A program made the translations under genes and the position numbers. The notes beneath the pieces are model-generated. The model did not search any database and had not been told where the DNA came from. It was given only the letters and a program-made list of their open reading frames with translations. Shown piece after piece: positions 1 to 64,000 of a stretch of DNA of 64,000 nucleotides. The stretch comes from Alphaproteobacteria bacterium. Its GTDB lineage: Bacteria; Pseudomonadota; Alphaproteobacteria; Reyranellales; Reyranellaceae. How positions within the stretch are numbered: the first letter of the stretch is position 1; each line of letters begins with the position of its first letter. The stretch covers positions 62,001 to 126,000 of the forward strand of contig VGCH01000002.1 in NCBI GenBank assembly GCA_016870115.1. Direction: 5' to 3'.

Positions 1-787
1 CCTGCACGCGGTCCTTCAGGCCGCGATCGTCACGCGCCAGCTCGGCGGCAGGGAAGTCGCGCTTGAGCTCGCGTTCGAGTCGCGCGTCGTCTTCGCCCAG
101 GAATACCGCGGCCACCCCGCGTTCGGTCGCCGCCACCAGCACGCGGCCATAGTCGCTGTCGGCAAGCGTCCAGGCGATGCGAGCGCCAGCGCCGCCGCGC
201 CGATAGGTGGCGGGCGTCATGCCGAGCGCGCGGTCGCTGCTTTCATAGACGCGGCTGGAGGAGCCATAGCCCGCGCCATAGATCGCGTCCGACACCGAGG
301 TGCCCTCGCGCAGCGCGCGGCGCAGGCGATCGCGCTTGCGGGCGGCAAGCCAATCGCGCGGTCCGACCCCCAGCTCGTTTGCAAAGCGTTTGCCCAGCGC
401 GCCGGCCGAGAGACCGACGCTGCGTGCCACGGCCGCGAGCGAGGGTGGATCTTGCGGATCGGCGGCGTCGAACAGGCGGCAAGCGTCCGCGACTGGACGG
501 CTGAGTCCGGAGGCGGTTTCCCACTCCAGCGGCCTGCAGCGCTTGCAGGCGCGGAAACCCGCGGCTTCGGCAGCGGCGGGCGAGGCATGGAACGCCACGT
601 TGCACCTGAGCGGCGGTCGCGCGGCGCAGGACGGCAGGCAGTAAACGCCCGTGGTGCGTACCGAGAACCAGAACCGGCCGTTGTAGGTGCGGTCGCGGGT
701 CAGGACGGCGCGCCAGCACGTCTCGAAATCGGGAAGCGTCGCGGGCGGGGCGATAGTCGGGGAGATCGGAGTGGCGGTCGGGATCAT
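1..787 (-). CDS. ada: Ada methyl-DNA repair protein/regulator, 3' end outside window
   Basis: Adaptive-response protein that moves methyl groups from DNA phosphotriesters onto its own cysteine and then activates repair genes. The N-terminal zinc domain is clear: a TTGVYCLPSC stretch and FRACKRC give the four zinc cysteines near residues 50, 54, 81 and 84, the first being the expected methyl acceptor. An AraC-type helix-turn-helix follows (about residues 95-200), and then the start of the O6-methylguanine-methyltransferase domain. The PCHR active site lies beyond the window edge, so whether that half is intact cannot be judged. The start ATG is the first in frame before the conserved FETCWRAV region. 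Confidence 0.9.
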   Translation of the reverse strand, partial: MIPTATPISPTIAPPATLPDFETCWRAVLTRDRTYNGRFWFSVRTTGVYCLPSCAARPPLRCNVAFHASPAAAEAAGFRACKRCRPLEWETASGLSRPVADACRLFDAADPQDPPSLAAVARSVGLSAGALGKRFANELGVGPRDWLAARKRDRLRRALREGTSVSDAIYGAGYGSSSRVYESSDRALGMTPATYRRGGAGARIAWTLADSDYGRVLVAATERGVAAVFLGEDDARLERELKRDFPAAELARDDRGLKDRVQ

Positions 788-857
788 GCGCCGATCAAAG
801 CACACGGAACCCGGCCGCTCTATCCGGCATCGGCGGGCAATTCACCCGCCGGGCTGC

Positions 858-1082
858 TCAGCCGAAGAAGCCCTTCTCGGCCTCGTGGCGCGCGGTCGCG
901 CGGTCGATGCCGATGTCGCGCAGCAGCCGCTCGTCGAGCGTGCCCAGCTGCTGGCGGGAACGCGCAAGATCGGCCCGCAGGCAGAGCGTCTCGTAGCCTT
1001 CGATCAACAGACCGGCCACGAACGCGACCAGCCGCAGCGGCTGCCGCAGGGTGAGGGTCGGGGTGTGGGCGAGGCTCGACAT
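858..1082 (-). CDS. DUF1127 small protein
   Basis: A 74-residue protein ending in the typical DUF1127 (YjiS-like) block: LDERLLRDIGIDR followed by a basic and acidic tail. The N-terminal half contains a moderately hydrophobic helix (LRLVAFVAGLLIEGYETL). Family members of this size in alphaproteobacteria have been linked to RNA turnover and phosphate or carbon storage, but nothing here fixes a role. It is transcribed away from a LysR-type gene, and a second DUF1127/LysR pair of the same layout lies about 10 kb to the right, so the regulator is likely to act on this gene. Confidence 0.85.
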   Translation of the reverse strand: MSSLAHTPTLTLRQPLRLVAFVAGLLIEGYETLCLRADLARSRQQLGTLDERLLRDIGIDRATARHEAEKGFFG

Positions 1083-1156
1083 GACTTAGCTCCATTGGGG
1101 CAGCTGCCTAGGCGGGATACGGCCACCGGTGTGTGTTGAAGGCCAAAATGAGCTAT

Positions 1157-1222
1157 AGTCTCTCCGCCTGCAAAGGATGAATCCTCGGGTTGTGACCCAG
1201 AAAAAATATGAGCGGAGAGTCT
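1157..1222. promoter_or_regulatory. Inverted repeat between DUF1127 and LysR genes
   Basis: The 11-mers AGTCTCTCCGC (starting 1157) and GCGGAGAGTCT (starting 1212) are inverted copies with nine matches out of eleven. They flank an AT-richer stretch (AAAAAATATG) in the divergent promoter region, and the right arm includes the GGAG ribosome-binding site of the LysR gene. An autoregulatory operator or a leader hairpin are both possible. Confidence 0.35.
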
Positions 1223-1224
1223 AG

Positions 1225-2145
1225 ATGAGCCGCGCCCAGCTGCCCCTGAATGCCCTACGCGCCTTCGAGGCGGCCGCTCGCCACTCGAGCTTCACCCAGG
1301 CCGCCGATGAACTGCACGTGACGCAGGCCGCCGTCAGCCATCAGGTGAAGGGACTCGAGGAGCGGCTGGGCGTGCCGCTCTTCATCCGCCGGCCGCGCGG
1401 ACTCGAGATCACCGCTGAAGGTCAGGGACTGTTGCCCGACTTGCGCGACGCGTTCGATCGCATGACGCAGGCGCTGGACCGGGTCGGCCGCAAGAGCAGC
1501 GCGGGCACGTTGAACGTCAGTCTCATCACGACCTTCGCGCTCGCTTGGTTGGTGCCGCGACTGCACCGTTTCCAGACCAAGCACCCCGACATCGAAGTGC
1601 GCATGACCACGACCCAGCGTGTGGTCGACTTCGCCCGCGAGGATTTCGACTGCGCCATTCGCTTCACCGTGCAGCCCGAGGCCGACCTGCACGCGGTGCG
1701 GCTGTTCAACGACGTGCTGACGCCGCTCTGCGGCAAGCGCTACGCCGACCGGCTGAAGTCGCTGGACGATCTCAAGAAGGCGCCGCTCATCGACATGACA
1801 AACGAGGTCGAGTGGCCGATCTGGCTGCGCGCCGTCGGTCTCGGCGACTACAAGCCCAAGCGCTTGCTCACGTTCGACTCGACGATGATCGCCGTCGAGG
1901 CCGCGATGGAGGGGGCGGGCGTCGCGGTCGGCCCGCCGCAGCTCTTCCGCGAGGAACTGGCGCAAGGCCGTCTCTTCCAGCCCTTCCCGCAGATCGTCGA
2001 CAGCGGCAAGGCCTGGTGGTTCTGCTGCCCACCGAGCTCCGCCAGCCGGCCGAAGATTCGCGCGTTCGAGGACTGGTTGCTTGAAGAGCTCGCGGCCTCC
2101 TCGGAGCGTGGCCCTCGACCGGCGGCCGTGGCCGCGCGGCGCTGA
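1225..2145 (+). CDS. LysR-type regulator, GcvA-like
   Basis: A 306-residue LysR-type transcription factor. Residues 7-65 form the winged helix-turn-helix with the hallmark FTQAADELHVTQAAVSHQVK. The rest is a PBP2_GcvA-like effector domain with the usual LNALRAFEAAARH start and WLVPRLHRF. The GcvA subgroup controls many unrelated genes, so the effector cannot be named. It is divergent from a DUF1127 gene and converges on the KamA-like gene, with only 7 nt between the two stop codons. The start ATG is preceded by a GGAG at good spacing. Confidence 0.9.
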   Translation: MSRAQLPLNALRAFEAAARHSSFTQAADELHVTQAAVSHQVKGLEERLGVPLFIRRPRGLEITAEGQGLLPDLRDAFDRMTQALDRVGRKSSAGTLNVSLITTFALAWLVPRLHRFQTKHPDIEVRMTTTQRVVDFAREDFDCAIRFTVQPEADLHAVRLFNDVLTPLCGKRYADRLKSLDDLKKAPLIDMTNEVEWPIWLRAVGLGDYKPKRLLTFDSTMIAVEAAMEGAGVAVGPPQLFREELAQGRLFQPFPQIVDSGKAWWFCCPPSSASRPKIRAFEDWLLEELAASSERGPRPAAVAARR

Positions 2146-2152
2146 CGGTGGC

Positions 2153-3184
2153 TCAGACCGGCGGGTAGCGGTGACTGGCGCCGAAGGCGTCCTCGACGCG
2201 CCAGCCTTCGGGGTCGTCGGCGAGATAGCCCGGCCCCACCGGCACCTTGCCGTGTCCGCCCGGGACATCGAGCACATAGACCGGCTGGGCGAGACCTGAC
2301 AGCCGGCCGCGCAAGCCGCGCATGATCTCGCGCCCGCGGGCGAGATCGACGCGGAAATGCGCCGTCCCGCGCACCAGATCGGGATGATGCAGATAGTAGG
2401 GCTTCACGCCGCAGACCAGCATGCGCCGGAACAGCTTCTCCAGCGTCTCCGCATCGTCGTTGATGCCGCGCAGTAGGACGGTCTGGCCGAACAGCGGGAT
2501 GGCTGAGACCGCAAACTGGCGCAACGCCGCGCGCTGCGCCTCGCCGAGTTCGGCCTCGTGGTTGGAATGAATGCCGAGCCAGAGCGCCGCGCGGCGGGGT
2601 GCCAGCGCCGCAACCAGGTCCGCCGTGACGCGCTCGGGATCGGCGACCGGAACACGGCTATGCACGCGTATCACCTGCACATGGGGGATGGCGTCGAGCG
2701 CCTCGACCAGCCGCGCGAGTCGTGCCGGCGCCAACATCAGCGGGTCACCGCCGGTCAGGATCACTTCGAAGATCGCAGGATGGGCCGCGATATAGGCGAG
2801 CGCGGCCTCAAGCTCGGCGGCCGAGAGCGCCTCACCGCCGGGGCCCACCTGCTCGCGACGGAAGCAGAAGCGGCAATAGACCGGGCAGACATGGGTCGGC
2901 TTCAACAGCACCCGGTCGGGATAGCGATGCACGATCCCGGGCACCGGGGCGAGGGCACGATCGCCGATCGGATCGGCGAGCTCTTCCGGAGCGACGACGG
3001 TCTCCTCGACCGACGGCACGAACTGGCGGGCGATCGGGTCGGCCGTGCCGCGTGCGGGATCGATCGCGCGGTGCATCGCGGGTGTGAGCGCGATGGCGAG
3101 CGTCTGTTCGGCGGCGACCAGCCTCGGATCGGCGGGCGCGAGGCCCGCCTCCACGAGCGCCGCGAGGGAACGGAGCGTCTGCAT
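2153..3184 (-). CDS. Lysine 2,3-aminomutase-like radical SAM protein (KamA/EpmB family)
   Basis: A 343-residue radical SAM/PLP enzyme. The cluster motif CPVYCRFCF supplies cysteines near residues 100, 104 and 107, and the C-terminal LDVPGGHGKVPVGP carries the expected PLP lysine. Close relatives either make beta-lysine or, as EpmB, prepare lysine for elongation factor P modification. The short length fits the EpmB-like alphaproteobacterial group, but no epmA or efp gene is in the window. A longer in-frame start exists 39 codons upstream. It was rejected because it would run into the divergent M20 gene and those residues look non-homologous. Confidence 0.85.
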   Translation of the reverse strand: MQTLRSLAALVEAGLAPADPRLVAAEQTLAIALTPAMHRAIDPARGTADPIARQFVPSVEETVVAPEELADPIGDRALAPVPGIVHRYPDRVLLKPTHVCPVYCRFCFRREQVGPGGEALSAAELEAALAYIAAHPAIFEVILTGGDPLMLAPARLARLVEALDAIPHVQVIRVHSRVPVADPERVTADLVAALAPRRAALWLGIHSNHEAELGEAQRAALRQFAVSAIPLFGQTVLLRGINDDAETLEKLFRRMLVCGVKPYYLHHPDLVRGTAHFRVDLARGREIMRGLRGRLSGLAQPVYVLDVPGGHGKVPVGPGYLADDPEGWRVEDAFGASHRYPPV

Positions 3185-3269
3185 CGCGGCGTGGAATAGA
3201 AGGGGCCGGCCGCTTTGACGAGTCCTTTCGCCTGCCCCAGGGTCGCGATGCCTGCCTGAGGAGACCGCC

Positions 3270-4550
3270 ATGATCGATGCCGCGCTCAAGACCCGGATCA
3301 TGAATGAGGTCGATCGCCGGTTCGACGCCCAGACGTCGGTGCTGGCGGATCTGGTTCGTATTCCATCGCTACGTTACCGCGAGGCACCGGCGCAGGACAT
3401 GATGGCGCGCCTCTTCAAGGAGGATGGCTACGGCGTCGATCGCTGGCAGATCCGGCTCGACGACATCAAGCACCTCCCGGGCTTCTCACCGCACGCCCAG
3501 GAGTACGACGATGCGTGGAATGTGGTCGGCGCGTGGCGGCCCTCCAGCGGGTCCGGCCGCTCGCTGGTGCTGAACGGGCATATCGACGTCGTGCCGGAGG
3601 GGCCGCACGAGATGTGGTCGCGGCCGCCCTTTGAACCGGCGGTGAAGGACGGCTGGATGTATGGCCGGGGTTCGGGCGACATGAAGGCGGGCCTGATCCT
3701 CAACCTCTTCGCGCTGCGCGCGTTGCGCGGATTGGGCTATCGGCCCGCCGCCGACGTCTTCCAGCAATCCGTGGTGGAGGAGGAGTGCACTGGCAATGGC
3801 GCGCTGGCCTGTCTGCAACGCGGCTATCGTGGCGACGCGGCGCTGATTCCCGAGCCGTCGGGCGGTGTGCTGACCGTGGCGCAAGTCGGCGTGATGTGGT
3901 TCCAGGTCAAGGTCACGGGTCACCCCGTGCATGTCTACAAGGCCGATGCCGGTTCGAACGCGATCGAGTCGGCCTATCGCCTGATCCAGGCGCTGCGCGA
4001 CCTGGAGAAGGCCTGGAACGCGCGCAAGTCCGCCGACGCGCACTTCCACGATCATCACCATCCGGTGAATTTCAACGTCGGCAAGATCGCGGGCGGCGAC
4101 TGGGCGAGCTCGGTGCCGGCCTGGTGCACGTTCGACATGCGTGTCGGCGTGTTGCCCTCGCAAACCCTGAAAGAGGCGCGTCAGGAGATCGAGCATTGCG
4201 TGCGCGAGGCGGGTAAGCGCGATCCGTTCCTCGGCAACAATCCGCCCAGCGTGACGTGGGAGGGATTTCAGGCCGAGCCCTTCGTGCTCAAGAACCACGA
4301 GGCGGTGCGGGCCACGCTCGATCGCGCGCATCGGCATGTCTTCGGCACGGCGCTCGAGGACATGACCTCGACCGGCACGGCCGACAACCGCTTCTTCGGT
4401 CTCTACGCCGGTATTCCGGCGCTGGTCTATGGTCCGCAGTCCGACGACATCCACGGATTCGATGAGCGCGTGAATCTGGAATCGGTGCGACGCATCACCC
4501 AGGCGACGGCTTTGTTCATCGCCGAGTGGTGCGGACTGCAGGAAGCCTGA
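3270..4550 (+). CDS. ArgE/DapE family M20 deacylase
   Basis: A 426-residue zinc-dependent M20 peptidase/deacylase. Metal-ligand motifs are visible: LNGHIDVVPEG, YGRGSGDMKAG and the catalytic VVEEECTGNG. A C-terminal HGFDERVNLES gives the last zinc histidine. The family removes acyl groups from amino-acid derivatives such as N-acetylornithine or succinyl-diaminopimelate. Without an arg or dap neighbour the substrate is open. The gene stands alone, divergent from the KamA-like gene, with a GGAG site before its ATG (an internal ATG lies 10 codons downstream). Confidence 0.85.
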   Translation: MIDAALKTRIMNEVDRRFDAQTSVLADLVRIPSLRYREAPAQDMMARLFKEDGYGVDRWQIRLDDIKHLPGFSPHAQEYDDAWNVVGAWRPSSGSGRSLVLNGHIDVVPEGPHEMWSRPPFEPAVKDGWMYGRGSGDMKAGLILNLFALRALRGLGYRPAADVFQQSVVEEECTGNGALACLQRGYRGDAALIPEPSGGVLTVAQVGVMWFQVKVTGHPVHVYKADAGSNAIESAYRLIQALRDLEKAWNARKSADAHFHDHHHPVNFNVGKIAGGDWASSVPAWCTFDMRVGVLPSQTLKEARQEIEHCVREAGKRDPFLGNNPPSVTWEGFQAEPFVLKNHEAVRATLDRAHRHVFGTALEDMTSTGTADNRFFGLYAGIPALVYGPQSDDIHGFDERVNLESVRRITQATALFIAEWCGLQEA

Positions 4551-5170
4551 CGGGATCGCGCCTCCATTGCGGCGGCGTGTATCCTTCGTTTCCGCACACC
4601 CTGCGCGCATTGATTCCCGCACACGTCGCGCGTAGCATTCAGTGATCGACGACGCATAGCCTCGTGTGCCGGCTCTGCCGCTACGAGGCACTTTGGGGAC
4701 GAAACGGGGGGCTTCGGGCCCCCGTCTTGCGTTCGGGCGTCGGGGCTCACCGCTGCGGCCTCAAGCACTAGTAGCGGTCAGCGTTCTCCGTGCACAATCA
4801 GTGGTGTAACCGGATAAATCTAAGTTTCTAGATGAAAATGTATCGCTAATGTATTGATTTTGCGCTCAATTGTGTCAGGATCATGGTGCTTTCGCTGATC
4901 GTCCTTATCGGTCCGGACGGAGCTTCATTCTGAAGCGTCGAGGTTCGGGCGGGTCGCGGAGGCGGCGGTTCGAGATCGGCATTTTCCAGAGCTGGAGTCC
5001 TCTGGGCCCTCGCACCTACGCTTTCTCAGGACGCGAAGTGAATCCGGAATACCCCGCCCAACGGCTATCGGAACCCTTCCCCAAACCCCACATTCCGATA
5101 CCCGGTCGATCGCTTCCCCACCCCATACAGCGATAGACAGGACGGGGCCCCTACCAGAACGGTCGATCCC
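4551..5170. other. 620-bp gap with hairpins and an AT-rich block
   Basis: No convincing gene is visible. A stem-loop with a 7-bp GCCTCGT/ACGAGGC stem (4659-4689) is followed by a terminator-like hairpin (4704-4725). A strikingly AT-rich block lies at about 4785-4880 in an otherwise GC-rich region. A small hairpin CCAGAG/CTCTGG (4986-5005) lies further right. An 88-codon open frame starting TTG at 4870 lacks a ribosome-binding site and recognisable protein features. The AT-rich block followed by about 250 structured bases would suit a promoter plus small RNA, but this is a guess. Confidence 0.4.
4704..4725 (+). terminator. Terminator-like hairpin after the M20 gene
   Basis: ACGGGGG and CCCCCGT form a 7-bp GC-rich stem around a short TTCG-containing loop. 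The T tract after it is weak (TCTTGCGTT), so efficiency is doubtful. It is about 150 bp past the M20 stop codon. Confidence 0.4.
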
Positions 5171-6040
5171 CTACGAGGCGCGATCCCGTTCCCGGCCGGC
5201 GAAGAGCCCGGCCGCCACCCCCGCCAACACGATGATCACGCCGACCAGGCGCAGCCCCGCCAGCTGTTCGCCGAACAGCAGCGCGGCGAATCCGAGCGCG
5301 ACGCAGGGGATCAGCAGCGAGATCGGACCGACGCGCGCCGCCGGATAGCCGCGCAACAGCGTTCCCCAGATGAAGTATCCCAGCCACATCGCCGGCGCGA
5401 CGCTGTAGAGCAGCACCGCCCACATCTGCCCTGTCGGCGCGAGCAGCGGCGCGGGCGCACGCGTCGGTCCGTCGACCACAAGGCTGGCTGCGAGCAATGG
5501 CAAGGCGGGCAGGGCGCTCGCCCAAACGGTGACGGCGAAGAGATTCCCGCCGCGAGCGTGTCGCATGAAGAGGTTTCCGGTGGCCCAGCTCAGCGCCGAG
5601 AGGAGACCGAGTGCGACGGCGGCGAGCGGCGCGCTGCCCTCGACCGATCGCGCGATCATCGCGACGCCGGCCAGCGCGATGGCCAGTCCGAGCCATTGCA
5701 GCGGCCGCGCGCGCTCGCCCAGCGCGGCTGCCGCGAGCAAGAAGGTGAGCGGCCCCTGGAGCTGCACCAGCACCGACACGAGCCCGGGCGGCAGGCCGGC
5801 CTCCATGGCATAGAACAGGAACACGAACTGGCCGCCGAACTGGAAGATGCCCACGCCCGCGATCACGCGCAGCGGCACATCCGGTCGGGCGATGAAAAGT
5901 ACCGGCAGCGCCGCAAGTGCGAACCGCCAGCCCGCCAAACAGAGCGGCGTCATCTCGTCGAGGCCAAGACGGATCGCCGAGAAATTGAAACCCCAGATGA
6001 CGACGACAAGCGCCGCCGCCGCGAGGTGGACCGGGCTCAA
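5171..6040 (-). CDS. EamA/DMT-family exporter
   Basis: A 289-residue, strongly hydrophobic protein with about ten membrane helices in two EamA repeats. It starts with the usual WGFNFSAIRLGL first helix and has LGERARPLQWLGLAIALAG in the linker between repeats. It resembles the amino-acid/metabolite exporters YdeD/EamA. The start is a TTG 12 nt after the leuB stop. The two frames are in register, so no earlier start is possible. Its position at the end of leuCDB suggests co-transcription and perhaps export of a branched-chain intermediate, which is inference. Confidence 0.85.
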   Translation of the reverse strand: MSPVHLAAAALVVVIWGFNFSAIRLGLDEMTPLCLAGWRFALAALPVLFIARPDVPLRVIAGVGIFQFGGQFVFLFYAMEAGLPPGLVSVLVQLQGPLTFLLAAAALGERARPLQWLGLAIALAGVAMIARSVEGSAPLAAVALGLLSALSWATGNLFMRHARGGNLFAVTVWASALPALPLLAASLVVDGPTRAPAPLLAPTGQMWAVLLYSVAPAMWLGYFIWGTLLRGYPAARVGPISLLIPCVALGFAALLFGEQLAGLRLVGVIIVLAGVAAGLFAGRERDRAS

Positions 6041-6052
6041 CCGCGAGGGCGC

Positions 6053-7192
6053 TCAGGCCCGCTCAAGTGCGGCAATCACGGCCTCACCCATCGCGCGCGT
6101 CGACACGCTGGCGCTCCCACGCGGCGCGAGATCGGCGGTACGCAGACCGGCCGCAAGCACGGCATCGACTGCGCGCTCGAGCCGCGCCGCTTCGTCGGGC
6201 AGGTGCAGCGTTTCGCCGAGGCACATTGCGAAACTCAGGATCGCCGCCAGCGGATTGGCGATGCCGCGCCCCGCGATGTCGGGCGCGCTGCCGTGGATCG
6301 GCTCGTAGAGCGCGCGGCGGCGCCCGTCGGCACCGGCCGGGCCCAGCGAGGCCGAGGGCAGCATGCCCAGCGAACCGGTGATCATCGCCCCGCAGTCCGA
6401 CAGAAGATCGCCGAAGAGATTGTCGGTCACGATGACGTCGAACTGGCGCGGCCAGCGGATCAGCTGCATGGCGCAGTTGTCGGCGAGCATATGGTGCAGC
6501 TCGATGTCGGCGTACTCCGCGGCGTGCAGGCGCTGCATCAGACGGCGCCACATGGCGCCCGCTTCCATCACATTGCCCTTGTCGACCGAGTGCACGCGGC
6601 CCGGTCCGCCCTGGGCGCGGCGCCGGCGCGCCAGCTCGAAGGCATAGCGCGCCACGCGCTCGACTTCGTCCGAGTGGTAGACATGGGTATTCACACCGCG
6701 CTCGCGACCGTCGGGCAGGGTCTCGACCCCTCGCGGCTCGCCAAAATAGACGCCGCCCGTCAGTTCGCGCACGAAGACAAGGTCAACCCCGTCCACGATC
6801 TCGCGGCGCAGTGTCGAGGCATCGAGCAGGGCCGGGACGGCCTTGATCGGTCGCAGATTGGCGAAGGTGTCGAGCGACTTGCGCAGCCTGAGCAGGCTTC
6901 CCTTCTTGCGCTCCTCCGGCGGGATCTTGGTGGCCTGGTCGAGCGAGTCCATGGCGCCGAACAGGATCGCGTCCGCGTCCTCGATGGCGGCCCGCGTCTC
7001 ATCCGGCATCAGCGAACCGAACGCGTCCCACGAGGCCAGCCCGAACGGCCGCTCGCCGAGCTCGATGGGTGCGCCGCGTCGGTCGCGGAACCACTCGGCG
7101 ACGCGCCGCACCTCAACCATGACCTCTTTGCCGATGCCATCGCCCGGCAGGATCAGCAGGCGAAAGGCGTTGCCGCGCGCGCTCACAGCCAC
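6053..7192 (-). CDS. leuB: 3-isopropylmalate dehydrogenase-like enzyme
   Basis: A 379-residue NAD-dependent beta-decarboxylating dehydrogenase. It would convert 3-isopropylmalate to 2-ketoisocaproate precursor in leucine synthesis. Family motifs are present: LPGDGIGKEV, FANLRPIK, RELTGGVYFG, SVDKGNVMEAG, DNLFGDLLSD and EPIHGSAPDIAG. The normal GGPKW segment of the substrate loop is replaced by GAMDSLDQATKI and the following helix reads RKKGSLLRLRK. This is unusual for a standard LeuB and may change specificity. It starts at a GTG inside the last codons of leuD (10-nt overlap), so translation is coupled. Confidence 0.75.
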   Translation of the reverse strand: MAVSARGNAFRLLILPGDGIGKEVMVEVRRVAEWFRDRRGAPIELGERPFGLASWDAFGSLMPDETRAAIEDADAILFGAMDSLDQATKIPPEERKKGSLLRLRKSLDTFANLRPIKAVPALLDASTLRREIVDGVDLVFVRELTGGVYFGEPRGVETLPDGRERGVNTHVYHSDEVERVARYAFELARRRRAQGGPGRVHSVDKGNVMEAGAMWRRLMQRLHAAEYADIELHHMLADNCAMQLIRWPRQFDVIVTDNLFGDLLSDCGAMITGSLGMLPSASLGPAGADGRRRALYEPIHGSAPDIAGRGIANPLAAILSFAMCLGETLHLPDEAARLERAVDAVLAAGLRTADLAPRGSASVSTRAMGEAVIAALERA

Positions 7193-7797
7193 ACCCAGGG
7201 GCGCTGCGCGCGATCGGCGTTCTGCCAGCCGGCGATCGTCTCGGCGTGCTTCAGCGTCAGCGCGATGTCGTCCAGCCCCTGCAGCAGCGCGTCGCGGCGG
7301 CGGCCCTCGATCTCGAACGCGATGCGACGTCCGGTGGGCGAGACCACGACGTGCTCCTCAAGATCGACGGTGACGCGGGCGTTGCCCGGCGAGGCGCGCG
7401 TTTCCTCGGCCAGCCGCTCGACCTCGGCGATCGGCAGCGCGACAGGCAACAGCCCGTTCTGGAAACAGTTATTGAAGAAGATGTCGCCGTAGGAGGGCGC
7501 GATCACCGCCTTCACGCCAGCGCCCATCAGTGCCCATACCGCGCCCTCGCGGCTGGAACCGCAACCGAAGTTTTCCGCGGCCAGCAGGATCGGGGCGTCG
7601 CGGTAGGCCGCGTGGTTCAGCACGCAGGCCGGATCGGCTGTGCCGTCGGCCTTGAGGCGAAGCTGCTCGAAGCAGTGTGGTCCCAGGTCGCTCCGATCGG
7701 TGCCGACGAGGCGTTCGATGCGGATGATGAGGTCGGTATCGACGTTCTGGCGCATGAGCGGTGCCGCGACGCCGGTGACTTTGGTGAATTTTTCCAT
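7183..7797 (-). CDS. leuD: 3-isopropylmalate dehydratase small subunit
   Basis: A 204-residue swivel-domain subunit that pairs with LeuC to isomerise 2-isopropylmalate to 3-isopropylmalate. The substrate loop ENFGCGSSREGAVWAL and the NVDTDLIIRI start are typical. Length is normal for the bacterial heterodimeric enzyme. It lies 13 nt after leuC and overlaps leuB by 10 nt, which makes leuC-leuD-leuB one transcript. Confidence 0.93.
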   Translation of the reverse strand: MEKFTKVTGVAAPLMRQNVDTDLIIRIERLVGTDRSDLGPHCFEQLRLKADGTADPACVLNHAAYRDAPILLAAENFGCGSSREGAVWALMGAGVKAVIAPSYGDIFFNNCFQNGLLPVALPIAEVERLAEETRASPGNARVTVDLEEHVVVSPTGRRIAFEIEGRRRDALLQGLDDIALTLKHAETIAGWQNADRAQRPWVWL

Positions 7798-7810
7798 TCG
7801 TCGGGCCCTC

Positions 7811-9211
7811 TCAGAGCGTGCGGACGTCGGCGATGGCGCCGCGGATCGCTGCTGCCGCCGCCATGGCGGGGCTGGCGAGGTGGGTGCGCGCGCCGGGCCC
7901 CTGGCGACCGACGAAGTTGCGGTTGGACGTCGAAACGCTGCGCTGGCCGCGCGGAACGGTCTCGCCGTTAGACGCCACGCACATCGAGCAGCCTGGCTCG
8001 CGCCACTCGAAGCCTGCGGCAGTGAAAACCTTGTCCAGCCCTTCGGCCTCCGCTTCGCGCTTCACGCGTTCGGAACCCGGTACGACCCAGGCGTTGACAT
8101 GCGCGGCCCGCTGGCGGCCACGCGCCACCTCCGCAGCCGCGCGCAGGTCGGAGATGCGGCTGTTGGTGCAGGAGCCGATGAAGACCCAGTCGACCCTGGT
8201 GCCGGCGATCGGCTTGCCCGGCTCCAGCCCCTGATAGGCGAGTGCCGCCTCCCAGGCCTTGCGGCGGTTCTCGTCCGGTGCGCGCGCGGGATCGGGAATC
8301 AGCCCGTCCACCGCCACGACATGCTCGGGGCTGGTGCCCCAGGTGATCTGCGGCACCACGCGGGCCATATCGACGGTGTGCTCGCGGTCGAAGCGGGCAT
8401 CGGCGTCGCTGCCGAGCGTGCGCCAATGCTCGACCGCGCGATCCCACAGCGCGCCCTTGGGCGCGAAGTCGCGGCCGGCGAGATACTGGAACGTGGTGTC
8501 GTCCGGCGCGACCATTCCGGTGCGCGCGCCCATCTCGATGGACAGGTTGCAGATGGTGAGGCGGCCCTCGACAGGCAGTGCGCGGATCGCCGACCCCGCA
8601 TATTCGACAGCGTGGCCGGTGCCGGCGGCCGCACCGATCTCGCCGATCACATGCAGGATCATGTCCTTGGGCGTGACGCCCTTTGGCAGTTTGCCCTCGA
8701 AACTCACGCGCAATCGTTTGGGTTTGCGCTGCACCAGCGTTTGCGTCGCCAGCGCATGCACCAGCTCCGACGAGCCGACACCGAACGCCAGCGCGCCCAG
8801 ACCGCCATGGGTGCAGGTGTGGCTGTCGCCGCAGATCAGCGTCGTGCCCGGCAGCGTGATGCCGAGTTCCGGTCCCACCACGTGCACGATGCCATTGCCG
8901 TCCTGGCCCATGTCGAACAGCCGGATGCCGTACTTCGAGGTGCGTTGGCGCAGACCGCGCAGCAATGGGCCGCCGGCGGGGAAGGTGTCGTCGGTGCGGC
9001 CCGCCCGGGTCGAGATCGCGTGGTCGGGCGTGGCGAAGGCGAGCTGCGGTTGGGCCGGGACATAGCCCTTGGCCTCGACCTCCTTCAGCGCGCCCGATCC
9101 CGAGAGATCGTGCAGCAGGTGGCGGTCGATATGCAGCAACACCACGCCGCCACCCAGATCGGCGACGACGTGGCTGTCCCAGATCTTGTCGAACAGTGTC
9201 TTGCCCGGCAT
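7811..9211 (-). CDS. leuC: 3-isopropylmalate dehydratase large subunit
   Basis: A 466-residue aconitase-family [4Fe-4S] enzyme. Iron-sulfur ligands are seen in FIGSCTNSRISDL and PGCSMCVASN. Other family blocks include LICGDSHTCTHGG and the N-terminal KTLFDKIWDSHVV with IDRHLLHDLS. Length and order match LeuC, the large isomerase subunit of leucine synthesis. A second leuCD set may exist elsewhere in such genomes, so this copy could serve a related malate derivative, especially as the LeuB partner is atypical. It is first in its operon. Confidence 0.9.
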   Translation of the reverse strand: MPGKTLFDKIWDSHVVADLGGGVVLLHIDRHLLHDLSGSGALKEVEAKGYVPAQPQLAFATPDHAISTRAGRTDDTFPAGGPLLRGLRQRTSKYGIRLFDMGQDGNGIVHVVGPELGITLPGTTLICGDSHTCTHGGLGALAFGVGSSELVHALATQTLVQRKPKRLRVSFEGKLPKGVTPKDMILHVIGEIGAAAGTGHAVEYAGSAIRALPVEGRLTICNLSIEMGARTGMVAPDDTTFQYLAGRDFAPKGALWDRAVEHWRTLGSDADARFDREHTVDMARVVPQITWGTSPEHVVAVDGLIPDPARAPDENRRKAWEAALAYQGLEPGKPIAGTRVDWVFIGSCTNSRISDLRAAAEVARGRQRAAHVNAWVVPGSERVKREAEAEGLDKVFTAAGFEWREPGCSMCVASNGETVPRGQRSVSTSNRNFVGRQGPGARTHLASPAMAAAAAIRGAIADVRTL

Positions 9212-9282
9212 GCGGTCCTCCGTCGTCGCGATATCAGCACCCGGGACCGGACGGCGGAAGCTGGGGCGGCACGGAGATTTCG

Positions 9283-10818
9283 CTACGGGGTGCCGGGCTC
9301 CCAGCGTTGGGCCGGCGCCTCACGCCAGCTTGCCGGCGCTGAGGCCAGGTCGAGCAGGTGCTTCAGGCGCGCGATCGCGCCCTCCCAGCCGGTATCGTCC
9401 TCGCGCAGCAGCTCCATCGTCGGATACCACGGCGTGGCGCCAGCGCGCGGGCCCCACAGCCAATCGGCATCGCGCGGCAGCAACATCAAGACCGGCACGC
9501 CCAAGAGCGCCGCGAGATGTGCCGGCCACGTATCGCCGCCCACCACCACGTCGCAGACGAACAGCCGCTCGGCCAGCGCCCGCAAGCCCGACCCGTCGCT
9601 CGCGCTGAGCGCGTCGGCGGCATCGATACGATCGAGCCAGGTATCGAAGCGGGCCTCGACCGCCCCAAGCGGTTGCGCGGGGCCGGTGAGCCAGCCGATC
9701 CGCGCCCGCAGGTTGGGCGGGTCGGAGATCGCCGGATCGAAATCAACATGGGCGCGCGGCACGCGCCGCAGGCCGCGGCGTGGCGGACGGCGATCCTCAC
9801 CCGCGGGCGCGGCGGCGTCGGGGAAAGCGATGCCGGACAGAAGACCGGGCGATGGCAGGGCGTCGAGCGTCCAGCCCAGAAGGTGCGGCAGGCTGCGCAA
9901 CGGCGCCGCCGTCGCGACGCCGGCGTCGGGTGCTGCGTCGCGCCACACCACGCGACGGGCGTCGAACGTCCCCGTGTCGTCGCTGCCGGGCAGCAAGTCG
10001 AAGCCCGGCAGACACTGCACCACCACGTCGTGGCCCTCGGCGCGCAAACTCTCCGCGCCGCGCATCAACATCAGCGTGTCGCGCAGAGCCGCCGGATCGG
10101 CCGCATTGGCCTGTTCCGGATAGAGCATCAGCCGGCCGGCCGGTGCCGGCCCTTCGCGCCACGCGGGCGCCGCTGCGGTCCAGCGCGCCGCGTCGGGTGC
10201 ATCCAGTCGGGCCTCGTGATCGGCGAGCCCGCGCAGCCAGTCGCCGCTCGCCAGAAAAAGGTCGCCGCGCACGCGGCGCAGCAACACGTCGCCAGGCCGT
10301 TCCGTCAGGACAGCGTCGATGTCGCCCAGCGCCGCCACCGTTTCGCGGCGTCGCGCGTAGAGGCGTCCGCGCGCGGCGCGGGCCGCGGTGAGATAGGGAT
10401 CGGCGTGCAGGGCGCGATCCAGAGCCGCGATCGCCTCCGCGTCGCGACCCAACGCCTCAAGCAGGCGTCCCTTGTTGTAGTTCAACGGCGCGTCGTCGGG
10501 GATCAGCCGTTCGGCCTTGGCGAGCGCTGCCAATGCCGCCTCGCGTTCGCCCAGCTCACTGAGGCAGCCGGCGAAATCGATGTGGGCGGCGGGTTCGCGC
10601 GGCAGGAACTTCGCACCGCGCTCCAGCGGCTCGCGCGCGTCGGCGAAACGTTTCATCTTCAATCGCACGCGACCGAGCAGATATTGCGCCGCTCCGGAGT
10701 TGGGACGGGCGTCGGCAATTTCGGCATAGAGCGGTTCGGCGGCGGCGAAGTCGCCCGCTTGCGCGTGTCGCGCTGCCTGTTCGGAGAGGTCAGAGAGCTC
10801 GGCGTCGGTCCGGATCAT
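9283..10818 (-). CDS. TPR protein with glycosyltransferase-9-like domain
   Basis: A 511-residue protein in two parts. Residues about 5-200 form five or six tetratricopeptide repeats (for example AAQYLLGRVRLKMKRFADAREPLE broken over two helices). Residues about 220-490 resemble the heptosyltransferase-like domain often found behind TPRs, with a late VVGGDTWPAHLAALLGVPVL motif of the nucleotide-sugar site. Such fusions are common in alphaproteobacteria and are usually thought to glycosylate proteins or envelope glycans. No partner genes are adjacent. The sequence is divergent, so activity is uncertain. Confidence 0.7.
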   Translation of the reverse strand: MIRTDAELSDLSEQAARHAQAGDFAAAEPLYAEIADARPNSGAAQYLLGRVRLKMKRFADAREPLERGAKFLPREPAAHIDFAGCLSELGEREAALAALAKAERLIPDDAPLNYNKGRLLEALGRDAEAIAALDRALHADPYLTAARAARGRLYARRRETVAALGDIDAVLTERPGDVLLRRVRGDLFLASGDWLRGLADHEARLDAPDAARWTAAAPAWREGPAPAGRLMLYPEQANAADPAALRDTLMLMRGAESLRAEGHDVVVQCLPGFDLLPGSDDTGTFDARRVVWRDAAPDAGVATAAPLRSLPHLLGWTLDALPSPGLLSGIAFPDAAAPAGEDRRPPRRGLRRVPRAHVDFDPAISDPPNLRARIGWLTGPAQPLGAVEARFDTWLDRIDAADALSASDGSGLRALAERLFVCDVVVGGDTWPAHLAALLGVPVLMLLPRDADWLWGPRAGATPWYPTMELLREDDTGWEGAIARLKHLLDLASAPASWREAPAQRWEPGTP

Positions 10819-10938
10819 GGCGCCGGCTCTAGCAGACGCGCGGTCCTGCCCAAAGAGAAAGCCGACGGTCGACAGGGAGGCTGGGTCGACCGCCGGCTCT
10901 GGTGCGGGGCGCGGGAGGCTGTGCGCCCCGACTTCCCG

Positions 10939-11142
10939 TCAGGCCTGCCAGAACGGCTTGCCTGCCTCGAAGTGAATCTGGCCGGGGCTCAGTGCCAGAT
11001 CCTTGATAGTGCGCGGATCGAGCGTCGCGAGCTCGGCCCGCGCCTTGCGGCGCTCCCGCCAGGTCTGGAACAGCACGCCGAGGGCGGCGAACGTGCCGGC
11101 GAAGGGCGTTTCGGACTTCAGATGCAGCGACAGGTCGGTCAT
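10939..11142 (-). CDS. DUF1127 small protein, second copy
   Basis: A 67-residue protein whose C-terminal half matches the DUF1127 signature (RRKARAELATLDPRTIKDLA). Like the first copy, it is transcribed divergently from a GcvA-type LysR gene, 113 bp away. A GGAG precedes the ATG. The N-terminus differs from the first copy, so the two are not a recent duplication. Confidence 0.85.
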   Translation of the reverse strand: MTDLSLHLKSETPFAGTFAALGVLFQTWRERRKARAELATLDPRTIKDLALSPGQIHFEAGKPFWQA

Positions 11143-11255
11143 GTGACCCTCCTTGGGTCGGTTCTTCGATGTTCCGAAGGTGCGCGCCGGGAGCCCCCTT
11201 TACAAATGACGCTTTGTCCTGTTTTGATAAGTTTCACTAATGCGATGAGGTTCCG

Positions 11256-12161
11256 TTGAAGCGCTCTCTTCCGCCCCTGAATGGCCTGCGGGCCTTTGAG
11301 GCAGCCGCGCGGCATATGAGCTTTACTGAGGCGGCGCACGAATTGAGCGTCACACAGGCCGCGATCAGCCATCAGGTGCGCGGGCTGGAGCAGCGTCTCG
11401 GATTAAGATTGTTCGTGCGACGGAACCGCTCGCTGCTGCTCTCCGAGGCGGGCCAGGCCTATCTGCCGCCGGTGCGCGCGGCGTTCGATCAGCTGCACGA
11501 GGCGACCGAGAAACTCCTGAACAAGGACAAGGGCGGCGCGCTCACGGTCACCACCACGGCCTCTTTCGCCACCAAGTGGCTGGTACCTCGGCTGGGCGGC
11601 TTCCAGCGTGCCCACCCCGAGATCGATGTGCGCATCGCGACCGGCACGGGTCTGGTGGATTTCGCCCGCGAGGATGTCGATATCGGTATCCGCTATGGCC
11701 GCGGCCAATGGCCCGCTCTTGTCGCCGAGCGGCTGGTCGCCGAGGACGTGATGCCTGTCTGCGCGCCTTCGCTCCTCAAGGGCCCCAACGCACTCCGCAA
11801 GCCCGCCGACCTCAAGCGCGCGACGCTATTGCATATCGGTACGTTCCCCGACGACTGGCAGGTCTGGCTGACGGCCGCCGGCGTGAAAGGCGTCGATGCC
11901 ACACGCGGCGTCACGTTCGACCTCGCGCTCGCAGCCTACCAGGCCGCGATGGACGGGCTGGGCGTGGCACTCGGCCGCCAGCCGCTGGTGGCGCCCGACC
12001 TCAAGGCCGGACGCCTGGTGATGCCGTTCGACTTCAAGATGTCGACCGAACTCGCCTACTACTTGGTCTATCCGACCGACGCGATCCGGCGGCGCAAGAT
12101 CAAGGCGTTCCGCGATTGGCTGGTGCCGCTTGCCCAGACCGAGATGCGCGCCTCCCGCTAG
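11256..12161 (+). CDS. LysR-type regulator, GcvA-like, second copy
   Basis: A 301-residue LysR regulator with FTEAAHELSVTQAAISHQVR as its DNA-binding helix pair and a PBP2_GcvA-type effector domain. It is clearly related to the LysR protein at the left of the window (shared LNGLRAFEAAARH start, VDFAREDVDIGIRYG). Translation begins at TTG; no in-frame ATG exists between the upstream stop and the conserved start. It is divergent from a DUF1127 gene and faces the cytochrome c gene at its 3' end. Confidence 0.9.
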   Translation: MKRSLPPLNGLRAFEAAARHMSFTEAAHELSVTQAAISHQVRGLEQRLGLRLFVRRNRSLLLSEAGQAYLPPVRAAFDQLHEATEKLLNKDKGGALTVTTTASFATKWLVPRLGGFQRAHPEIDVRIATGTGLVDFAREDVDIGIRYGRGQWPALVAERLVAEDVMPVCAPSLLKGPNALRKPADLKRATLLHIGTFPDDWQVWLTAAGVKGVDATRGVTFDLALAAYQAAMDGLGVALGRQPLVAPDLKAGRLVMPFDFKMSTELAYYLVYPTDAIRRRKIKAFRDWLVPLAQTEMRASR

Positions 12162-12200
12162 GCGCCCGCCCCGACGGAGACGAGCGCCGTCGGCTGAGGA

Positions 12201-12947
12201 TCAGAGGGCGCGCAGGAAGGCGACCAGGTCGCGCTTCTCGGCATCCGAGAGCGTGTCCTTCGAGTCGTTCTTCTTCTTATAGAAATCCCACATGGCGTCG
12301 ACGGTTGCCTCGAGCGTTGCGTAGCGGCCGTCGTGGAACCACGGGCCCGTGCGCGAGACCGAGCGCAGCGAGGGGACCTTGAAGGCGCCACCCGAGCCGA
12401 CATCCTCGGGGTCCTTCTTGTCGTAGGCGGCGGGCACGTGGCAGGTCATGCAGCCACCCTTGCCCGAGAACACCGCGAAGCCGCGCTTCACGTCGGCTGG
12501 CGCGGTGTCGCGCGGCGGCCCCTCGGCGTTGAGGAACGGCGCCGGTCCGGGTGGCAGCGACTTCACATAGGCCGCCAGCGCCTCCAGCGTTTCCTTCGAG
12601 GGTTCGGCGCCCTTCATGCGATTGACGATGATGCCGCGAATGTTGGTCTCGATGGCGGGGATCGTGCCGGCCCACGACCAATTGGCGGTGCGAATACCGG
12701 AGCCCCACAGGGTGGGCGTGCTGCGACCGCGCGCATCGCCGTCGGCAACCACATCGAGCCCGACATAGGTCTTGTTGTCGGTGTGGCCGTTGGCCGGATG
12801 GCACGTCGCGCAGGACCATCGGCCGTCGGCCGAGAGCGCGGGATCGCTGAACAGCGCACGGCCCTTTTCGATCAGGGCGGCGTTGCTCTGGGCCTGAGCG
12901 AGGGCGGGCGCGACGAGCGCGGCGGCGACGATGATACAGCGCAGCAT
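12201..12947 (-). CDS. Periplasmic di-haem cytochrome c (peroxidase/MauG-like)
   Basis: A 248-residue exported protein with a signal peptide (first ~20 residues ending ALAQA) and two haem-binding sites: CATCH near residue 46 and CMTCH near residue 166. The FHDGRYATLEATVDAMW block is typical of the di-haem cytochrome c peroxidase/MauG superfamily. At about 250 residues it is shorter than the usual 320-350, so it may be a simple electron carrier or a reduced peroxidase. The chosen ATG has GGAGG seven bases upstream; a much longer open frame exists but lacks a signal peptide at its start. Confidence 0.8.
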   Translation of the reverse strand: MLRCIIVAAALVAPALAQAQSNAALIEKGRALFSDPALSADGRWSCATCHPANGHTDNKTYVGLDVVADGDARGRSTPTLWGSGIRTANWSWAGTIPAIETNIRGIIVNRMKGAEPSKETLEALAAYVKSLPPGPAPFLNAEGPPRDTAPADVKRGFAVFSGKGGCMTCHVPAAYDKKDPEDVGSGGAFKVPSLRSVSRTGPWFHDGRYATLEATVDAMWDFYKKKNDSKDTLSDAEKRDLVAFLRAL

Positions 12948-13024
12948 TGTTTCCTCCCGGTCGTTCCCCGACGTGGGTATGTGAAATAAACGCCGGCGGC
13001 GGGCCGTTGGATGCGAAAAAGGTG

Positions 13025-14032
13025 TCAGACCAGCCGACTCTCCCGCCCGGCCCAGAAGGGTGCCCTCAACTCGGCTTTCAGCACCTTGCCGGCGGCCGAC
13101 AGAGGCAGCGGCTCGGCCCGGAACGTGACCGCGCGTGGGCACTTGTAGCCTGCGATCCGCTCCCGGCAGGCCGCGATCACCTGCTCCGCGTCGAGCCGAG
13201 CGCCGGGGCGGGGCACGATGATGGCATGGACTGCCTCGCCGTAGCGCGGGTCCGGGACGCCCACCACGGCGACCTCGGCGACGCCCGGAAGGAGTGAAAT
13301 CGCGTTCTCGACCTCGGCCGAATAGACGTTCTCGCCGCCGCTCACGATCATGTCCTTCAGCCGGTCGACGATGAAGACGAAGCCCTGCTCATCCATGTAC
13401 GCGGCGTCGCCCGAGTGCATCCAGCCGCCGCGCAACGCCTCTGCCGTCTCGGCCGGCCGGTTCCAGTAGCCTTGCATGACCGTGGGTCCGCGCACCGCGA
13501 TCTCGCCCACCGTTCCGCGCGGCACCTCGCGTCCGACCGCGTCGAGGATGCGCAGTTCGACCGAGGAGACCGGCTTGCCGCACGACGCCAACCGCCCCGC
13601 GTCGGGTCCGTCGACCACGCTGTAGCGCGGCTCGATGGTGCAGCCGATGGGCGACAGCTCGGTCATTCCCCAGGCCTGCTGGAACTTCACCTGCGGCAGC
13701 AACGCGAGTGCGCGGCGGATCGTGGCCTCGGGCATTGGCGCGGCGCCATAGTAGAGCCGACGCAGGCTCGCATAGTCCGCCGGTGTCGCCGCGGGATCGT
13801 TCACCAGCGCCGCCATCATTGTGGGCACGATGGTCGAGTCGGTGACGGCCTGATCGCGCACCAGTCGTCGGAACGCGACGGGCTCGAAGCGCGGCAGGAA
13901 GACATGCCGGCCCGCGCACATCGTGACGGCGAACGACGAGCAGCCGTCGGCCAGATGGAACATCGGTGCCGCGTGCAGGTAGGCGGTGCCGGCGTCGTAG
14001 CGCAGCGCCACGATGACGTTCAGCGCGTTGGC
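13025..14032 (-). pseudogene. Acyl-CoA synthetase, N-terminal third deleted
   Basis: The reading frame encodes the C-terminal ~330 residues of an AMP-forming acyl-CoA synthetase. It includes the HAAPMFHLADG block, YYGAAPMP, the QQAWGMTELSPIG adenylate loop, GWMHSGDAAYMDEQG and PLSAAGKVLKAELR. Homology begins abruptly at ANALNVIV, so the first ~180 residues, including the P-loop-like TSGTTG motif, are missing. Immediately upstream lies the beginning of an unrelated secreted protein in another frame, showing a deletion junction. Without the phosphate-binding loop an active enzyme is unlikely. A scaffold or assembly error could produce the same picture. Confidence 0.8.
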
Positions 14033-14160
14033 CCGGCCGCGCCGGTGCCCGTCATCAGCTGCGTCGGCCCGGTCGGGCTGGAGGAGGGGAAGCGCAGTGT
14101 CTCTGCGTGTGCCGGTGTCGCCAGCGACAGAACGGCGAGCGCCAGCGCGGCCGCGCGCAT
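14020..14160 (-). pseudogene. 5' fragment of a secreted protein gene
   Basis: Forty-six codons with a good signal peptide (LAVLSLATPAHA) followed by AETLRFPSSSPTGPTQLM, then the frame enters the acyl-CoA synthetase remnant and stops. The ATG follows the caiB-like stop codon by one base (TGACATG), so it was the translationally coupled second gene of that operon before the deletion. The mature start resembles secreted dienelactone-hydrolase-type proteins; that family guess is weak. Confidence 0.6.
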
Positions 14161-14161
14161 G

Positions 14162-15361
14162 TCAGTCGGCGGCGCGCGCCGCCGGCGGCGGCAGCACCAC
14201 GCCCTTGCGGCCGGCCATCGCGTCGATATCGGCGGCGGCGAAGCCGAGATCCGCGAGGATCGCGCGACCCTGCTCGCCGATATGCGGCGCATGCTGGCGC
14301 GCGAGATCCTGGGAGGCGGGCGGCAGTCCGGGAATGTTGGCGACCGGCATGCGGCCGAACCCATCCTGCTCCACCCAGTCGATCGCACCGCTGGCGGCGA
14401 CATGCGGATGGTCGAGGTAGTCCGAGTAGTTGTTGACGCGCTCGCAGAACACATCGTTGGGCTGCAAGAGCGCGATCCAGTCCTCGGTCGTGCGCGTCGG
14501 CATCACCTCGTTCAGCGCCTTCACGATCTTCGGCGCGTGGCGGATGCGGCTCTCGTGGGTCTGCAAGTCGGGATCGTCGGCGACATCCTGTCGGCCGATC
14601 AGTTCGAACAGGGCGCGGAAATGGTGCGGCCGCATCGCGCTCAGCATGATGTAGCCGTTGGCGGTCTTGTAGCTGCCGGCCGGCATGTAGAGCGGCGGTG
14701 GCGCGCCGTTGGAGAACACCCACTCCATCAGCTTGGCGCCCTGGAACGCGGCGGCTGCGCGCATCAGGCTGGAGTCGATGACGCTGCCCTCGCCGAAGCG
14801 GATCTGACGCATGATCGCCGTCGACAGCGCCTGGAAGGTGTAGAGCCCGGTGGTCACGTCGACCGCGATCATGCCCTGTCGCCAGGGCGTGCCGTCGGGC
14901 ATGCGGTTCATCACCATCATGCCGCTGAACGCCTGGATCAGCCCGTCGACCGTCGGTCGCTTGGAGTAGGGACCGGTCTGGCCGAAGCCGGACACCGAGC
15001 AATAGACGACCTTTGGATTGACCTTCTTCATCGCCTCCGCGCCGTAGCCCAGACGATCAATGACGCCGGGGCGGAAGCTCTCCATCACCACATCCGCGCG
15101 TTTGGCGAGGCGGTCGACCACGGCCCGCCCATCGGCCGACTTGAGATCGAGCGCGATCGAGCGCTTGCCGCGATTGAACGCGACGGAGTGGGCGCAATGG
15201 TCGCCCTTCAGCTGACCGAGCGCGCGGCCCCAGTCGCCCTCGGGCGGCTCGATCTTGATGACATCGGCGCCGTGCAGCGCCAGCAGCATAGAGGCGTGCG
15301 GCCCCGCGATGCCCTGCGTGAAGTCGAGCACGGTGATGCCTTCGAAGGCGCCCCTCGTCAT
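14162..15361 (-). CDS. CaiB/BaiF family CoA-transferase
   Basis: A 399-residue family III CoA-transferase, which moves CoA between carboxylic acids through enzyme-bound anhydrides. It has the typical start (GITVLDFTQGIAGPHASMLL), the catalytic aspartate in PTVDGLIQAFSG near residue 139, and FNRGKRSIALDLK. Substrates in this family range from carnitine and oxalate to aromatic acids. The adjacent broken acyl-CoA synthetase hints at fatty- or aromatic-acid activation. It leads its transcript; the next ATG is one base past its stop. Confidence 0.88.
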   Translation of the reverse strand: MTRGAFEGITVLDFTQGIAGPHASMLLALHGADVIKIEPPEGDWGRALGQLKGDHCAHSVAFNRGKRSIALDLKSADGRAVVDRLAKRADVVMESFRPGVIDRLGYGAEAMKKVNPKVVYCSVSGFGQTGPYSKRPTVDGLIQAFSGMMVMNRMPDGTPWRQGMIAVDVTTGLYTFQALSTAIMRQIRFGEGSVIDSSLMRAAAAFQGAKLMEWVFSNGAPPPLYMPAGSYKTANGYIMLSAMRPHHFRALFELIGRQDVADDPDLQTHESRIRHAPKIVKALNEVMPTRTTEDWIALLQPNDVFCERVNNYSDYLDHPHVAASGAIDWVEQDGFGRMPVANIPGLPPASQDLARQHAPHIGEQGRAILADLGFAAADIDAMAGRKGVVLPPPAARAAD

Positions 15362-15482
15362 GCGTTCTCTCTCCCTCGGATCGTTGCGCTGAACGTACGT
15401 TTACCGGCGGGTGGCGGCAAGACCGGCGGTTGACGCGGGCCGTGCTTGAAGTTTCCTCACGTCAATTCGCGCGAAACCTCGT

Positions 15483-15511
15483 TTGTGCGCGCGCGGGGAG
15501 GACCGCAAATA
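15483..15511 (+). promoter_or_regulatory. Predicted promoter of the alpha/beta hydrolase
   Basis: TTGTGC and CAAATA hexamers are separated by exactly 17 bp. Transcription would begin inside the palindrome that follows, an arrangement typical of repressor-controlled promoters. Confidence 0.5.
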
Positions 15512-15527
15512 GAGTGCATCTGCACTC
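15512..15527. promoter_or_regulatory. Perfect palindrome, likely TetR operator
   Basis: GAGTGCA-TC-TGCACTC is a perfect 7+7 inverted repeat directly downstream of the -10 hexamer. A TetR-family gene lies at the other end of the hydrolase gene, so it is the obvious candidate repressor. This is inference from position. Confidence 0.55.
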
Positions 15528-15543
15528 AATCCCCCGTGCCACC

Positions 15544-16342
15544 ATGATCGCCCTGCCGCTCCCCATTCGTGCCCTCGCGGCTGCCAGCTACGTGGCGCCC
15601 CGTCTGGTGGCGCCGGCACCTGATGATGCATCCCCGTCCGACTCGCTGGTGGGCGCTGCCACTCGCGCCGGCCGATGCCCGCCTCGAGATCGCGCCCGGG
15701 CTGGTCGCCTGGCGTTGGGGCGAGGGGCCGCGGGTCCTGCTCGTGCACGGTTTCGAAGGGGGGCGCCAACAATTCTCCGCCCTCGTCGCGGCCCTGACCG
15801 CCAGCGGCTTTCAGGCGATCGCGCTCGACATGCCCGCGCACGGCGACTCGACGGGCCGGGAGACCAACGTCGCGGAGTTTGCGACCGCGACGGCGATCCG
15901 CGCGCTCGGCCCGCTGCATGCCATCGTCGCCCACTCAATGGGTGCGGCGACCGCCTACGCCGCGATCGCGGCGGAGGGCGGCGTCGGGCGTCTGGTGGCC
16001 TTCGCGGCTCCCAGCGGGTTTCGTCGCGTGTTGAAGGGGTACGCGCGCGGCTTCGGCCTGTCGCGCCGAGGCGCCGCGGCGTTTATCGCCTCAGTCGAGG
16101 CGCGAGTCGGCCGACCGGCGGACGACTTCGAGCTGCGCAATGTCGCCCGCGACCTCGCTCTGCCGGTTCTTCTGATCCACGACAGCAACGATCCGGTCGT
16201 GCCGGTGGTCGAGTCGGCGCGGGCCGCGCGTCTGCTGCCCCAGGCCACGCTGCGCGTGACACGGGAACTGGGACACAATCGGCCTCTCGCCGATCCGGAA
16301 AACGTCGCTGCGGTGATGGCGTTCCTCGGTCGTCCGGACTAG
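15544..16342 (+). CDS. Alpha/beta hydrolase with apparent frameshift near the 5' end
   Basis: The main frame encodes an alpha/beta hydrolase with VLLVHGFEGG (oxyanion region), nucleophile serine in AHSMGAATA, acid in LLIHDSNDPV and histidine in ELGHNRPL. That frame has no good start of its own: GTG at 15569 and ATG at 15623 lack ribosome-binding sites. In another frame, ATG at 15544, about 25 bases after the predicted transcription start, reads MIALPLPIRALAAASYVAPR, which looks like the true hydrophobic N-terminus. A single-base change at about 15595-15620 would join the two. The intact catalytic part begins at about 15623. Confidence 0.7.
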
Positions 16343-17013
16343 CCGGGCGCGGCGGCGAGCAGGGCCGCGACGGAAAAGCGCCAGACCGCGTGCGCGGCCT
16401 CGACATCCCGACCGCAGGCCTCGCGCAGATGCTCCCAGGCCTCCATCTCGGTCAGGCTCATGAGGGCATCGAGAACCAACGTCCGGCGCTGCGGCGTCAG
16501 CGCGCCGAGCTCGGAGGCGTAAAGAATCTCGGCGCGCGCCCGAAGCAGCGTATCGAGGCGCGCGATGCGATCGCGGAAACCTTGCTCCGTCACCGACAGA
16601 CGCAGGCCGACCCGCCACATCGGTCCCCAGGATTCGCATACCCGCGCGCGGCGCTCGACGAAGCCGGCGATGCGTTCGGCGAGCGTCCCGTCGGCGGAGA
16701 CAGGCGGCATGGTCGAGAGCGTCGTCAGTACCGCGTGGTCGAAGCCCGCGCCCCAGAGCGTCGGCGCGTCGGCATAATGCTGATAGAGCGTGCGCAAACC
16801 GACGCCCGCGCGCTCCGCGACCTGGGCCACGGTCGGCGCCTCGCCGCGCTCTCGCATCAGAATCAGCACCGCGTCACAGAGTTTGGCGCGCGTGACTTCG
16901 CTTCGGCGCCGGCGACCATCGGGGTTGACCGCTGCGCCACTCCACGCCGGCATCGGCGGTGGCGGTTGGGAGCGGGCGCGCTTCTTCGCATTGCGAGCCA
17001 TGGGTGGCGCCAT
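16339..17013 (-). CDS. TetR/AcrR-family repressor
   Basis: A 224-residue regulator with a basic, disordered N-terminal extension (~35 residues) and a TetR helix-turn-helix (PTVAQVAERAGVGLRTLYQHY). A ligand domain with no obvious family follows. It is convergent with the hydrolase gene, the two 3' ends overlapping by four bases. Such hydrolase/TetR pairs are usually functionally linked, and the palindrome before the hydrolase is a plausible binding site. Confidence 0.85.
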   Translation of the reverse strand: MAPPMARNAKKRARSQPPPPMPAWSGAAVNPDGRRRRSEVTRAKLCDAVLILMRERGEAPTVAQVAERAGVGLRTLYQHYADAPTLWGAGFDHAVLTTLSTMPPVSADGTLAERIAGFVERRARVCESWGPMWRVGLRLSVTEQGFRDRIARLDTLLRARAEILYASELGALTPQRRTLVLDALMSLTEMEAWEHLREACGRDVEAAHAVWRFSVAALLAAAPG

Positions 17014-17058
17014 CGTACAACGCCGGTGGGGTCCACAACGAGGGACTTTCGCGCCGAA

Positions 17059-17559
17059 TCAGCCGAGCGCGGTCCGGTAGAGCCCGGCAGTCTCCTCGTC
17101 GAACGCGCACAGCACGACACGCTCGGGCGCGTCCGTGGTGAGGATCGTTTGGACCGCGACGTCGGCTGCGGCCGCTTTCGGGTAGCCGAAGATTCCGGTG
17201 GAGATGGCGGGAAAGGCGATACTGCGCACCCCCTGCAAGCGGGCAAGCGCGAGGCTGTTGCGATAGCAGGCGGCAAGTAGCGCCGGCTCACCTGCCGCGC
17301 CACCGCGCCAGATCGGTCCGACCGTGTGGATCACGAACCACGCGCGCAGGCGATGGCCACCCGTGATCCGCGCTTCGCCGGTGGGGCAACCGCCGAGCGT
17401 GCGGCACTCTTCGAGCAAGCCCTGCCCTGCGGCGCGATGGATCGCACCATCCACCCCGCCGCCGCCCAGCAGAGACTCGTTTGCGGCATTGACGATGGCA
17501 TCGACCTCGAGCGTGGTGATGTCGCCCCGAACGATCTCGATCCGCGTTCCAGCCTTCAC
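17059..17559 (-). CDS. Macro-domain protein (O-acetyl-ADP-ribose deacetylase type)
   Basis: A 166-residue stand-alone macro domain of the YmdB/MacroD type, which hydrolyses O-acetyl-ADP-ribose or removes mono-ADP-ribose from proteins. Motifs include [20 protein letters not shown] with the conserved asparagine and the catalytic aspartate, and [11 protein letters not shown] for the phosphate loop. Length is that of the family. It is divergent from dps, with 64 bp between the starts; co-regulation under stress is possible but not shown. Confidence 0.93.
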
Positions 17560-17592
17560 GTTCCGCCCCTCTTGAAACCACGCCGATACAGA

Positions 17593-17612
17593 TTAGATTG
17601 ATTCCAAACTAA
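17593..17612. promoter_or_regulatory. Imperfect palindrome upstream of dps
   Basis: TTAGATTG and CAAACTAA flank ATTC, seven of eight positions pairing. It lies directly before the AAGGAG ribosome-binding site of dps and in the shared control region with the macro-domain gene. It does not match the OxyR or Irr box spacing that I know, so the regulator is unassigned. Confidence 0.4.
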
Positions 17613-17623
17613 GGAGTTGTGAA

Positions 17624-18100
17624 ATGGCCGTCAAACCCGACCTCGGTCTGTCCGACAAAGCCCGTCGCCTCGCAGCCGATCAGCTCTCGGCGGTGCTGGC
17701 CAACCACAGCGCGCTCGCGCTCAAGACCCAGAACTACCACTGGAACGTCAGCGGCCCGCACTTCCAGGGACTGCATGCGCTCTTTGGCGCCCAGTACGAC
17801 GCACTGGCGCTCGCCATCGACGAGATCGCCGAGCGCATTCGCACGCTCGGTCACACCGCGCCCGGCGGGCTCGCGGCCTTCGCCAAGCTCGCGACCGTCA
17901 AGGACGCAAGCGGTCGGGAGGATTGGAAGGCGATGCTCGCGGCGCTGGCGTCGGACAATGACGCGCTGGTCCGTCAGGCGCGCCAGGCGCGCGACAAGGT
18001 CGAGGCCGCGGGCGACGCCGAGACCGGCGATCTGCTGATCGGGCGCATGGAAGCGCTGGGCAAGGCGGCGTGGATGCTCCGCAGCCATCTCGGATCGTGA
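17624..18100 (+). CDS. dps: Dps-family DNA-protection ferritin
   Basis: A 158-residue four-helix Dps protein that oxidises and stores iron and protects DNA in starved or oxidatively stressed cells. The ferroxidase ligands at the subunit interface are present: H39 in TQNYHWNVSG, H51 in FQGLHALF, and D66/E70 in AIDEIAERI. A short lysine-containing N-terminus may contact DNA. AAGGAG precedes the ATG. Its 3' end stops six bases from the convergent kinase gene. Confidence 0.93.
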   Translation: MAVKPDLGLSDKARRLAADQLSAVLANHSALALKTQNYHWNVSGPHFQGLHALFGAQYDALALAIDEIAERIRTLGHTAPGGLAAFAKLATVKDASGREDWKAMLAALASDNDALVRQARQARDKVEAAGDAETGDLLIGRMEALGKAAWMLRSHLGS

Positions 18101-18106
18101 AGCGGC

Positions 18107-19921
18107 CTAGGGATCCGGCTGCCGGATTCCCTCGACCCAACGGGCGGGGATGCGCTTGCCATCGATCGTGACGACCACCCCGAGGCCATGGCGACGGCCG
18201 GCGCGAAAGTCGCCTTCGTAGCGCTCGCCGCCCGCTTCGGTCTCGACGCCGGGGCCCTCGAGCTGGTCGGTGCGCCAGTCGCCGGCCTGGGTGCGCCGCG
18301 GTTCGCCCGGTGCGTGGCGCAGGCCCGGACCCTCGAAGCGGCCGTCCGCGAAGCTACCTTCCAGGCGCTCGCCGGCCACGGTTTCGCGCGCACCCTCGCC
18401 CTGCGCGCGGTCCCGCGCGAACCGGCCGGCGTGGGTCGCGCCATCGCCGGTCCGTTCAACCGCGAGTCCATGCAAGCGATCCTCGTCCCACTCCCCGGCA
18501 CGCCGCGTTCCATCCGCAAGCGTGATCACGCCCAGCCCCTGGCGCTGGGTGTCGCGCAACTGGCCGATATAGACGGCGCCGTCGTCGGTGGTGACACGGA
18601 CGGCGTTCTCCAGCTCGGCGCGTTGGGCACGGGCCTGGATGATGCGCGCCTCGCCCGCCAACGCGCGTGCGGCGATCGCGGCCTCCTCGGCCTTGGCCGA
18701 CGCCGCCCGCCCGTCCGCAGCGGCGCGCTCCGCGGCTTCGCCCAGCGCGCGCCGCGCCGCTTCGTCGACCGCCGGTGACGGCGGCACGGGCGGAGTCGCT
18801 GGCGGCGCCACCGCCGGCGGGGGCGCGGGTCCGAATTGGGCCTGCGCAAACTCCAGGAGCGGCCAGTAGCCGACGAACAGCGCTCCCGGCGCGATGCCGA
18901 TCGCGGCCAGCATCAGTGCGGTGCGAACGCGTCGCCGCGGGGTCGGGCGAGGCGCCGCGCGCTCACGCGTGACGCCGCGCAGGCTTGGCCTCGACGCCGG
19001 CGATGCGGTGTCGGACGCGGGCGGCGCCATGCGCTGCGTCTCCGGGTAGGTCGACGCCTCGAACAAGGCTCGCCAAGCCGCGATGGTCTGCGGTCGCCGC
19101 GTTGCGTCGAAGGCGAGGCCGGCGTCGACCGCCCGCAGAAACGACGGATCCATGCTGCCGCGCGCCGCGCGCTCGAGCGGCTCCATCGGATCGGCGGAGG
19201 CACGCGAGGGCGCATCGGGTGGCGGCGCCCCGAGGATCGCGTGATGCAGCACGGCGGCGGCGGCGTAGATGTCCGTCCAGGGGCCCTGCGCGCCATCGAT
19301 CTGGTGCTGCTCGATCGGCGCATATTGTGGTGTGAGCACGCCGGTGAGCGAGCGCGCCGCCTCGCCCAGCGCCCGCCGCGCGGCGCCGAAATCGATCAGC
19401 ACCGGCACGCCGTCGGCGCGCATCACGATGTTGGCGGGCTTGATGTCGCGATGCAGGAACTGCTGCGCGTGCACCGCCTCCAGCCCGTCGAGCAGCGCGC
19501 GGGCAAGACGGCGCACATCGGCGGGCGGCAGCCTTCGTCCGGCTGGCGAGAGAAGGGCCGCGAGCGTCGGGCCTTCCTCGAATTCCATCGCCATGAGGGC
19601 TGTGCCGTGCGCCTCGAAGTAGCGCAGCACCGGCACGATGTTGGGATGGCGAAAGCGGGCGAGCGCCCGCGCCTCGTCAAGGAATCGCGTGCGCGCCCAG
19701 GCGAACTCCTCAGCATAGCGCGCCCCGCGCGGAACCACCTCGCCCCGTTCGCGCACCGCGACCGAGGCAGGCAGGAACTCCTTTAGCGCGACCGGCTTGG
19801 CGAGCTTGGTATCGGTCGCTCGATAGGTGATCCCAAATCCGCCATGGCCGATCGTCCGCTCGATGCGGTAGTCGCCCAGCACGGTGCCGGCGGGAAGCGT
19901 CTGCGGATCGGCGTCGTTCAT
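18107..19921 (-). CDS. Membrane Ser/Thr protein kinase with C-terminal MORN repeats
   Basis: A 604-residue Hanks-type kinase. Residues 18-290 form the kinase domain with glycine loop IGHGGFG, K47 (VALKEFLP), HRDIKPAN near 157 and DFG at 177. A basic/proline linker leads to one membrane helix at about 335-355, then an alanine/glutamate-rich coiled coil (385-440). Residues 447-600 hold about six MORN-like repeats such as YIGQLRDTQRQGLG and YEGDFRAGRRHGLG. The kinase should face the cytoplasm and the MORN part the periplasm. MORN repeats bind lipids or act as rulers in other proteins; here their role is unknown. No phosphatase gene is adjacent. Confidence 0.88.
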   Translation of the reverse strand: MNDADPQTLPAGTVLGDYRIERTIGHGGFGITYRATDTKLAKPVALKEFLPASVAVRERGEVVPRGARYAEEFAWARTRFLDEARALARFRHPNIVPVLRYFEAHGTALMAMEFEEGPTLAALLSPAGRRLPPADVRRLARALLDGLEAVHAQQFLHRDIKPANIVMRADGVPVLIDFGAARRALGEAARSLTGVLTPQYAPIEQHQIDGAQGPWTDIYAAAAVLHHAILGAPPPDAPSRASADPMEPLERAARGSMDPSFLRAVDAGLAFDATRRPQTIAAWRALFEASTYPETQRMAPPASDTASPASRPSLRGVTRERAAPRPTPRRRVRTALMLAAIGIAPGALFVGYWPLLEFAQAQFGPAPPPAVAPPATPPVPPSPAVDEAARRALGEAAERAAADGRAASAKAEEAAIAARALAGEARIIQARAQRAELENAVRVTTDDGAVYIGQLRDTQRQGLGVITLADGTRRAGEWDEDRLHGLAVERTGDGATHAGRFARDRAQGEGARETVAGERLEGSFADGRFEGPGLRHAPGEPRRTQAGDWRTDQLEGPGVETEAGGERYEGDFRAGRRHGLGVVVTIDGKRIPARWVEGIRQPDP

Positions 19922-19981
19922 GGGCGGTCGGCCGCCCTTCTGCGCCCTCGTGCGCGGCCCGACAAGCGGCGGCGGGTCGCG

Positions 19982-20179
19982 CTACTGCGCCGCGGAGTCC
20001 TGCGCGGCTGGGGGCAGGCGGTTGGTCGGCGCCTGCCACTGGGGCACCATCTGCATCAGCACGATGATCGCGCACAACCCGGCGGCCGTGAGCATGGTGA
20101 CGGGGCGCGTGCGTGGCACGGGCATGGATGCGCGCACCTCGGGCGAACGATCGGAGAAGAGACGACGTGGTGCCTGCAT
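19982..20179 (-). CDS. Small single-pass membrane protein
   Basis: A 65-residue protein with a positively charged N-terminus, one membrane helix (VTMLTAAGLCAIIVLMQMV) and a polar proline/glutamine-rich tail. The ATG used has GGGAG nine bases upstream. A 22-codon extension upstream is possible but less likely. It lies 60 bp before the kinase gene on the same strand and has its own predicted promoter, so it may be co-transcribed with it. No family recognised. Confidence 0.55.
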   Translation of the reverse strand: MQAPRRLFSDRSPEVRASMPVPRTRPVTMLTAAGLCAIIVLMQMVPQWQAPTNRLPPAAQDSAAQ

Positions 20180-20257
20180 GGACAGGGCTCCCGCGAAATC
20201 GTTGCATTCAAAATCGATGGCCGCCGACCCGAAATAATGGGCCAAGCCACGCGAGCA

Positions 20258-20286
20258 ACGATAGACGTGCTCGTTGCGACTGACAA
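20258..20286 (-). promoter_or_regulatory. Predicted promoter for the small membrane protein and kinase
   Basis: On the minus strand TTGTCA and TATCGT are spaced by 17 bp. The spacer overlaps an inverted repeat GCAACGA/TCGTTGC (20255-20277), and the upstream DNA to 20345 is unusually AT-rich. It lies about 80 bp before the small membrane protein's ATG. Confidence 0.45.
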
Positions 20287-20413
20287 GAAAGATGTTTCAA
20301 TTATAGAGACTTAATGGATATTGTTGTCTTATCACTTTAACATACAAGGGGTCGTGGTCGCGCGCCGCCCGACGCGGGAGTAGAGTGCGTTTCCCGTCCG
20401 CCCGGAGCCGCCC

Positions 20414-21169
20414 GTGACCGCTTCGACTCGCCTCGACAATGTGCGCACGCTGGTGTTGACCGGCGCGAGCCGCGGCATCGGCCACGCCACGGTGAAGAAG
20501 TTCGGCGCCCAGGGCTGGCGCATCATCACCGTCTCGCGCCAGTCGTTCAGTGCGCTCTGCCCCTGGCCCTCGGGCGGCGAGAACCACGTGCAGCTCGATC
20601 TCGCCGATCCGGTCGATCTCGGCCGTGGCATCGAGATGATCCGCAAGCGCGTGCCGGGCGGAAGGCTCGATGCGCTGGTCAACAACGCCGCGATCTCGCC
20701 CAAGGGCGAGGGTGGCGGCCGGCTCGGCGCCATCGACACCCCGTTCGATCTGTGGCGGCAGGTCTTCAACGTCAATTTCTTCGCCCCCGTCGCGCTGGCG
20801 CGCGGCCTGATGGACGAGCTGGCGGCGGCGCGCGGCTGCGTCGTCAATGTGACGTCGATCGCCGGGAGCCGCGTGCATCCCTTCGCGGGTTCGGCCTACG
20901 CCACCTCGAAGGCCGCGCTCGCGGCGCTCACCCGCGAGATGGCGCACGATTTCGGTCCGCGCGGCATTCGCGTCAACGCCATCGCGCCCGGCGAGATCGA
21001 CACCGCGATCCTCTCGCCCGGCACCGAAAAGATCGTCGAGAACCAGATCCCGATGCGCCGGCTGGGCACGCCCGATGAGGTCGCCGACGTGATCCACTTC
21101 CTCTGCGAGCAGGGCGCGAGCTACGTGAGCGGCGCAGAAATCCAGATCAACGGCGGACAGCACGTCTAG
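20414..21169 (+). CDS. Short-chain dehydrogenase/reductase
   Basis: A 251-residue classical SDR. The nucleotide-binding TGASRGIGHAT, the NNAA motif (ALVNNAAIS), the catalytic serine region VTSIAGSRVHP and the YATSK catalytic pair are all present, as is the C-terminal SGAEIQINGGQ typical of FabG-like members. The start is GTG. It is followed within 10 bp by DUF1445 and DUF2848 genes, which suggests that the three share a catabolic pathway for a hydroxy- or keto-acid. Confidence 0.88.
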   Translation: MTASTRLDNVRTLVLTGASRGIGHATVKKFGAQGWRIITVSRQSFSALCPWPSGGENHVQLDLADPVDLGRGIEMIRKRVPGGRLDALVNNAAISPKGEGGGRLGAIDTPFDLWRQVFNVNFFAPVALARGLMDELAAARGCVVNVTSIAGSRVHPFAGSAYATSKAALAALTREMAHDFGPRGIRVNAIAPGEIDTAILSPGTEKIVENQIPMRRLGTPDEVADVIHFLCEQGASYVSGAEIQINGGQHV

Positions 21170-21178
21170 GAGACAGCG

Positions 21179-21988
21179 ATGGATACCAATGTCGGCCTCG
21201 GCGGCCTGAGAGGCGAGACCGGTCGCGACGCGCGGCGGCGCATCCGTGCGGGCGGCCACCGCGCACCGACCTCGGGTCTGGCGCCGGGTTACGTTCAAGG
21301 CAACCTCGCGATCTTGCCGCAGGCGCTGGCCGCCGACTTCGCGCGCTTCTGCGCTCTCAATCCCAAGCCGTGCCCGTTGCTCGGCCAGTCCGAGGCGGGC
21401 GACCCGCGCCTGCCGATGCTGGGCGAGGACCTCGATATCCGCACCGACGTGCCGCTCTACCGCGTGTGGCGCAACGGCGAGCTCGTCGAGGAGACGACCG
21501 ACATCGCCAAGCACTGGCGCGGGGATCTCGTCGCCTTCGTGCTGGGTTGCAGCTTCTCGTTCGAGGAGGCGCTGATCGAGAACGGGCTGGAGCTCCGCCA
21601 CCAGAGCTGCAACAGCAACGTGCCGATGTACCGCACCAACATCGCCTGCGCGCCGGCCGGACCCTTCCACGGACCGATGGTGGTCTCGATGCGGCCCTTC
21701 AAGCCGGTCGATGCGATCCGCGCGGTGCAGGTCACCACGCGCTTCCCTTCGGTGCATGGCGCGCCGGTCCATCTCGGCAAGCCGGAGATGATCGGCATCG
21801 GCGATATCTCCAAGCCGGACTACGGCGACGCCGTGCCGGTGCGCGACGACGAGCTGCCGGTCTTCTGGGCCTGCGGAGTGACGCCGCAATCCGTCGTTGC
21901 AACGGCCAAGCCCGAGTTCTGCATCACCCACGCGCCGGGCTACATGCTGGTTACCGACCTGCTCAACAGTCGCCTCGCGGTGCTCTGA
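21179..21988 (+). CDS. DUF1445 putative hydro-lyase (D-glutamate cyclase family)
   Basis: A 269-residue member of the DUF1445 family, whose human relative DGLUCY is a D-glutamate cyclase. Bacterial copies are labelled putative hydro-lyases. Recognisable blocks are [40 protein letters not shown] and [12 protein letters not shown]. It sits between the SDR and DUF2848 genes with gaps of 9 and 3 bp, so it is certainly in the same transcript. The real substrate is unknown. Confidence 0.85.
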
Positions 21989-21991
21989 GCC

Positions 21992-22681
21992 ATGGCCCGA
22001 TTGGAATTCGCCGGCCATGCGCTGGGCGGTGTCGAGCCGGTGCGGGTCGAGATCGGCACGCTGATCGTGGCGGGCTGGACCGGCCGCGATCTCGAGGCGC
22101 TCAACCATCACATCGAGGAACTCAAGGCGATCGGCGTGCAGCCGCCGTCGAGCGTGCCGCTCTACTATCGCATCGCGACGCAAATGCTGACCCAGACCGA
22201 TCGCATCCAGGCTGTCGGCCCCGACAGTTCGGGCGAGGTCGAGCCGGTGCTGGTCGGCGCCGCGGACCGCTTGTGGGTCACGGTCGGATCGGATCACACG
22301 GACCGGCGCGTCGAAAGCTACGGCGTCGCGGTCTCCAAGCAGATGTGCCCCAAGGTGCTGACGCGCGGCGCCTGGCGCTTCGAGGAAGTCGAACCGCACT
22401 GGGACCGGCTGATCCTGCGCAGCTTCATTCTGGAAGGCGGCAAGCGCGTGCCCTATCAGGAGGGCACCGTCGGTCGCATCCGCGCGCCCCGCGAGTTGAT
22501 CTCCGGCTGGCAGGGCGGCAATCCGCGCCTGCCGGCGGGCGCGCTGATGTTCTGCGGCACGCTGCCGGCGATCGGCAAGATCCGGCCGTCGGGCCGGTTC
22601 GAGATGGAGCTGGAAGACCCCGTGCTCGGCCGCCGCCTCGCGCACGCCTACGACATCGACGTGCTGCCGTTGATCGAGTAG
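21992..22681 (+). CDS. DUF2848 protein (fumarylacetoacetase-like fold)
   Basis: A 229-residue DUF2848 protein. From family knowledge this domain is related to the fumarylacetoacetate hydrolase fold; blocks such as LVIAGWTGRD-like LIVAGWTGRDLEALNHHIEE, VGSDHTDRR and MFCGTLPAIG are characteristic. It starts three bases after the DUF1445 stop. The gene trio SDR, DUF1445, DUF2848 looks like a small catabolic operon, without a transporter or regulator directly attached. Confidence 0.85.
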   Translation: MARLEFAGHALGGVEPVRVEIGTLIVAGWTGRDLEALNHHIEELKAIGVQPPSSVPLYYRIATQMLTQTDRIQAVGPDSSGEVEPVLVGAADRLWVTVGSDHTDRRVESYGVAVSKQMCPKVLTRGAWRFEEVEPHWDRLILRSFILEGGKRVPYQEGTVGRIRAPRELISGWQGGNPRLPAGALMFCGTLPAIGKIRPSGRFEMELEDPVLGRRLAHAYDIDVLPLIE

Positions 22682-22689
22682 CGCCGTCG

Positions 22690-23259
22690 TCACTGGCCGA
22701 ATCGCGCGCCGTCCTTCAGCCAGGCGATCTCCTCTTGTGTCGAGGGGCGGCCCAACGCCTCGTTGCGATGCGGAAAGCGGCCGAAGCGCGCGACGATGTC
22801 GCGATGGTCGATGGCGAACTTGAGCGCGTCGTCGGTCCCGATCGTGGCGAACAGCGCGCAGGAGAGTTCCTGATCGGCCATCGCCTCGCTGTGCTCGAAG
22901 GGCAGATAGAAGAAGGTGCGGATCTGCGGCCCGTAGGCGAGGGGATAGTGGCGCGCGAGCGCGAGCCGGGCCGTCGCGCGCGCATGCTCATCTCCCGAGA
23001 AGGCGCGCGCGGTGCGTCGCCAGACGTTGCGCGGGAACTGGTCGGTCAGCAGCAGGAGCGCCAGCGCCCCGTCGGGCGACTGCCGCCAGCCATCGAGCCG
23101 GCCGGCGATCGCGTCCTCCATCGCCGCGCCGAAGCGCGCGCTGATCTCGGCGTCGAACTCGGGCGTCGACTTCCACCACAGCTCGCGCCGCCCGCCATGT
23201 CCCGGGTCGCTGAGCGGCAGGAACCAGAAATCGAGCAACTCGCGGATCAGGGCGGTCAT
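22690..23259 (-). CDS. DUF924 family protein
   Basis: A 189-residue DUF924 protein with the usual LLDFWFLPL start, LLTDQFPRNVWRRTARAF and PQIRTFFYLPFEHSE blocks. The family adopts a TPR-like helical fold and has no settled function. It is convergent with the DUF2848 gene (8 bp between stops) and divergent from the sulfatase gene. Confidence 0.93.
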   Translation of the reverse strand: MTALIRELLDFWFLPLSDPGHGGRRELWWKSTPEFDAEISARFGAAMEDAIAGRLDGWRQSPDGALALLLLTDQFPRNVWRRTARAFSGDEHARATARLALARHYPLAYGPQIRTFFYLPFEHSEAMADQELSCALFATIGTDDALKFAIDHRDIVARFGRFPHRNEALGRPSTQEEIAWLKDGARFGQ

Positions 23260-23359
23260 GCGGGCCTCATGGAGTTGGGGTGTGGGCGCTACGGGAGTAG
23301 CGCGCTCGCCCGAACCGATGCGCTAGAGTGCGTTAACGACATCGCGGGGGGAAAGCATC

Positions 23360-24931
23360 GTGGGCAAGGTCCGGAACGTTCTCTTCATCATGTGCGACCA
23401 GCTGCGCGCTGACCACCTGTCCTGCGCCGGCCATCCGCACCTCAGGACGCCGACCCTGGACGCCCTGGCGCGGCGCGGCGTGCGCTTTCCCCGCGCCTAC
23501 GTGCAGTCGGGCGTCTGTGGACCGAGCCGCATGAGCTACTACACCGGCCGCTACATGAGCAGCCACGGCGCCACCTGGAACCGCGTGCCGCTCAGCCTGC
23601 GCGAGAAGACCCTGGGCGATTTCCTCGGTCCCGCCGGCATCCGCGTGGCGCTGGCCGGCAAGACACACGTGCTGCCCGACACCGAGGCGCTGGAGCGTTT
23701 CGGCATCGAGGGCGGCTCGGCGCTGGCCGCACTGCTGCGCGCCGGCCGCTTCGAAGAGCTGGATCGCTACGACGGCCACTCGCCGCCGGGCGGCGAGAGC
23801 GGCTACGCCGATTACCTCCGCGCCAACGGCTACGCCGGTGAGGATCCCTGGAGCGAGCATGTGATCGCGGCCGACGGACCGGACGGCAAGACGCTGTCGG
23901 GCTGGCACATGCGCAACGTGCATCTGCCGGCGCGCGTGGCCGAGGAGCATTCCGAGACCGCCTACATGACGCGCGAGGCGATGGGCTTCATCGACGAGAT
24001 GGGCGAGCGCCCGTGGTGCCTACATCTCTCCTACGTGAAGCCGCATTGGCCCTACATGGCGCCCGCGCCCTATCACGCGATGTACCGCACCGCCCAGGCG
24101 CTGCCGCTGAACCGCAGCGACGCCGAGCGGATCGACGAGCATCCCGTGTTGGCGGCCTATCGCGCGCATGACGAGAGCGTGGCGTTCCAGCGGCCGGAAG
24201 CGCCGGGCCATGTGCGGCCGGTCTATATGGGCCTCATCCGCCAGATCGACGATTGGCTGGGTCGTCTGTTCGCGCACATGAAGAAGGCGGGCCGCCTCGA
24301 CGACACCCTGATCGTCTTCACCGCCGATCACGGCGACTTCCTCGGCGATCATTGGCTGGGCGAGAAGGAGATGTTCTACGAGGAGGCGATGCGCGTGCCC
24401 TTCATCGTGGCGGATCCCGACCCCGCCGCCGACGCCACGCGCGGCACGGTCGACGAGCGCTTCGTCGAGGCGGTCGATGTGGTGCCCACCATCCTCGAGG
24501 CGCTGGCGCAGAAGCCGCAGGATCACCTGGTCGAGGGCCGCTCGCTCCTGCCGCTGCTGCGCGGGTCCGCGCCGGCGACCTGGCGCGACCAGGTGGTGAG
24601 CGAACTCGACTATGCCTTCCGGGCCGCCCGCCAGACGCTCGGCCGTCCTCCCAGCGAGTGTCGCGCCACGATGGTCCGCACCGATCGCTGGAAGTATGTC
24701 CGCTGGCAGGGCTATCGGCCGATGCTGTTCGATCTTGCCAACGATCCGAAGGAGCTGCGCGATCTCGGCGCGCAAGCCGGCGGCAGCTACGCCCACATCG
24801 TGCGCGAGATGGAGGCGCGGCTGGGCGACTGGGCGCTCGGCCTCAAGAGCCGTGTCACCGTCGACGACGCCTATGTCGAGGCGCGCACCAACCGGCACCG
24901 CCAGCACGGCATCCATTTCGGCGTCTGGTGA
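23360..24931 (+). CDS. Sulfatase / phosphonate monoester hydrolase-like enzyme
   Basis: A 523-residue alkaline-phosphatase-superfamily hydrolase. VCGPSRMSYYTGR contains the C-x-P-S-R signal (C53) by which the cysteine is turned into formylglycine. Metal ligands are seen in MCDQLRAD and FTADHGDFLGDH. The overall sequence resembles the promiscuous rhizobial phosphonate monoesterase/arylsulfatases, including the APYHAMYR block. No signal peptide is present, so it acts in the cytoplasm. Starts at GTG after GGGGGAAAG. The true substrate (sulfate ester, phosphodiester or phosphonate) cannot be told. Confidence 0.85.
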   Translation: MGKVRNVLFIMCDQLRADHLSCAGHPHLRTPTLDALARRGVRFPRAYVQSGVCGPSRMSYYTGRYMSSHGATWNRVPLSLREKTLGDFLGPAGIRVALAGKTHVLPDTEALERFGIEGGSALAALLRAGRFEELDRYDGHSPPGGESGYADYLRANGYAGEDPWSEHVIAADGPDGKTLSGWHMRNVHLPARVAEEHSETAYMTREAMGFIDEMGERPWCLHLSYVKPHWPYMAPAPYHAMYRTAQALPLNRSDAERIDEHPVLAAYRAHDESVAFQRPEAPGHVRPVYMGLIRQIDDWLGRLFAHMKKAGRLDDTLIVFTADHGDFLGDHWLGEKEMFYEEAMRVPFIVADPDPAADATRGTVDERFVEAVDVVPTILEALAQKPQDHLVEGRSLLPLLRGSAPATWRDQVVSELDYAFRAARQTLGRPPSECRATMVRTDRWKYVRWQGYRPMLFDLANDPKELRDLGAQAGGSYAHIVREMEARLGDWALGLKSRVTVDDAYVEARTNRHRQHGIHFGVW

Positions 24932-24955
24932 GGACGCGCCGCGGGCGCGCCCGTC

Positions 24956-25000
24956 TGTCGAGAGTGTCGAGACTGTCGAGAACGTCGAGAGTGTCGAGGA
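24956..25000. repeat. Five tandem copies of a 9-bp unit
   Basis: The unit TGTCGAGAG is repeated five times in a row with changes mainly at the last or first base, giving 45 bp. It lies 25 bp after the sulfatase stop in a 296-bp gap that holds no gene. The gap also contains a plain GC-rich stretch up to the DUF2834 gene. Confidence 0.85.
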
Positions 25001-25227
25001 CACGATCCGGCGCCGGTGGAATAGGGGTTTTCCGCCCGATCGTGTCGCCGATTCCGTCGATTTTCCGGACCCGGCCCCCGTTGAAACGCGACAGGTCCCA
25101 CCGCAGCCTGGCCGAAGACGGCTGCGACGGGATGCCGACGCGAAAGAAGGGCGGGGATCAGACATAGGCGGCCGATAGGCTTATCATCCGCTTACGTCAA
25201 CGTCGGCGGTCGCCGCCCGCGGCGGTT

Positions 25228-25521
25228 TCAGCCGCGCGCGTCTGCGGCGGGCCGCGTCAACAGATAGAGGAGCGGTCCGAACGAGCCGCCGACCACGGTG
25301 AGTGCCAGCCAGGGCCAGGGGCTGCGCCTCCGGGCGCGGGCGTCGCGCCACATCCAGATCATGGCGAGCGTGCAGGCAATGACGAGATCTGCGAACACCT
25401 GCGCCGCGCCCCAGCTCTGGAAATGCGGCTCGATGATGCCCCAGTAGCCATGTCGCCACAGCGCGACAGCGCTCAAGGCGCTGAAAGCGAGCAGAACGAC
25501 GACCAGAACCGCGCGAGCCAT
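25228..25521 (-). CDS. DUF2834 small membrane protein
   Basis: A 97-residue protein with three hydrophobic helices. The block MIWMWRDARARR followed by PWPWLALTVVGGSFGPLLYL is the DUF2834 signature. Function unknown. It precedes no obvious partner; the MoaD-like gene lies 80 bp upstream on the same strand. Confidence 0.8.
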   Translation of the reverse strand: MARAVLVVVLLAFSALSAVALWRHGYWGIIEPHFQSWGAAQVFADLVIACTLAMIWMWRDARARRRSPWPWLALTVVGGSFGPLLYLLTRPAADARG

Positions 25522-25604
25522 GGGACCTCCGTTGCGTTGTGTCCACCCGCCTTATCGGAGATCGTCCCCACGCTCGCAACGACGTGGCAGGTAATCGGGC
25601 GGCC

Positions 25605-25862
25605 TCAGCCGCCGCTCAGCGCTTGCACCAGTTGCACGCGGTCCGTCGCGCCGAGCGGATGGTTAACCGCGAAGACTTGCCGGCCATTCACGAAGAAGCG
25701 CATATGGGCCCGTAGCCGATCCTGCTCGTCGACGATGCGGAAGCGCAGGCCGGGAAAGCGCCGGTCGAGATCGCGCAACAGTCCATCGAGCGTCGCGCCC
25801 TCGGCGTCGACCTCGCGTCGCTTCGTGTAGGGGCGGAGCGGCGAGGGGATAAGCACCTTCAC
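25605..25862 (-). CDS. MoaD/ThiS-like beta-grasp protein
   Basis: An 85-residue ubiquitin-like sulfur-carrier-type protein. It has the beta-grasp pattern of hydrophobic strands, MRFFVNGRQV, and ends exactly in ALSGG, the di-glycine tail that E1-like enzymes adenylate and thiolate. No MoeB/ThiF, MoaE or thiazole gene is near. Instead it starts at a GTG that overlaps the stop of a beta-propeller gene by four bases (GTGA), so the two are translationally coupled. A role in molybdopterin synthesis is not supported by context. Confidence 0.82.
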   Translation of the reverse strand: MKVLIPSPLRPYTKRREVDAEGATLDGLLRDLDRRFPGLRFRIVDEQDRLRAHMRFFVNGRQVFAVNHPLGATDRVQLVQALSGG

Positions 25863-27000
25863 GTTGCGGCACTTTCGACGGCGTAGATCTCGGGCAAGTG
25901 GCGGGCAATGCAGCGCCAGCGAGCGCCATTCTCGCGCCCCATCCAGAGTTCCCCCGAAGTCATGCCGAGATAGAGACCGACCGGCGCGCCATCATCGACG
26001 CACATCGCCTGCCGCTTCACCGTCCACCAAGCTTGGCTCGTCGGCAGACCGTCGTCGTAACGTTGCCAGCGTCGCCCGCCGTCGCGCGTCCCGTAGACCG
26101 CCGGTCTGCCCTCCGGGCTGGTGCGTGGCCACACCGTGTCGGCATCCATCGGGAACACCCAGGCGCGATCGGCGTCGCGCGGATGCACCGCCATGTTGAA
26201 GCCGATATCGCCCACGCGCGCAGGCATCGACGTGCCGACGCGGCGCCAGCGCGTGGCGGGCCTGTCGAGGCGATAGATGCCGCAATGGTTCTGTTGCCAC
26301 AGCCGGTCGGGGTTCGAGGGCGCGAGCCGCACGCAATGGGGGTCATGGAAGGCGAGATTGGTTGCATCGAAGCCGTCCACGACCTCCATGCCGTCGCTCA
26401 ACGGCGTCCAGCTCGCGCCAGCGTCGCGCGACTCATGGACCCCGCCGCTCGACATGCCGAGATAGAGATGGTTGGCGTCTCTGGGGTCGACGATCACCGA
26501 ATGCAGTTTGGGCCCATCGGCGTGCCGTCCTGCTCGCCGCCGAACAGAGCCAGGATCGCTGGATTGTCGTTGAAGCCCGCGACGGGCGCCCAGCCCGCGC
26601 CGCCATCGTCGCTGCGGAACAGACCCTGTGGCGAGGTCCCGGCGTACCAGACGCCGGGCTGGCTCGGATGACCCGGCGTCAGCCAGAAGCTGTGGTCGAC
26701 GGCACGACCCATTTGGCTCGCCGCCGCGCGCGCGAAAGCCGGCGGCCGCGCGGCCTCTTTCCAACTGCGGCCAAAATCGGTCGAGCGGAAGATGGTGGGG
26801 CCGAGATGACCGGTCTTGGCCGCGACTAGCAGCGTGCGACGATCGCGCGGGTCCAGCACGGCGTGGCTCACGATATGGCCGAGATGGTGCGGACCCTTGA
26901 GGCGCCAGCTTCGCCGTCCGCTATTTGCCCACGCGAGCCAAAGGCCCTTGCGGGTCGAGATCAGGAGCATCGTCGAATCGCGGGCTGAGCGGCGAGACAT
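25859..27000 (-). pseudogene. Sialidase/YCF48-like beta-propeller protein, frameshifted
   Basis: Two overlapping frames together encode one ~380-residue protein of the exo-sialidase/BNR-repeat type. Asp-box-like repeats such as STDFGRSWKE, SDDGGAGWAP, SRDAGASWTP and TRDGGRRWQR mark the propeller blades. The first frame runs to about 26500 and the second takes over at GPKLHSVIVDP. The shift maps to a TTT run at 26507-26509 (AAA on the coding strand), where one missing base explains it. A sequencing slip, a real lesion or programmed slippage are possible. No signal peptide. It is coupled to the downstream MoaD-like gene. Confidence 0.75.
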
Positions 27001-27055
27001 GAGGCGAGCTTAGTACGGCGCGCCTCTAGTGTCGTCCAGAGTGCCGAAGAGGCAA

Positions 27056-27144
27056 GGTCCTTCGCTTCGCTCAGGACGACGGGTGTGTCGCCAACGCTGT
27101 CGTCCTGAGCGGAGCGGCCCGCAGGGTCGCGCAGTCGAAGGACC
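27056..27144. repeat. Intergenic inverted repeat (REP-like)
   Basis: GGTCCTTCG plus CTTCGCTCAGGACGAC on the left is mirrored by GTCGTCCTGAGCGGA and TCGAAGGACC on the right, so the whole 89-bp element can fold on itself. A shortened copy of the same core is found at 62154-62178. Elements with a CCTGAGCG...AAGGACC core are frequent between alphaproteobacterial genes. It lies between the propeller and gamma-glutamyltransferase genes and may end their transcripts. Confidence 0.8.
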
Positions 27145-27194
27145 TATCGTTTGTCGCGATGTCGATTGCCCGGCCGTCGATGTCGGGCGACGCC

Positions 27195-28892
27195 TCAGCC
27201 CGGCAAGACGAACCGGACGCCGGGGCGGGCGAGGCCGCCGCCGAGACCGGCGGCGGTGCCGTCGGCGCGCCAGCAGGCGGCGCCGGTCATCGTGCCGTCC
27301 TCGTCGAAGGCAATGCCGTTCATGCCGCCCGCGACAGTGGGCATGCGCTGCACGCGGTGGCCCTTGGCTTCGAGACCGGAGCGCACGGTCTCGTCGAACG
27401 CCGGTTCGATCTCGAGCGTGGGGCCTTCGGTCCAGACGCGCGGCGCCTCGACCGCTTCCTGCAGGCTCATGCCATGGTCGATGAGATTGACCAATGCCTG
27501 CAGCGCCGAGGGGAAGATCTTGCGGCCGCCCGGCAGACCCAACGCCACCCGCACGCGGCCGTCTTTCAGCGCCATCGTGGGCGACATCGAGGTCGTCACG
27601 CGCTTGCCCGGCGCGATCGACAGCGCGCGGCCGGGGTGCGGGTCGAAATTGTTCATGTAGTTGTTGGGGATCATGCCGGTGCCCGGCACTACGATGCGCG
27701 CGCCAAAGAGGCTGTTGATGGTCTGGGTCGTGCAGACGACATTGCCCTCGGCGTCGGCGGTCGTGAGATGCGTGGTGTCGCTGCCCTCGGCGGCGGCACG
27801 GGTCGGCGCCTCGCCATCGCGCCAGTCGCGCGCCCGAGCGGGGTCGATCTCCGCACGCCGGCGCGCGGCCTCGTCTTTGGAAAGAAGCTGCTCGACGGGA
27901 ACCGCGACATAGTCCGGATCGCCGCTGGCGCGGGCACGGTCGGCGAAGGCGATCTTCAGCGTCTCCGCCAACAGATGCAGCGTCGCCACGGTGCCGAAGC
28001 CAAGCGTCGCGATATCGTGGCCTTCCAGGATGTTCAGCATCTGGGCGATGTGCAGGCCCGAAGCGGCCGGCGGCGGCGGTCCCAGCACCTCCCAGCCGCG
28101 ATAGAGCCCGCGGATCGGCGCCCGCTCCTTCACGCGGTAGTCGACGAGATCGCCGCGCGCCAGCGAGCCGCCGCCCTTGGCGATGCAGTCGATCAGGAGA
28201 TCGCCCAGCGCGCCGCCATGCAGCGCGGCCGCGCCCTCACGCGCCACAAGGCGCAGCGCGTCGGCGTAGGCGCCCTGCACCAGTCGCGCGCCGGCCTTGA
28301 GCGGGGTTCCGCCGGGCAGCAGCAGCGCCTGGGCCGGCTTGTCCATCGCGAGGTCCGGGGCGGCGACACCGATGCAGTCCGCGAGATAGGGCGTGACGGT
28401 AAAGCCGCGCGCGGCATGTCGAATCGCGGGCTCGATCACGTCGGCGAGCGGGAGCCGGCCGAAGCGCGCCAGTACCTCGCACCAGACCAGGAGCGAGCCG
28501 GGTGTGGCGACGGATTGCGGCCCCACCAGGTTTTCGCGCCCGGCCGAGTCGAACAGCTCCGCGGGCGCGCCCGGCGTGGGGCGGAACATGTCGGGCCGAC
28601 CGGCGGCCGGAACGGCGCTCATCCCGTCCAGGATTCGGTGCGCGCCGTCGGCCGTGCGGATGTGGCAGGTCGTGCCGCCGACCAGGCCCACCATCATCGG
28701 TTCGACCACGGTCAGCGCGAATTGGGCGGCGACCGCGGCGTCGATCGCATTGCCGCCCGCCGCCAGCATCTCGATACCGGCGGCGGTCGCGAGCGGATGG
28801 TTGGTCACGACCATGCCGCGCGCGCCGCGGGCGGGCGTCTTCTCGCAAACATGTCGCGTGCCGGCGCGGGCGCGCCAATCTTTCGGGGTCAT
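27195..28892 (-). CDS. ggt: Gamma-glutamyltransferase
   Basis: A 565-residue Ntn-hydrolase that breaks or transfers gamma-glutamyl bonds (glutathione, gamma-glutamyl amines). The self-cleaving threonine is T373 in GSDTTHLTTAD. The large-subunit start GMVVTNHPLATAAGIEML and the small-subunit IPNNYMNNFDP and PGGRKIFPSALQ blocks fit. There is no signal peptide, so this is a cytoplasmic GGT-like form, as used in polyamine or xenobiotic conjugate breakdown. The chosen ATG has GGAGA upstream; a 36-codon longer frame has no homologous look. Confidence 0.9.
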   Translation of the reverse strand: MTPKDWRARAGTRHVCEKTPARGARGMVVTNHPLATAAGIEMLAAGGNAIDAAVAAQFALTVVEPMMVGLVGGTTCHIRTADGAHRILDGMSAVPAAGRPDMFRPTPGAPAELFDSAGRENLVGPQSVATPGSLLVWCEVLARFGRLPLADVIEPAIRHAARGFTVTPYLADCIGVAAPDLAMDKPAQALLLPGGTPLKAGARLVQGAYADALRLVAREGAAALHGGALGDLLIDCIAKGGGSLARGDLVDYRVKERAPIRGLYRGWEVLGPPPPAASGLHIAQMLNILEGHDIATLGFGTVATLHLLAETLKIAFADRARASGDPDYVAVPVEQLLSKDEAARRRAEIDPARARDWRDGEAPTRAAAEGSDTTHLTTADAEGNVVCTTQTINSLFGARIVVPGTGMIPNNYMNNFDPHPGRALSIAPGKRVTTSMSPTMALKDGRVRVALGLPGGRKIFPSALQALVNLIDHGMSLQEAVEAPRVWTEGPTLEIEPAFDETVRSGLEAKGHRVQRMPTVAGGMNGIAFDEDGTMTGAACWRADGTAAGLGGGLARPGVRFVLPG

Positions 28893-29032
28893 GGTTTCTC
28901 CGGCCGAGATTGCGGCGTGGCGATACTCTAGCGCCGGACATGGCGCCCTGACGAGCCAACCGCGCGCCCGTCCTTGCCAGCGCGGGGCGAGGTTCGGCAC
29001 TGTGCGGACTTCAGTCCCGTGAGGTCCGCCCC

Positions 29033-30421
29033 ATGTCGCTCCCGTTTGTCGATCGCGCCGCCGGCGCGCTGCCCCTGCATTTTGTTCCGGTCAAGGGTTG
29101 GCGGGCGTGGCTGAAGGAACGGTCGGCCACGCACCGCGCTTGGCTTGCCAGCAACGGAGTCACGGGCAAGGCGGGCGATCTCGCGCTGTTGCCCGGGCGC
29201 GACGGCAAGATCGCGGCGGCAGTGCGGGTGCTTCCCGACGCCGCCAGCCTGTGGGACTTCGGCGATCTCGGCACGCGCCTGCCGGCGGGTGCCTGGCGCT
29301 TCGTCGGCGCGACCGCGCCGGTCGATCCGACCGACGCCATGACCGCGATCGGGCTCGGCCTCTGGCGGTTCGCGCGCTATCGCAAGCCGGACACCAAGCC
29401 CGGCCCGCGCTTTGTGTGGCCCGAGGGCGCCGACAAGGCGCGCGCGATCGCGGCGATCGAGGCGATCTCGATGGCGCGCGACCTCATCACCACGCCGGCC
29501 GGCGATCTCGGCCCCGCCGAACTCGCCGAGGCGGCTCAGACGCTCGCCAAAGCGCACAAGGCGCGGTTCAGCGTGATCGTGGGCGAGGAGCTTCTTAAGA
29601 AGAACTGGCCGATGGTCCATGCGGTCGGCCGGGCCAGCAGCCGCGCGCCGCGTCTGATCGATCTGGTGTGGGGCCGCGAGGGCGATCCGCGGGTGACGCT
29701 GGTCGGCAAGGGCGTGTGCTTCGATTCCGGCGGCCTCGATCTCAAGCCCGCGGCCGGCATGCTGATGATGAAAAAGGACATGGGCGGCGCCGCCACGGTG
29801 CTCGCCGTCGCCTCGATGGTGATGGCGGCGAAGCTGCCGGTGCGGCTGCGCGTCCTGGTACCGGCGGTCGAGAACGCCGTTTCGGGCAACGCCTTCCGGC
29901 CGCTGGATGTGGTGCCGACGCGCAAGGGGCTCAATGTCGAGATCGGCAACACCGATGCCGAGGGCCGGCTGATCCTGTGCGATGCGTTGCACGAGGCGGC
30001 GTCGGAGAAGCCCGCCATGATCCTCGACTGCGCGACGCTGACGGGCGCGGCGCGGGTGGCGCTGGGCACCGACCTGCCGGCGCTGTTCTGCAACAACGAT
30101 GCGCTCGCGGCCGATCTGCTGGTCGAGGGCGTGCGGCTCGCCGATCCGATGTGGCGTCTGCCGCTGCATCCGCCCTATCGCCGGGCGCTCGACAGCAAGG
30201 TGGCCGACATCAACAGCGCGCCGAATGACGGATTCGGCGGGGCCATCACCGCGGCGCTCTATCTCAAGGAGTTCGTGCCCGACGACGTGCCGTGGGCGCA
30301 TCTCGACATGATGGCGTGGAACCGGGTGTCGCGGCCGGGCCGGCCCGAGGGCGGCGAGGCGCAGGCGGCGCGCGCCCTGTTCGCGGTTATCGCGCGGCGC
30401 TTCGGTCGACAGGCAGGTTGA
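29033..30421 (+). CDS. Leucyl aminopeptidase-family protein (M17)
   Basis: A 462-residue M17 zinc aminopeptidase. Active-site blocks are complete: VGKGVCFDSGGLDLKPA, MKKDMGGAA, VSGNAFRPLDVV and the signature NTDAEGRLIL. The C-terminal domain has normal length and the N-terminal domain is rather divergent, as in the cytosolic PepA-like branch. It is divergent from gamma-glutamyltransferase (140 bp), and peptide recycling from glutathione-type compounds would unite the two. Its 3' end overlaps the convergent glycosyltransferase gene by 35 bp. Confidence 0.92.
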   Translation: MSLPFVDRAAGALPLHFVPVKGWRAWLKERSATHRAWLASNGVTGKAGDLALLPGRDGKIAAAVRVLPDAASLWDFGDLGTRLPAGAWRFVGATAPVDPTDAMTAIGLGLWRFARYRKPDTKPGPRFVWPEGADKARAIAAIEAISMARDLITTPAGDLGPAELAEAAQTLAKAHKARFSVIVGEELLKKNWPMVHAVGRASSRAPRLIDLVWGREGDPRVTLVGKGVCFDSGGLDLKPAAGMLMMKKDMGGAATVLAVASMVMAAKLPVRLRVLVPAVENAVSGNAFRPLDVVPTRKGLNVEIGNTDAEGRLILCDALHEAASEKPAMILDCATLTGAARVALGTDLPALFCNNDALAADLLVEGVRLADPMWRLPLHPPYRRALDSKVADINSAPNDGFGGAITAALYLKEFVPDDVPWAHLDMMAWNRVSRPGRPEGGEAQAARALFAVIARRFGRQAG

Positions 30422-31556
30422 GCTCGCGCACCATCAGGTCGGCCAGCGGCTCCAGCCGCGAGGCGCGCGGCAGGCGTGGCGCGGCGAGAATGCGCTCGAC
30501 CAGATCGGGCGTGGTCCTGAGGCAATTCACCGGCATGGCCGCCGCCATCTCGTCGCGCCAGCTGCGGAAGCGCGGCGTCTCGATCGGCACCAGGATCGGC
30601 AGACCATGCTCGATGAAGGCGGCGGCGGTGCCGCTCTTGCCGAACTGGGCGAGCGACGTCGTGGTGATGCCGAGATCGAGCGAGTTGATGTACTGGCTGA
30701 TGGTGAGCGTGTCGCTCGCGCCGAAATCGATCAGCCCATGCTCCGGACCGAATCGCGCCTTCCAGGCGTGCCAGTCCGGCCGGTCCGCGCCGATGCCGAT
30801 ATTGACGATGCAGAGCCGGCGGCCCTTGCGGTGCGCCACCTCTCGCAGGGTCGGCAAAAGGCCGGGCAGGTCGAGGTCGCGATAGAGGCTGCCGAAAAGG
30901 CCGACCAGATAGAGACCGTTGAGCCCCTGCGGCCCCGGATCGAAACCGCGATCGCGCAGTCCCTGGGGCAGCCAGCCGGACGCGTCGGTGTCCTGCACCG
31001 GCACATTGCCGAAATGCGGGACGATCGCGGTCGGCATGCCGTAGGCCGCCAGCATCGCGTGATAGAGCGGGTTGGTGGACCACATGCGCACCGGCGCAAG
31101 GTCGTGCATCAGGAGCTGAATCACCCGGCGCTGGCTGAACCCCACCAGCCGGTTCCAGTAGCTGGCGCCGGCCTCCTCGCCGATCCAGGTTTCGTGGAAC
31201 AGGACGGAGACCGGGCGACCGCTGGTCATTTCCGGCAGCTCGACGGGGGCGCGGCTTGCCACGCCCTTGAGGTCGAGCGCATAGGCGGCGAACCCGAAAT
31301 TGACATGCGTCGCGCCGACCTCGTCCAGGAAGGTGCGGCCGAGCGCGGTGCGCTCGGGGAAGGGCATGTGTCGGGGCAGGCGCAAGATCTCGAACCCGCC
31401 ATCCTCGGCCTCCGCGCGCGCACGCAGCGGTTCGCGCACGAAATCGTCGGCGTGGGCGAGAATGGCGGTCGACACGCCGCGTCGCGCCAGCGCGCCCGCC
31501 AGCCTTCTGGTGTAGTCGCCGATACCGTCGCGCCGAGGCTCCAGACCGCCGATCAC
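30387..31556 (-). CDS. Glycosyltransferase-like protein (GT4/GT-B type)
   Basis: A 389-residue protein with a GT-B glycosyltransferase look: it opens with GGLEPRRDGIGDYTRRLAGAL, the usual glycine-rich first loop, and has NIGIGADRPDW and a late GLPILVPIETPRF region. The donor-binding E-x7-E motif is not clear, so it may be inactive or specialised. Start is GTG; a slightly longer frame to the upstream gene is possible. It is the last gene after TAXI-TRAP and ghrA on the same strand (20 bp gap), an odd companion for a transporter operon. Confidence 0.65.
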   Translation of the reverse strand: MIGGLEPRRDGIGDYTRRLAGALARRGVSTAILAHADDFVREPLRARAEAEDGGFEILRLPRHMPFPERTALGRTFLDEVGATHVNFGFAAYALDLKGVASRAPVELPEMTSGRPVSVLFHETWIGEEAGASYWNRLVGFSQRRVIQLLMHDLAPVRMWSTNPLYHAMLAAYGMPTAIVPHFGNVPVQDTDASGWLPQGLRDRGFDPGPQGLNGLYLVGLFGSLYRDLDLPGLLPTLREVAHRKGRRLCIVNIGIGADRPDWHAWKARFGPEHGLIDFGASDTLTISQYINSLDLGITTTSLAQFGKSGTAAAFIEHGLPILVPIETPRFRSWRDEMAAAMPVNCLRTTPDLVERILAAPRLPRASRLEPLADLMVRELNLPVDRSAAR

Positions 31557-31576
31557 GATCGCGAGAGACCTTAGAC

Positions 31577-32512
31577 TCAGTAGCCGGCTTGAGGGTCGAC
31601 CTGATGCAGGAGCGGCAGGCCAGCGCGTCGGCGCCGGATGTTTTCTATCACTGCCGGCGAGGCAGTGCGAGGGTTCGTGGCGCCGGCGATGTGTGGCGTT
31701 AGGGCGATGCGGTCGTGCGTCCAGAACGGGTGGTCGGCGGGCAGCGGCTCGGTGTTGGCGACATCGAGAGCCGCGCCGGCGAGCTGGCCGCTGTCGAGAG
31801 CCGCGAGCAGCGCCTCGTCCACGACATGGCCGCCGCGCGCGATATTGATGAAGTAGGCCCCGCGCGGCAGGGCGGCGAAGGCGGCGGCATCGAGCAGGCC
31901 GCGCGTGTCGCGGGTGAGCGGCAGAACATCGACCAGGATGTCGCTGCGGCCGAGGAAGGTGCCCAGACGGTCGCGGCCGGCGAAGACCTCGATGCCGTCG
32001 AGCGTCCGCGGGGTGCGGCTCCAGCCGGCGACGGGAAAGCCCAGGAGCGCGAACTTGCGCGCCACATCCTGGCCGATCGCGCCCAAGCCCATCACGCCGA
32101 CGCGGCGATGCAGCGTGTCGACGAACGGCTCGGGCCGCCAGCGTCGGGCGCGCTGGCTCGCGGCGTACTTGTCGATGTCGCGATGGTGGCGCAACGCCCA
32201 GAAGAGCGCGTACTCGCTCATCTGGCCGACCAGCCCCTCGTCCATGATGCGCACGATGGGCACGCCGGCCGGCAGCCGGTCGTCGGCCAGCAGGTGGTCG
32301 ACGCCCATGCCGAGCGAGACGATCAGCTTGAGGTTGGGGAAGGTCGCGATCAGGCCGGGCGGCGGCTTCCAGGCCAGCGCGACCTCGATGTCCTCGAGCC
32401 GGCCGAGCGCGCCGAGCGGACGGAAATCGACCGGACCGAGCCCGGCCTCGAGCACGGCCTTCCAGGGCGGGCCATCGGAGTCGCGGCTGATATAGGCGAT
32501 GGCACCGGTCAT
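31577..32512 (-). CDS. Glyoxylate/hydroxypyruvate reductase A-like 2-hydroxyacid dehydrogenase
   Basis: A 311-residue D-2-hydroxyacid dehydrogenase of the GhrA branch. The NAD(P) loop GVMGLGAIGQDVARK and the catalytic set are present: Arg in NIARGGHVVDE, Glu in ANTEPLPADHPFW and His in LTPHIAGAT. It would reduce glyoxylate, hydroxypyruvate or a similar keto-acid. It begins four bases after the TRAP permease stop, so the imported compound is plausibly a 2-hydroxy- or 2-keto-acid; that link is inference. Confidence 0.85.
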   Translation of the reverse strand: MTGAIAYISRDSDGPPWKAVLEAGLGPVDFRPLGALGRLEDIEVALAWKPPPGLIATFPNLKLIVSLGMGVDHLLADDRLPAGVPIVRIMDEGLVGQMSEYALFWALRHHRDIDKYAASQRARRWRPEPFVDTLHRRVGVMGLGAIGQDVARKFALLGFPVAGWSRTPRTLDGIEVFAGRDRLGTFLGRSDILVDVLPLTRDTRGLLDAAAFAALPRGAYFINIARGGHVVDEALLAALDSGQLAGAALDVANTEPLPADHPFWTHDRIALTPHIAGATNPRTASPAVIENIRRRRAGLPLLHQVDPQAGY

Positions 32513-32516
32513 GGGA

Positions 32517-34565
32517 TCACGCGGTTCGCGAGGAGAACACGTAACGCTGCAACGCCCAGGCGACGCCCGCCAGGGCGACGCCGGCGATGTCGGTGACGGT
32601 TCCCGGGACCATCAGCGCGAACGCGCCGGCGCCCAGCACCACGCGGGGCACGGTGGCCAGCCGACCGGCGAACCAGCCCTCGGTGGCGCAGGCCAGCAGC
32701 CAGACGCCGACCGCCGCGGTCGCGAACACATGGGCGATCTCAAGGAAAGTGCCCTGGCCCAGGAGCACGGGGCTGTAGAAGAACATGAACGGCACGATGA
32801 AGGTGGCGAGCCCCATCTTGACGGCGATCCAGGAGGTCTTCCAGGCATCGCCCTTGGCCATGCCGGCGGCGGCGATGGACGCGACGGCGACCGGCGGCGT
32901 GATCGCCGACAGCACCGCGAAGTAGAAGATGAACATGTGTGCCACGAGCTTGGGCACACCGATCTGCTGGAGGCCCGGCGCGACCACGGCGGCGGCGATC
33001 GCGTAAGCCGCGGTCGTCGGCATGCCCATGCCGAGGATGGTCACGATCACCATGGTGAAGAACATGGCGAGCAGCTGGTTCTGACCGGCCATCGCCTGCA
33101 TGATCTGCGCGAAGCGGCCGCCCACGCCGGTGAGCGCGATCACACCCACGATCACGCCGGCGGCGGCGCAGACCGACACCAGCTGGATCGAGTCCTTGGC
33201 GCCGGCTTCCAGCGCCTCGATGATCGCGCGCCCGCCCATCACGTTGTCTTTGCGTTTCCAGCTGATGCCGCCGGAGAAGGAGAATCCGTTCAGCCAGCTC
33301 ACCGCGATGCAGAGCGCCATGCCGAGGCCGGCCGCGAGGAAAGCCGAATAGCCCACGATGAAGGCCCAGATCAGCACCGCGATCGGCGCCAGCATGTAGA
33401 GCCGCACCAGGAGGGGTCCCAGCTTCGGCAGCTGGGCACGCGGGATGCCGCGCAGACCGTGCTTGGCGGCGTGGAGATCGCAGTGCGCGTAGCAGGCGAT
33501 GTAGAAGAGCAGGCAGGGAATGATCGCGGCGGCGGCGATCTCGGCGTACTTGATGCCGGTCGCCTCGGCCATGATGAAGGCCGCCGCACCCAGCACCGGC
33601 GGCGTGATCTGGCCGCCGGTCGAGGAGGTCGCCTCGATCGCTCCGGCGGTGTTCCGGTCGTAGCCGACACGCCGCATCATCGGGATGGTGACGGAGCCGG
33701 AGGCGACCACGTTGGCGACCGACGAGCCGCTCACCGAGCCGAACATGACGCCCGAGAGCACCGCGACCTTGGCCGGCCCGCCGCGCGCCCAGCCGACCAG
33801 CGCGACCGCGAGGTCGTTGAAATAGTCACCCGCCTTGGAGCGACCGAGGAAGGCGGCGAAGGCGGTGAACATGATGATGAAGGTCGAGGAGACCTCCAGC
33901 GTCGTGCCGAACACGCCGAGATTGCTGTAGATGTAGGGGAAGATGAACCAGGGGTCCTTGATCGACTTGTTGTGATAGAGCGCCGTGCCTTCGGGGAAGA
34001 TGTGCCCGAACATGGCGTAGAGCAGGAACACCGCGGCGATGATGGTGAGCGCATTGCCCGCGGTGCGGCGCGTCAACTCGAACAGGGTCGCGAGGCCGAC
34101 CAGGCTGTAGATCAGGTCGGGGTTCGAATAGAGCGCGCCCTGGTTCATCTGCAGGTCGTCGAGATTGCGCCACATGTAGACGGCGCAGCCGATCGCGAGC
34201 GCCATCAGCAGCCAGTCGTAAATCGGCACGCCCCGTGTGCCGCGGCCCTTGGCGATGGTGAAGAAGCCGAAGCCCAGCACGCCACCCCAGGCCAGATGGA
34301 TGGCGCGGAACAGCTCCTGGTCGAGGTTGGGCGAGACCGCCTTCACCAGCGCCCGGTTCAGCCCGAGCATGGTGTCGAGATCCTTGACGATCACCGGGCC
34401 GACCAGGATCCAGATGTGGAACCCGGTGAACAGGGCGCAGAGCCAGAAGAAGAGCGGCCGCTGCCACGAGTCGTGCTCGCGTCGTCCGCCGGCGTGCTCG
34501 AGGTCCTCGACGTCGATCTGGCCGACCTCGCGCGGGTCGGATGCCGCCTTGCTGTCTGTCGCCAT
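32517..34565 (-). CDS. TRAP transporter permease, fused small and large subunits (TAXI type)
   Basis: A 682-residue membrane protein joining the four-helix DctQ-like and the twelve-helix DctM-like parts, as in TAXI-type TRAP carriers, which are driven by ion gradients. Helical blocks with GQITPPVLGAAAFIMAE and GMGMPTTAAYAIAAAVVAPG are typical DctM motifs. A charged 40-residue N-terminus (DVEDLEHAGG) precedes the first helix. Start ATG has GGGGG upstream; an upstream in-frame ATG would overlap the terminator. The binding protein gene is directly upstream. Confidence 0.92.
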   Translation of the reverse strand: MATDSKAASDPREVGQIDVEDLEHAGGRREHDSWQRPLFFWLCALFTGFHIWILVGPVIVKDLDTMLGLNRALVKAVSPNLDQELFRAIHLAWGGVLGFGFFTIAKGRGTRGVPIYDWLLMALAIGCAVYMWRNLDDLQMNQGALYSNPDLIYSLVGLATLFELTRRTAGNALTIIAAVFLLYAMFGHIFPEGTALYHNKSIKDPWFIFPYIYSNLGVFGTTLEVSSTFIIMFTAFAAFLGRSKAGDYFNDLAVALVGWARGGPAKVAVLSGVMFGSVSGSSVANVVASGSVTIPMMRRVGYDRNTAGAIEATSSTGGQITPPVLGAAAFIMAEATGIKYAEIAAAAIIPCLLFYIACYAHCDLHAAKHGLRGIPRAQLPKLGPLLVRLYMLAPIAVLIWAFIVGYSAFLAAGLGMALCIAVSWLNGFSFSGGISWKRKDNVMGGRAIIEALEAGAKDSIQLVSVCAAAGVIVGVIALTGVGGRFAQIMQAMAGQNQLLAMFFTMVIVTILGMGMPTTAAYAIAAAVVAPGLQQIGVPKLVAHMFIFYFAVLSAITPPVAVASIAAAGMAKGDAWKTSWIAVKMGLATFIVPFMFFYSPVLLGQGTFLEIAHVFATAAVGVWLLACATEGWFAGRLATVPRVVLGAGAFALMVPGTVTDIAGVALAGVAWALQRYVFSSRTA

Positions 34566-34633
34566 GCTGCCCCCGCCCCTCGCCCCGGTGACCGTCTGGG
34601 GTGCGGCGTTCCGGCAAGCGATAGCCCTCAATA

Positions 34634-34664
34634 GCAAAACGCCCGCTCCGGGGGGAGCGGGCGT
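34634..34664 (-). terminator. Rho-independent terminator between TAXI binding protein and permease genes
   Basis: A perfect 10-bp stem ACGCCCGCTC/GAGCGGGCGT with a six-base loop is followed on the minus strand by TTTTGCTATT. Transcripts from the binding protein gene would partly stop here, giving more binding protein than permease. Confidence 0.8.
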
Positions 34665-34711
34665 CCTGTGCTGCGGGGTCGTGTCGCGGGGCCGGAACCC
34701 CCCGTCGCGGC

Positions 34712-35680
34712 TTACTTCGGCAGGGTCGCCGGGTTCAGCGCGACGCCCTTTTCGCGGAAGTAGCGCGCGGCGCCGGGGTGGAAGGTCAGGAAGCCGTTGC
34801 GGTTGGCGTTGGCCGCGATCGTTTCCTTGGCAGCCTCGTGGCCCTGGACCATGGCGGCGTTGTTTTCCATCACCGCCTTGGTGATGTCGTAGGCGGTCTT
34901 CTCGTCCATGTCCTTGTGGGCGATGGCGAAGTTGTAGAGGCCGATCGTCTTCTGGTCGCCGGCCTGCTGCTTGTAGGTGGCCTTCGGGATCATCGACTCG
35001 GAGAACTCCGGCATCTTCTTGCGGATCGCCGCCATCTCGGCGTCGGTCCAGGTGAAGAAGACGACTTCCTTCTCGTTGTCGAGCTGCGAGAAGATCGGGA
35101 TCGGCAGGCCGGCGCCGAAGCAGAAGGCATCGAGAATGCCGTCACCCAGCTGGCCGCCCATGTCGGCGCCCTGGCCGTTGCGGATCGTCGCCTTCATGTT
35201 CAGCGCTTCGAAGATCAGCGGCAGGTAGGTGCCGGGCGTGCCGGCGCGCGGGCCGACGCCGACGGTCTTGCCGTCGAGCTGCTTGAACGAGGTGATGCCC
35301 GACTTCTTCATCGCCATGCACTGCAGCGGCGTGTCGTACATCGGGAACAGCGCGCGGATGTTCTCGAACTTCTTGCCCTTGGTCCAATCGCCCTGGCCGG
35401 TCCAGGCCTGCAGCGCCACGCCCATGGTGGTCATGCCGAGCTCGATCTTCTTGTCGTCGACCAGGATCACGTTCTGGTTCGGACCCTGGGTCTGCTGGGT
35501 CGAGACCTGGATGCCGGTCTTGTCGGTCAGGATCTTGGCCATCACGCCGCCATAGACGAAATAGGTGCCGCCGACCGAAGCGGTGCCGAGCGTCATCGTC
35601 TTGGGTTGGGCGAAGGCGGGGGCGGCGCCGATCAGCGCCACCGCGGCGACGGCCAGCAGGCCGCGACGGATTGTTGTCAT
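34712..35680 (-). CDS. TAXI-family TRAP substrate-binding protein
   Basis: A 322-residue periplasmic binding protein with a signal peptide (RRGLLAVAAVALIGAAPAFA). The mature start TMTLGTASVGGTYFVYGG and the late FHPGAARYFREKG are hallmarks of the TAXI family (TRAP-associated extracytoplasmic immunogenic). Ligands in this family include glutamate and other small carboxylates. The ATG has GGAGGAAACGAAC in front. It is the first gene of the transporter transcript and has a terminator behind it. Confidence 0.93.
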   Translation of the reverse strand: MTTIRRGLLAVAAVALIGAAPAFAQPKTMTLGTASVGGTYFVYGGVMAKILTDKTGIQVSTQQTQGPNQNVILVDDKKIELGMTTMGVALQAWTGQGDWTKGKKFENIRALFPMYDTPLQCMAMKKSGITSFKQLDGKTVGVGPRAGTPGTYLPLIFEALNMKATIRNGQGADMGGQLGDGILDAFCFGAGLPIPIFSQLDNEKEVVFFTWTDAEMAAIRKKMPEFSESMIPKATYKQQAGDQKTIGLYNFAIAHKDMDEKTAYDITKAVMENNAAMVQGHEAAKETIAANANRNGFLTFHPGAARYFREKGVALNPATLPK

Positions 35681-35728
35681 GTTCGTTTCCTCCGGAGCCT
35701 GGATCGGCCCGATGCCGCCAGCCGCGCT

Positions 35729-35757
35729 CACATAGGGCGCAGGTCCCGGTTTCGCAA
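35729..35757 (-). promoter_or_regulatory. Predicted promoter of the TAXI-TRAP operon
   Basis: Minus-strand TTGCGA and TATGTG hexamers with a 17-bp spacer lie about 45 bp before the binding-protein ATG. This is the only candidate in the 117-bp gap to yejF. Confidence 0.4.
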
Positions 35758-35797
35758 GCCGGGCCGCGATGTCGGAATCACACAAATGAAAGGGGGA

Positions 35798-37438
35798 TCA
35801 GGTCGCCACCGCGCCGGTATCCGCGCCGATCGCCTCGAGGTTGAAGGCCGCCGCGATCAGCGCCCGCGTATAGTCGGTCTGGGGCGCCTCGAAGATCTGC
35901 CGGGCCGGGCCCTGCTCGACCACCTTGCCGTGGCGCAACACAACCACCTCGTCGGCGAGCGCCCGCACGACCTTCAGATCGTGGCTGATGAAGAGATAGG
36001 CGAGCTGGTGGCGATCCTGCAGGTCGCGCAGCAGGTCCACGATCTGGGCCTGCACGCTCATGTCGAGCGCCGAGGTCGGCTCGTCCAGCACCATGAAGCG
36101 CGGCTTCAACACCAGCGCGCGGGCGATGGCGATACGCTGGCGCTGGCCGCCGGAGAACTCATGCGGATAGCGGTCTGCCATCGAGGGATCGAGTCCGACC
36201 TCGCGCAGCGCCTTGCCAATGGCGTCGGCGCGCTCCGACGGCGTGCCGATGCGGTGGACCTCCAGTCCCTCGCCGACGATCTGGCTCACCGACATGCGGG
36301 GGCTGAGCGAACTGTACGGGTCCTGGAAGACGATCTGCATCTCGCGGCGCAGCGGCCGCAGTTCGCGCGGCGCCAGCGCCTGCAGATCGCGACCGACGAA
36401 GCCGATGCGGCCCACGCTGCGCTCCAGCCGGAGCAGCGCCAGCCCCAGCGTGGTCTTGCCCGAACCCGACTCGCCCACCATGCCCACGGTGTGGCCGGCG
36501 CGCACCGCGACGCTCACGCCGTCGACCGCCTTCACATGCGCCACCGTCCGGCGCAGCACACCGCGCTTGATCGGAAAATGAACCTTGAGGTCGTCGGCCT
36601 GCATCACGACCGGCGCCTGCGGGTCGCGCGGTGCCGGCCGTCCCTTGGGCTCGGCCGACAGCAGGTGACGGGTATAGGCGTGCTGCGGCCGGTCGAAAAC
36701 CTGGGCGACCTCGCCCTGCTCGACGATGCGGCCCTCGGTCATCACGCAAACCCGGTCGGCCATCTTGCGCACGATGCCGAGGTCGTGGGTGATGAACAGG
36801 AGCGCCATGCCGTAGCGCGCCTGTAGCGTCTTCAGCAGTTTCAGGATCTGCGCCTGGATCGTGACATCGAGCGCGGTGGTGGGCTCGTCGGCGATCAGGA
36901 GATCGGGCTCGTTGGCGAGCGCCATCGCGATCATCACGCGCTGACGCTGGCCGCCGGAGAGCTGGTGCGGATAGGCGTCGAGCCGCGACGCCGCCTCGGC
37001 GATGCCGACCTGGGTCAGGAGCTCGATCGTGCGCCGCCGCGCGGCGTCGCGGGTGAGGCCCTTGTGCAGGAACAGCACCTCGGACACCTGCCGCTCGATC
37101 GTGTGCAGCGGATTGAGCGAGGTCATCGGCTCCTGGAAGATCATCGACACGCGATTGCCGCGCACCTTCAGGAGTTCGGCCGGCGGGGCGCCGACCATCT
37201 CGAGATCGCGGAACCGGATCGAGCCGCGCGGATGGCGCGCCATGGGATAGGGCAGGAGCTGCAGCACCGAGAGCGCGGTCACCGACTTGCCCGACCCCGA
37301 CTCGCCCACCAGCGCCACGGTCTCGCCGCGGCCGATATCGAAGCTGACGCCGCGCACCGCCTCGACGGCGCCCGTGCCCGATCCGAAGCTGACGGCGAGG
37401 TCGCGGACCCGCAGCAGGGGTGTCCCGTCGTCGGTCAT
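35798..37438 (-). CDS. yejF: Peptide ABC transporter ATPase with two nucleotide-binding domains
   Basis: A 546-residue double ATPase of the YejF type. Each half has a Walker A ([12 protein letters not shown] and [12 protein letters not shown]), the signature LSGGQRQR or FSGGQRQR, and a Walker B ending in DEPT. Each half is followed by an oligopeptide-transporter C-terminal extension. It powers the YejBE channel, which in enterobacteria and rhizobia takes up oligopeptides and microcin C-type antibiotics. It overlaps yejE by four bases (ATGA). Confidence 0.92.
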
Positions 37439-38454
37439 CGCGGCACCCGTCGCGGATCGAAGGCGTCGCGCACCGCCTCGCCGATGAACACCAGCAGCGA
37501 CAGCATGGTGGCGATCACGATGAAGCCAGTGAAGGCGAGCCATGGCGCGGTGAGGTTGTTCTTGCCCTGCAGCAGCAGCTCGCCCAGCGACGGCGAGCCC
37601 GGCGGCAGCCCGAAGCCCAGGAAGTCGAGCGAGGTCAGAACCGTGACGGACCCGGCCAGGATGAAGGGCAGGAAGGTGAGGCTCGCGGTCATGGCGTTGG
37701 GCAGGATGTGCCGCATCATGATGCGGGCGTCCAGCATACCGAGCGCCCGGGCGGCCCGCACATAGTCGAAATTGCGCCCCCGCAGGAACTCCGCCCGGAC
37801 CACACCGACCAGCGCCATCCAGCTGAACAGCAACATGATGCCGAGCAGCACCCAGAAGCCCGGCTGGATGAAGCTCGCGAGAATGATCAGCAGGTACAGG
37901 GTCGGCATGCTGGACCAGATCTCGAGGAAACGCTGGAACGAAAGATCGACCCAGCCGCCGAAATAGCCCTGCACCGCGCCCGCGACGACGCCGATCACGC
38001 TGCTGAGCACCGTCAGCACCAGCCCGAACAGCACCGACACCCGGAAGCCGTAGATCAACCGGGCGAGCACGTCGCGCGCCTGATCGTCGGTGCCGAGCAG
38101 GTTGCGCGCCGACGGCGGCGCCAGCGCGTTGCGACCCTCGCCTTTCACGATGGTGTCGAAGCTGAAGGGAATCGGCGGCCAGACCGCGAAGCCCTTTTCG
38201 GAGATCAGCGCCGCCACTTCGGGATCGCGGTACTCGGCTTCAGTCGGCAGGTCGCCGCCGAATGTCGTCTCGGGATAGGACTTCAGGACCGGAAAGAACA
38301 GGGCGCCGTCGTAGTGCACCAGGATCGGCTTGTCGTTGGCCAGGAGCTCGGCGAACAGCGTGACGAGGAACAGGGCCGCGAACACCCAGAGCGAAACCAT
38401 GCCGCGCCGGTTGGCGCGAAACGCCGCGATTCGCCGCCGGGTCAGTGGACTCAT
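37435..38454 (-). CDS. yejE: Peptide ABC transporter permease
   Basis: A 339-residue inner-membrane permease. It has an N-terminal helix after a basic stretch ([13 protein letters not shown]), a large periplasmic loop of ~80 residues, and then five helices with the EAA-type loop ([15 protein letters not shown]). The [17 protein letters not shown] block is characteristic of DppC/YejE. The true start overlaps the yejB stop by four bases; the much longer frame upstream is only yejB read in another frame. Confidence 0.92.
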
Positions 38455-39563
38455 GCGGCGCGGGCCTCGAAGTCGATGCGCGGATCGATCACCGTGTACA
38501 TGATGTCGCCCACGATCCCCATCACGAGACCGATCAGGCCGAAGAAATACAGCGTGCCGAACATCACCGGATAGTCGCGCCCCAGCGCCGCCTCGAAGCC
38601 GAGCAGCCCGAGCCCATCCAGCGAGAAGATCACCTCGATCAGCAGCGAGCCGCCGAACAGCACGCCGATGAAGGCCGCGGGAAAGCCCGCGATCACGATC
38701 AGCATGGCGTTGCGGAAGACGTGGCCATAGAGCACGCGCCGCTCGACCAGACCCTTGGCGCGGGCGGTCATCACGTACTGCTTGGAAATCTCCTCGAGGA
38801 ACGAGTTCTTGGTGAGGAAGGTGAGCGTCGTGAAGCCGCCGATCACCATGGCGGTGATGGGCAGCGCGATGTGCCAGAGATAGTCTGCGATCTGACCGAA
38901 CAGGCTGAGCTCGGCATGGTTGTCCGACACCAGTCCGCGCAACGGGAACCACTTGAAGTAGCTGCCGCCGGCGAACAGTACGACGAGCAGGAGCGCGAAC
39001 AGGAAGCCGGGAATGGCGTTCAGCACCACCAGCGCCGTCGAGCTCGACACGTCGAATTGCGTGCCGTCCCGCACCGCCTTGCCGATGCCGAGCGGAATCG
39101 AGATGAGATAGACCAGAAGCGTGGTCCACAAGCCGAGCGTGATCGAGACCGGCATCTTGTCGAGCACCAGATCGACCACGCGCCGATTGCGGAAGAAGCT
39201 CTCGCCGAAATCGAAGGTGAGGTAACTCACCATCATCAGGCCGAAGCGTTCGTGCACCGGCTTGTCGAAGCCGTACATCTTCTCGATGCGCTGGATCAGC
39301 TCCGGCGGCAGTCCGCGCGCGCCGCGATAGCCCCCGGCGCCGCCGCCCGAACCCGCTTCGGTATTGGGACGCTGTAGCGTCTCACCGCCCGAGGCGCTGC
39401 CGGTGAAGCGCTCGGTGGCATCCACGGCTGTGCCCTGGATCTGCGCCAGAACCTGTTCGACCGGCCCGCCGGGGGCCGCCTGGATGACGAAGAAATTGAT
39501 CACCATGATGCCGAACAGGGTCGGCACCATCAGCAACAGGCGACGCAGGATATAGGCGGCCAT
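38451..39563 (-). CDS. yejB: Peptide ABC transporter permease
   Basis: A 370-residue permease with six membrane helices. It carries the glycine-rich periplasmic insertion at about residues 55-90 ([14 protein letters not shown]) that separates YejB from ordinary DppB. The EAA loop [19 protein letters not shown] is present. Its ATG directly follows the yejA stop (TGAATG). Confidence 0.92.
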
Positions 39564-41408
39564 TCAGCCGCGCTTCAGCGAGCGGTCGAGCGCCTCGTCG
39601 AGCCACCAGGTGTCGAAGGCGACCGGCGAGTAGCGCGCCGTCTTCGCCGGCCGGCCAAAGCGGTTCCAGTAGGCCACGAAGGCGCGGGAGTTGTGCCAGT
39701 TAGGCACGACGAAATGGTGCCACAGCAACACCCGGTCGAGCGCGCGGGTGCGGACGATCAGGCTTTCGCGATCCGGCGCGGAGATCAACAGATCGACCAG
39801 CCGGTCGATCGCCTCGTCGGCGATGCCGACAGTGTTGCGGCTGCCCCGGGTCGTGGCGGCCTTCGAGCCCCAGAAGTCGCGTTGCTCGTTGCCGGGCGAC
39901 AGCGACTGGCCGAAGCCGGTGATCATCATGTCGAAATCGAAATCGTCGGCGCGACGCGCGAACTGCGCGGTGTCGATGGTGCGGACCGTCATCTCGACAC
40001 CGATGCGTTCGAGGTTCTGCTTGAAGGGCAGGACCACGCGCTCGAAGCTCGAATCGTTCAGCAGCATCTCGAAGCCGAGTCGGCGGCCCGTCTTTGTATC
40101 GACGGCGCGACCCTCGCGCACCTCGTAGCCTGCCTCCCGCAGGAGCGCGAGCGCACGTCGCGCCTGCTCGCGGACATTGCCGCTGCCATCGGTGACCGGC
40201 GGTCGGAACTCGCGCGTGAAGACCTCGTCGGGGACCTTCCCGCGGAACGGCTCCAGGACCTTCAGCTCTTCGGCCGACGGCAAACCCGACGAGGCGAGCT
40301 CAGAGTTGCCGAAATAAGAGACGTTGCGGGTGTAGAGTCCGTGGAAGAGGTTGCGATTGCTCCACTCGAAATCGAACATCGCCGCGATCGCCTCGCGCAC
40401 GCGGCGATCCTTGAACATGTCGCGCCGCGTATTGAAGGCGAAGCACTGCATGCCGGTCGGCAACTCGTGCGCGATCTCGGCGCGCTTCAACCGGCCTTCG
40501 CGCACCGACGGGATGTCGTAGGCGGTCGCCCAGTTGCGCGCCACGTTCTCGGTCCGATAGTCGAGCTCGCCGGCCTTGAAGGCCTCGAAGATGACGGTGC
40601 TGTCGCGGTAGTAGTCGTAGCGGATCGTTTCGAAGTTGTTGCGGCCCTTGTTGAACCACAGATCGCGCGCCCACCAGTCGGCGACGCGGCGATAGACGAT
40701 CGAGCGGCCGGGATCGACCTGGTCGACGCGGTAGGGGCCGCTGGCGAGCGCGGCCTCGAGCGACACCTTCTCGAAATCGCGGCTCGCCCACCATTTCGAT
40801 GGCAGGATCGGCAGCTCGCCCGCGATCAGCGGCAGCTCGCGGTTCACCGTGTTGCGGAACACGAAGCGCACCTTGCGCGGGCCAGCCGCTTCGGCCTTCT
40901 CGATGTCCTGGTAGTAGAAGGCGAAGTTGGGCGAGCCTTTGGTCTTCAGGATATCGAGGCTGAAGATCACGTCCTCGACGGTGATCGGCGAACCGTCGTG
41001 CCAGCGCGCCTCGGGTCGAAGGGTGAAGGCGACCCAGGAGCGGTCCTCGGGCCATTCGATGGTCTCGGCGATCAGCCCGTACTCGGTCGAGGCCTCGTCG
41101 CGCGAGGTCCAGCAGAGCGGCTCCCAGAGCTGGCCGATGCCGGCGGCCGGGACGCTGCGCAGGATGAAAGGGTGCAGCGAATCGAAGCTGCCGCGCGCGC
41201 CCAGCTTCACGGCGCCCCCCTTGGGCGCATCGGGGTTCACATAGTCGGGAACGCGCGTGTCGGCGGCGTATTTCGGCGTGCCGTGCATGGCAAAGCCGTG
41301 GCTGACATGAATCTTCTGGCTGCCCTGCGCCCGGACGATGGCCGGTGCCGCCGTCAGCGCGACCGTTCCCGCCAGAACCGCGCGTCGCCGCAATCCGCTT
41401 CCCACCAT
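39564..41408 (-). CDS. yejA: Peptide ABC transporter substrate-binding protein
   Basis: A 614-residue periplasmic oligopeptide-binding protein of family 5. The signal sequence contains twin arginines (GLRRRAVLAGTVALT), so Tat export is possible. The DYVNPDAPKGGAVKLGARG segment and the WEPLCWTSRDEA region match YejA. First gene of yejA-yejB-yejE-yejF, all joined by overlaps of 0-4 bases, so subunits are made in step. Expected role: import of peptides and peptide-like antibiotics. Confidence 0.92.
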   Translation of the reverse strand: MVGSGLRRRAVLAGTVALTAAPAIVRAQGSQKIHVSHGFAMHGTPKYAADTRVPDYVNPDAPKGGAVKLGARGSFDSLHPFILRSVPAAGIGQLWEPLCWTSRDEASTEYGLIAETIEWPEDRSWVAFTLRPEARWHDGSPITVEDVIFSLDILKTKGSPNFAFYYQDIEKAEAAGPRKVRFVFRNTVNRELPLIAGELPILPSKWWASRDFEKVSLEAALASGPYRVDQVDPGRSIVYRRVADWWARDLWFNKGRNNFETIRYDYYRDSTVIFEAFKAGELDYRTENVARNWATAYDIPSVREGRLKRAEIAHELPTGMQCFAFNTRRDMFKDRRVREAIAAMFDFEWSNRNLFHGLYTRNVSYFGNSELASSGLPSAEELKVLEPFRGKVPDEVFTREFRPPVTDGSGNVREQARRALALLREAGYEVREGRAVDTKTGRRLGFEMLLNDSSFERVVLPFKQNLERIGVEMTVRTIDTAQFARRADDFDFDMMITGFGQSLSPGNEQRDFWGSKAATTRGSRNTVGIADEAIDRLVDLLISAPDRESLIVRTRALDRVLLWHHFVVPNWHNSRAFVAYWNRFGRPAKTARYSPVAFDTWWLDEALDRSLKRG

Positions 41409-41482
41409 ACCGTCCGTCTCCGTGCCTCGGTCCCGCCTCTATATAGCGGGCCCGAAAGAGGCGCCACGGTGGCGGTCGTCGG

Positions 41483-42457
41483 TCAACCGTCGGCCTTGAT
41501 GCCGGCGTCCTTGATCAGCTTGCCGAAGCGGTCGTGTTCGCTGCGGAACAGGGCCGTCAGCTCGGCCGGGCTTCGCGCGGGCGGGATCTCGCAACCGGCC
41601 TTGGCCAGACGATCCTGTGTGTCCGCCGACTGCAGCGCCTTGGTCGCGGCGGCGTGAAGGCGGTTCACAATGTCGGGAGGTGTGCCGGCGCGGACTGAGA
41701 TCACGTACCAGCTCAGCACCTGGGCGTCGGCGAAGCCCGCTTCGGCGAAAGTCGGCACATCCGGCATGGTCGACAGGCGCCGCGAGGCCAGCACCGCGAG
41801 CGGACGCAGCTTGCCGGTCTGCACATGCTGGTGCGCGAGCGGCCCCGGCAGCAGACCGACATTGACGCGACCTTCGAGGAGGTCGGGCATTCCCGGCGGA
41901 ATGCCGCGATAGGGCACCGAGGTCATGCCAAACTTCGAATGGTTCTTCAGCAGCTCGGCCGACAGGTGGATCGACGAGCCGTTGCCCGGATTGAGATAGG
42001 TGAGCTTGTCCGGGTTGGCGCGGCCATAGGCCACCAGCTCAGTCAGTGTCTTGACGGGCAATGCCGGATTGACGGCCGCGACCGAGGTCGCGATGGCGAC
42101 CAGCGCGACCGGCTGGAAATCGGTCAGGGCGTTGTAGGACACGGTCTGCAGCTGCGGCGCCACCACGTGGGCGACCGTCGACATGACCCAGGTGTAGCCG
42201 TCGGCCGGCGCCTGGGCGACCATCGCTGTCGCCAGCGTCGAGTTGGCGCCCGGCCGGGGATCGACCACGACGGTCTGGCCGAGCTCGGCCTGCATCGGTT
42301 CGGCCAGCGAGCGGGTCACGATGTCGACGATGCCGCCGGCGGGGTAGGGCACGATGAAGCGCGGCGGCTTGGACGGGAAGGCCTGGCCGAAGGCGGCCGG
42401 CGCGGCGCTCGCGGCCAGGGCGGCCCCCAACGCGGCGCGACGTGTGAGACGGGTCAT
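41483..42457 (-). CDS. Bug-family (TctC) tripartite tricarboxylate binding protein
   Basis: A 324-residue periplasmic binding protein with a signal peptide (twin-arginine-like RLTRRAALGAALAAS). Bug hallmarks are visible: FIVPYPAGGIVDIVTR, VVVDPRPGANSTLA, YLNPGNGSSIHLSAELL and WYVISVRAGTPP. No tctA/tctB permease genes are nearby, so it is one of the orphan Bug receptors that are numerous in such genomes. Ligands are usually small carboxylates. Confidence 0.92.
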   Translation of the reverse strand: MTRLTRRAALGAALAASAAPAAFGQAFPSKPPRFIVPYPAGGIVDIVTRSLAEPMQAELGQTVVVDPRPGANSTLATAMVAQAPADGYTWVMSTVAHVVAPQLQTVSYNALTDFQPVALVAIATSVAAVNPALPVKTLTELVAYGRANPDKLTYLNPGNGSSIHLSAELLKNHSKFGMTSVPYRGIPPGMPDLLEGRVNVGLLPGPLAHQHVQTGKLRPLAVLASRRLSTMPDVPTFAEAGFADAQVLSWYVISVRAGTPPDIVNRLHAAATKALQSADTQDRLAKAGCEIPPARSPAELTALFRSEHDRFGKLIKDAGIKADG

Positions 42458-42494
42458 GGGTTCCTCCGCTTTGTTGTTGGCGAATGCTAGAGCG

Positions 42495-42540
42495 GAATGG
42501 GATCAGATGGAACCGCATTCGGTCCCACCTGATCCCATTC
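42495..42540. repeat. Long imperfect palindrome upstream of the selenoprotein operon
   Basis: GAATGGGATCAG and CTGATCCCATTC are perfect inverted 12-mers at the ends of a 46-bp element whose inner arms (TGGAACCG/CGGTCCCA) pair partly. It lies between the divergent Bug and selenoprotein genes. Similar GGAATGGGATCA-type dyads occur widely in alphaproteobacterial intergenic DNA, so a REP element is more likely than an operator. Confidence 0.75.
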
Positions 42541-42592
42541 GCGCGCGCGATCGGTGTGTGTTGCAGGAGGCACGGGCGCGGCGCTGCGGGTG

Positions 42593-42609
42593 CGGTTCCC
42601 TCGGAACCG
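42593..42609. promoter_or_regulatory. Small perfect hairpin in the leader of the selenoprotein gene
   Basis: CGGTTCC-CTC-GGAACCG forms a 7-bp stem with a three-base loop 21 bp before the ATG. It could be a regulator site or a leader hairpin; there is no T tract. Confidence 0.35.
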
Positions 42610-42630
42610 AAAACACATTAGGCTCGGTCC

Positions 42631-43554
42631 ATGTCCGACACTGATTTTGCGCCCGACCACGATGTGCCGATCGAGTACATGCGGCGCACGCGCGAGTACT
42701 ACCAGACGCTGGGCTTCGGCGCGCCCTATCGCTGGGCGCATCATGCCGATGTGCCCTTCGCGCGACCGGCGAAGAAGCTGGCCGCGAGCACGGTCGCGCT
42801 GATTTCGACGGCGGCGCCCTACCAGCCCGACAAGGGCGATCAGGGGCCGGGCGCTATCTACAATGCCGCCGCCAAGTTCTACACGGTCTACTCCGGCGAG
42901 ACGGCGCGCGATCACGACACGCGCATCTCCCACATCGCCTACGACCGCAAGCACACCGAGGCGCGCGATCCCAACACCTGGTTCCCGCTGCCGCTGATGC
43001 GCACGCTGGCGGGCGAGGGCCGCTTCAAGCTGGCGCCGCGCTTTCACGGCGCGCCGACCAACCGCAGCCATCGCGTGACCAGCGACGTCGATGCACCGGA
43101 GATCTACGAGCGTTGCCGGCAGGACCGCGTCGATGCGGCCCTGCTGGTGCCTACCTGACCCGTCTGCCACCAGACCGTGAGTCTGGTCGCCCGATATCTG
43201 GAGGAGCGCGGCATCCCGACCGTGGTGATGGGGGCCGCCAAGGACATCGTCGAGCATGCGGGCGCGCCGCGCTTCCTGTTCTCGGACCTGCCGCTCGGCA
43301 ACAGCTGCGGCAAGCCGTTCGACCCGGCCTCCCAGCGTCTGACGCTGGAGCTGGCGTTGGGTCTCTTCGACAGCGCCATCGGCCCGCGCACGACGCTGCA
43401 ATCGCCGGTGCGCTGGAACGCCGACGCCGAGTGGAAGCTCGACTACAACAACGTGGCACGCATGGATCCGGCCGAGATCGCCCGTCGTCGCGCCGCCTTC
43501 CAGGAGGACAAGCGTCTGGCCCTCCAGCAGCGCCAGGCGGCCGGCGTCGCCTGA
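42631..43554 (+). CDS. Candidate selenoprotein of the GrdB/PrdB reductase family (in-frame TGA = Sec176)
   Basis: Read through the TGA at 43156, the frame gives 308 residues of the glycine/sarcosine/betaine reductase component B and D-proline reductase B family. The N-terminal half has VALISTAAPY, RISHIAYDR and PNTWFPLPLMRTLAGEG. After the TGA the same frame continues with full homology: PVCHQTVSLVARYLEERGIP, then FLFSDLPLGNSCGKPFD. The TGA sits in a U-x-x-C redox motif (U176, C179), where Sec or Cys is expected in this family. A hairpin of bacterial SECIS type follows at once. Acyl-phosphate-forming partners (GrdA/GrdC) are not nearby. It is followed after four bases by a CaiB gene. Confidence 0.8.
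43156..43187 (+). promoter_or_regulatory. Sec codon and SECIS-like hairpin
   Basis: The TGA (43156-43158) is followed ten bases later by ACCAGAC-CGTGA-GTCTGGT, a perfect 7-bp stem with a five-base loop (43169-43187). The loop begins 17 bases after the TGA and has G at its second position, both within the known limits for bacterial SelB-binding SECIS elements. The stem is also coding sequence (part of HQTVSLV). Confidence 0.75.
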
Positions 43555-43558
43555 TCCC

Positions 43559-44752
43559 ATGAGCAAGCCGTTCGCGGGCGTCCGCGTCGTCGATTTCACG
43601 CGCGTCCTGGCGGGACCCTACGCCGCCTACCAGATCGCGCTCCTGGGCGCCGATGTCGTGAAGATCGAGTCGCGCGAGGGCGACGACATGCGCTTCGGCG
43701 CGCGGGGTGACGACTGGGAGCGCCGCGGCCTCGCCGCGCCCTGGATGGCGGTGAACGCCAACAAGCGCAGCCTCACGCTCGACCTCAAAAAGCCCGAGGC
43801 GATCGCCATCGTGCGCCAGCTGGTCGAGCGCGCCGATGTGGTGATCGAGAATTTCCGCCCGGGCGTGATGGACAAGCTCGGGATCGGCTACCAGGCGCTG
43901 TCGGAGCTCAATCCGCGGCTGATCTATTGCGCCGTGTCGGGCTTCGGCCAGACCGGCCCCGAGAGCGGCCGGGCCGCATTCGACGGCATGATCCAGGCGA
44001 TGTCGGGCCTGATGTCGATCACCGGCCATCCCGAGAACGGTCCGACCCGCGTGGGCTTCGCCGGGTGCGATGTGATGTCGGGCTTCACCGCGGCCTTCGG
44101 CATCGCCTCCGCGCTGTACCAGCGCACCCATACGGGCCGAGGGCAGCTGGTCGATGTCGCGATGATCGAAGCCACCATGGGCTTCCTCGCCCAGCAGGTG
44201 AGCGAGCATCTGGTGACCGGCTGCGTGCATGGCCAAAGCGGCAATCTTTCGGTCACGCGCAAACCGACCGGCAATCTGTTCCGCACGCGGGACGGCTGGC
44301 TGGTGCTGGCGGTGATGACCGAGCCGCAGTTCCAGCGACTGATGCGGGAGATCGGGCGCCCCGAGGCGCTGGCCGATCCGCGCTTCAAGGATTGGCCGAC
44401 GCGCATCGCCAACGGCCCCGCGCTGCATGCCATCGTCGAGGAGGCGCTGGGAACGGCGACGGCGGCGGAATGGGCGGAGCGCTTCGCCGGGGTGGACGCG
44501 CCGTCGGCCCAGGTGCTGTCGATTCCCGAGGTGGTGAAACTGGAGCAGATCGGCACGCGCGATGCGCTGCAGGAGATCGCGACCGAATGGGGCCCGGTCC
44601 GCCTGATGGGATCGGGCTTCCGGCTGGGCCATGGCAGCGGGTCAGTCGATCGCGCGCCACCGGTGCTGGGCCAGCACAATGACGAGATCCTGGGTGAGCT
44701 GGGCTACGACGCCGCTTCCATCGAACAGCTGCGAGGCGCCGCCGTCATTTGA
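43559..44752 (+). CDS. CaiB/BaiF family CoA-transferase
   Basis: A 397-residue family III CoA-transferase with VRVVDFTRVLAGPYAAYQIA, the catalytic aspartate D142 in AAFDGMIQAMSG, and ANKRSLTLDLKKPEAI. It is related to, but clearly distinct from, the family member at 14-15 kb. It begins four bases after the candidate selenoprotein and is surely co-transcribed with it. The pair suggests that the reductase-like protein and CoA transfer act on the same small acid; the substrate is unknown. Confidence 0.9.
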   Translation: MSKPFAGVRVVDFTRVLAGPYAAYQIALLGADVVKIESREGDDMRFGARGDDWERRGLAAPWMAVNANKRSLTLDLKKPEAIAIVRQLVERADVVIENFRPGVMDKLGIGYQALSELNPRLIYCAVSGFGQTGPESGRAAFDGMIQAMSGLMSITGHPENGPTRVGFAGCDVMSGFTAAFGIASALYQRTHTGRGQLVDVAMIEATMGFLAQQVSEHLVTGCVHGQSGNLSVTRKPTGNLFRTRDGWLVLAVMTEPQFQRLMREIGRPEALADPRFKDWPTRIANGPALHAIVEEALGTATAAEWAERFAGVDAPSAQVLSIPEVVKLEQIGTRDALQEIATEWGPVRLMGSGFRLGHGSGSVDRAPPVLGQHNDEILGELGYDAASIEQLRGAAVI

Positions 44753-44779
44753 GGTCCTAGAGCGGACCCGCCGACATCG

Positions 44780-45451
44780 TCATCTACTGAGGATCGTGAC
44801 CATCTCGGCATAGCCGCGCTGCCGGGCATGCTCGAGGGCCGTGACGCCGCCGCGGTCGGGAATGCGGGTGTTGGCGCCGGCGTCAACCAGAAGCTTCAGC
44901 GTGTCCTGATGGCGCTTGCCGCCATCACCGAGCACAACCGCTTCCATCGCGGCCGTCCAGTGGAGATTGTTGATGTGATCCAGCGGCGCCCGCGCCGCGA
45001 TCAGCGCGCGCACAACCTCGACGTGCCCGAGATGCGCCGCGGCGATCAGCGCGGTGCCGTCATAGGGCGACGTGACGGCCGCGGGATCCGAGCCGAGGGC
45101 TATGGCGAGCTGAATGGTCTCGGCATCGTCGCGCACCGCCGCGATGGTGATGATGTCGTAGTGGCGGCTGTCCTTGGCCCTCATATCGGCGCCAGCCCGG
45201 GCCAGCTCCCGGATGATGTCGCGATGCGACCCATGTGCCGCCACGTGCAGCGCCGTGCGCCCATGGCCGTCACGCGCGTTGAGATCGGACTTGTCCTGAA
45301 GCGCCCTCCTGAGCGCGGCCAGGTCGCCGTTCGCGGCGGCGGCATGCAGGCCGCGATAGGCGGCGATCTCGTCGGGACCCGGCGGCACCTGCGCAACGGC
45401 CCCGCCGCCCGGCATGGCGGTTCGGGCGATCACGATTGCCACAAGGCACAA
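44780..45451 (-). CDS. Exported ankyrin-repeat protein
   Basis: A 223-residue protein with an N-terminal hydrophobic stretch that looks like a signal peptide (LVAIVIARTAMPGGGAVAQ) and about five ankyrin repeats: GLHAAAANGDLAALRRAL, GRTALHVAAHGSHRDIIREL, GTALIAAAHLGHVEVVRAL and others. Such periplasmic ankyrin proteins act as binding scaffolds; the partner is unknown. No ATG start exists: TTG at 45451 is the first usable codon after an upstream TAA. It is convergent with the CaiB gene. Confidence 0.8.
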   Translation of the reverse strand: MCLVAIVIARTAMPGGGAVAQVPPGPDEIAAYRGLHAAAANGDLAALRRALQDKSDLNARDGHGRTALHVAAHGSHRDIIRELARAGADMRAKDSRHYDIITIAAVRDDAETIQLAIALGSDPAAVTSPYDGTALIAAAHLGHVEVVRALIAARAPLDHINNLHWTAAMEAVVLGDGGKRHQDTLKLLVDAGANTRIPDRGGVTALEHARQRGYAEMVTILSR

Positions 45452-45511
45452 GAGGGCACGGAAGGTCTCGGGGACCGCCCGACCGTCGGGGCAAGCGGTC
45501 TCGGTTCGGAC

Positions 45512-46690
45512 TTAGATATACTGGTCGAAGACGTAGGTCGCGCCGTTCCAGAGATAGACTTCCTGGGTGAAGCCGCTGCCGGCCAGGTCGTTGTCCCAGA
45601 GCGTGATGCTCTGCACCTGTCCCGTGTTGAACGTGACGCTGCCGCCGTTGCTGGCGAAGGACAGCGTCGCCGTCGTGCCGCCGATCGACAGGTTCACGCC
45701 GTCGGTGGTGGCGTTGGAACCCAGCACATAGCCGGCCGTGAGCGGCGTGCCGGGACCCGAGGTGTCATGAACGCCCGAGCCCGCGACGAAGGGATCGACG
45801 CCCGCGCTCGCGAAGCGGCCATAGAGCACCAGGTGATTGACCCGGCCCTCGCCCGCGACGTCGTTCACCGTGTTGGCGCCGTCGTTGCGGCCGACACAGT
45901 ACCAATCGGCGCCGGCGCCGCCCTGCAGCGTGTTGACCTCGCCGGGGTTGGTGGCGTTGCCGCTCTCGCCGCCGCCATAGAGGAAATCCGCGCCGGCCTC
46001 GCCCTGCACCGTGTCGTTGCCCTGGCCGCCCCAGGCGACATCGACGCCGTCGCCGGCGACCAGCGTGTCGTTGCCGTCGCCGCCGATCAGCAGGTCGCTG
46101 CCCTGGCCACCGAACAGCGTGTCGTTGCCCGCGCCGCCCGCCAGCAGGTCGTCGCCGGCGCCGCCATCGTCGCCGAACAGCCGATCGTTGCCGAGGCCGC
46201 CATCCAGCCAGTCGTTGCCCGCGCCGCCATAGAGCGTGTCGCCGCCGGCCGACGACCAGACGACGTCGTTGTCGGCACCGCCATAGATCGTGACGCTGAC
46301 GTCCGAATAGTCCTTGGGCGCGGAGCCTTCGTGGACGAGGCTGATTACGTCGTCGCCGGCCGCGCCGTAGAAGACGTCGATGGCGCGGTTCTGGTTGATC
46401 TCCTTGCCGCTTTCCTTCTGGGCGAGGTTGCCGGCGCCGTTGACGGTCGGACGCGCCGAGCTGTCGGCGATGTAGTCGTCCAACAGGAAGAGATCGTTGC
46501 CCGCGCTCATGGTGAGCGAGTCCGAGGAACCCGAACCGTCGGCCAGCGAGACGTTGTTCACGTTGTAGCCGACCAGCGACAGGGTCGAGCCGGTGGCGGC
46601 GCTCGCGTTGCCGGCCGCGCCGGTGTAGCGCGTGAGAACCGCGTTCACCAACGCCGTGGTGATCGAGTCGCCCTTGTATGAGTACGTCAT
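45512..46690 (-). CDS. RTX calcium-binding repeat protein
   Basis: A 392-residue acidic protein with no signal peptide. The middle (about residues 130-260) holds around nine GGxGxDxLx nonapeptides such as GGAGNDTLFGGQGSDLLIGG, which form a calcium-stabilised beta-roll. The C-terminal ~120 residues lack repeats and probably contain the type I secretion signal. No T1SS genes are in the window, so the exporter is elsewhere. No enzyme domain is visible. The ATG was chosen because the repeat-family start MTYSYKGDSITTAL begins there. Confidence 0.88.
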   Translation of the reverse strand: MTYSYKGDSITTALVNAVLTRYTGAAGNASAATGSTLSLVGYNVNNVSLADGSGSSDSLTMSAGNDLFLLDDYIADSSARPTVNGAGNLAQKESGKEINQNRAIDVFYGAAGDDVISLVHEGSAPKDYSDVSVTIYGGADNDVVWSSAGGDTLYGGAGNDWLDGGLGNDRLFGDDGGAGDDLLAGGAGNDTLFGGQGSDLLIGGDGNDTLVAGDGVDVAWGGQGNDTVQGEAGADFLYGGGESGNATNPGEVNTLQGGAGADWYCVGRNDGANTVNDVAGEGRVNHLVLYGRFASAGVDPFVAGSGVHDTSGPGTPLTAGYVLGSNATTDGVNLSIGGTTATLSFASNGGSVTFNTGQVQSITLWDNDLAGSGFTQEVYLWNGATYVFDQYI

Positions 46691-46815
46691 CGAAATGGGA
46701 CCTGAACTGCGGACGCCCTGAATGTGGGCGTCAAGCACTTCATGGCGATGTCCTGGGGCGGAATTTAGGTATCCTTTGTGTCGGCTCTCCCGGATTTCGC
46801 CCAGGTTCCGCCCCA

Positions 46816-47658
46816 ATGTCCCGACTTGTTCCGGTTGTTCTCGCGTTGTTGCTATCGGGCAGCCCGCTGCGGGCTGAAACCGACCGGATGGTGCCGATCC
46901 AGATCGACGGCGTCGCCGTGCGTCTGGCCATGCAGGTCCATACGCCGGCCGGCGCGGGTCCTTTTCCGACGCTGATTTTCCATCACGGCTCCACCGGGCG
47001 CGGCAATGATCCGTCGCTGTTCGCCCGTCGCTTCGAGCCGGCGCCGCTGATCGAGTGGTTCCGCGCGCGCGGCTGGGCCGTCGTGTTGCTGTCGCGGCGC
47101 GGGCGCGGCGGATCGGAGGGCGAGTACGACGAGGGCTTCGGCCTGCCGCGCTCCGCCGGCTACAGCTGCGATCCCTCCTTCTCGCTGCCCGGCGCCGAGC
47201 GGGCGTTGCGCGACATCGACGCTGCGACCGCCGCCATTCTCGCGATGCCGTTCGTGGATCGCACCCGCGTCGCCGTCGGCGGCCAGTCGCGTGGGGGGAT
47301 CCTGTCGATCGCCTGGAGCGGACGGCGGCCTTCGGTGGTGCGCGCGGCGGTGAATTTCGTCGGCGGCTGGATGGGCGAGGGCTGCCCGACCGCCGCCCAG
47401 ATCAATCGCAGCCTGTTCGATCGCGGCGGCGCCTTCGGCAGCGACACGCTTTGGCTCTATGGCGATCGCGATGCCTTCTATTCGCTGCGGCACAGCCGGG
47501 CGAACCACGCGAGCTTCCTCGCCGCCGGCGGACGCGGTGCCTTCCACGAGTTCCAGCCGGGCGAGGGCCGCTCGGGCCACGGCATCGTCTTCGCGCCGGT
47601 GTTGTGGAGCGAGGCGCTGGCGGTCTACCTGCGCGCGCAGGGGCTGCCCGCGCCCTGA
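46816..47658 (+). CDS. Secreted alpha/beta hydrolase (dienelactone hydrolase-like)
   Basis: A 280-residue exported hydrolase with signal peptide (VVLALLLSGSPLRA). Catalytic features: LIFHHGSTGRG oxyanion loop, nucleophile in VAVGGQSRGGIL, acid in LYGDRDAFYS and histidine in EGRSGHGIVF. Cysteines at GYSCDPS and EGCPTA may form a disulfide. Substrate unknown; the family includes esterases and dienelactone hydrolases. Divergent from the RTX gene with 125 bp between starts. Confidence 0.82.
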   Translation: MSRLVPVVLALLLSGSPLRAETDRMVPIQIDGVAVRLAMQVHTPAGAGPFPTLIFHHGSTGRGNDPSLFARRFEPAPLIEWFRARGWAVVLLSRRGRGGSEGEYDEGFGLPRSAGYSCDPSFSLPGAERALRDIDAATAAILAMPFVDRTRVAVGGQSRGGILSIAWSGRRPSVVRAAVNFVGGWMGEGCPTAAQINRSLFDRGGAFGSDTLWLYGDRDAFYSLRHSRANHASFLAAGGRGAFHEFQPGEGRSGHGIVFAPVLWSEALAVYLRAQGLPAP

Positions 47659-47665
47659 GTCCCGG

Positions 47666-48826
47666 TCAGACGATCCCGCGCATCACCGCCCAGAGATCGG
47701 ACTTGCGTTCGAAGCCGATGCCGGGCGCGTCGGGGAGGTGGACGCGGCCGTCCACGACCGGACAATCGTCGGCGAAACCGCCGAACGGCGCGAAGACCTG
47801 CGGGTAGGATTCGTTGCCGCCGAGCCGCAGGCCGACCGCGATGTTGAGCGCGAACTGGTGGCCGCCATGGGGCACGCAACGGCGCGGCGACCAGCCGTGC
47901 GCCACCAGCATGTCGCGGATCCGCAGATACTCAACAAGACCGTATCCCAGCGCGGGATCGAACTGCAGCACGTCGCGGTCGGGCCGCAAGCCGCCATGCC
48001 GGATGAGGTTGCGCGCGTCCTGCAGGGAGAACAGGTTCTCGCCGGTCGCGAGCGGCGGCGCGTAGTCGTTGGCGAGCGCGGCGTGGGAGAGATAGTCCAG
48101 CGGATCGAGCGGCTCCTCGTACCAGCGCAGGCCATAGGGCGCGAGCGCGCGGCCCCAGCCGAGCGCGGTCCGCAGGTCGAAGCGGCCATTCACGTCGACG
48201 GCCAGCCGATCGCCGGCGCCGACGAGCTTCAGCACCGCCTCGATGCGCTTGAGATCCTCGGCGAGCGGCATGCCGCCGATCTTCATCTTCACGCAGGAAT
48301 AGCCGAGATCCAGATAGCGCTTCATCTCGCCGGTCAGCGCCTCGAGATCCTTGCCGGGATAGTAATAGCCGCCGGCCGCATAGACCCAGGCGCCGGGATC
48401 GGCGGCGCCGCCGTTGAAGCGGTCGGCGAGCAGGCGCCAGAGCGGCACCCGCTCGACCTTGGAGAGCGCATCCCACAACGCCATGTCGAGCACGCCGACG
48501 GCGACCGAGCGCTCGCCATGGCCACCCGGCTTCTCGTTGCGCATCATCGCGGCCCAGGCGCGGGCGGGATCGATCAGCCCTTCGGCGCCCAGCAGCGACT
48601 GCGGGTCGGCGTCGCGGAGCCGCGGGATGAAGCGCTCGCGCAACAGCCCGCTCTGGGCGTAGCGGCCGTTGGAGTTGAAGCCGTAGCCGACCACCGGCTT
48701 GCCCTCGACCACGCGGTCGGTGACCACGGCGACCACGCTCGCCGTCATCTGGCTGAAGTCGATATAGGCGTTGGCGATCGCCGAGCGGATCGGCGCCACG
48801 ATCTCGTGGATGGCGACGATCCTCAT
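47666..48826 (-). CDS. tarD: D(-)-tartrate dehydratase-like enolase-superfamily enzyme
   Basis: A 386-residue enolase-superfamily protein that closely follows the Bradyrhizobium D-tartrate dehydratase pattern as I remember it. Matching blocks are RNAYIDF-like IANAYIDFSQMTASVVAVV, VGYGFNSNGRY, MMRNEKPGGHGERSVAVG, the catalytic VKMKIGG lysine pair, AVDVNGRF, ATGENLF and CVPHGGHQFALNIA with the acid/base histidine. It would dehydrate D-tartrate to oxaloacetate. It follows an LLM oxidoreductase gene by 10 bp on the same strand. Confidence 0.83.
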   Translation of the reverse strand: MRIVAIHEIVAPIRSAIANAYIDFSQMTASVVAVVTDRVVEGKPVVGYGFNSNGRYAQSGLLRERFIPRLRDADPQSLLGAEGLIDPARAWAAMMRNEKPGGHGERSVAVGVLDMALWDALSKVERVPLWRLLADRFNGGAADPGAWVYAAGGYYYPGKDLEALTGEMKRYLDLGYSCVKMKIGGMPLAEDLKRIEAVLKLVGAGDRLAVDVNGRFDLRTALGWGRALAPYGLRWYEEPLDPLDYLSHAALANDYAPPLATGENLFSLQDARNLIRHGGLRPDRDVLQFDPALGYGLVEYLRIRDMLVAHGWSPRRCVPHGGHQFALNIAVGLRLGGNESYPQVFAPFGGFADDCPVVDGRVHLPDAPGIGFERKSDLWAVMRGIV

Positions 48827-48836
48827 CGCTGTCGGG

Positions 48837-50048
48837 CTACTCGGCGGCCTGAACGGCGCGCGGCGGGACCTGCACCGAGTTGGGACCGAAGCGGTCCTTG
48901 AACGGAGTGGTGTCGATTTCCTCAAGCTCGATCTCGCCGGCGAGCACGGCCTGTTTCCATTTTTCCTGCGAGGCGCTCGCGGCCTGGAATTCCGGCATCA
49001 CCTCGCGGGCGAAGAGGTCGAGGCTCTCGCAGATATCCGCGTGGGTGTTCTTGCCGGCCTGGTTCAGCAGGATGATCTGGTCGACATTGCTCGCCTGGAA
49101 CTTGCGCAGTTTGGTGCGGATCGTGTCGGGCGAGCCGATCAGACCGCCCTTCAGCGCGCGCACCACCTGCTCGGGGTTGGCCGCCTTCCACGCCTCGTAC
49201 TCGGCCCACAGATCGACCGTGCCGGCGCGCGGCCGGGCGCGGCCCGGCTGGTTGCCATAGAAGCGCAGCGCGAACTGGAAGAAGGTGCAGCCCTCGGCGC
49301 GCCGCCGCGCCTCCTCGTCGGTCTTCGCGCACATGAAGTACGAGACCAGCGCGATATTGGCGTTTGGCCGGTAGTCGCACAGCAGCTCCCGCCGCCGTGT
49401 GAAGGCGTTGTAATAGGCGTGCACCCAGGCGCGGGCGGCGTCGGCCGAGACGAACTGGAAGCCGAGCGCGCCGAGACCGCGACGTCCCGCCATCTCGATC
49501 GTGTCGAGCTGCGAGCAGGCGACCCACAGCGGCGGGTGCGGCTTCTGCAGCGGCTTCGGCACGACATTGCGGTAGGGGAACTGGAAGTGCGGGCCCTGGT
49601 ACTCGACCGGCTTGTCGCCGAACATCGGGATGAGGCAGCGCACCGCGTCTTCCCAGATCGCGCGCTTGGTCGTCATGTCGACGCCGAACGGCTCCAGCTC
49701 GGTGATCGAGGCGCTCTCGCCCATCCCGAACTCGACGCGGCCTCGGCTCAGCAGATCGAGCGTCGCCACCCGCTCGGCGACGCGGCCGGGATGGTTGGTT
49801 GTGAGCTGGATGATGCCGTGGCCAAGCCGGATGCGCTTGGTCCGCTGGCTGGCGGCGGCGAGGAACACCTCCGGCGCGGGGGAGTGGGAATATTCCTCAA
49901 GATAATGGTGCTCGACCTCCCAGGCCGTGTCGTAGCCCAGCCGATCGGCGAGCTCGAGCTGGTCCAGCGCGTTGTGGTGCAGGTCGAGCTCGCTGTTGAC
50001 GCCCCAGGGGCGCGGCAGTTGCAGCTCGTAGAAGATTCCGAATTTCAT
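48837..50048 (-). CDS. LLM-class flavin-dependent oxidoreductase
   Basis: A 403-residue bacterial luciferase-like TIM-barrel monooxygenase. It starts KFGIFYELQLPRPW and has the flavin-region blocks AWEVEHHYLEEYSHSPAPEVFLAA, RIRLGHGIIQLTTNHP and EFGMGESAS. It needs reduced flavin from a separate reductase, which is not adjacent. First gene of a two-gene transcript with tarD. The two share no obvious chemistry, so a pathway beyond tartrate is possible. A longer upstream frame lacks homology. Confidence 0.85.
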   Translation of the reverse strand: MKFGIFYELQLPRPWGVNSELDLHHNALDQLELADRLGYDTAWEVEHHYLEEYSHSPAPEVFLAAASQRTKRIRLGHGIIQLTTNHPGRVAERVATLDLLSRGRVEFGMGESASITELEPFGVDMTTKRAIWEDAVRCLIPMFGDKPVEYQGPHFQFPYRNVVPKPLQKPHPPLWVACSQLDTIEMAGRRGLGALGFQFVSADAARAWVHAYYNAFTRRRELLCDYRPNANIALVSYFMCAKTDEEARRRAEGCTFFQFALRFYGNQPGRARPRAGTVDLWAEYEAWKAANPEQVVRALKGGLIGSPDTIRTKLRKFQASNVDQIILLNQAGKNTHADICESLDLFAREVMPEFQAASASQEKWKQAVLAGEIELEEIDTTPFKDRFGPNSVQVPPRAVQAAE

Positions 50049-50164
50049 CGCGGACTCCCGATTTCCGGCGACAACGCTGGCCGATTTCGCGGCCGCAGAC
50101 CAGCCTCCGACCGGCGCCCGTCTTGCGTTGCGAGAGGGCGACATCGGCAGTGCGCCGTATATCA

Positions 50165-50198
50165 CAGTGAACAAATGTTATTGACTTGTGTTTCACTG
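50165..50198. promoter_or_regulatory. Inverted repeat in the sulfite-reduction control region
   Basis: CAGTGAA (50165) and TTCACTG (50192) are perfect inverted heptamers around AT-rich DNA containing TTGACT. A CysB-like or other LysR-type site would suit the downstream assimilatory genes. The region to 50235 is the most AT-rich in this part of the window. Confidence 0.45.
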
Positions 50199-50240
50199 TA
50201 TGATGGCATGTAAAAAAATAATTCTACACTTTATGGCCGC

Positions 50241-50369
50241 ATGGACGATGACGTCACTTCCGACTTCGACGCGCCACCGTTCGTGGGGTGGCGACTGTGG
50301 GCGCTCGCGGCCGTCGAGGCGGTGGGCATGCTCTCGTTCCATCTCGGCCTGAGGATGTTCCTGTCGTGA
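50241..50369 (+). CDS. 42-residue membrane peptide coupled to cysG
   Basis: A short ORF with an acidic start (MDDDVTSDFDAPPF) and one amphipathic-to-hydrophobic helix (WRLWALAAVEAVGMLSFHL) ending in LRMFLS. Its TGA overlaps the GTG start of cysG by four bases (GTGA), and the ORF occupies the whole space between the AT-rich control region and cysG. No family recognised. It might tether sulfite-reduction proteins to the membrane or only serve as a leader cistron that sets cysG translation. Confidence 0.6.
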   Translation: MDDDVTSDFDAPPFVGWRLWALAAVEAVGMLSFHLGLRMFLS

Positions 50370-51706
50370 GACACTTTCCCGCCTTTCACGATCTGCGAGA
50401 CCGCGTGGTGCTGGTTGTCGGTGACACCACGGCGGCGGAGAGGCGCCGCCAGTTGGTCAGCGCGGCGGGCGCCCGGGTGCGTGTCCGGTTGGCGGGCCTA
50501 GTCGATCCGGGCGATTTCGTCGGTGCCGCGCTGGCCTTCGCGGCGACCGGCGACGAGGTCGCCGATCACCGCGTCGCACTTGCCGCTCGGCAGGCCGGCG
50601 TACCGATCAATGTCGCCGACCGCCCCGCGCAGTGCGACTTCATTTTGCCGGCCATCGTCAATCGCGATCCCATGATCGTGGCGATCTCGAGCGGCGGCGC
50701 GTCGCCGACGCTCGCTACGCTGTTGCGCGCCGAGATCGAAGCCATCTTGCCGGCCGGTCTGGGTCGTCTTGCCCGCGCCGCCGAGGCGTTGCGCGACCGG
50801 GTCGCCGCGGCGCTCCCCGCAAGCGCCGACCGGCGCGCGTTCTGGCGCCGCTGGCTCCGAGGCGCGAACGGGGGCCTGGCCCTGTCGGCCGACCGGTCCG
50901 AAATCCAGGCAAGGACCGACGCGGCACTCCGGGTAGGTCCGTCCATCGGGATCGCGCACATTGTCGGCGCGGGCCCCGGCGATCCGGACCTGCTGACCTT
51001 GCGCGCGTTGAGGTGTCTGCAGGAGGCCGACGTCATCCTGCACGATCATCTGGTGCCCCCCGCCATCCTCGACCGAGCGCGCCGCGAGGCGGAGCGGATC
51101 GCCGTCGGCAAGCGCAAGAACGCTCCCGGCTGGCGACAGGCCGACATCGAGCGCGAACTGGTCGCGCGCGTGAAGCGCGGCCAGATCGTGGTCCGGCTGA
51201 AATCTGGCGACCCGTTCGTGTTCGGCCGGGGCGGCGAGGAAGTGGACGCGTTGCGCCGCGAGGGCCTGCCCTGGACCGTGGTGCCGGGCGTCACCGCGGC
51301 TTTGGGGTGCGCCGCCGCCGTCGGCATTCCCCTCACGGACCGACGCCACGCGTCGTCGGTGACGCTGCTCAGCGGCCATGGCGCCGGCGTTGGCGCCGCG
51401 GATGGCTGGCCGGCGTCGTTCGCCCCTGACCAGACGCTGGTGGTCTACATGGGCGCCTCCGAGGCGGCGTCAGTGCGCGACCGGATGCTCGCGCGCGGAC
51501 TGGCGGCCGCGACACCGGTCGCGATCGTGGAGAGCGGAACCCGCGCCGGACAGCGTTTGTCGACGGGCACACTCGCCGACCTGCCGCGCCTCGCCGCGCC
51601 GCATGTCGCGCGTGGCGGCGCCGGGCCCACGCTGATCGTGGTCGGCGCGGTCGCCTCCCTCGCTGGCGCGGAGCCTCGATACGCGCCGGCCGAGGAGGTC
51701 GCCTGA
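50366..51706 (+). CDS. cysG: Sirohaem synthase
   Basis: A 446-residue fusion of precorrin-2 dehydrogenase/ferrochelatase (residues 1-200) and uroporphyrinogen-III methyltransferase (215-440). It makes the sirohaem of the neighbouring sulfite reductase. N-terminal NVADRPAQCDFILPAIV keeps the catalytic aspartate, but the dinucleotide loop reads VVGDTTAAERRR instead of GGGxxAxRK. The methyltransferase half has HIVGAGPGDPDLLTLRA, SGDPFVFGRGGEE and VVPGVTAALG. Its GTG start overlaps the membrane peptide gene and its stop overlaps the next gene (TGATG). Confidence 0.92.
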   Translation: MRHFPAFHDLRDRVVLVVGDTTAAERRRQLVSAAGARVRVRLAGLVDPGDFVGAALAFAATGDEVADHRVALAARQAGVPINVADRPAQCDFILPAIVNRDPMIVAISSGGASPTLATLLRAEIEAILPAGLGRLARAAEALRDRVAAALPASADRRAFWRRWLRGANGGLALSADRSEIQARTDAALRVGPSIGIAHIVGAGPGDPDLLTLRALRCLQEADVILHDHLVPPAILDRARREAERIAVGKRKNAPGWRQADIERELVARVKRGQIVVRLKSGDPFVFGRGGEEVDALRREGLPWTVVPGVTAALGCAAAVGIPLTDRRHASSVTLLSGHGAGVGAADGWPASFAPDQTLVVYMGASEAASVRDRMLARGLAAATPVAIVESGTRAGQRLSTGTLADLPRLAAPHVARGGAGPTLIVVGAVASLAGAEPRYAPAEEVA

Positions 51707-52017
51707 TGGCCAAGAACCTGCGCGGAACCCACCAGATCGTGACCGCCAACCGGCTGTCCGACGGTGTTGTGGTGTTCTTCACGCGATCCGGAGACTGGTC
51801 GCCCGATTTCAACGACGCCGTCGTCGCCGACGATCCCGCGGCTGCCGAGACCCTGCTCCCCAGGGCCCGCGGCGCGGCGACCGCGACGGTCGAACCCTAT
51901 CTGGTGGCGGTCGAGCTCGTGGACGGCGCGCCCGTGCCCGTGTCGATGCGCGAGCGCATCCGGGTTGGCGGTCTCACATTCCCCGTCCTGGCCGCCGGAG
52001 CGTCGCGCTATGCCTGA
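51706..52017 (+). CDS. DUF2849 protein
   Basis: A 103-residue DUF2849 protein (TANRLSDGVVVFFTRSGDW is its typical start). This family is found almost only between cysG and cysI in alphaproteobacteria, which implies a small accessory role in sulfite reduction. It overlaps cysG by one base and cysI by eight. Confidence 0.9.
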   Translation: MAKNLRGTHQIVTANRLSDGVVVFFTRSGDWSPDFNDAVVADDPAAAETLLPRARGAATATVEPYLVAVELVDGAPVPVSMRERIRVGGLTFPVLAAGASRYA

Positions 52018-53686
52018 CAGCTATTTCTACCGCTACGACGCCCACGATCGCGCGCTGGTCGCCGAGCGTGTCGCGCAGTTCCGCGACCAGGTCGCGCGTC
52101 GGCTCTCGGGCGACCTCACCGAGGAGCAGTTCAAGCCGCTGCGCCTGACAAACGGGCTCTATCTGCAACTGCACGCCTACATGCTGCGGGTGGCGATCCC
52201 CTACGGCACGCTGACGTCGGGCCAGCTGCGCGCCCTCGCGGGCATCGCCCGTCGCTTCGACCGCGGCTACGGCCATTTCACCACGCGCCAGAACCTGCAG
52301 TTCAACTGGATCCGGCTGGAGGACGCGCCGGACATTCTTGAAGCCCTGGCGGCGGTCGACATGCACGCCATGCAGACCAGCGGCAACTGCATCCGCAACG
52401 TCACCGCCGACCATTTCGCCGGCGCCGCCGGCGACGAGGTCGAGGATCCGCGGATCTGGGCGGAGATCGTGCGCCAATGGTCGACGCTCCATCCCGAGTT
52501 CTCGTTCCTGCCGCGCAAATTCAAGATCGCGGTGACCGGTTCGCCGCGCGACCGCGCCGCCGTGCGCGTCCACGATATCGGGCTGCGTCTGCACCGCGAC
52601 CCCGCCGGCGCGGTCGGTTTCGAGGTGATCGTCGGCGGCGGTCTCGGCCGCACACCGATGATCGGCAAGACGCTACGCGACTTTCTGCCTCGCGAGGATT
52701 TGCTCGCCTACCTCGAGGCGACGCTGCGCGTTTACAATCGCTACGGGCGACGGGACAACCTCTACAAGGCGAGGATCAAGATCCTCGTTCATGAGATCGG
52801 CGCCGAACGCATGCGCGGGGAGGTCGACGCCGAGTTCCACGCGCTCCGCGGGACGGCGCTGCGATTGCCGGACGAGGTCATCGACGCGATCGCGCGCCAG
52901 TTCGCGGCTCCGGCGCTGGCGGCCCGGCCGGCGCGCTCCGAGGACGTCGAACGCCTGCGGGCGCGCGACCGCGCGTTCGCGCGCTGGCTCGCCGCGAACG
53001 TGACCCCACACCGGGTTCCCGGTTATGCGATTGTCACGGCGGCACTCAAGCAGCTGGGGGCGCCGCCAGGCGACGCCAGCGCCACGCAGATGGACGCGGT
53101 CGCCGATCTCGCCGATCGCCACAGTTCCGGAGAGGTCCGGGTCAGCCACGAGCAGAACCTGATACTGCCGTGGGTTCCCCTCGACGACCTGCAGGCTCTT
53201 TGGAGGGCGCTCGACGCGCTGGGCTTCGCCGACCCGGTCGCGGGTCGCATCGGCGACATCGTGGCCTGTCCCGGCCTGGACTACTGCGCGCTCGCCAACG
53301 CGCGCTCGATTCCCCTCGCGCAGCGCCTGTCACTGCGCTTCGGCGACGCGGCCCGCCAGCAGGAGATCGGCGAACTGAAGGTTCGGATCTCCGGCTGCAT
53401 CAACGCCTGCGGCCATCACCATGTCGGCCACATCGGGATCCTGGGTGTCGATCGCAACGGCACCGAACTCTACCAGATCAGCCTTGGCGGCGATCCCGAG
53501 GCCGGGTCGACGGCCATCGGCGAGATCCTCGGTCCCGCGCTGACCGAGGAGCGCACCATCGAGGCGATCGAGGCGATGGTGGACCTGTATCTCGCCACCC
53601 GCGTCGCTGGCGAGCGTTTCGTCGACACGTATCGCCGGCTCGGCGCGGACCCCTACAAGGAGAAGGTGTATGGTCACCGTGCATAG
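52010..53686 (+). CDS. cysI: Assimilatory sulfite (nitrite/sulfite) reductase haemoprotein
   Basis: A 558-residue sirohaem/[4Fe-4S] reductase that takes sulfite to sulfide with six electrons. It has the two-fold ferredoxin-like repeats; in the second half CPGLDYCALANARS and ISGCINACGHHHVGHIG give the four cysteines shared by the cluster and sirohaem. TTRQNLQFNWI and NVTADHF are substrate-side blocks. The electron donor is not encoded here. The ATG lies within the end of the DUF2849 gene. Confidence 0.92.
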   Translation: MPDSYFYRYDAHDRALVAERVAQFRDQVARRLSGDLTEEQFKPLRLTNGLYLQLHAYMLRVAIPYGTLTSGQLRALAGIARRFDRGYGHFTTRQNLQFNWIRLEDAPDILEALAAVDMHAMQTSGNCIRNVTADHFAGAAGDEVEDPRIWAEIVRQWSTLHPEFSFLPRKFKIAVTGSPRDRAAVRVHDIGLRLHRDPAGAVGFEVIVGGGLGRTPMIGKTLRDFLPREDLLAYLEATLRVYNRYGRRDNLYKARIKILVHEIGAERMRGEVDAEFHALRGTALRLPDEVIDAIARQFAAPALAARPARSEDVERLRARDRAFARWLAANVTPHRVPGYAIVTAALKQLGAPPGDASATQMDAVADLADRHSSGEVRVSHEQNLILPWVPLDDLQALWRALDALGFADPVAGRIGDIVACPGLDYCALANARSIPLAQRLSLRFGDAARQQEIGELKVRISGCINACGHHHVGHIGILGVDRNGTELYQISLGGDPEAGSTAIGEILGPALTEERTIEAIEAMVDLYLATRVAGERFVDTYRRLGADPYKEKVYGHRA

Positions 53687-54143
53687 CGGTTCGCGGGCCG
53701 TCCCGTCGGCGCTGTCCCCGCTGCCGCTCGACGCCTGGCTGCTCGATCTGACGGCCGCGGCGGTTTCATTGCCCAACACCGCGTCGCCGGACCTGCTCGG
53801 CGACGGGCTGGCACGCCTCGAACTCATCGCCCTGCATTTCCCCAAGTTCAACGACGGCCGCGCGTACAGTCAGGCACGCCTGTTGCGCGGACGGATGGGC
53901 TACCGCGGCGAGCTTCGTGCCACCGGTGACGTGCTGCGCGACCAGCTTCCCTTCATGTTGCGCTGCGGTTTCGATTCCTTCGAGAAGGCGGACCCGCCCT
54001 TCGGCGAGGCGGTACGCGCGGCGGCGACCCTTTTCAGTGTTGTCTATCAGCCGGCCGAGGACAACCGCGTCCCGGCGGCCGAGCTGCGCCGGTTGGCGAC
54101 GGCCGGCGCTATGGCGGCGGCGGCAGCCGTGTCGCTTGGCTGA
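53670..54143 (+). CDS. DUF934 protein
   Basis: A 157-residue DUF934 protein, with LIALHFPKFNDGRAYSQARLLR and RATGDVLRDQLPFMLRCGF as signatures. The family always accompanies sulfite reductase genes, often with cysH; here no cysH follows and the operon ends. It overlaps cysI by 17 bases and the convergent DUF4440-like gene by 35 bases. Confidence 0.9.
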   Translation: MVTVHSGSRAVPSALSPLPLDAWLLDLTAAAVSLPNTASPDLLGDGLARLELIALHFPKFNDGRAYSQARLLRGRMGYRGELRATGDVLRDQLPFMLRCGFDSFEKADPPFGEAVRAAATLFSVVYQPAEDNRVPAAELRRLATAGAMAAAAAVSLG

Positions 54144-54579
54144 CGGCGAGCTGCCAGCCATCGACCGCCGTCACGTAGACGGCGATCCAGCGAAAATCGT
54201 AGGTTTTCTGTTCTCGCACGCTCAGGATCGGGCTCTTGCCGGTGACGATCACGGTCGGGCCGGTGTGCACGCGGAACACCAGCTCGGTGGTCGGCGCGTT
54301 CTCGATCACCGGATCGCCCGCCAGTACGGCGACGATGCGGTCGTTCTTGCCGTCGACCTTTCCCGAGCCGTGGGTGTGCGTAAAACTTTCGGCATAGGCC
54401 GCACGCAGCGTAGTGAAATCCTTTTCGATCGCGGCCTTAGCGACCTTCGCCCGAAACGCCACGACCTCGTCGATCATGCGCTGGGCCTCGGCACCCTGAA
54501 GGGCCTGCGGAGGATGGGCGTGTGCGGGGAGGGCGAGCGCGGCCGCGAGAGGCAGCAGCAGGAGCGAGCGTCTACGCAT
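54109..54579 (-). CDS. Exported NTF2-like (DUF4440) protein
   Basis: A 156-residue protein with signal peptide (LLLLPLAAALALPAHA) and an NTF2-like fold: AAYAESFTHTHGSGKVDGKN and WIAVYVTAVDGWQLAVSQAT are typical of DUF4440. These act as small periplasmic binding or hydrolase-like proteins of unknown ligand. Its ATG overlaps the end of cobT by eight bases, so it is translated from the cobT transcript, although no link with cobalamin is known. Confidence 0.8.
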   Translation of the reverse strand: MRRRSLLLLPLAAALALPAHAHPPQALQGAEAQRMIDEVVAFRAKVAKAAIEKDFTTLRAAYAESFTHTHGSGKVDGKNDRIVAVLAGDPVIENAPTTELVFRVHTGPTVIVTGKSPILSVREQKTYDFRWIAVYVTAVDGWQLAVSQATRLPPPP

Positions 54580-55600
54580 GGTGCGAGCTTACACCCGCCT
54601 CGGTGAAGGTCGCCATCCCGTTGAGGCACGCGGCGGCGGCCTTCAGCAGCGGCACCGCGAGCGCCGCCCCCGACGCCTCGCCCAGCCTTAACCCGAGATC
54701 GAGCAGCGGCGTCTGGCCCAGCGCCTCGCACAGGCGGCGATGCGCCGGCTCCGCCGAGAGATGCGCCACCCGGCAATGGGCGAGCGCGCGCCGGTCGAGG
54801 ACCTGCAGCACCGCGGCCGCCACGGTGCAGGCGTAGCCATCGAGCAGGACCGGGATACGGCCGCGCCGCGCGGCCACGATGGCGCCCGCGATGGCGGCGA
54901 ATTCCTCGCCCCCCAGGGTCGCCAGCAGCTCCAGCGGATCGCGCCGCCCGATCGCCGCGCGATGACGCGCGAGCGCGGCATCGACGGTCGCGACCTTGCG
55001 TTCCAGGGCCGCGCCCGCGACGCCGGTTCCGGGCCCCACCCAGTCGCGCGCCGTGCCCCCGAACAGGGCGGCCGCCAGCGCGGCGGCGGCGGTCGTGTTG
55101 CCGATGCCCATCTCGCCGAGGCACAGCACATCGATGCCGGGCTCGGCCGCCATCATGCCGTAGGCGAGCGCGCGCGCGGTGCGCTCCTCGGACATGGCCG
55201 GGCCGTCCACGATATCGCCGGTCGGCGTGTCGAGATCGAGTTCATAGACGCGCAGGTCGGCGTCGAGCATCGTGGCGAGCTGATTGATCGCGGCACCCCC
55301 GCCGGTGAAGTTCGCCATCATCTGGCGATTGACCTCGCTCGGGAACGCCGAGACGCCGCGCGCCGCCACACCATGTGCGCCGGCGAAGACGGCGATGCGC
55401 GGTCGCTCGACCCGGGGCGTGGCACGGCCCTGCCAGCCGGCCAGCCACTCCGCCAGCTCCTCCAGCCGGCCGAGCGCGCCGGCCGGCTTGGTGAGTGTCG
55501 CCTGCCGCGCCACCACCTCGGTCACGGCCTCCATTTCCGGCCCTGGCTGATCGGCCAGAATCCGGCGGATTTCCTCGAAGTTGGGGGCATCGCGGGTCAT
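54572..55600 (-). CDS. cobT: Nicotinate-nucleotide-dimethylbenzimidazole phosphoribosyltransferase
   Basis: A 342-residue CobT that makes alpha-ribazole phosphate, the activated lower ligand of cobalamin. Motifs: FAGAHGVAARGVSAFPSEV, NFTGGGAAINQLA, CLGEMGIGNTTAAAAL and the catalytic glutamate in LRLGEASGAALA. It is divergent from cobS with 54 bp between the starts, so both genes share a control region. No cobalamin riboswitch was recognised in this short gap. Confidence 0.95.
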   Translation of the reverse strand: MTRDAPNFEEIRRILADQPGPEMEAVTEVVARQATLTKPAGALGRLEELAEWLAGWQGRATPRVERPRIAVFAGAHGVAARGVSAFPSEVNRQMMANFTGGGAAINQLATMLDADLRVYELDLDTPTGDIVDGPAMSEERTARALAYGMMAAEPGIDVLCLGEMGIGNTTAAAALAAALFGGTARDWVGPGTGVAGAALERKVATVDAALARHRAAIGRRDPLELLATLGGEEFAAIAGAIVAARRGRIPVLLDGYACTVAAAVLQVLDRRALAHCRVAHLSAEPAHRRLCEALGQTPLLDLGLRLGEASGAALAVPLLKAAAACLNGMATFTEAGVSSHHA

Positions 55601-55654
55601 TCGTGCGGTCGGGGTCCTTCCGGCGGGCACGGACCATCCTATATTCGGGAGACC

Positions 55655-56458
55655 ATGGCCAGCCCCGACGATCCCGCCTCCCGCCGTCCCGCCTCGATCG
55701 ACGAGTGGCTGCAGGCCGCCCGCGAACAGGCCTCGTTCTTCACCGGCCTGCGGCTCGCCGAGGGCCCGCTGCGGTGGCGCCTCGCCGACGTGCTGCCGGT
55801 GTTGCCGCTTGTCGGCGCCGGTGTCGGCCTGGCGAGCGGCCTTGCCTTCGCGGTCGTCCAGGGCATCTCGGGCATCGGCTGGCTCGCCGCCGCGATCGCG
55901 GTCGGCGCCGGGGTGCTGATCACGCGCGCTCTGCACGAGGATGGGCTCGCCGATACCGCCGACGGGCTGGGGCCTCACGGGCTCGCGCTCGAGCGTCGGC
56001 TGGAGATCATGCGAGACAGCCGCAACGGCACGTTCGGCGTGCTGGCGCTGGCGCTCGCCGTGCTGATCAAGGTGGCCGCCCTCGCCTCGTTCGGCGCGGC
56101 GACCGGGCTTGCCTTGCTGGTTGCCGCCCACGCCGTGTCCCGGGCGGCGCTCGCCTATCCGCTGCTGGCATTCGCCCCCGTGCGCGATGAGGGATTGGCG
56201 GCGCGTTTGGGCAAGCCCGCCGATACCGAGGTCTGGCTGACGCTCGTGCTCGGCGGGTTGCTCGCGTTCCTGCTGCTCGTGGGCAAGGGCTTCTTCGCGG
56301 CCGTGCTGGCTCCGGTGCTGGCGGTGCTGGCGGCCGCCGGGGCCGCGCGCTGGATCGCGGCGCGCATCGGCGGCTACACCGGCGACACGCTGGGCGCGGT
56401 GCAGCAGGTCGGCGAACTCACCTTCCTCGTGGTCGCGGCGTCGCTCATCGCGCGCTGA
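55655..56458 (+). CDS. cobS: Cobalamin synthase (adenosylcobinamide-GDP ribazoletransferase)
   Basis: A 267-residue inner-membrane enzyme that joins adenosylcobinamide-GDP with alpha-ribazole. The metal-binding HEDGLADTADGLG and MRDSRNGTFG motifs are intact, and six to seven hydrophobic helices follow. A ~45-residue cytoplasmic N-terminus rich in charged residues precedes the first helix, slightly longer than usual. A GGGAG site precedes the ATG. Confidence 0.94.
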   Translation: MASPDDPASRRPASIDEWLQAAREQASFFTGLRLAEGPLRWRLADVLPVLPLVGAGVGLASGLAFAVVQGISGIGWLAAAIAVGAGVLITRALHEDGLADTADGLGPHGLALERRLEIMRDSRNGTFGVLALALAVLIKVAALASFGAATGLALLVAAHAVSRAALAYPLLAFAPVRDEGLAARLGKPADTEVWLTLVLGGLLAFLLLVGKGFFAAVLAPVLAVLAAAGAARWIAARIGGYTGDTLGAVQQVGELTFLVVAASLIAR

Positions 56459-56533
56459 AGCGCGGGCGCTCGTCCGGTTCCCTCGCGGCGCGATCCGCTC
56501 TAAAGAGAACGCCCCGCAACGGACGAGGCGAAG

Positions 56534-57208
56534 ATGGCGACGGGTGCCAAGGTGACGGGCGCGATCACGCGCTGGTGGTGGGTGCGGCACGCGCCGGTGC
56601 CCAATCCGGAGCGGCGCTGCTATGGCCAGTCCGACAAGGATTGCGACGTGAGCGACGAGGCGTTGTTTCGCCACCAGGCGTCCCTGCTGCCGCGCGGCGC
56701 GGTGTGGGTGAGTTCGCATCTGTTGCGCGCGCGCAAGACCGCCGAGCATCTGGGGCGGGCCGGCGCGGACATGGCGCCGCTCGCGATCGAGCCGGCCTTC
56801 GCCGAACAGCATTTCGGCGATTGGCAGGGCCTCACCTACGCCGAGATCGCCGATCATCACGGCGACAACCATCTCTTCTGGCTCAATCCGCCGGAGCAGC
56901 GGCCGCCGGGCGGCGAGAGCTTCGTCGATCTGAAGAACCGCGCGGTCGCCGCGATCGACCGGCTGAACGCCCAGCATCGCGGCCGCGATATCGTGGTCGC
57001 CGCGCATGGCGGCACGATCCGCGCGGCGATGGCCCATGCCTTCTCGCTGCCCGCCGAGGCGGCGGTGCGCTTCGAGGTCGAGAACGTCTCGATCACCCTG
57101 ATCGAGCATTTCGAGCAGGCCGATCCGGCGCATGCGTGGCGCGTCGCCTGGCACAACTACATGCCGCGGGCACTGCCGGCGGGCGCGCACGCCGGATCGC
57201 GGGCGTGA
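56534..57208 (+). CDS. cobC: Histidine phosphatase, probable alpha-ribazole phosphatase
   Basis: A 224-residue histidine-phosphatase-superfamily protein. WWWVRHAPVPNP supplies the catalytic histidine, SSHLLRARKTAEHL the arginine, EQHFGDWQG the family block, and VVAAHGGTIRAAMAH the second histidine. Between cobS and cobU the natural role is dephosphorylating alpha-ribazole phosphate or adenosylcobalamin phosphate. Overlaps the methyltransferase gene by four bases (GTGA). Confidence 0.85.
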   Translation: MATGAKVTGAITRWWWVRHAPVPNPERRCYGQSDKDCDVSDEALFRHQASLLPRGAVWVSSHLLRARKTAEHLGRAGADMAPLAIEPAFAEQHFGDWQGLTYAEIADHHGDNHLFWLNPPEQRPPGGESFVDLKNRAVAAIDRLNAQHRGRDIVVAAHGGTIRAAMAHAFSLPAEAAVRFEVENVSITLIEHFEQADPAHAWRVAWHNYMPRALPAGAHAGSRA

Positions 57209-58050
57209 GCCAGTCGCGCGATCTCGCGGCCGAACAGGCGGCGTTCTGGAACGGGCCGGGCGCCAAGGGCTGGCTGGCCGCACGGGATCGCATCGAGCGG
57301 GGGATCGCAGGCTACGGCGCCGATGCGCTCGCCGCCGCCGCCGCGCGGCCGGGCGAGCGAGTCCTCGATATCGGCTGCGGACCCGGCGTTTCCAGCCGCG
57401 CGCTCGCCGAGGCGGTCGGCGCGGAGGGGCAAGTGCTCGGTCTCGACATCGCCGCGCCGCTGATCGAGGCGGCGCGCGTGGCCGGGGGACCGCCGCACCT
57501 CAGCTACGCAACGGCCGATGCCGCGACCCACGGATTCTCGCCGGCCTCGTTCGACCTGCTGTTTTCGCGCTTCGGCGTGATGTTTTTCGCCGACCCGGTG
57601 GCGGCCTTCGCCAATCTGCGACGCGCGCTGAAACCCGGCGGGCGTCTCGCGTTCGTCTGCTGGCGGACGCTGCGCGAGAACCCCTGGGGACTGGTGCCGA
57701 TTCTCGCGGCAGCGCCGCACCTGCCGCCGCTGCCGCGTCCGGGCCCGGAGGAGCCGGGTCAGTACTCCTTCGGCGATCGGGCGCGGGTCGAACGCATCCT
57801 CGCGGCCTCCGGTTTCGTCGACGCGACCCTGCGGCCCCTCGATCGGCCGATGACTCTGGGGCGCGATGTCGAGACGGTCCTGGATGAGCTTGCGAAGTTC
57901 GGCGCGCTCGCACGTGCCTTTGCCGAAGCGACGCCGGAGCAGGCACGGGCGGCGCGTGCCGCCATTACCGAAGCGCTGAAACCGCACGCCGGCCCCGAGG
58001 GTTTCGTGCTGGCTTCGGCCTGCTGGTGCGTTACCGCCCGCGCCGGTTGA
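57205..58050 (+). CDS. Class I SAM-dependent methyltransferase
   Basis: A 281-residue methyltransferase with the SAM loop LDIGCGPGVSSRAL, acidic strand end LGLDIAAPLI and FSRFGVMFFADPVAAFANLR. Starts at GTG within the cobC stop and ends by sharing its stop with the cobU start (TGATG), so it is fully embedded in the cobalamin operon. It is of the UbiE/Methyltransf_11/25 type, unlike the corrin-ring tetrapyrrole methylases. Its substrate, possibly a benzimidazole precursor or an unrelated metabolite, is unknown. Confidence 0.85.
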   Translation: MSQSRDLAAEQAAFWNGPGAKGWLAARDRIERGIAGYGADALAAAAARPGERVLDIGCGPGVSSRALAEAVGAEGQVLGLDIAAPLIEAARVAGGPPHLSYATADAATHGFSPASFDLLFSRFGVMFFADPVAAFANLRRALKPGGRLAFVCWRTLRENPWGLVPILAAAPHLPPLPRPGPEEPGQYSFGDRARVERILAASGFVDATLRPLDRPMTLGRDVETVLDELAKFGALARAFAEATPEQARAARAAITEALKPHAGPEGFVLASACWCVTARAG

Positions 58051-58619
58051 TGGAACACGCGCCGACCTTTCCGTTGCCGCCGGTCACGCTGGTGCTGGGC
58101 GGCGCGCGGTCGGGCAAGAGCACGCACGCCGAGGCGCTGGCGAGCGGCACGCTGCAGGGCGCGCCACCGCGCGCGGCGACCTATATCGCCACCGCCGAGC
58201 CGGGCGACATGGAGATGGCCACCCGCATCCTCGCACATCGCGCGCGGCGCGGACCGCACTGGACGACCATCGAGGAGCCGCTGGCGCTTGCTCGGGCGCT
58301 GGCCGATGCCGCCGGGCGCGGGGCGCCGGTTCTGGTGGATTGCCTCACTCTCTGGCTGTCGAACCTGATGGGCGCCGATGCCGACCGTGACGAGGCGACC
58401 GACGATCTCGCGGCCGCCCTGGACGGGCTCGCCGTGCCCGTCGTTCTGGTCAGCAACGAGGTGGGGCTTGGGATCGTTCCCGAGACGCCGCTAGGCCGCG
58501 CGTTCCGCGACGCCCAGGGCCGCCTCAACATGCGTGTGGCCGCGCTTGCCGATCGCGTCGTGCTGATGAGCGCAGGCCTGCCGCTGGTGCTGAAAGACCG
58601 GCCGCGGGCGGCGCGATAG
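58050..58619 (+). CDS. cobU: Adenosylcobinamide kinase/guanylyltransferase
   Basis: A 189-residue CobU (CobP) that phosphorylates adenosylcobinamide and adds GMP. P-loop GGARSGKSTHAE, the guanylylated histidine region ILAHRARRGPHWTTIEEP, VDCLTLWLSNLM and VSNEVGLGIVPETPLGRAFRD are all present. Its ATG shares a base with the methyltransferase stop. An in-frame ATG eight codons upstream was passed over in favour of this coupled one. Confidence 0.94.
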   Translation: MEHAPTFPLPPVTLVLGGARSGKSTHAEALASGTLQGAPPRAATYIATAEPGDMEMATRILAHRARRGPHWTTIEEPLALARALADAAGRGAPVLVDCLTLWLSNLMGADADRDEATDDLAAALDGLAVPVVLVSNEVGLGIVPETPLGRAFRDAQGRLNMRVAALADRVVLMSAGLPLVLKDRPRAAR

Positions 58620-58729
58620 GGGTCCCGAGAGCCACGCCGCGCCGCAATTTCGCCGCGAAACGTGGTACGATGCTCCTTGCGGTCCCGACAGCGCTTCCCC
58701 GGCGCGGGCCGCCCACAAAGGAGCCCGAC

Positions 58730-59410
58730 ATGACTCCCACCCGCCGCCACCTGTTGGCCGCTTCCGGTTCCGCTCTCGCGCTCGCCGCCGCCACCCCCGC
58801 TTGGGCCGATGCCCGGCGCCAGGCGCTGGTCGATGATGCGCTGGTCGCGGCGCGCAACGTCATCAACGACAAGGAATTCCCCGAAGCCGTGCGCAACGTC
58901 GCGCGCGCCAAGGCGATCATGATCGTGCCGTCGATGGTCGAGGGCGGCTTCATCCTCGGCGCCTCAGGCGGGCGCGGCGTTCTGCTGACTCGCAGCGGGC
59001 CTGGCAATTGGAGCTATCCCGCCTTCTACGCCATGGGATCGGGCAGCATCGGCCTGCAGATCGGTGGCAAGGTTTCGGAGCTTGTGCTGATTCTCTTGAC
59101 CGACAAGGGCCTCGAAGCGCTGATCGACAGCAAGTTCAAGTTCGGTGCGGGCGCCGGCGTCACGATGGTGGCGGTGGGCGCGGGCGTGCAGGCCGGCACC
59201 ACGACCGCGGCCGGCGCCGACATCGTGGTCTTCGCCCGATCGCAGGGCCTCTTCGCCGGCGCCTCGCTCGAAGGCTCCTACGTCGACCCCGACAACGACT
59301 GGAACGCGCTCTACTACGGCGCCGGCGCCACAACGCGCTCGGTGGCGATCGAGCGGCGCTTCACCAATCCGGGCGCCGAACCTCTGCGGCAGTTCCTCGC
59401 CCGCTGGTAG
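58730..59410 (+). CDS. Exported SYLF-domain (Ysc84) lipid-binding protein
   Basis: A 226-residue protein with a Tat-like signal (TPTRRHLLAASGSALALAAATPAWA) and a SYLF domain: AKAIMIVPSMVEGGFILGASGGRGVL, FKFGAGAGVTMVAVGAGVQAG broken by the usual glycines, and SQGLFAGASLEGSYV. SYLF domains bind phosphoinositides in eukaryotes; bacterial ones are thought to act in the envelope. AAAGGAG precedes the ATG. No linked genes. Confidence 0.9.
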   Translation: MTPTRRHLLAASGSALALAAATPAWADARRQALVDDALVAARNVINDKEFPEAVRNVARAKAIMIVPSMVEGGFILGASGGRGVLLTRSGPGNWSYPAFYAMGSGSIGLQIGGKVSELVLILLTDKGLEALIDSKFKFGAGAGVTMVAVGAGVQAGTTTAAGADIVVFARSQGLFAGASLEGSYVDPDNDWNALYYGAGATTRSVAIERRFTNPGAEPLRQFLARW

Positions 59411-59438
59411 GGCGGAGGCGGTTCAGCGCGAACCGAAC

Positions 59439-59870
59439 CTAGGCGGCGCTCTCGACGCGGCGCTTCAGGGCCTCATTGAACGCGATGAAGCCGCGCTCCG
59501 TGCGGTCGAGCATCCCGCCCATGAACGGCACCAGCAGCCCGGAGAAGATCTCGGCGTGACCGAAGCGCGTGCCGCCGGGCGCCGGTCCCAGCACAAACGC
59601 GTGCTCGCCATCGACCAGATAGGGCACCAGGAACCGGCCGCGCCAGCGCAACAGACTCTCGGGCTCGAAGTCGACGATCACCGGACGGACGCGGAAGGCG
59701 GCGCCACCGGGCGGGTGGATCGTGGCGTCGAGACGCGCGCCGCGGCGCGGTTCGCCGGTCAGACGCGGAATGAATGCGTTCCACTCGCCCCAGCGCGCGA
59801 AGTCGGCGAGCACCTGCCAGACCGCGGCAGGTGGTGCCGCGATGTCGATCGACGCCGCGATCCGCCGCAT
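59439..59870 (-). CDS. SRPBCC-family protein
   Basis: A 143-residue START/Bet v1-like protein: ASIDIAAPPAAVWQVLADFARWGEWN is the standard SRPBCC first strand and helix, and GFIAFNEALKRRVE the C-terminal helix lining the hydrophobic pocket. Its ATG is one base after the scoB stop (TGACATG), so it is translationally coupled to the CoA-transferase genes. Ligand unknown. Confidence 0.85.
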   Translation of the reverse strand: MRRIAASIDIAAPPAAVWQVLADFARWGEWNAFIPRLTGEPRRGARLDATIHPPGGAAFRVRPVIVDFEPESLLRWRGRFLVPYLVDGEHAFVLGPAPGGTRFGHAEIFSGLLVPFMGGMLDRTERGFIAFNEALKRRVESAA

Positions 59871-59871
59871 G

Positions 59872-60531
59872 TCAGGCGGCGCGGACGCCCGCGCCGACCG
59901 AGAGCCGCGCCTCGGTCTTGGCCTTGACCTCGTCCACGGTGACTCCATCGGCGAGTTCGAGAAGGGTCACGCCGCCCGCGCCCTTCTTGTCGATGGCGAA
60001 CACGCCGAGCTCGGTCACCGCCATGTCGACGACGCGTCGGCCGGTCAGCGGCAGGGTGCAGGCCGTCAGAAGCTTGGACGCGCCGTCCTTGGAGACGTGC
60101 TCCATGGTGACGATCACCCGCTTCACGCCGGCCACCAGATCCATGGCGCCGCCCATGCCCTTCACCATCTTGCCGGGGATCATCCAGTTGGCGAGATCGC
60201 CGTTCTCCGCGACCTCCATGGCGCCAAGAATGGAAAGGTCGATATGGCCGCCGCGGATCATCGCGAAGCTGTCGGCCGACGAGAAATACGACGTGCCCTT
60301 GAGTTCGGTGACGGTCTGCTTGCCTGCGTTGATGAGATCGGGATCGACCTCGTTCTCCAGCGGGAAGGGGCCGACGCCCAGCATGCCGTTCTCGCTCTGC
60401 AGCGTCACATCCATGCCTTCGGGCACATGGTTCGACACCAGCGTCGGGATGCCGATGCCGAGATTGACGTAGAAGCCGTCCTTCAGCTCACGGGCGGCGC
60501 GCGCCGCCATCTGATCGCGGGTCCAGGCCAT
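59872..60531 (-). CDS. scoB: 3-oxoacid CoA-transferase subunit B
   Basis: A 219-residue beta subunit of a family I CoA-transferase (succinyl-CoA:3-ketoacid type). The catalytic glutamate is in [42 protein letters not shown] and [18 protein letters not shown] are standard. It activates acetoacetate-like ketoacids for entry into central metabolism. Starts 13 bp after scoA. Confidence 0.94.
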
Positions 60532-60544
60532 TGCGGTTCTCTCC

Positions 60545-61246
60545 TCAGACCTTGCGCACGGTGCGCTGTTCGATCTTCTTGTCGTAGGGCGATCCCTTGA
60601 AGATGCGCTTCACATAGACGCCCGGCGTGTGGATGTGGTCGGGATCGAGCGCACCGACCGGCACCAGCTCCTCGACCTCCGCGACGCAGACGCGCGCGGC
60701 CGTCGCCATCATGGGATTGAAGTTCCGCGCGGTCTTGCGGAAGACGAGGTTGCCCGCCCGATCGCCCTTCCACGCCTTCACGAGCGCGAGATCGCCGAAC
60801 AGGCCGCGCTCCATCACATACTCCTCGCCGTCGAACACCCGCGTCTCCTTGCCCTCGGCCACCAGCGTGCCGACACCGGTCCGGGTGAAGAAGGCGGGAA
60901 TGCCCGCGCCGCCGGCCCGCACGCGCTCGGCGAGCGTGCCCTGCGGATTGAACTCGAGCTCGAGCTTTCCCGAGAGATAGAGCTGGGCGAAGGTCTTGTT
61001 CTCGCCGACATAGGACGAGATCATCCGCGCGATCTGGCCGGTCTCCAGCAGGAGGCCGAGACCCGCGCCGTCGATGCCGGCATTGTTGCTGACGCAGGTG
61101 AGGCCCTTCACGCCCGAGGCGCGCACTGCCTCGATGCAGCGTTCGGGGATGCCCACCAGCCCGAAGCCGCCGCACATCAGCATCATGCCGTCGCGCAGCA
61201 GTCCGTCGAGCGCGGCCGTCGCGTCGCTGTAGACCTTGTTCGCCAT
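60545..61246 (-). CDS. scoA: 3-oxoacid CoA-transferase subunit A
   Basis: A 233-residue alpha subunit with the CoA-binding [31 protein letters not shown] and [17 protein letters not shown] blocks. It forms a heterotetramer with the product of the next gene. First of the transcript scoA-scoB-SRPBCC; the 84-bp gap to the enoyl-CoA hydratase gene leaves room for its own promoter. Confidence 0.94.
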
Positions 61247-61330
61247 CGATCCGTCCGTTGGATGTTCCGGGCGGCATATGGGGCGCCCGACGCGCGGTCG
61301 TCAACGCCCGCCGGTTGAGCCGCATCGACG

Positions 61331-62128
61331 TCAATCGCGAATGCTCTTGCCGCCCTCCACCATGCCGGCCATCGGCGCCTGCGCCTCGTCGCTCACCAGC
61401 AGGTCCATGAACAGCGTGCGCTCCAGCGCGAGACCACGATCGAGGGGCGTCTGGGCCGCGCCGCGAACCAGCCGCTTGATGTGAGCGAGCGCGCGCGGCG
61501 AGCGCGTGGCGAGATGCCGGGCGAGCGCCAGCGCGCGGTCCAGCACCGGCCCCTCCACCACCTCATGCACCATGCCGAGCGCCTGGGCCTGGTCGGGCGA
61601 CACGGTGCGGCCGGTCAGCGAGAGTTCGAGGGCGCGGGCCTCGCCGACGAGGCGCACCAGCCGCTGCGTGCCGCCGGCGCCGGCCAGGATGCCGATATTG
61701 ACCTCGGGCTGGCCGAGCCAGAACGGCCCGCGCTGGGCGATGCGCAGATCGCAGGCCATGCAGAACTCGAAGCCGCCGCCCATCGCGGTGCCGTTGATGG
61801 CGGCGATGGCCGGCTTGGGCGCGCCCTCGAGGCGGCGCAGGATCGCGTGATAGGCGCCCTCGGGCGAGGGGCGATCCTCGGTGAAGCGGGCGCCCTTGGC
61901 GCGCAGCCGGTCGGCCAGCGCCTTCAGCTCGCCGACGTCGTAGTGGCGGATGAAGACGCCCTCCACGCCGCCGGTGAACACGAGCACACGCACCGCCGGA
62001 TCGGCGAGCAGCGCGTCGACCACCGGGGCAAGCTCGGCCACCATCGTGGCGTCCATGTAGCCGGGCGGCGGATTGGTGAACCTCACCACCGCGACGCCGT
62101 CGCGCGTCTCGACCCCGATCCTCGCCAT
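61331..62128 (-). CDS. Enoyl-CoA hydratase/isomerase-family protein
   Basis: A 265-residue crotonase-fold protein. Both catalytic glutamate positions look filled (AMGGGFEFCMACDLRI and GQPEVNIGILAGAGGTQRL) and the oxyanion-hole glycines are present. Hydration of an enoyl-CoA is therefore plausible, though the family also includes isomerases and hydrolases. The chosen ATG has GGAGG upstream. It lies next to scoAB on the same strand, consistent with breakdown of a ketoacid. Confidence 0.88.
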   Translation of the reverse strand: MARIGVETRDGVAVVRFTNPPPGYMDATMVAELAPVVDALLADPAVRVLVFTGGVEGVFIRHYDVGELKALADRLRAKGARFTEDRPSPEGAYHAILRRLEGAPKPAIAAINGTAMGGGFEFCMACDLRIAQRGPFWLGQPEVNIGILAGAGGTQRLVRLVGEARALELSLTGRTVSPDQAQALGMVHEVVEGPVLDRALALARHLATRSPRALAHIKRLVRGAAQTPLDRGLALERTLFMDLLVSDEAQAPMAGMVEGGKSIRD

Positions 62129-62153
62129 GTCGCCTCCGGACGATGTTTCCGCT

Positions 62154-62178
62154 GTCGTCCCGAGCCTAGCGAAGGACC
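62154..62178. repeat. Short copy of the REP-like element
   Basis: GTCGTCCCGAGC...AAGGACC matches one arm of the inverted repeat at 27056-27144 with few changes. It lies in the gap between the enoyl-CoA hydratase and EamA genes. Confidence 0.65.
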
Positions 62179-62230
62179 TCTCTGGTCGCGAGCGATTCAA
62201 CGGTGTTCCGCGGCGCGGCAGGCTCTTGGC

Positions 62231-63127
62231 TCAGGCGCGTCGGTCGAGGATCGCGGTGGTGATGCCGGCGAGCACGAGCGCGGTGCCGAGGGCGAGGGCG
62301 GGCGTGATCGGCTCACCGAGCAACGCCCACGATGACACGATGCCCATCAACGGCACGCCCAACATGCCGAGCGAGGCGGTGAGCGGCGGCAGCGCGCGCG
62401 CCACCGAAACAGCGGCCCATGTCGCGGACGGACCCAGCACACCCAGCAACAGCAGCACCAGCAAGAGGCTCGTGTCGGTGATGTCGAGCCGGCCGGCGGG
62501 TTCGGCGAGCGCGGCGATCGGCACGAGCAGGATCGTGGCGACCGCCATCTGCCAGGGCAGCACCTGCAGCGGCGAGAGGTGCCAGCGATGGCGGCGGGCC
62601 TGCAGGATCGCGATCGCCCAGCAGAGAGCGGCGAGCAATAGGCAGGCATGACCGAACAGCACGGCGCGATCGCGCCAGTCGAAGCGCGGCAGGTCGACGA
62701 TGACGGCGACGCCCGCGAGCCCCAGCGCCGCACCGGCAAGGCCGCGCCAGCCGACGCGCTCGCCCACGAGCAACGCCAGCGGCACCATCCAGAGCGTGGT
62801 CGTGTAGGCGAGCACGCCGGAGCGACCGGCCGGCACCACCTCGACGCCGAGATTGGCGAGCGGAAAGAAACAGGTGAGCTGGAAGACGCCCACCGACAGG
62901 ATCACCGGCCAATCGGCGCGGGTCGGCCGCGCGAGTTGGCCGAGTAGACCGAGCGCTACGAACGCGGTGACGCAGCACAATCCGGCTCGGGCGACAGCGA
63001 GTTAGAGCGGCGTCGCGGCCTCCAATCCAACGCGGATCGCGGGCCAGGCCAGCCCGAACAACGCGACCATCCAGGCCAGCTGCAGCCAGGCCGCGCGTGC
63101 GCCCTGCTGCGGAGGGGGCGTCGTCAG
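62231..63127 (-). pseudogene. EamA/DMT-family transporter with in-frame stop
   Basis: The frame from CTG at 63127 down to 62231 encodes a complete EamA transporter (~10 helices), but TAA at 63004-63002 interrupts it after LFGLAWPAIRVGLEAATPL. Homology continues at once with LAVARAGL. The upstream start also looks lost: CTGACGACG overlaps the gltB stop exactly where an ATGA start would be expected. The open remainder from TTG at 62980 (249 residues) lacks the first helix. Either the gene is dead or two base calls are wrong. Confidence 0.7.
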
Positions 63128-64000
63128 GCGCGCTTCTTTCGCGCCGGGAGCGACAGCGGCGCGGCGAGGCGCGTCAGCATCTCGCGCGGCACGATCTGGT
63201 GGAAGTGCCGCACCTCGGCGTCCCAGTCATTCAGCAGGCGAGCCGCCAGCGCCGAGCGGGTCTCGCGGCCATGCGCCTCGATCAGCCCGCGCAGCACCGC
63301 CTGCCAGTGCGGTGTCTCGACCGCCTGCCACAGGACGGTGTCGGGATTGACGTTGAGAGCGAAGCGCGCGTCGGGATCCCAGACGAAGGCCATGCCGCCG
63401 GTCATGCCGGCCGCGAAGTTGACGCCCACCGGACCGAGCACGACCACGCTGCCGCCGGTCATGTACTCGCACGCGTTGGCGCCGGTGCCCTCGACGACGG
63501 CGTCGGCGCCGGAATTGCGCACGGCGAAGCGTTCGCCGGCGCGGCCGGCGGCGAAGAGCCGGCCCGAGGTCGCGCCATACAGCACCGTGTTGCCGACGAT
63601 GGCATTCTCGTGCGCGACCAGTCGGCTCGACACCGGTGGACGCACGACGACGGTGCCGCCAGACAGGCCCTTGGCGACATAGTCATTGGCCTCGCCGAAC
63701 ACTTCGATCTTCATGCCCTGGACCGCGAAGGCGCCGAGCGACTGGCCGGCTGAGCCGCGCAGGCGCACGGTGATGGTGTCGTCGGGCAGCGTGGCCATGC
63801 CGAAGCGCCGCACGATCTCGGCGGCGAGGCGCGTGCCGACGGCGCGGTGCGTGTTGCGCACGCCATATTGCAGCTGCATCTTCTCGCGACGCTGGAAGAG
63901 CGGCCTTGCGTCTTCGATCATGCGGGCGTCGAGCGAGTCCGGCACCTCGTTGCGGCCCTCGACCGTGCAATGTACGGCCTCGCGCCCGCCATCGGCGCGC
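63124..64000 (-). CDS. gltB: Glutamate synthase large subunit, 3' part
   Basis: The last ~291 residues of GltB, the NADPH-dependent enzyme making two glutamates from glutamine and 2-oxoglutarate. The part seen is the C-terminal GXGXG beta-helix domain: RLRGSAGQSLGAFAV, GLSGGTVVV, FAAGRAGERFAVRNSGADAVVEG, GANACEYMTGGSVVVLG and NFAAGMTGGMAFV. The frame stays open to the window edge, so the glutaminase and FMN domains lie outside. Its stop overlaps the probable original start of the EamA gene. Confidence 0.93.
   Translation of the reverse strand, partial: RADGGREAVHCTVEGRNEVPDSLDARMIEDARPLFQRREKMQLQYGVRNTHRAVGTRLAAEIVRRFGMATLPDDTITVRLRGSAGQSLGAFAVQGMKIEVFGEANDYVAKGLSGGTVVVRPPVSSRLVAHENAIVGNTVLYGATSGRLFAAGRAGERFAVRNSGADAVVEGTGANACEYMTGGSVVVLGPVGVNFAAGMTGGMAFVWDPDARFALNVNPDTVLWQAVETPHWQAVLRGLIEAHGRETRSALAARLLNDWDAEVRHFHQIVPREMLTRLAAPLSLPARKKRA

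Follow-up and report, generated by a model that had tools for sequence, protein, structure and literature searches.

Two genes on the reverse strand of the window, by which we mean the whole 64,000-nucleotide stretch of DNA that was analyzed, make up the locus described here. One encodes a small ubiquitin-like protein (UBL) and the other, lying upstream of it, encodes an Asp-box β-propeller whose reading frame is split. The features are as follows.

25605..25862, minus strand: UBL gene of the ThiS/MoaD family, 85 aa, GTG start, ALSGG end (ORF and Pfam)
25608..25622, minus strand: codons of the UBL's ALSGG tail, kept in relatives (translation and alignment)
25859..25862, minus strand: GTGA, overlap of the propeller stop and the UBL start
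25859..26764, minus strand: downstream frame of the propeller gene, with homology to relatives starting near 26512
26494..27000, minus strand: propeller gene, upstream frame (N-terminal part), with a stop soon after the frameshift
26506..26512, minus strand: point where the two frames meet; the heptamer C CCA AAC lies here, phased as a -1 slippery site would be

The translated UBL ends in ...QALSGG. Its match to PF02597 (ThiS) has an E-value of 2.8e-9 and scores 37.8 bits against a cut-off of 22.5, which places it in the ThiS/MoaD β-grasp family. The di-glycine-ending ubiquitin-like protein and the GTGA shared with a propeller gene, both proposed in the initial annotation, are thus present at the locus. 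Downstream of the pair lie a gene for a DUF2834 membrane protein (25228-25521) and one for a PehA-like phosphoric/sulfuric ester hydrolase (23360-24931), the latter scoring under the cut-off of its model.

Each of the two propeller ORFs gives weak matches to BNR/Asp-box models, and by profile and homology they jointly match one protein of relatives. The ORFs are offset by -1, and the homology switches frame near 26506-26512. In all 58 relatives in which both propeller halves were matched the protein is encoded in a single frame, two of these (L027 and L042) being shortened in other ways, so the split is a feature of the window's assembly or strain. The heptamer C CCA AAC was found at the junction in none of the 34 relatives examined. 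A sequencing error or a young mutation is the favored cause of the split, and a slippage site is less likely. The BNR propeller of the initial annotation therefore stands as an Asp-box propeller gene upstream of the UBL, but not as one intact frame in the window.

Occurrence and conservation of the gene pair

The initial annotation had called for a survey of how often UBL genes with a Gly-Gly end neighbor such propellers. A UBL scan of genome contigs gave 75 loci, and a propeller adjoins the UBL in 53 of them, counting copies that are whole or cut by a contig end. The 22 loci lacking a propeller are L020, 14 in L063-L076 and 7 in L078-L084; L020 carries a UBL of the pair type on a contig of only 4 kb. 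Among 61 near genomes the UBL was matched in nine, eight of which have the pair. A phylum sample of 349 genomes contains 95 with a match to the UBL profile and 25 with a propeller match at E<=1e-80, the next best genome reaching 1.4e-17. A UBL is adjacent to 17 of these 25 propellers, nine in propeller-UBL and eight in UBL-propeller order. The other eight, seven from a single family and one from a second, have no UBL nearby. The reading frames of the 75 UBL loci, scanned for the propeller, contained no natural propeller-UBL fusion.

The propeller also occurs in 15 plasmid or chromid records. Among the 12 that were analyzed, a UBL is adjacent in eight, including records from Cupriavidus metallidurans CH34, Burkholderia, Pseudomonas aeruginosa and Arthrobacter, and absent in four (Rhodobacter, Fuscovulum, Marivivens and Streptomyces). 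A phage collection contained no propeller match, and on this ground a phage origin of the propeller was rejected. The titles of pair-bearing records name Alpha-, Beta- and Gammaproteobacteria, Myxococcota, Planctomycetota, Acidobacteria, Nitrospira, Rokuibacteriota and one actinobacterial family; these records are mostly metagenome-assembled, and single titles may be mis-binned. The pair is therefore not confined to one genome, an outcome that the initial annotation had set as a refutation of its reading, and is present in many lineages.

The same annotation had set homologues without terminal glycines as a second refutation, and the Gly-Gly end proved to be strongly kept. Gly-Gly forms the exact end of 82 of 86 UBLs, made up of 59 of the 62 in an alignment that takes in the window UBL and the propeller-less L020, and 23 of 24 further partner UBLs. 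The end reads ALSGG in 57 of the 59. The remaining three aligned UBLs run past Gly-Gly by 2, 6 or 18 residues. The partner UBL of a Nonomuraea record (L140:3569-3880) stops before Gly-Gly and gives no Pfam match either. UBLs of the wider family that have no propeller end mostly in A(I/V/M)AGG.

The two genes are closely spaced. At 57 measured loci they overlap in 27 (16 by 4 nt and 11 by 1 nt) and are separated by 0-15 nt in 21, by 16-60 nt in seven and by more in two. An all-against-all comparison of flanking ORFs revealed no constant third gene, and flanks were common only within two clades of pair loci, which identifies the propeller and the UBL as the unit. Pfam scans of the immediate neighbors returned mostly unrelated families or none, apart from the recurrence of ECF, YCII and VOC genes treated below.

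A tree built from 57 propellers sets two groups on branches of their own, each with support of 100/100: 24 rows make up the main propeller-UBL group, and 12 rows the UBL-propeller group. A propeller family without UBL (10 rows, 100/100) stands beside UBL-bearing rows (97/91). The tree, which is rooted at its midpoint, fits an old association with later losses of the UBL and one switch in gene order. Pairwise distances between UBLs correlate with those between propellers. Over 78 pairs r is 0.935, against 0.268 for the best of 2000 permutations, and within the first group, group a (n=55), r is 0.717 against a best permutation of 0.176. Shared organismal ancestry inflates both values. The occurrence of the pair in many lineages and in two opposite orders indicates an association beyond chance. 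Unrelated genes that merely travel together could account for the propellers without UBL and for the UBL without propeller on the 4-kb contig L020. Such operon convenience is nevertheless very improbable, given the opposite orders in separate clades, the coupling by overlap and the recurrence across phyla. We conclude that this is a genuine pair of old standing and wide occurrence, and the UBL and propeller almost certainly act jointly.

In part of the family the neighbors of the pair recur. Profiles recognize the pair in 82 loci, a number that includes overlapping copies, and 56 of these have flanks of 2.5 kb at each end. In four genomes of separate lineages the pair is accompanied by genes for a sigma factor and YCII-type proteins, in differing gene orders. 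Loci with such neighbors are listed here.

L094:2759-6509: YCII, sigma factor (DUF6596), UBL and propeller on one strand, with a VOC gene on the opposite strand
L109:2957-6419: VOC, propeller, UBL, YCII, sigma factor
L121:2082-5957: two YCII genes and a sigma factor gene, then propeller, UBL and SnoaL
Plasmid record from P. aeruginosa: YciI, VOC, a sigma factor, thioredoxin and a second YciI inside 7 kb

The sigma factor next to the pair at L094, L109, L121 and L150:3752-11144 is of the long ECF type (DUF6596), with YCII/VOC genes close by. The excerpts available of PMC8999054 and PMC6180224 describe a YCII gene adjoining a long ECF sigma factor as the context of the ECF42 group. For part of the family the arrangement may point to a regulon linked to stress, the ECF42-like assignment being one by gene context. 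The idea that the ECF42 targets of S. meliloti, as given in the excerpt of PMC6180224, are this pair gained no support, as no Sinorhizobium appears among the plasmid-record matches.

Other surroundings were noted at single loci. At L101:3658-5520, L102:4606-6498 and L103:2616-4478 a UBL-like domain lies in a far longer frame whose end looks rhodanese-like by eye, possibly a natural fusion of carrier and sulfurtransferase. On a Myxococcales contig (L012:1503-3686) a gene of the molybdopterin-binding hydroxylase type lies immediately upstream of the pair, and a related ORF stands beside the propeller-less UBLs of Acidimicrobiia (L081-L084). The UBL-less propeller of Rhodobacter sp. CZR27 (L142) adjoins the ergothioneine genes egtB and egtD.

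Fold of the propeller and its predicted contact with the UBL

An AlphaFold model of the propeller from a relative (L024) is a single propeller of 371 residues, with pLDDT 92.9 and pTM 0.92. Its closest structural match is 3B7F (60% identity, Z 58.3, rmsd 1.2 over 358 residues), and 3B7F in turn matches our A1 propeller profile at E 1.2e-199, so that both sequence and fold place the protein in the 3B7F Asp-box family. The 3B7F entry comes from Ralstonia eutropha and is titled a putative glycosyl hydrolase with BNR repeats. Like the propeller modeled here, it (Reut_B4987, YP_299179.1, strain JMP134) is a single 7-bladed Asp-box propeller. The portion of the Asp-box propeller survey available to us (PMC2716378) gives the 3B7F family as 7-bladed and functionally uncharacterized, assigns function to the top face of such propellers, and describes 3B7F solely as a fold with no mention of a partner UBL. 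YCF48/HCF136, with a structure of YCF48 bound to a D1 peptide (5ojp), and the Vps10 propeller of sortilin are related at 16% identity or less. To our knowledge, neither is a partner of a UBL.

Seven residues (L024 numbering), namely Lys9, His212, Gln227, His229, Arg283, Arg320 and Asp41, are identical in all 78 propellers compared, with or without a UBL. Asp41 is the sole invariant acid and comes directly after a strand in the L024 model. Judged by strand order in the model, the six other residues fall at turns and strand starts and would share one face. A basic set with no acid pair favors anion binding over glycoside hydrolysis. All six polar residues are kept in the eight UBL-less propellers of the phylum sample, which means that the pocket needs no UBL in cis.

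These features bear on the 'sialidase-like' propeller of the initial annotation, which has to be replaced by a single 7-bladed propeller of the 3B7F family. The annotated activity, a sialidase or other glycoside hydrolase beside which the UBL would be incidental, draws on the public labels 'exo-alpha-sialidase' and 'sialidase family protein' and on the GH74 propellers, which come next in the fold search with L024 at Z below 30. The L024 model matches 3B7F over its whole length, however, whereas sialidases have six blades and GH74 enzymes two 7-bladed propellers, according to the same portion of PMC2716378. The cut-offs of the Pfam BNR and NCBIfam glycosylhydrolase models were missed as well, and the invariant polar residues are Lys, His, Gln and Arg, with Asp41 as the only acid. 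The active site of GH33 sialidases consists of an Arg triad, a Tyr/Glu pair and an Asp. Compared with that site at the level of sequence, the propellers have two Arg residues, 283 and 320, that are invariant in all groups. A glycoside hydrolase was rejected on fold type and the missed cut-offs, and we consider this function highly improbable.

Contact between the two proteins was modeled with AlphaFold on a readthrough chain of L013, in which the two genes are in frame, from a 72-row alignment that included six joined rows. The model has a mean pLDDT of 89.4 and a pTM of 0.84; local values are 89-96 in the UBL blocks and 55 over the final five residues, and the linker is disordered. By a simple calculation, an unplaced UBL would give a pTM of 0.71-0.75, and reaching 0.84 needs a mean error of about 3-6 Å. 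The joined model is suggestive only, predicting a defined contact between UBL and propeller with a free tail, and the two proteins probably bind one another. A fold search with the joined model returned just propeller matches again. Sortilin provides a precedent for docking of a tail in a propeller pocket. Attractive as this mode is, it was rejected here, since the joined model leaves the tail disordered, its pLDDT of 55 meaning that no contact with the pocket is predicted, and since UBL-less propellers keep the pocket.

Docking of this kind is also what would be expected if the UBL were a non-covalent subunit or chaperone that is never charged, its Gly-Gly being a relic of the family or a contact. 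Precedent exists in TmoB of toluene monooxygenase (PMC1779556). The lack of an E1, E2, JAB or sulfurtransferase gene beside the pair is consistent with such a role, as are the L140 partner that stops short of Gly-Gly and the persistence of the propeller without a UBL. That 59 of 62 aligned and 23 of 24 further UBLs end exactly in Gly-Gly is, however, too strong a pattern for a relic, and with a disordered tail a pure contact role leaves the two glycines unexplained. An uncharged subunit is therefore rather unlikely, while being a rival to be taken seriously.

Kinship, proposed charging and proposed role of the UBL

No E1, MoaE, ThiG or JAB gene adjoins the pair. The initial annotation's 'no E1' is thus true of the neighborhood, but a ThiF/MoeB-family gene is encoded in trans in all 31 genomes searched, both with and without the UBL. 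The window's genome contains exactly one ThiF-family gene, on contig C2 at 230330-231043, outside the window and about 142 kb from the UBL; it is MoeB-like and has no rhodanese domain. A separate moaD-moaE pair is located on another contig of the same genome. A molybdopterin or thiamine role, which the initial annotation had already found unsupported, was rejected for the UBL on this basis. MoaE is not adjacent, and the window UBL gave no match to TIGR01682 at E<=1.

The best PDB matches of the UBL profile are 4n6e_B and 3dwg_C, which we take to be CysO and its homologue, bound to BexX and CysM. SAMP1 follows among the whole-domain matches. In sequence, then, the UBL appears nearest to carriers of the CysO/SAMP1 type. 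It shares the β-grasp family with SAMP1, TtuB and MoaD and stays under the SAMP1 and MoaD-family cut-offs, scoring 36.7 of the 60 bits of the SAMP1 equivalog model NF041918. The CysO-CysM and CysO-BexX systems likewise combine a small Gly-Gly carrier, a dedicated partner and an E1 acting in trans. They differ in that no Mec+ protease was seen here, and in that the tail is ALSGG rather than PAVAGG. The partners of CysO are a PLP enzyme or a ThiG-like barrel, unlike the propeller.

A SAMP-like system, in which a MoeB-charged UBL would be conjugated to propeller lysines or to those of other proteins, is suggested by the profile matches to SAMP1 chains, by the sub-threshold SAMP1 score and by the E1 in 31 of 31 genomes. 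It is a poor fit to the remaining data, because the SAMP1 cut-off was missed, no E2 or JAB lies at the pair, PADLOC returned no match (0 families for 4 proteins), and targets of the SAMP type would need no fixed propeller neighbor. Conjugation is accordingly judged quite unlikely. Membership in the known bacterial defense or E1-E2-Ubl conjugation systems was rejected on the PADLOC result and on the lone ThiF-family gene 142 kb away.

In mycobacteria, according to the available excerpt of PMC3227635, MoeZR charges CysO and also serves MoaD, and MoeBR does not charge CysO. Since CysO is charged in trans by an E1 that serves MoaD, the absence of a neighboring E1 is compatible with charging of the UBL. 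An E1 in trans does not prove such charging, and the MoeB found here, having no rhodanese domain, counts against it because CysO is charged just by MoeZR. Conserved operons with ThiS/MoaD genes outside cofactor synthesis have been described by Iyer et al. 2006 (PMC1779556). Those operons contain an E1 and often a JAB gene, unlike the pair, and the paper contains none of the words propeller, BNR and sialidase.

The reading we prefer is a two-protein system, apparently cytosolic as no signal peptide was seen by eye, in which the UBL is charged in trans by MoeB and serves the propeller. We regard this as close to an even call. The polar face of the propeller would bind or convert a small anionic substrate, and the UBL would be a dedicated partner that docks on the propeller. 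Its Gly-Gly end would be adenylated in trans by MoeB, the cell's sole E1, and the UBL would bring sulfur, most likely as a thiocarboxylate, to the propeller reaction, as CysO does for CysM. That the charged UBL carries sulfur to propeller chemistry is a fair suspicion whose chances fall somewhat short of even; the charging, the sulfur and the substrate are all deduced rather than observed. The strongest evidence against an obligatory carrier is the existence of UBL-less propellers with the same residues. The initial annotation's idea of a small undescribed carrier or scaffold pair survives as a recurring pair outside molybdopterin and thiamine synthesis, whose role may be sulfur transfer, conjugation or purely structural.

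In the literature searched, which held few subscription journals, no Ubl carrier was described as serving a propeller enzyme, and nothing relevant came up on MoaD or ThiS proteins together with propellers or sialidases, the one hit concerning Anoxybacillus genomes. We tentatively propose a new carrier-dependent β-propeller enzyme that receives sulfur or another group from its own MoeB-charged UBL and whose genes are linked in several lineages to ECF42-like/YCII stress clusters, a combination that is doubtful when taken as a whole. The pairing itself gives the orphan solved structure 3B7F a partner, and it makes the label 'exo-alpha-sialidase' beside 'MoaD/ThiS family protein' misleading. The presence of the pair in Cupriavidus metallidurans CH34 makes it directly testable. 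If the carrier role is true, a β-propeller would join the few enzymes that use protein-bound thiocarboxylates.

Follow-up and report, generated by a model that had tools for sequence, protein, structure and literature searches.

Selenoproteins of the proline reductase PrdB type, which carry selenocysteine (Sec) in a UxxC motif, have been counted in marine metagenomes: two surveys give 42 in the Sargasso Sea (PMC1088965) and 235 Sec and 110 Cys forms in the GOS data (PMC2398784). Proline reductase accounted for 6.4% of the selenoprotein genes in a more extensive GOS set (PMC9402790). For the alphaproteobacteria, a 2006 survey found formate dehydrogenase (FdhA) to be the sole selenoprotein in the genomes then available (PMC1794560). 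An earlier note on the DNA studied here had tied Sec-containing PrdB-like proteins to Stickland clostridia. The homology held, but because “PrdB” UxxC selenoproteins were counted in both metagenomes, such a protein outside Stickland clostridia is not unprecedented. The literature we searched, with most subscription journals outside its coverage, yielded no description of a pairing with a CoA-transferase or of an expansion into paralogues, and nothing related to selenocysteine in Reyranella. Since selenoproteins of this kind are already known, what appears new is the genomic context and the scale in alphaproteobacteria.

We analyzed a window of 64,000 nt (the whole stretch of DNA under study) from a genome here called G000. 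A frame opens with ATG at 42631 and reaches a TGA at 43156-43158 after 175 amino acids; past this codon, the same frame stays open as far as another TGA, at 43552-43554. If TGA 43156 is taken as Sec (U), the ORF would encode a single 307-aa protein with the motif LLVPT-U-PVC-HQTVSL. This puts the TGA at the first position of a U-x-x-C pair (TGA-P-V-C), exactly where the earlier note had located it. The features discussed below are these:

42631 to 43554, plus strand: putative selenoprotein gene of the GrdB/PrdB-like type, giving 307 aa when TGA 43156 is Sec; one in-frame TGA, 80 relatives aligned end to end, Pfam GRDB score over the cut-off

43156 to 43158, plus strand: TGA codon, putative Sec (U176), first residue of UxxC; TGA in 53, TGC in 23, TGT in 4 and any other codon in 0 of 80 relatives

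43165 to 43167, plus strand: TGC codon, Cys179, the C of UxxC; invariant in a 26-row alignment

43169 to 43187, plus strand: putative SECIS hairpin, stem ACCAGAC/GTCTGGT, loop CGTGA (43176-43180), 10 nt 3' of the TGA; identified by conservation, a lock on synonymous sites and covariation

43559 to 44752, plus strand: class III CoA-transferase (CaiB family), 397 aa; PF02515 E = 5e-118, its start 4 bases beyond the stop of the selenoprotein gene

Both halves of the frame aligned to single-ORF Cys relatives with no gap and no overlap, so the claim that the sequences on either side of the TGA are homologous to one family stood. The 80 relatives came from a scan of one genome per species, with query peptides that excluded residue 176. 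The earlier note had proposed that this column should hold Cys or TGA in homologues, and these were indeed the only codons found. Because TGA fell at exactly column 176 in 53 of the 80 relatives and a Cys codon occupied it in the other 27, chance is ruled out as the source of the TGA at 43156. On a tree built without residue 176, the Sec/Cys label changed 4 times, compared with ~23 changes when labels were shuffled. One of the four changes is a six-member Cys clade nested inside Reyranella-type Sec forms, several members of which retained the same neighbors.

Ordinary gene calling divides 42631-43554 into two ORFs, the second beginning with GTG at 43177, as had been anticipated for this gene when read without Sec. 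Such a split could be taken to mean that TGA 43156 is a real stop, whether in a pseudogene, through a sequencing error, or between two separately made fragments. We regard this as highly improbable, given that the same TGA recurs in 53 other genomes with Cys in the rest and that constraint continues 3' of it. Amino-acid identity to 46 TGA relatives was 76% 5' of the TGA and 71% 3' of it, and third codon positions were the most divergent in both halves. The conservation and covariation of the SECIS hairpin and the co-occurrence with SelB, both described below, also stand against a real stop. Separately, we considered TAG as an alternative Sec codon in two class-wide matches (G095 and G115); column 176 itself holds TGC and the TAGs are elsewhere, so they are not Sec codons.

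All 54 TGA forms of the group had the hairpin core; the 27 Cys forms all lacked it. Codons +5 to +9 (CAG ACC GTG AGT CTG) showed zero synonymous variation across 48 close TGA forms and were variable in Cys forms; AGT is scarce elsewhere, accounting for 2 of 112 Ser codons in five neighboring genes. Covariation was assessed in 21 distinct TGA segments, including paralogues at ~30-55% protein identity. Both sides had changed at 4 of the 7 base pairs of the stem. The covariation score reached 0.307, whereas shuffles averaged 0.115 and 0 of 500 equaled it; when the 3' arm was shifted by one to three columns, pairing fell from 91.8% to at most 35%. In the second G000 copy (see below) and at locus L151, the stem sequence was replaced, with the CGTG loop core kept and the spacing identical. 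Folded as a single sequence, the hairpin region was no more stable than its composition would predict (z −0.83), and Rfam returned no credible match at the hairpin; the SECIS argument is thus one of conservation and covariation, not of folding energy. The hairpin of one paralogue, L150, was weak and altered. This TGA form (L150:9151-9984, genome G147) has the loop GGTCA and one mismatch, and G147 has a divergent SelB as well (299 bits); SECIS and SelB may have shifted in concert.

The genome itself encodes the machinery that the earlier note had named as a check on Sec decoding: selA, selB, selD, and tRNA-Sec (selC) were all present in G000, each above its family cut-off. The tRNA-Sec lies at C19:1472-1567 with anticodon tca and was also called as tRNA-Sec by ARAGORN, and selD is found within a longer frame of ~750-790 aa. 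Adjoining selA and selB is a formate dehydrogenase large subunit (L160, G000:C19:10000-16000) whose known Sec site is an in-frame TGA (ARI-U-HGPTVASL), an apparent independent case of UGA decoding in this genome.

Across a sample of 385 alphaproteobacterial genomes, in which SelB was scored by its family cut-off, 38 carried a family member with an in-frame TGA. SelB exceeded the cut-off in 34 of these 38 and in 0 of 13 genomes whose members or fragments are without TGA (Fisher p = 5e-9); it was also found in 20 of the remaining 334. The four TGA genomes without SelB over the cut-off were G360, G036, G287, and G336. G360 has a selB fragment at a contig end, and G036 is 77% complete. In the other two assemblies, the members (L154 in G287 and L155 in G336) have TGA at the U column and no SelB was found over the cut-off; incomplete assembly, contamination, or decay may lie behind these two exceptions, which count against the account proposed below.

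A reading of UGA 43156 as another residue such as Trp, by reassignment or plain readthrough, found no supporting point and has next to no chance of being right: the aligned residue is Cys and never Trp, the gene itself terminates with TGA at 43552, G000 has a dedicated tRNA-Sec, and Cys forms are without the hairpin. The pseudogene, sequencing-error, and Trp-recoding readings were accordingly rejected on the evidence of column 176, constraint, and the SECIS. The claim that this TGA is decoded as Sec is strongly supported by a column holding only Cys or TGA, the hairpin, the sel genes, and the co-occurrence with SelB. All of the earlier note's checks that sequence analysis could address favored its reading. 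Judged from these genomic comparisons, the Sec reading of the ORF is close to certain, and we have very little doubt that UGA 43156 would be read by SelB and Sec-tRNA as directed by the downstream SECIS hairpin.

A second TGA member, 34% identical, lies elsewhere in G000, outside the window (C2:169170-169784). At its locus (L108:8673-9863, C2), the TGA sits in LLVPV-U-PFC and is accompanied by a short hairpin with the same CGTGA loop and spacing. Three genomes of one genus (G210, G303, and G380) have six members each, every one with one in-frame TGA, and in G303 the TGA of each of the six was mapped to the U column. A long paralogue type occurs within ~15 kb of selB in many genomes and directly beside selA at L158. 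At L136:1617-3826 (G104), a TGA-form member adjoins a gene that combines DinB and FGE-sulfatase domains, as EgtB/SenA-type ergothioneine or selenoneine enzymes do.

The proposed GrdB/PrdB identity fared less evenly than the Sec reading. Pfam GRDB (PF07355) scored 29.2 bits against a gathering cut-off of 22, so the superfamily assignment stood, but the match to the curated PrdB model (TIGR04483) was 67.9 bits, below its cut-off of 300, and that to the GrdB-type component B model (TIGR01918) was 35.9 bits, below 65.45. Because both curated scores fell short, membership is partial, and the protein is best described, from its profile scores, as a distant GrdB/PrdB homologue at the superfamily level only. 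The PF07355 match ends at the model's last position, which is the residue just before U176; the model ends as if built from sequences truncated at UGA (window 42631-43155).

Two partner subunits of the Stickland reductases were also sought. GrdA (PF04723) had no match in G000, G008, or G303 and was found in a Peptoclostridium acidaminophilum control, in agreement with the earlier suggestion that this partner is absent. The pyruvoyl-type subunit PrdA/GrdE (PF09338) had no match in G000 and three in the same control. With the curated cut-offs not reached and both partners absent, the protein is therefore not a glycine or proline reductase. It could still be a component of a true Stickland-type amino-acid or betaine reductase whose partner subunits went unrecognized, as suggested by its homology to PrdB and GrdB, including the position of the UxxC, and by the fact that related CoA-transferases handle quaternary-amine acids such as carnitine. 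We consider this improbable given the low PrdB and GrdB scores and the absence of GrdA and PF09338 from G000 when the positive control worked. These failed membership tests are nonetheless compatible with related reductive chemistry, which they do not exclude, as mechanism and identity are separate questions.

A recurrent neighbor in this widespread family was a class III CoA-transferase, adjacent in 63 of 81 loci for Sec and Cys forms alike, with adjacency and orientation retained across several families. CoA-transferases of only ~30% identity adjoin paralogues at L142, L148, L153, and L155. Some loci and several paralogues have no adjacent CoA-transferase, and near other members we found AMP-dependent acyl-CoA synthetases, acyl-CoA dehydrogenases, and luciferase-like monooxygenases. 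A TctC receptor, a peptide ABC transporter, and other variable neighbors were considered as parts of the system and left out because their presence follows lineage. Upstream of the gene, at 42481-42552 of the window, is an imperfect palindrome of ~65 bp (GAATGGGATCAGATGG ... CCACCTGATCCCATTC) that is repeated at ~15 places in the genome as a REP-like interspersed element.

A structure model of moderate confidence (mean pLDDT 69.5) placed U176 between a beta-strand (169-173) and a helix (177-192); a strand-to-helix junction is the usual site of redox CxxC/UxxC motifs. In a fold search, no PDB entry matched the model at E below 0.001, and a PDB sequence search found no relative, so the fold provides no functional lead.

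We propose that Sec176 would form a U-x-x-C pair with Cys179, as the model suggests, and that its selenolate would attack or reduce a bond in the substrate, a carboxylate or CoA ester. A Se-S bridge to Cys179, the resolving residue, would then form, and a cellular thiol system would re-reduce this bridge and close the cycle. The protein would work without GrdA and without a pyruvoyl subunit, both absences being seen in G000. Given the recurrence of a class III CoA-transferase next door, the most likely substrate or product would be a carboxylic acid that is processed as its CoA thioester, and the selenoprotein and CoA-transferase would together catalyze a reductive step by which a substituted carboxylic acid is broken down. 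On this reasoning, the protein would be a redox enzyme of the selenol/thiol type whose target is a carboxylate or its CoA ester.

It is possible, though we think it less likely than the coupled role, that Sec is inserted and the protein is a general thiol/selenol oxidoreductase serving stress, repair, or detoxification, with the CoA-transferase an incidental neighbor. In its favor are the generality of UxxC as a redox motif, the several paralogues without an adjacent CoA-transferase, and the luciferase-like monooxygenases and other oxidative genes found close to some members. Against it, adjacency and orientation are held in 63 of 81 loci spanning several families, CoA-transferases of ~30% identity stand beside paralogues, and the family is one of substrate-cleaving reductases rather than thioredoxin-fold proteins. 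For the preferred account as a whole, in which a GrdB/PrdB homologue without GrdA or a pyruvoyl subunit would combine SECIS-directed Sec decoding, UxxC redox chemistry, and coupling to CoA, we estimate a probability of roughly 0.55. More tentatively, and at somewhat less than even odds, there may be a large alphaproteobacterial family of Sec enzymes, with up to six TGA members per genome, that performs CoA-coupled reductive cleavage, a chemistry distinct from that of both the Stickland reductases and formate dehydrogenase.

Mechanical gene calling cuts the gene in two, and TGA members occur in 38 of the 385 sampled alphaproteobacterial genomes, some with six. The name PrdB used in metagenome surveys implies proline fermentation, and the absent partner subunits argue against that here. 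With a recurrent CoA-transferase neighbor and with Reyranella relatives in culture, among them R. massiliensis, R. soli, and R. aquatilis with the TGA form, the function is open to direct test.

Among known systems, the “PrdB” proteins of the Sargasso Sea and GOS surveys (PMC1088965, PMC2398784) resemble ours in superfamily, in having Sec in UxxC, and in the coexistence of Sec and Cys forms. They come from open-ocean, mostly oxic samples, but are reads assigned by homology, were compared here by description rather than by sequence, and come in those descriptions with no genome context, partners, or number of paralogues. Plasmid proteins of Roseomonas haemaphysalidis and Haematobacter massiliensis, annotated as “glycine/sarcosine/betaine reductase selenoprotein B family protein,” are 60-62% identical over 88-95% of the protein, whereas their neighbors are SelO and cobalamin genes; their annotation as intact CDSs suggests that they are Cys forms. 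The selenoprotein B subunits GrdB/GrdF/GrdH of glycine, sarcosine, and betaine reductase share Sec in UxxC, and the C-terminal half of that family is matched. By contrast, the TIGR01918 score is below the cut-off, GrdA is absent, the protein is 307 aa long rather than the ~430 of GrdB, and the motif given for GrdB is UxxCxxC (PMC13188914) rather than UxxC. PrdB, the 26-kDa selenoprotein subunit of D-proline reductase (TIGR04483), is homologous over residues 47-238 and likewise has Sec or Cys at the first position of UxxC, yet identity is only ~29-35%, G000 is without PF09338, and a CoA-transferase lies next door. By sequence comparison, then, the predicted protein is homologous to the Stickland reductases and has the Sec motif in common with them, while not being a subunit of any known Stickland reductase.
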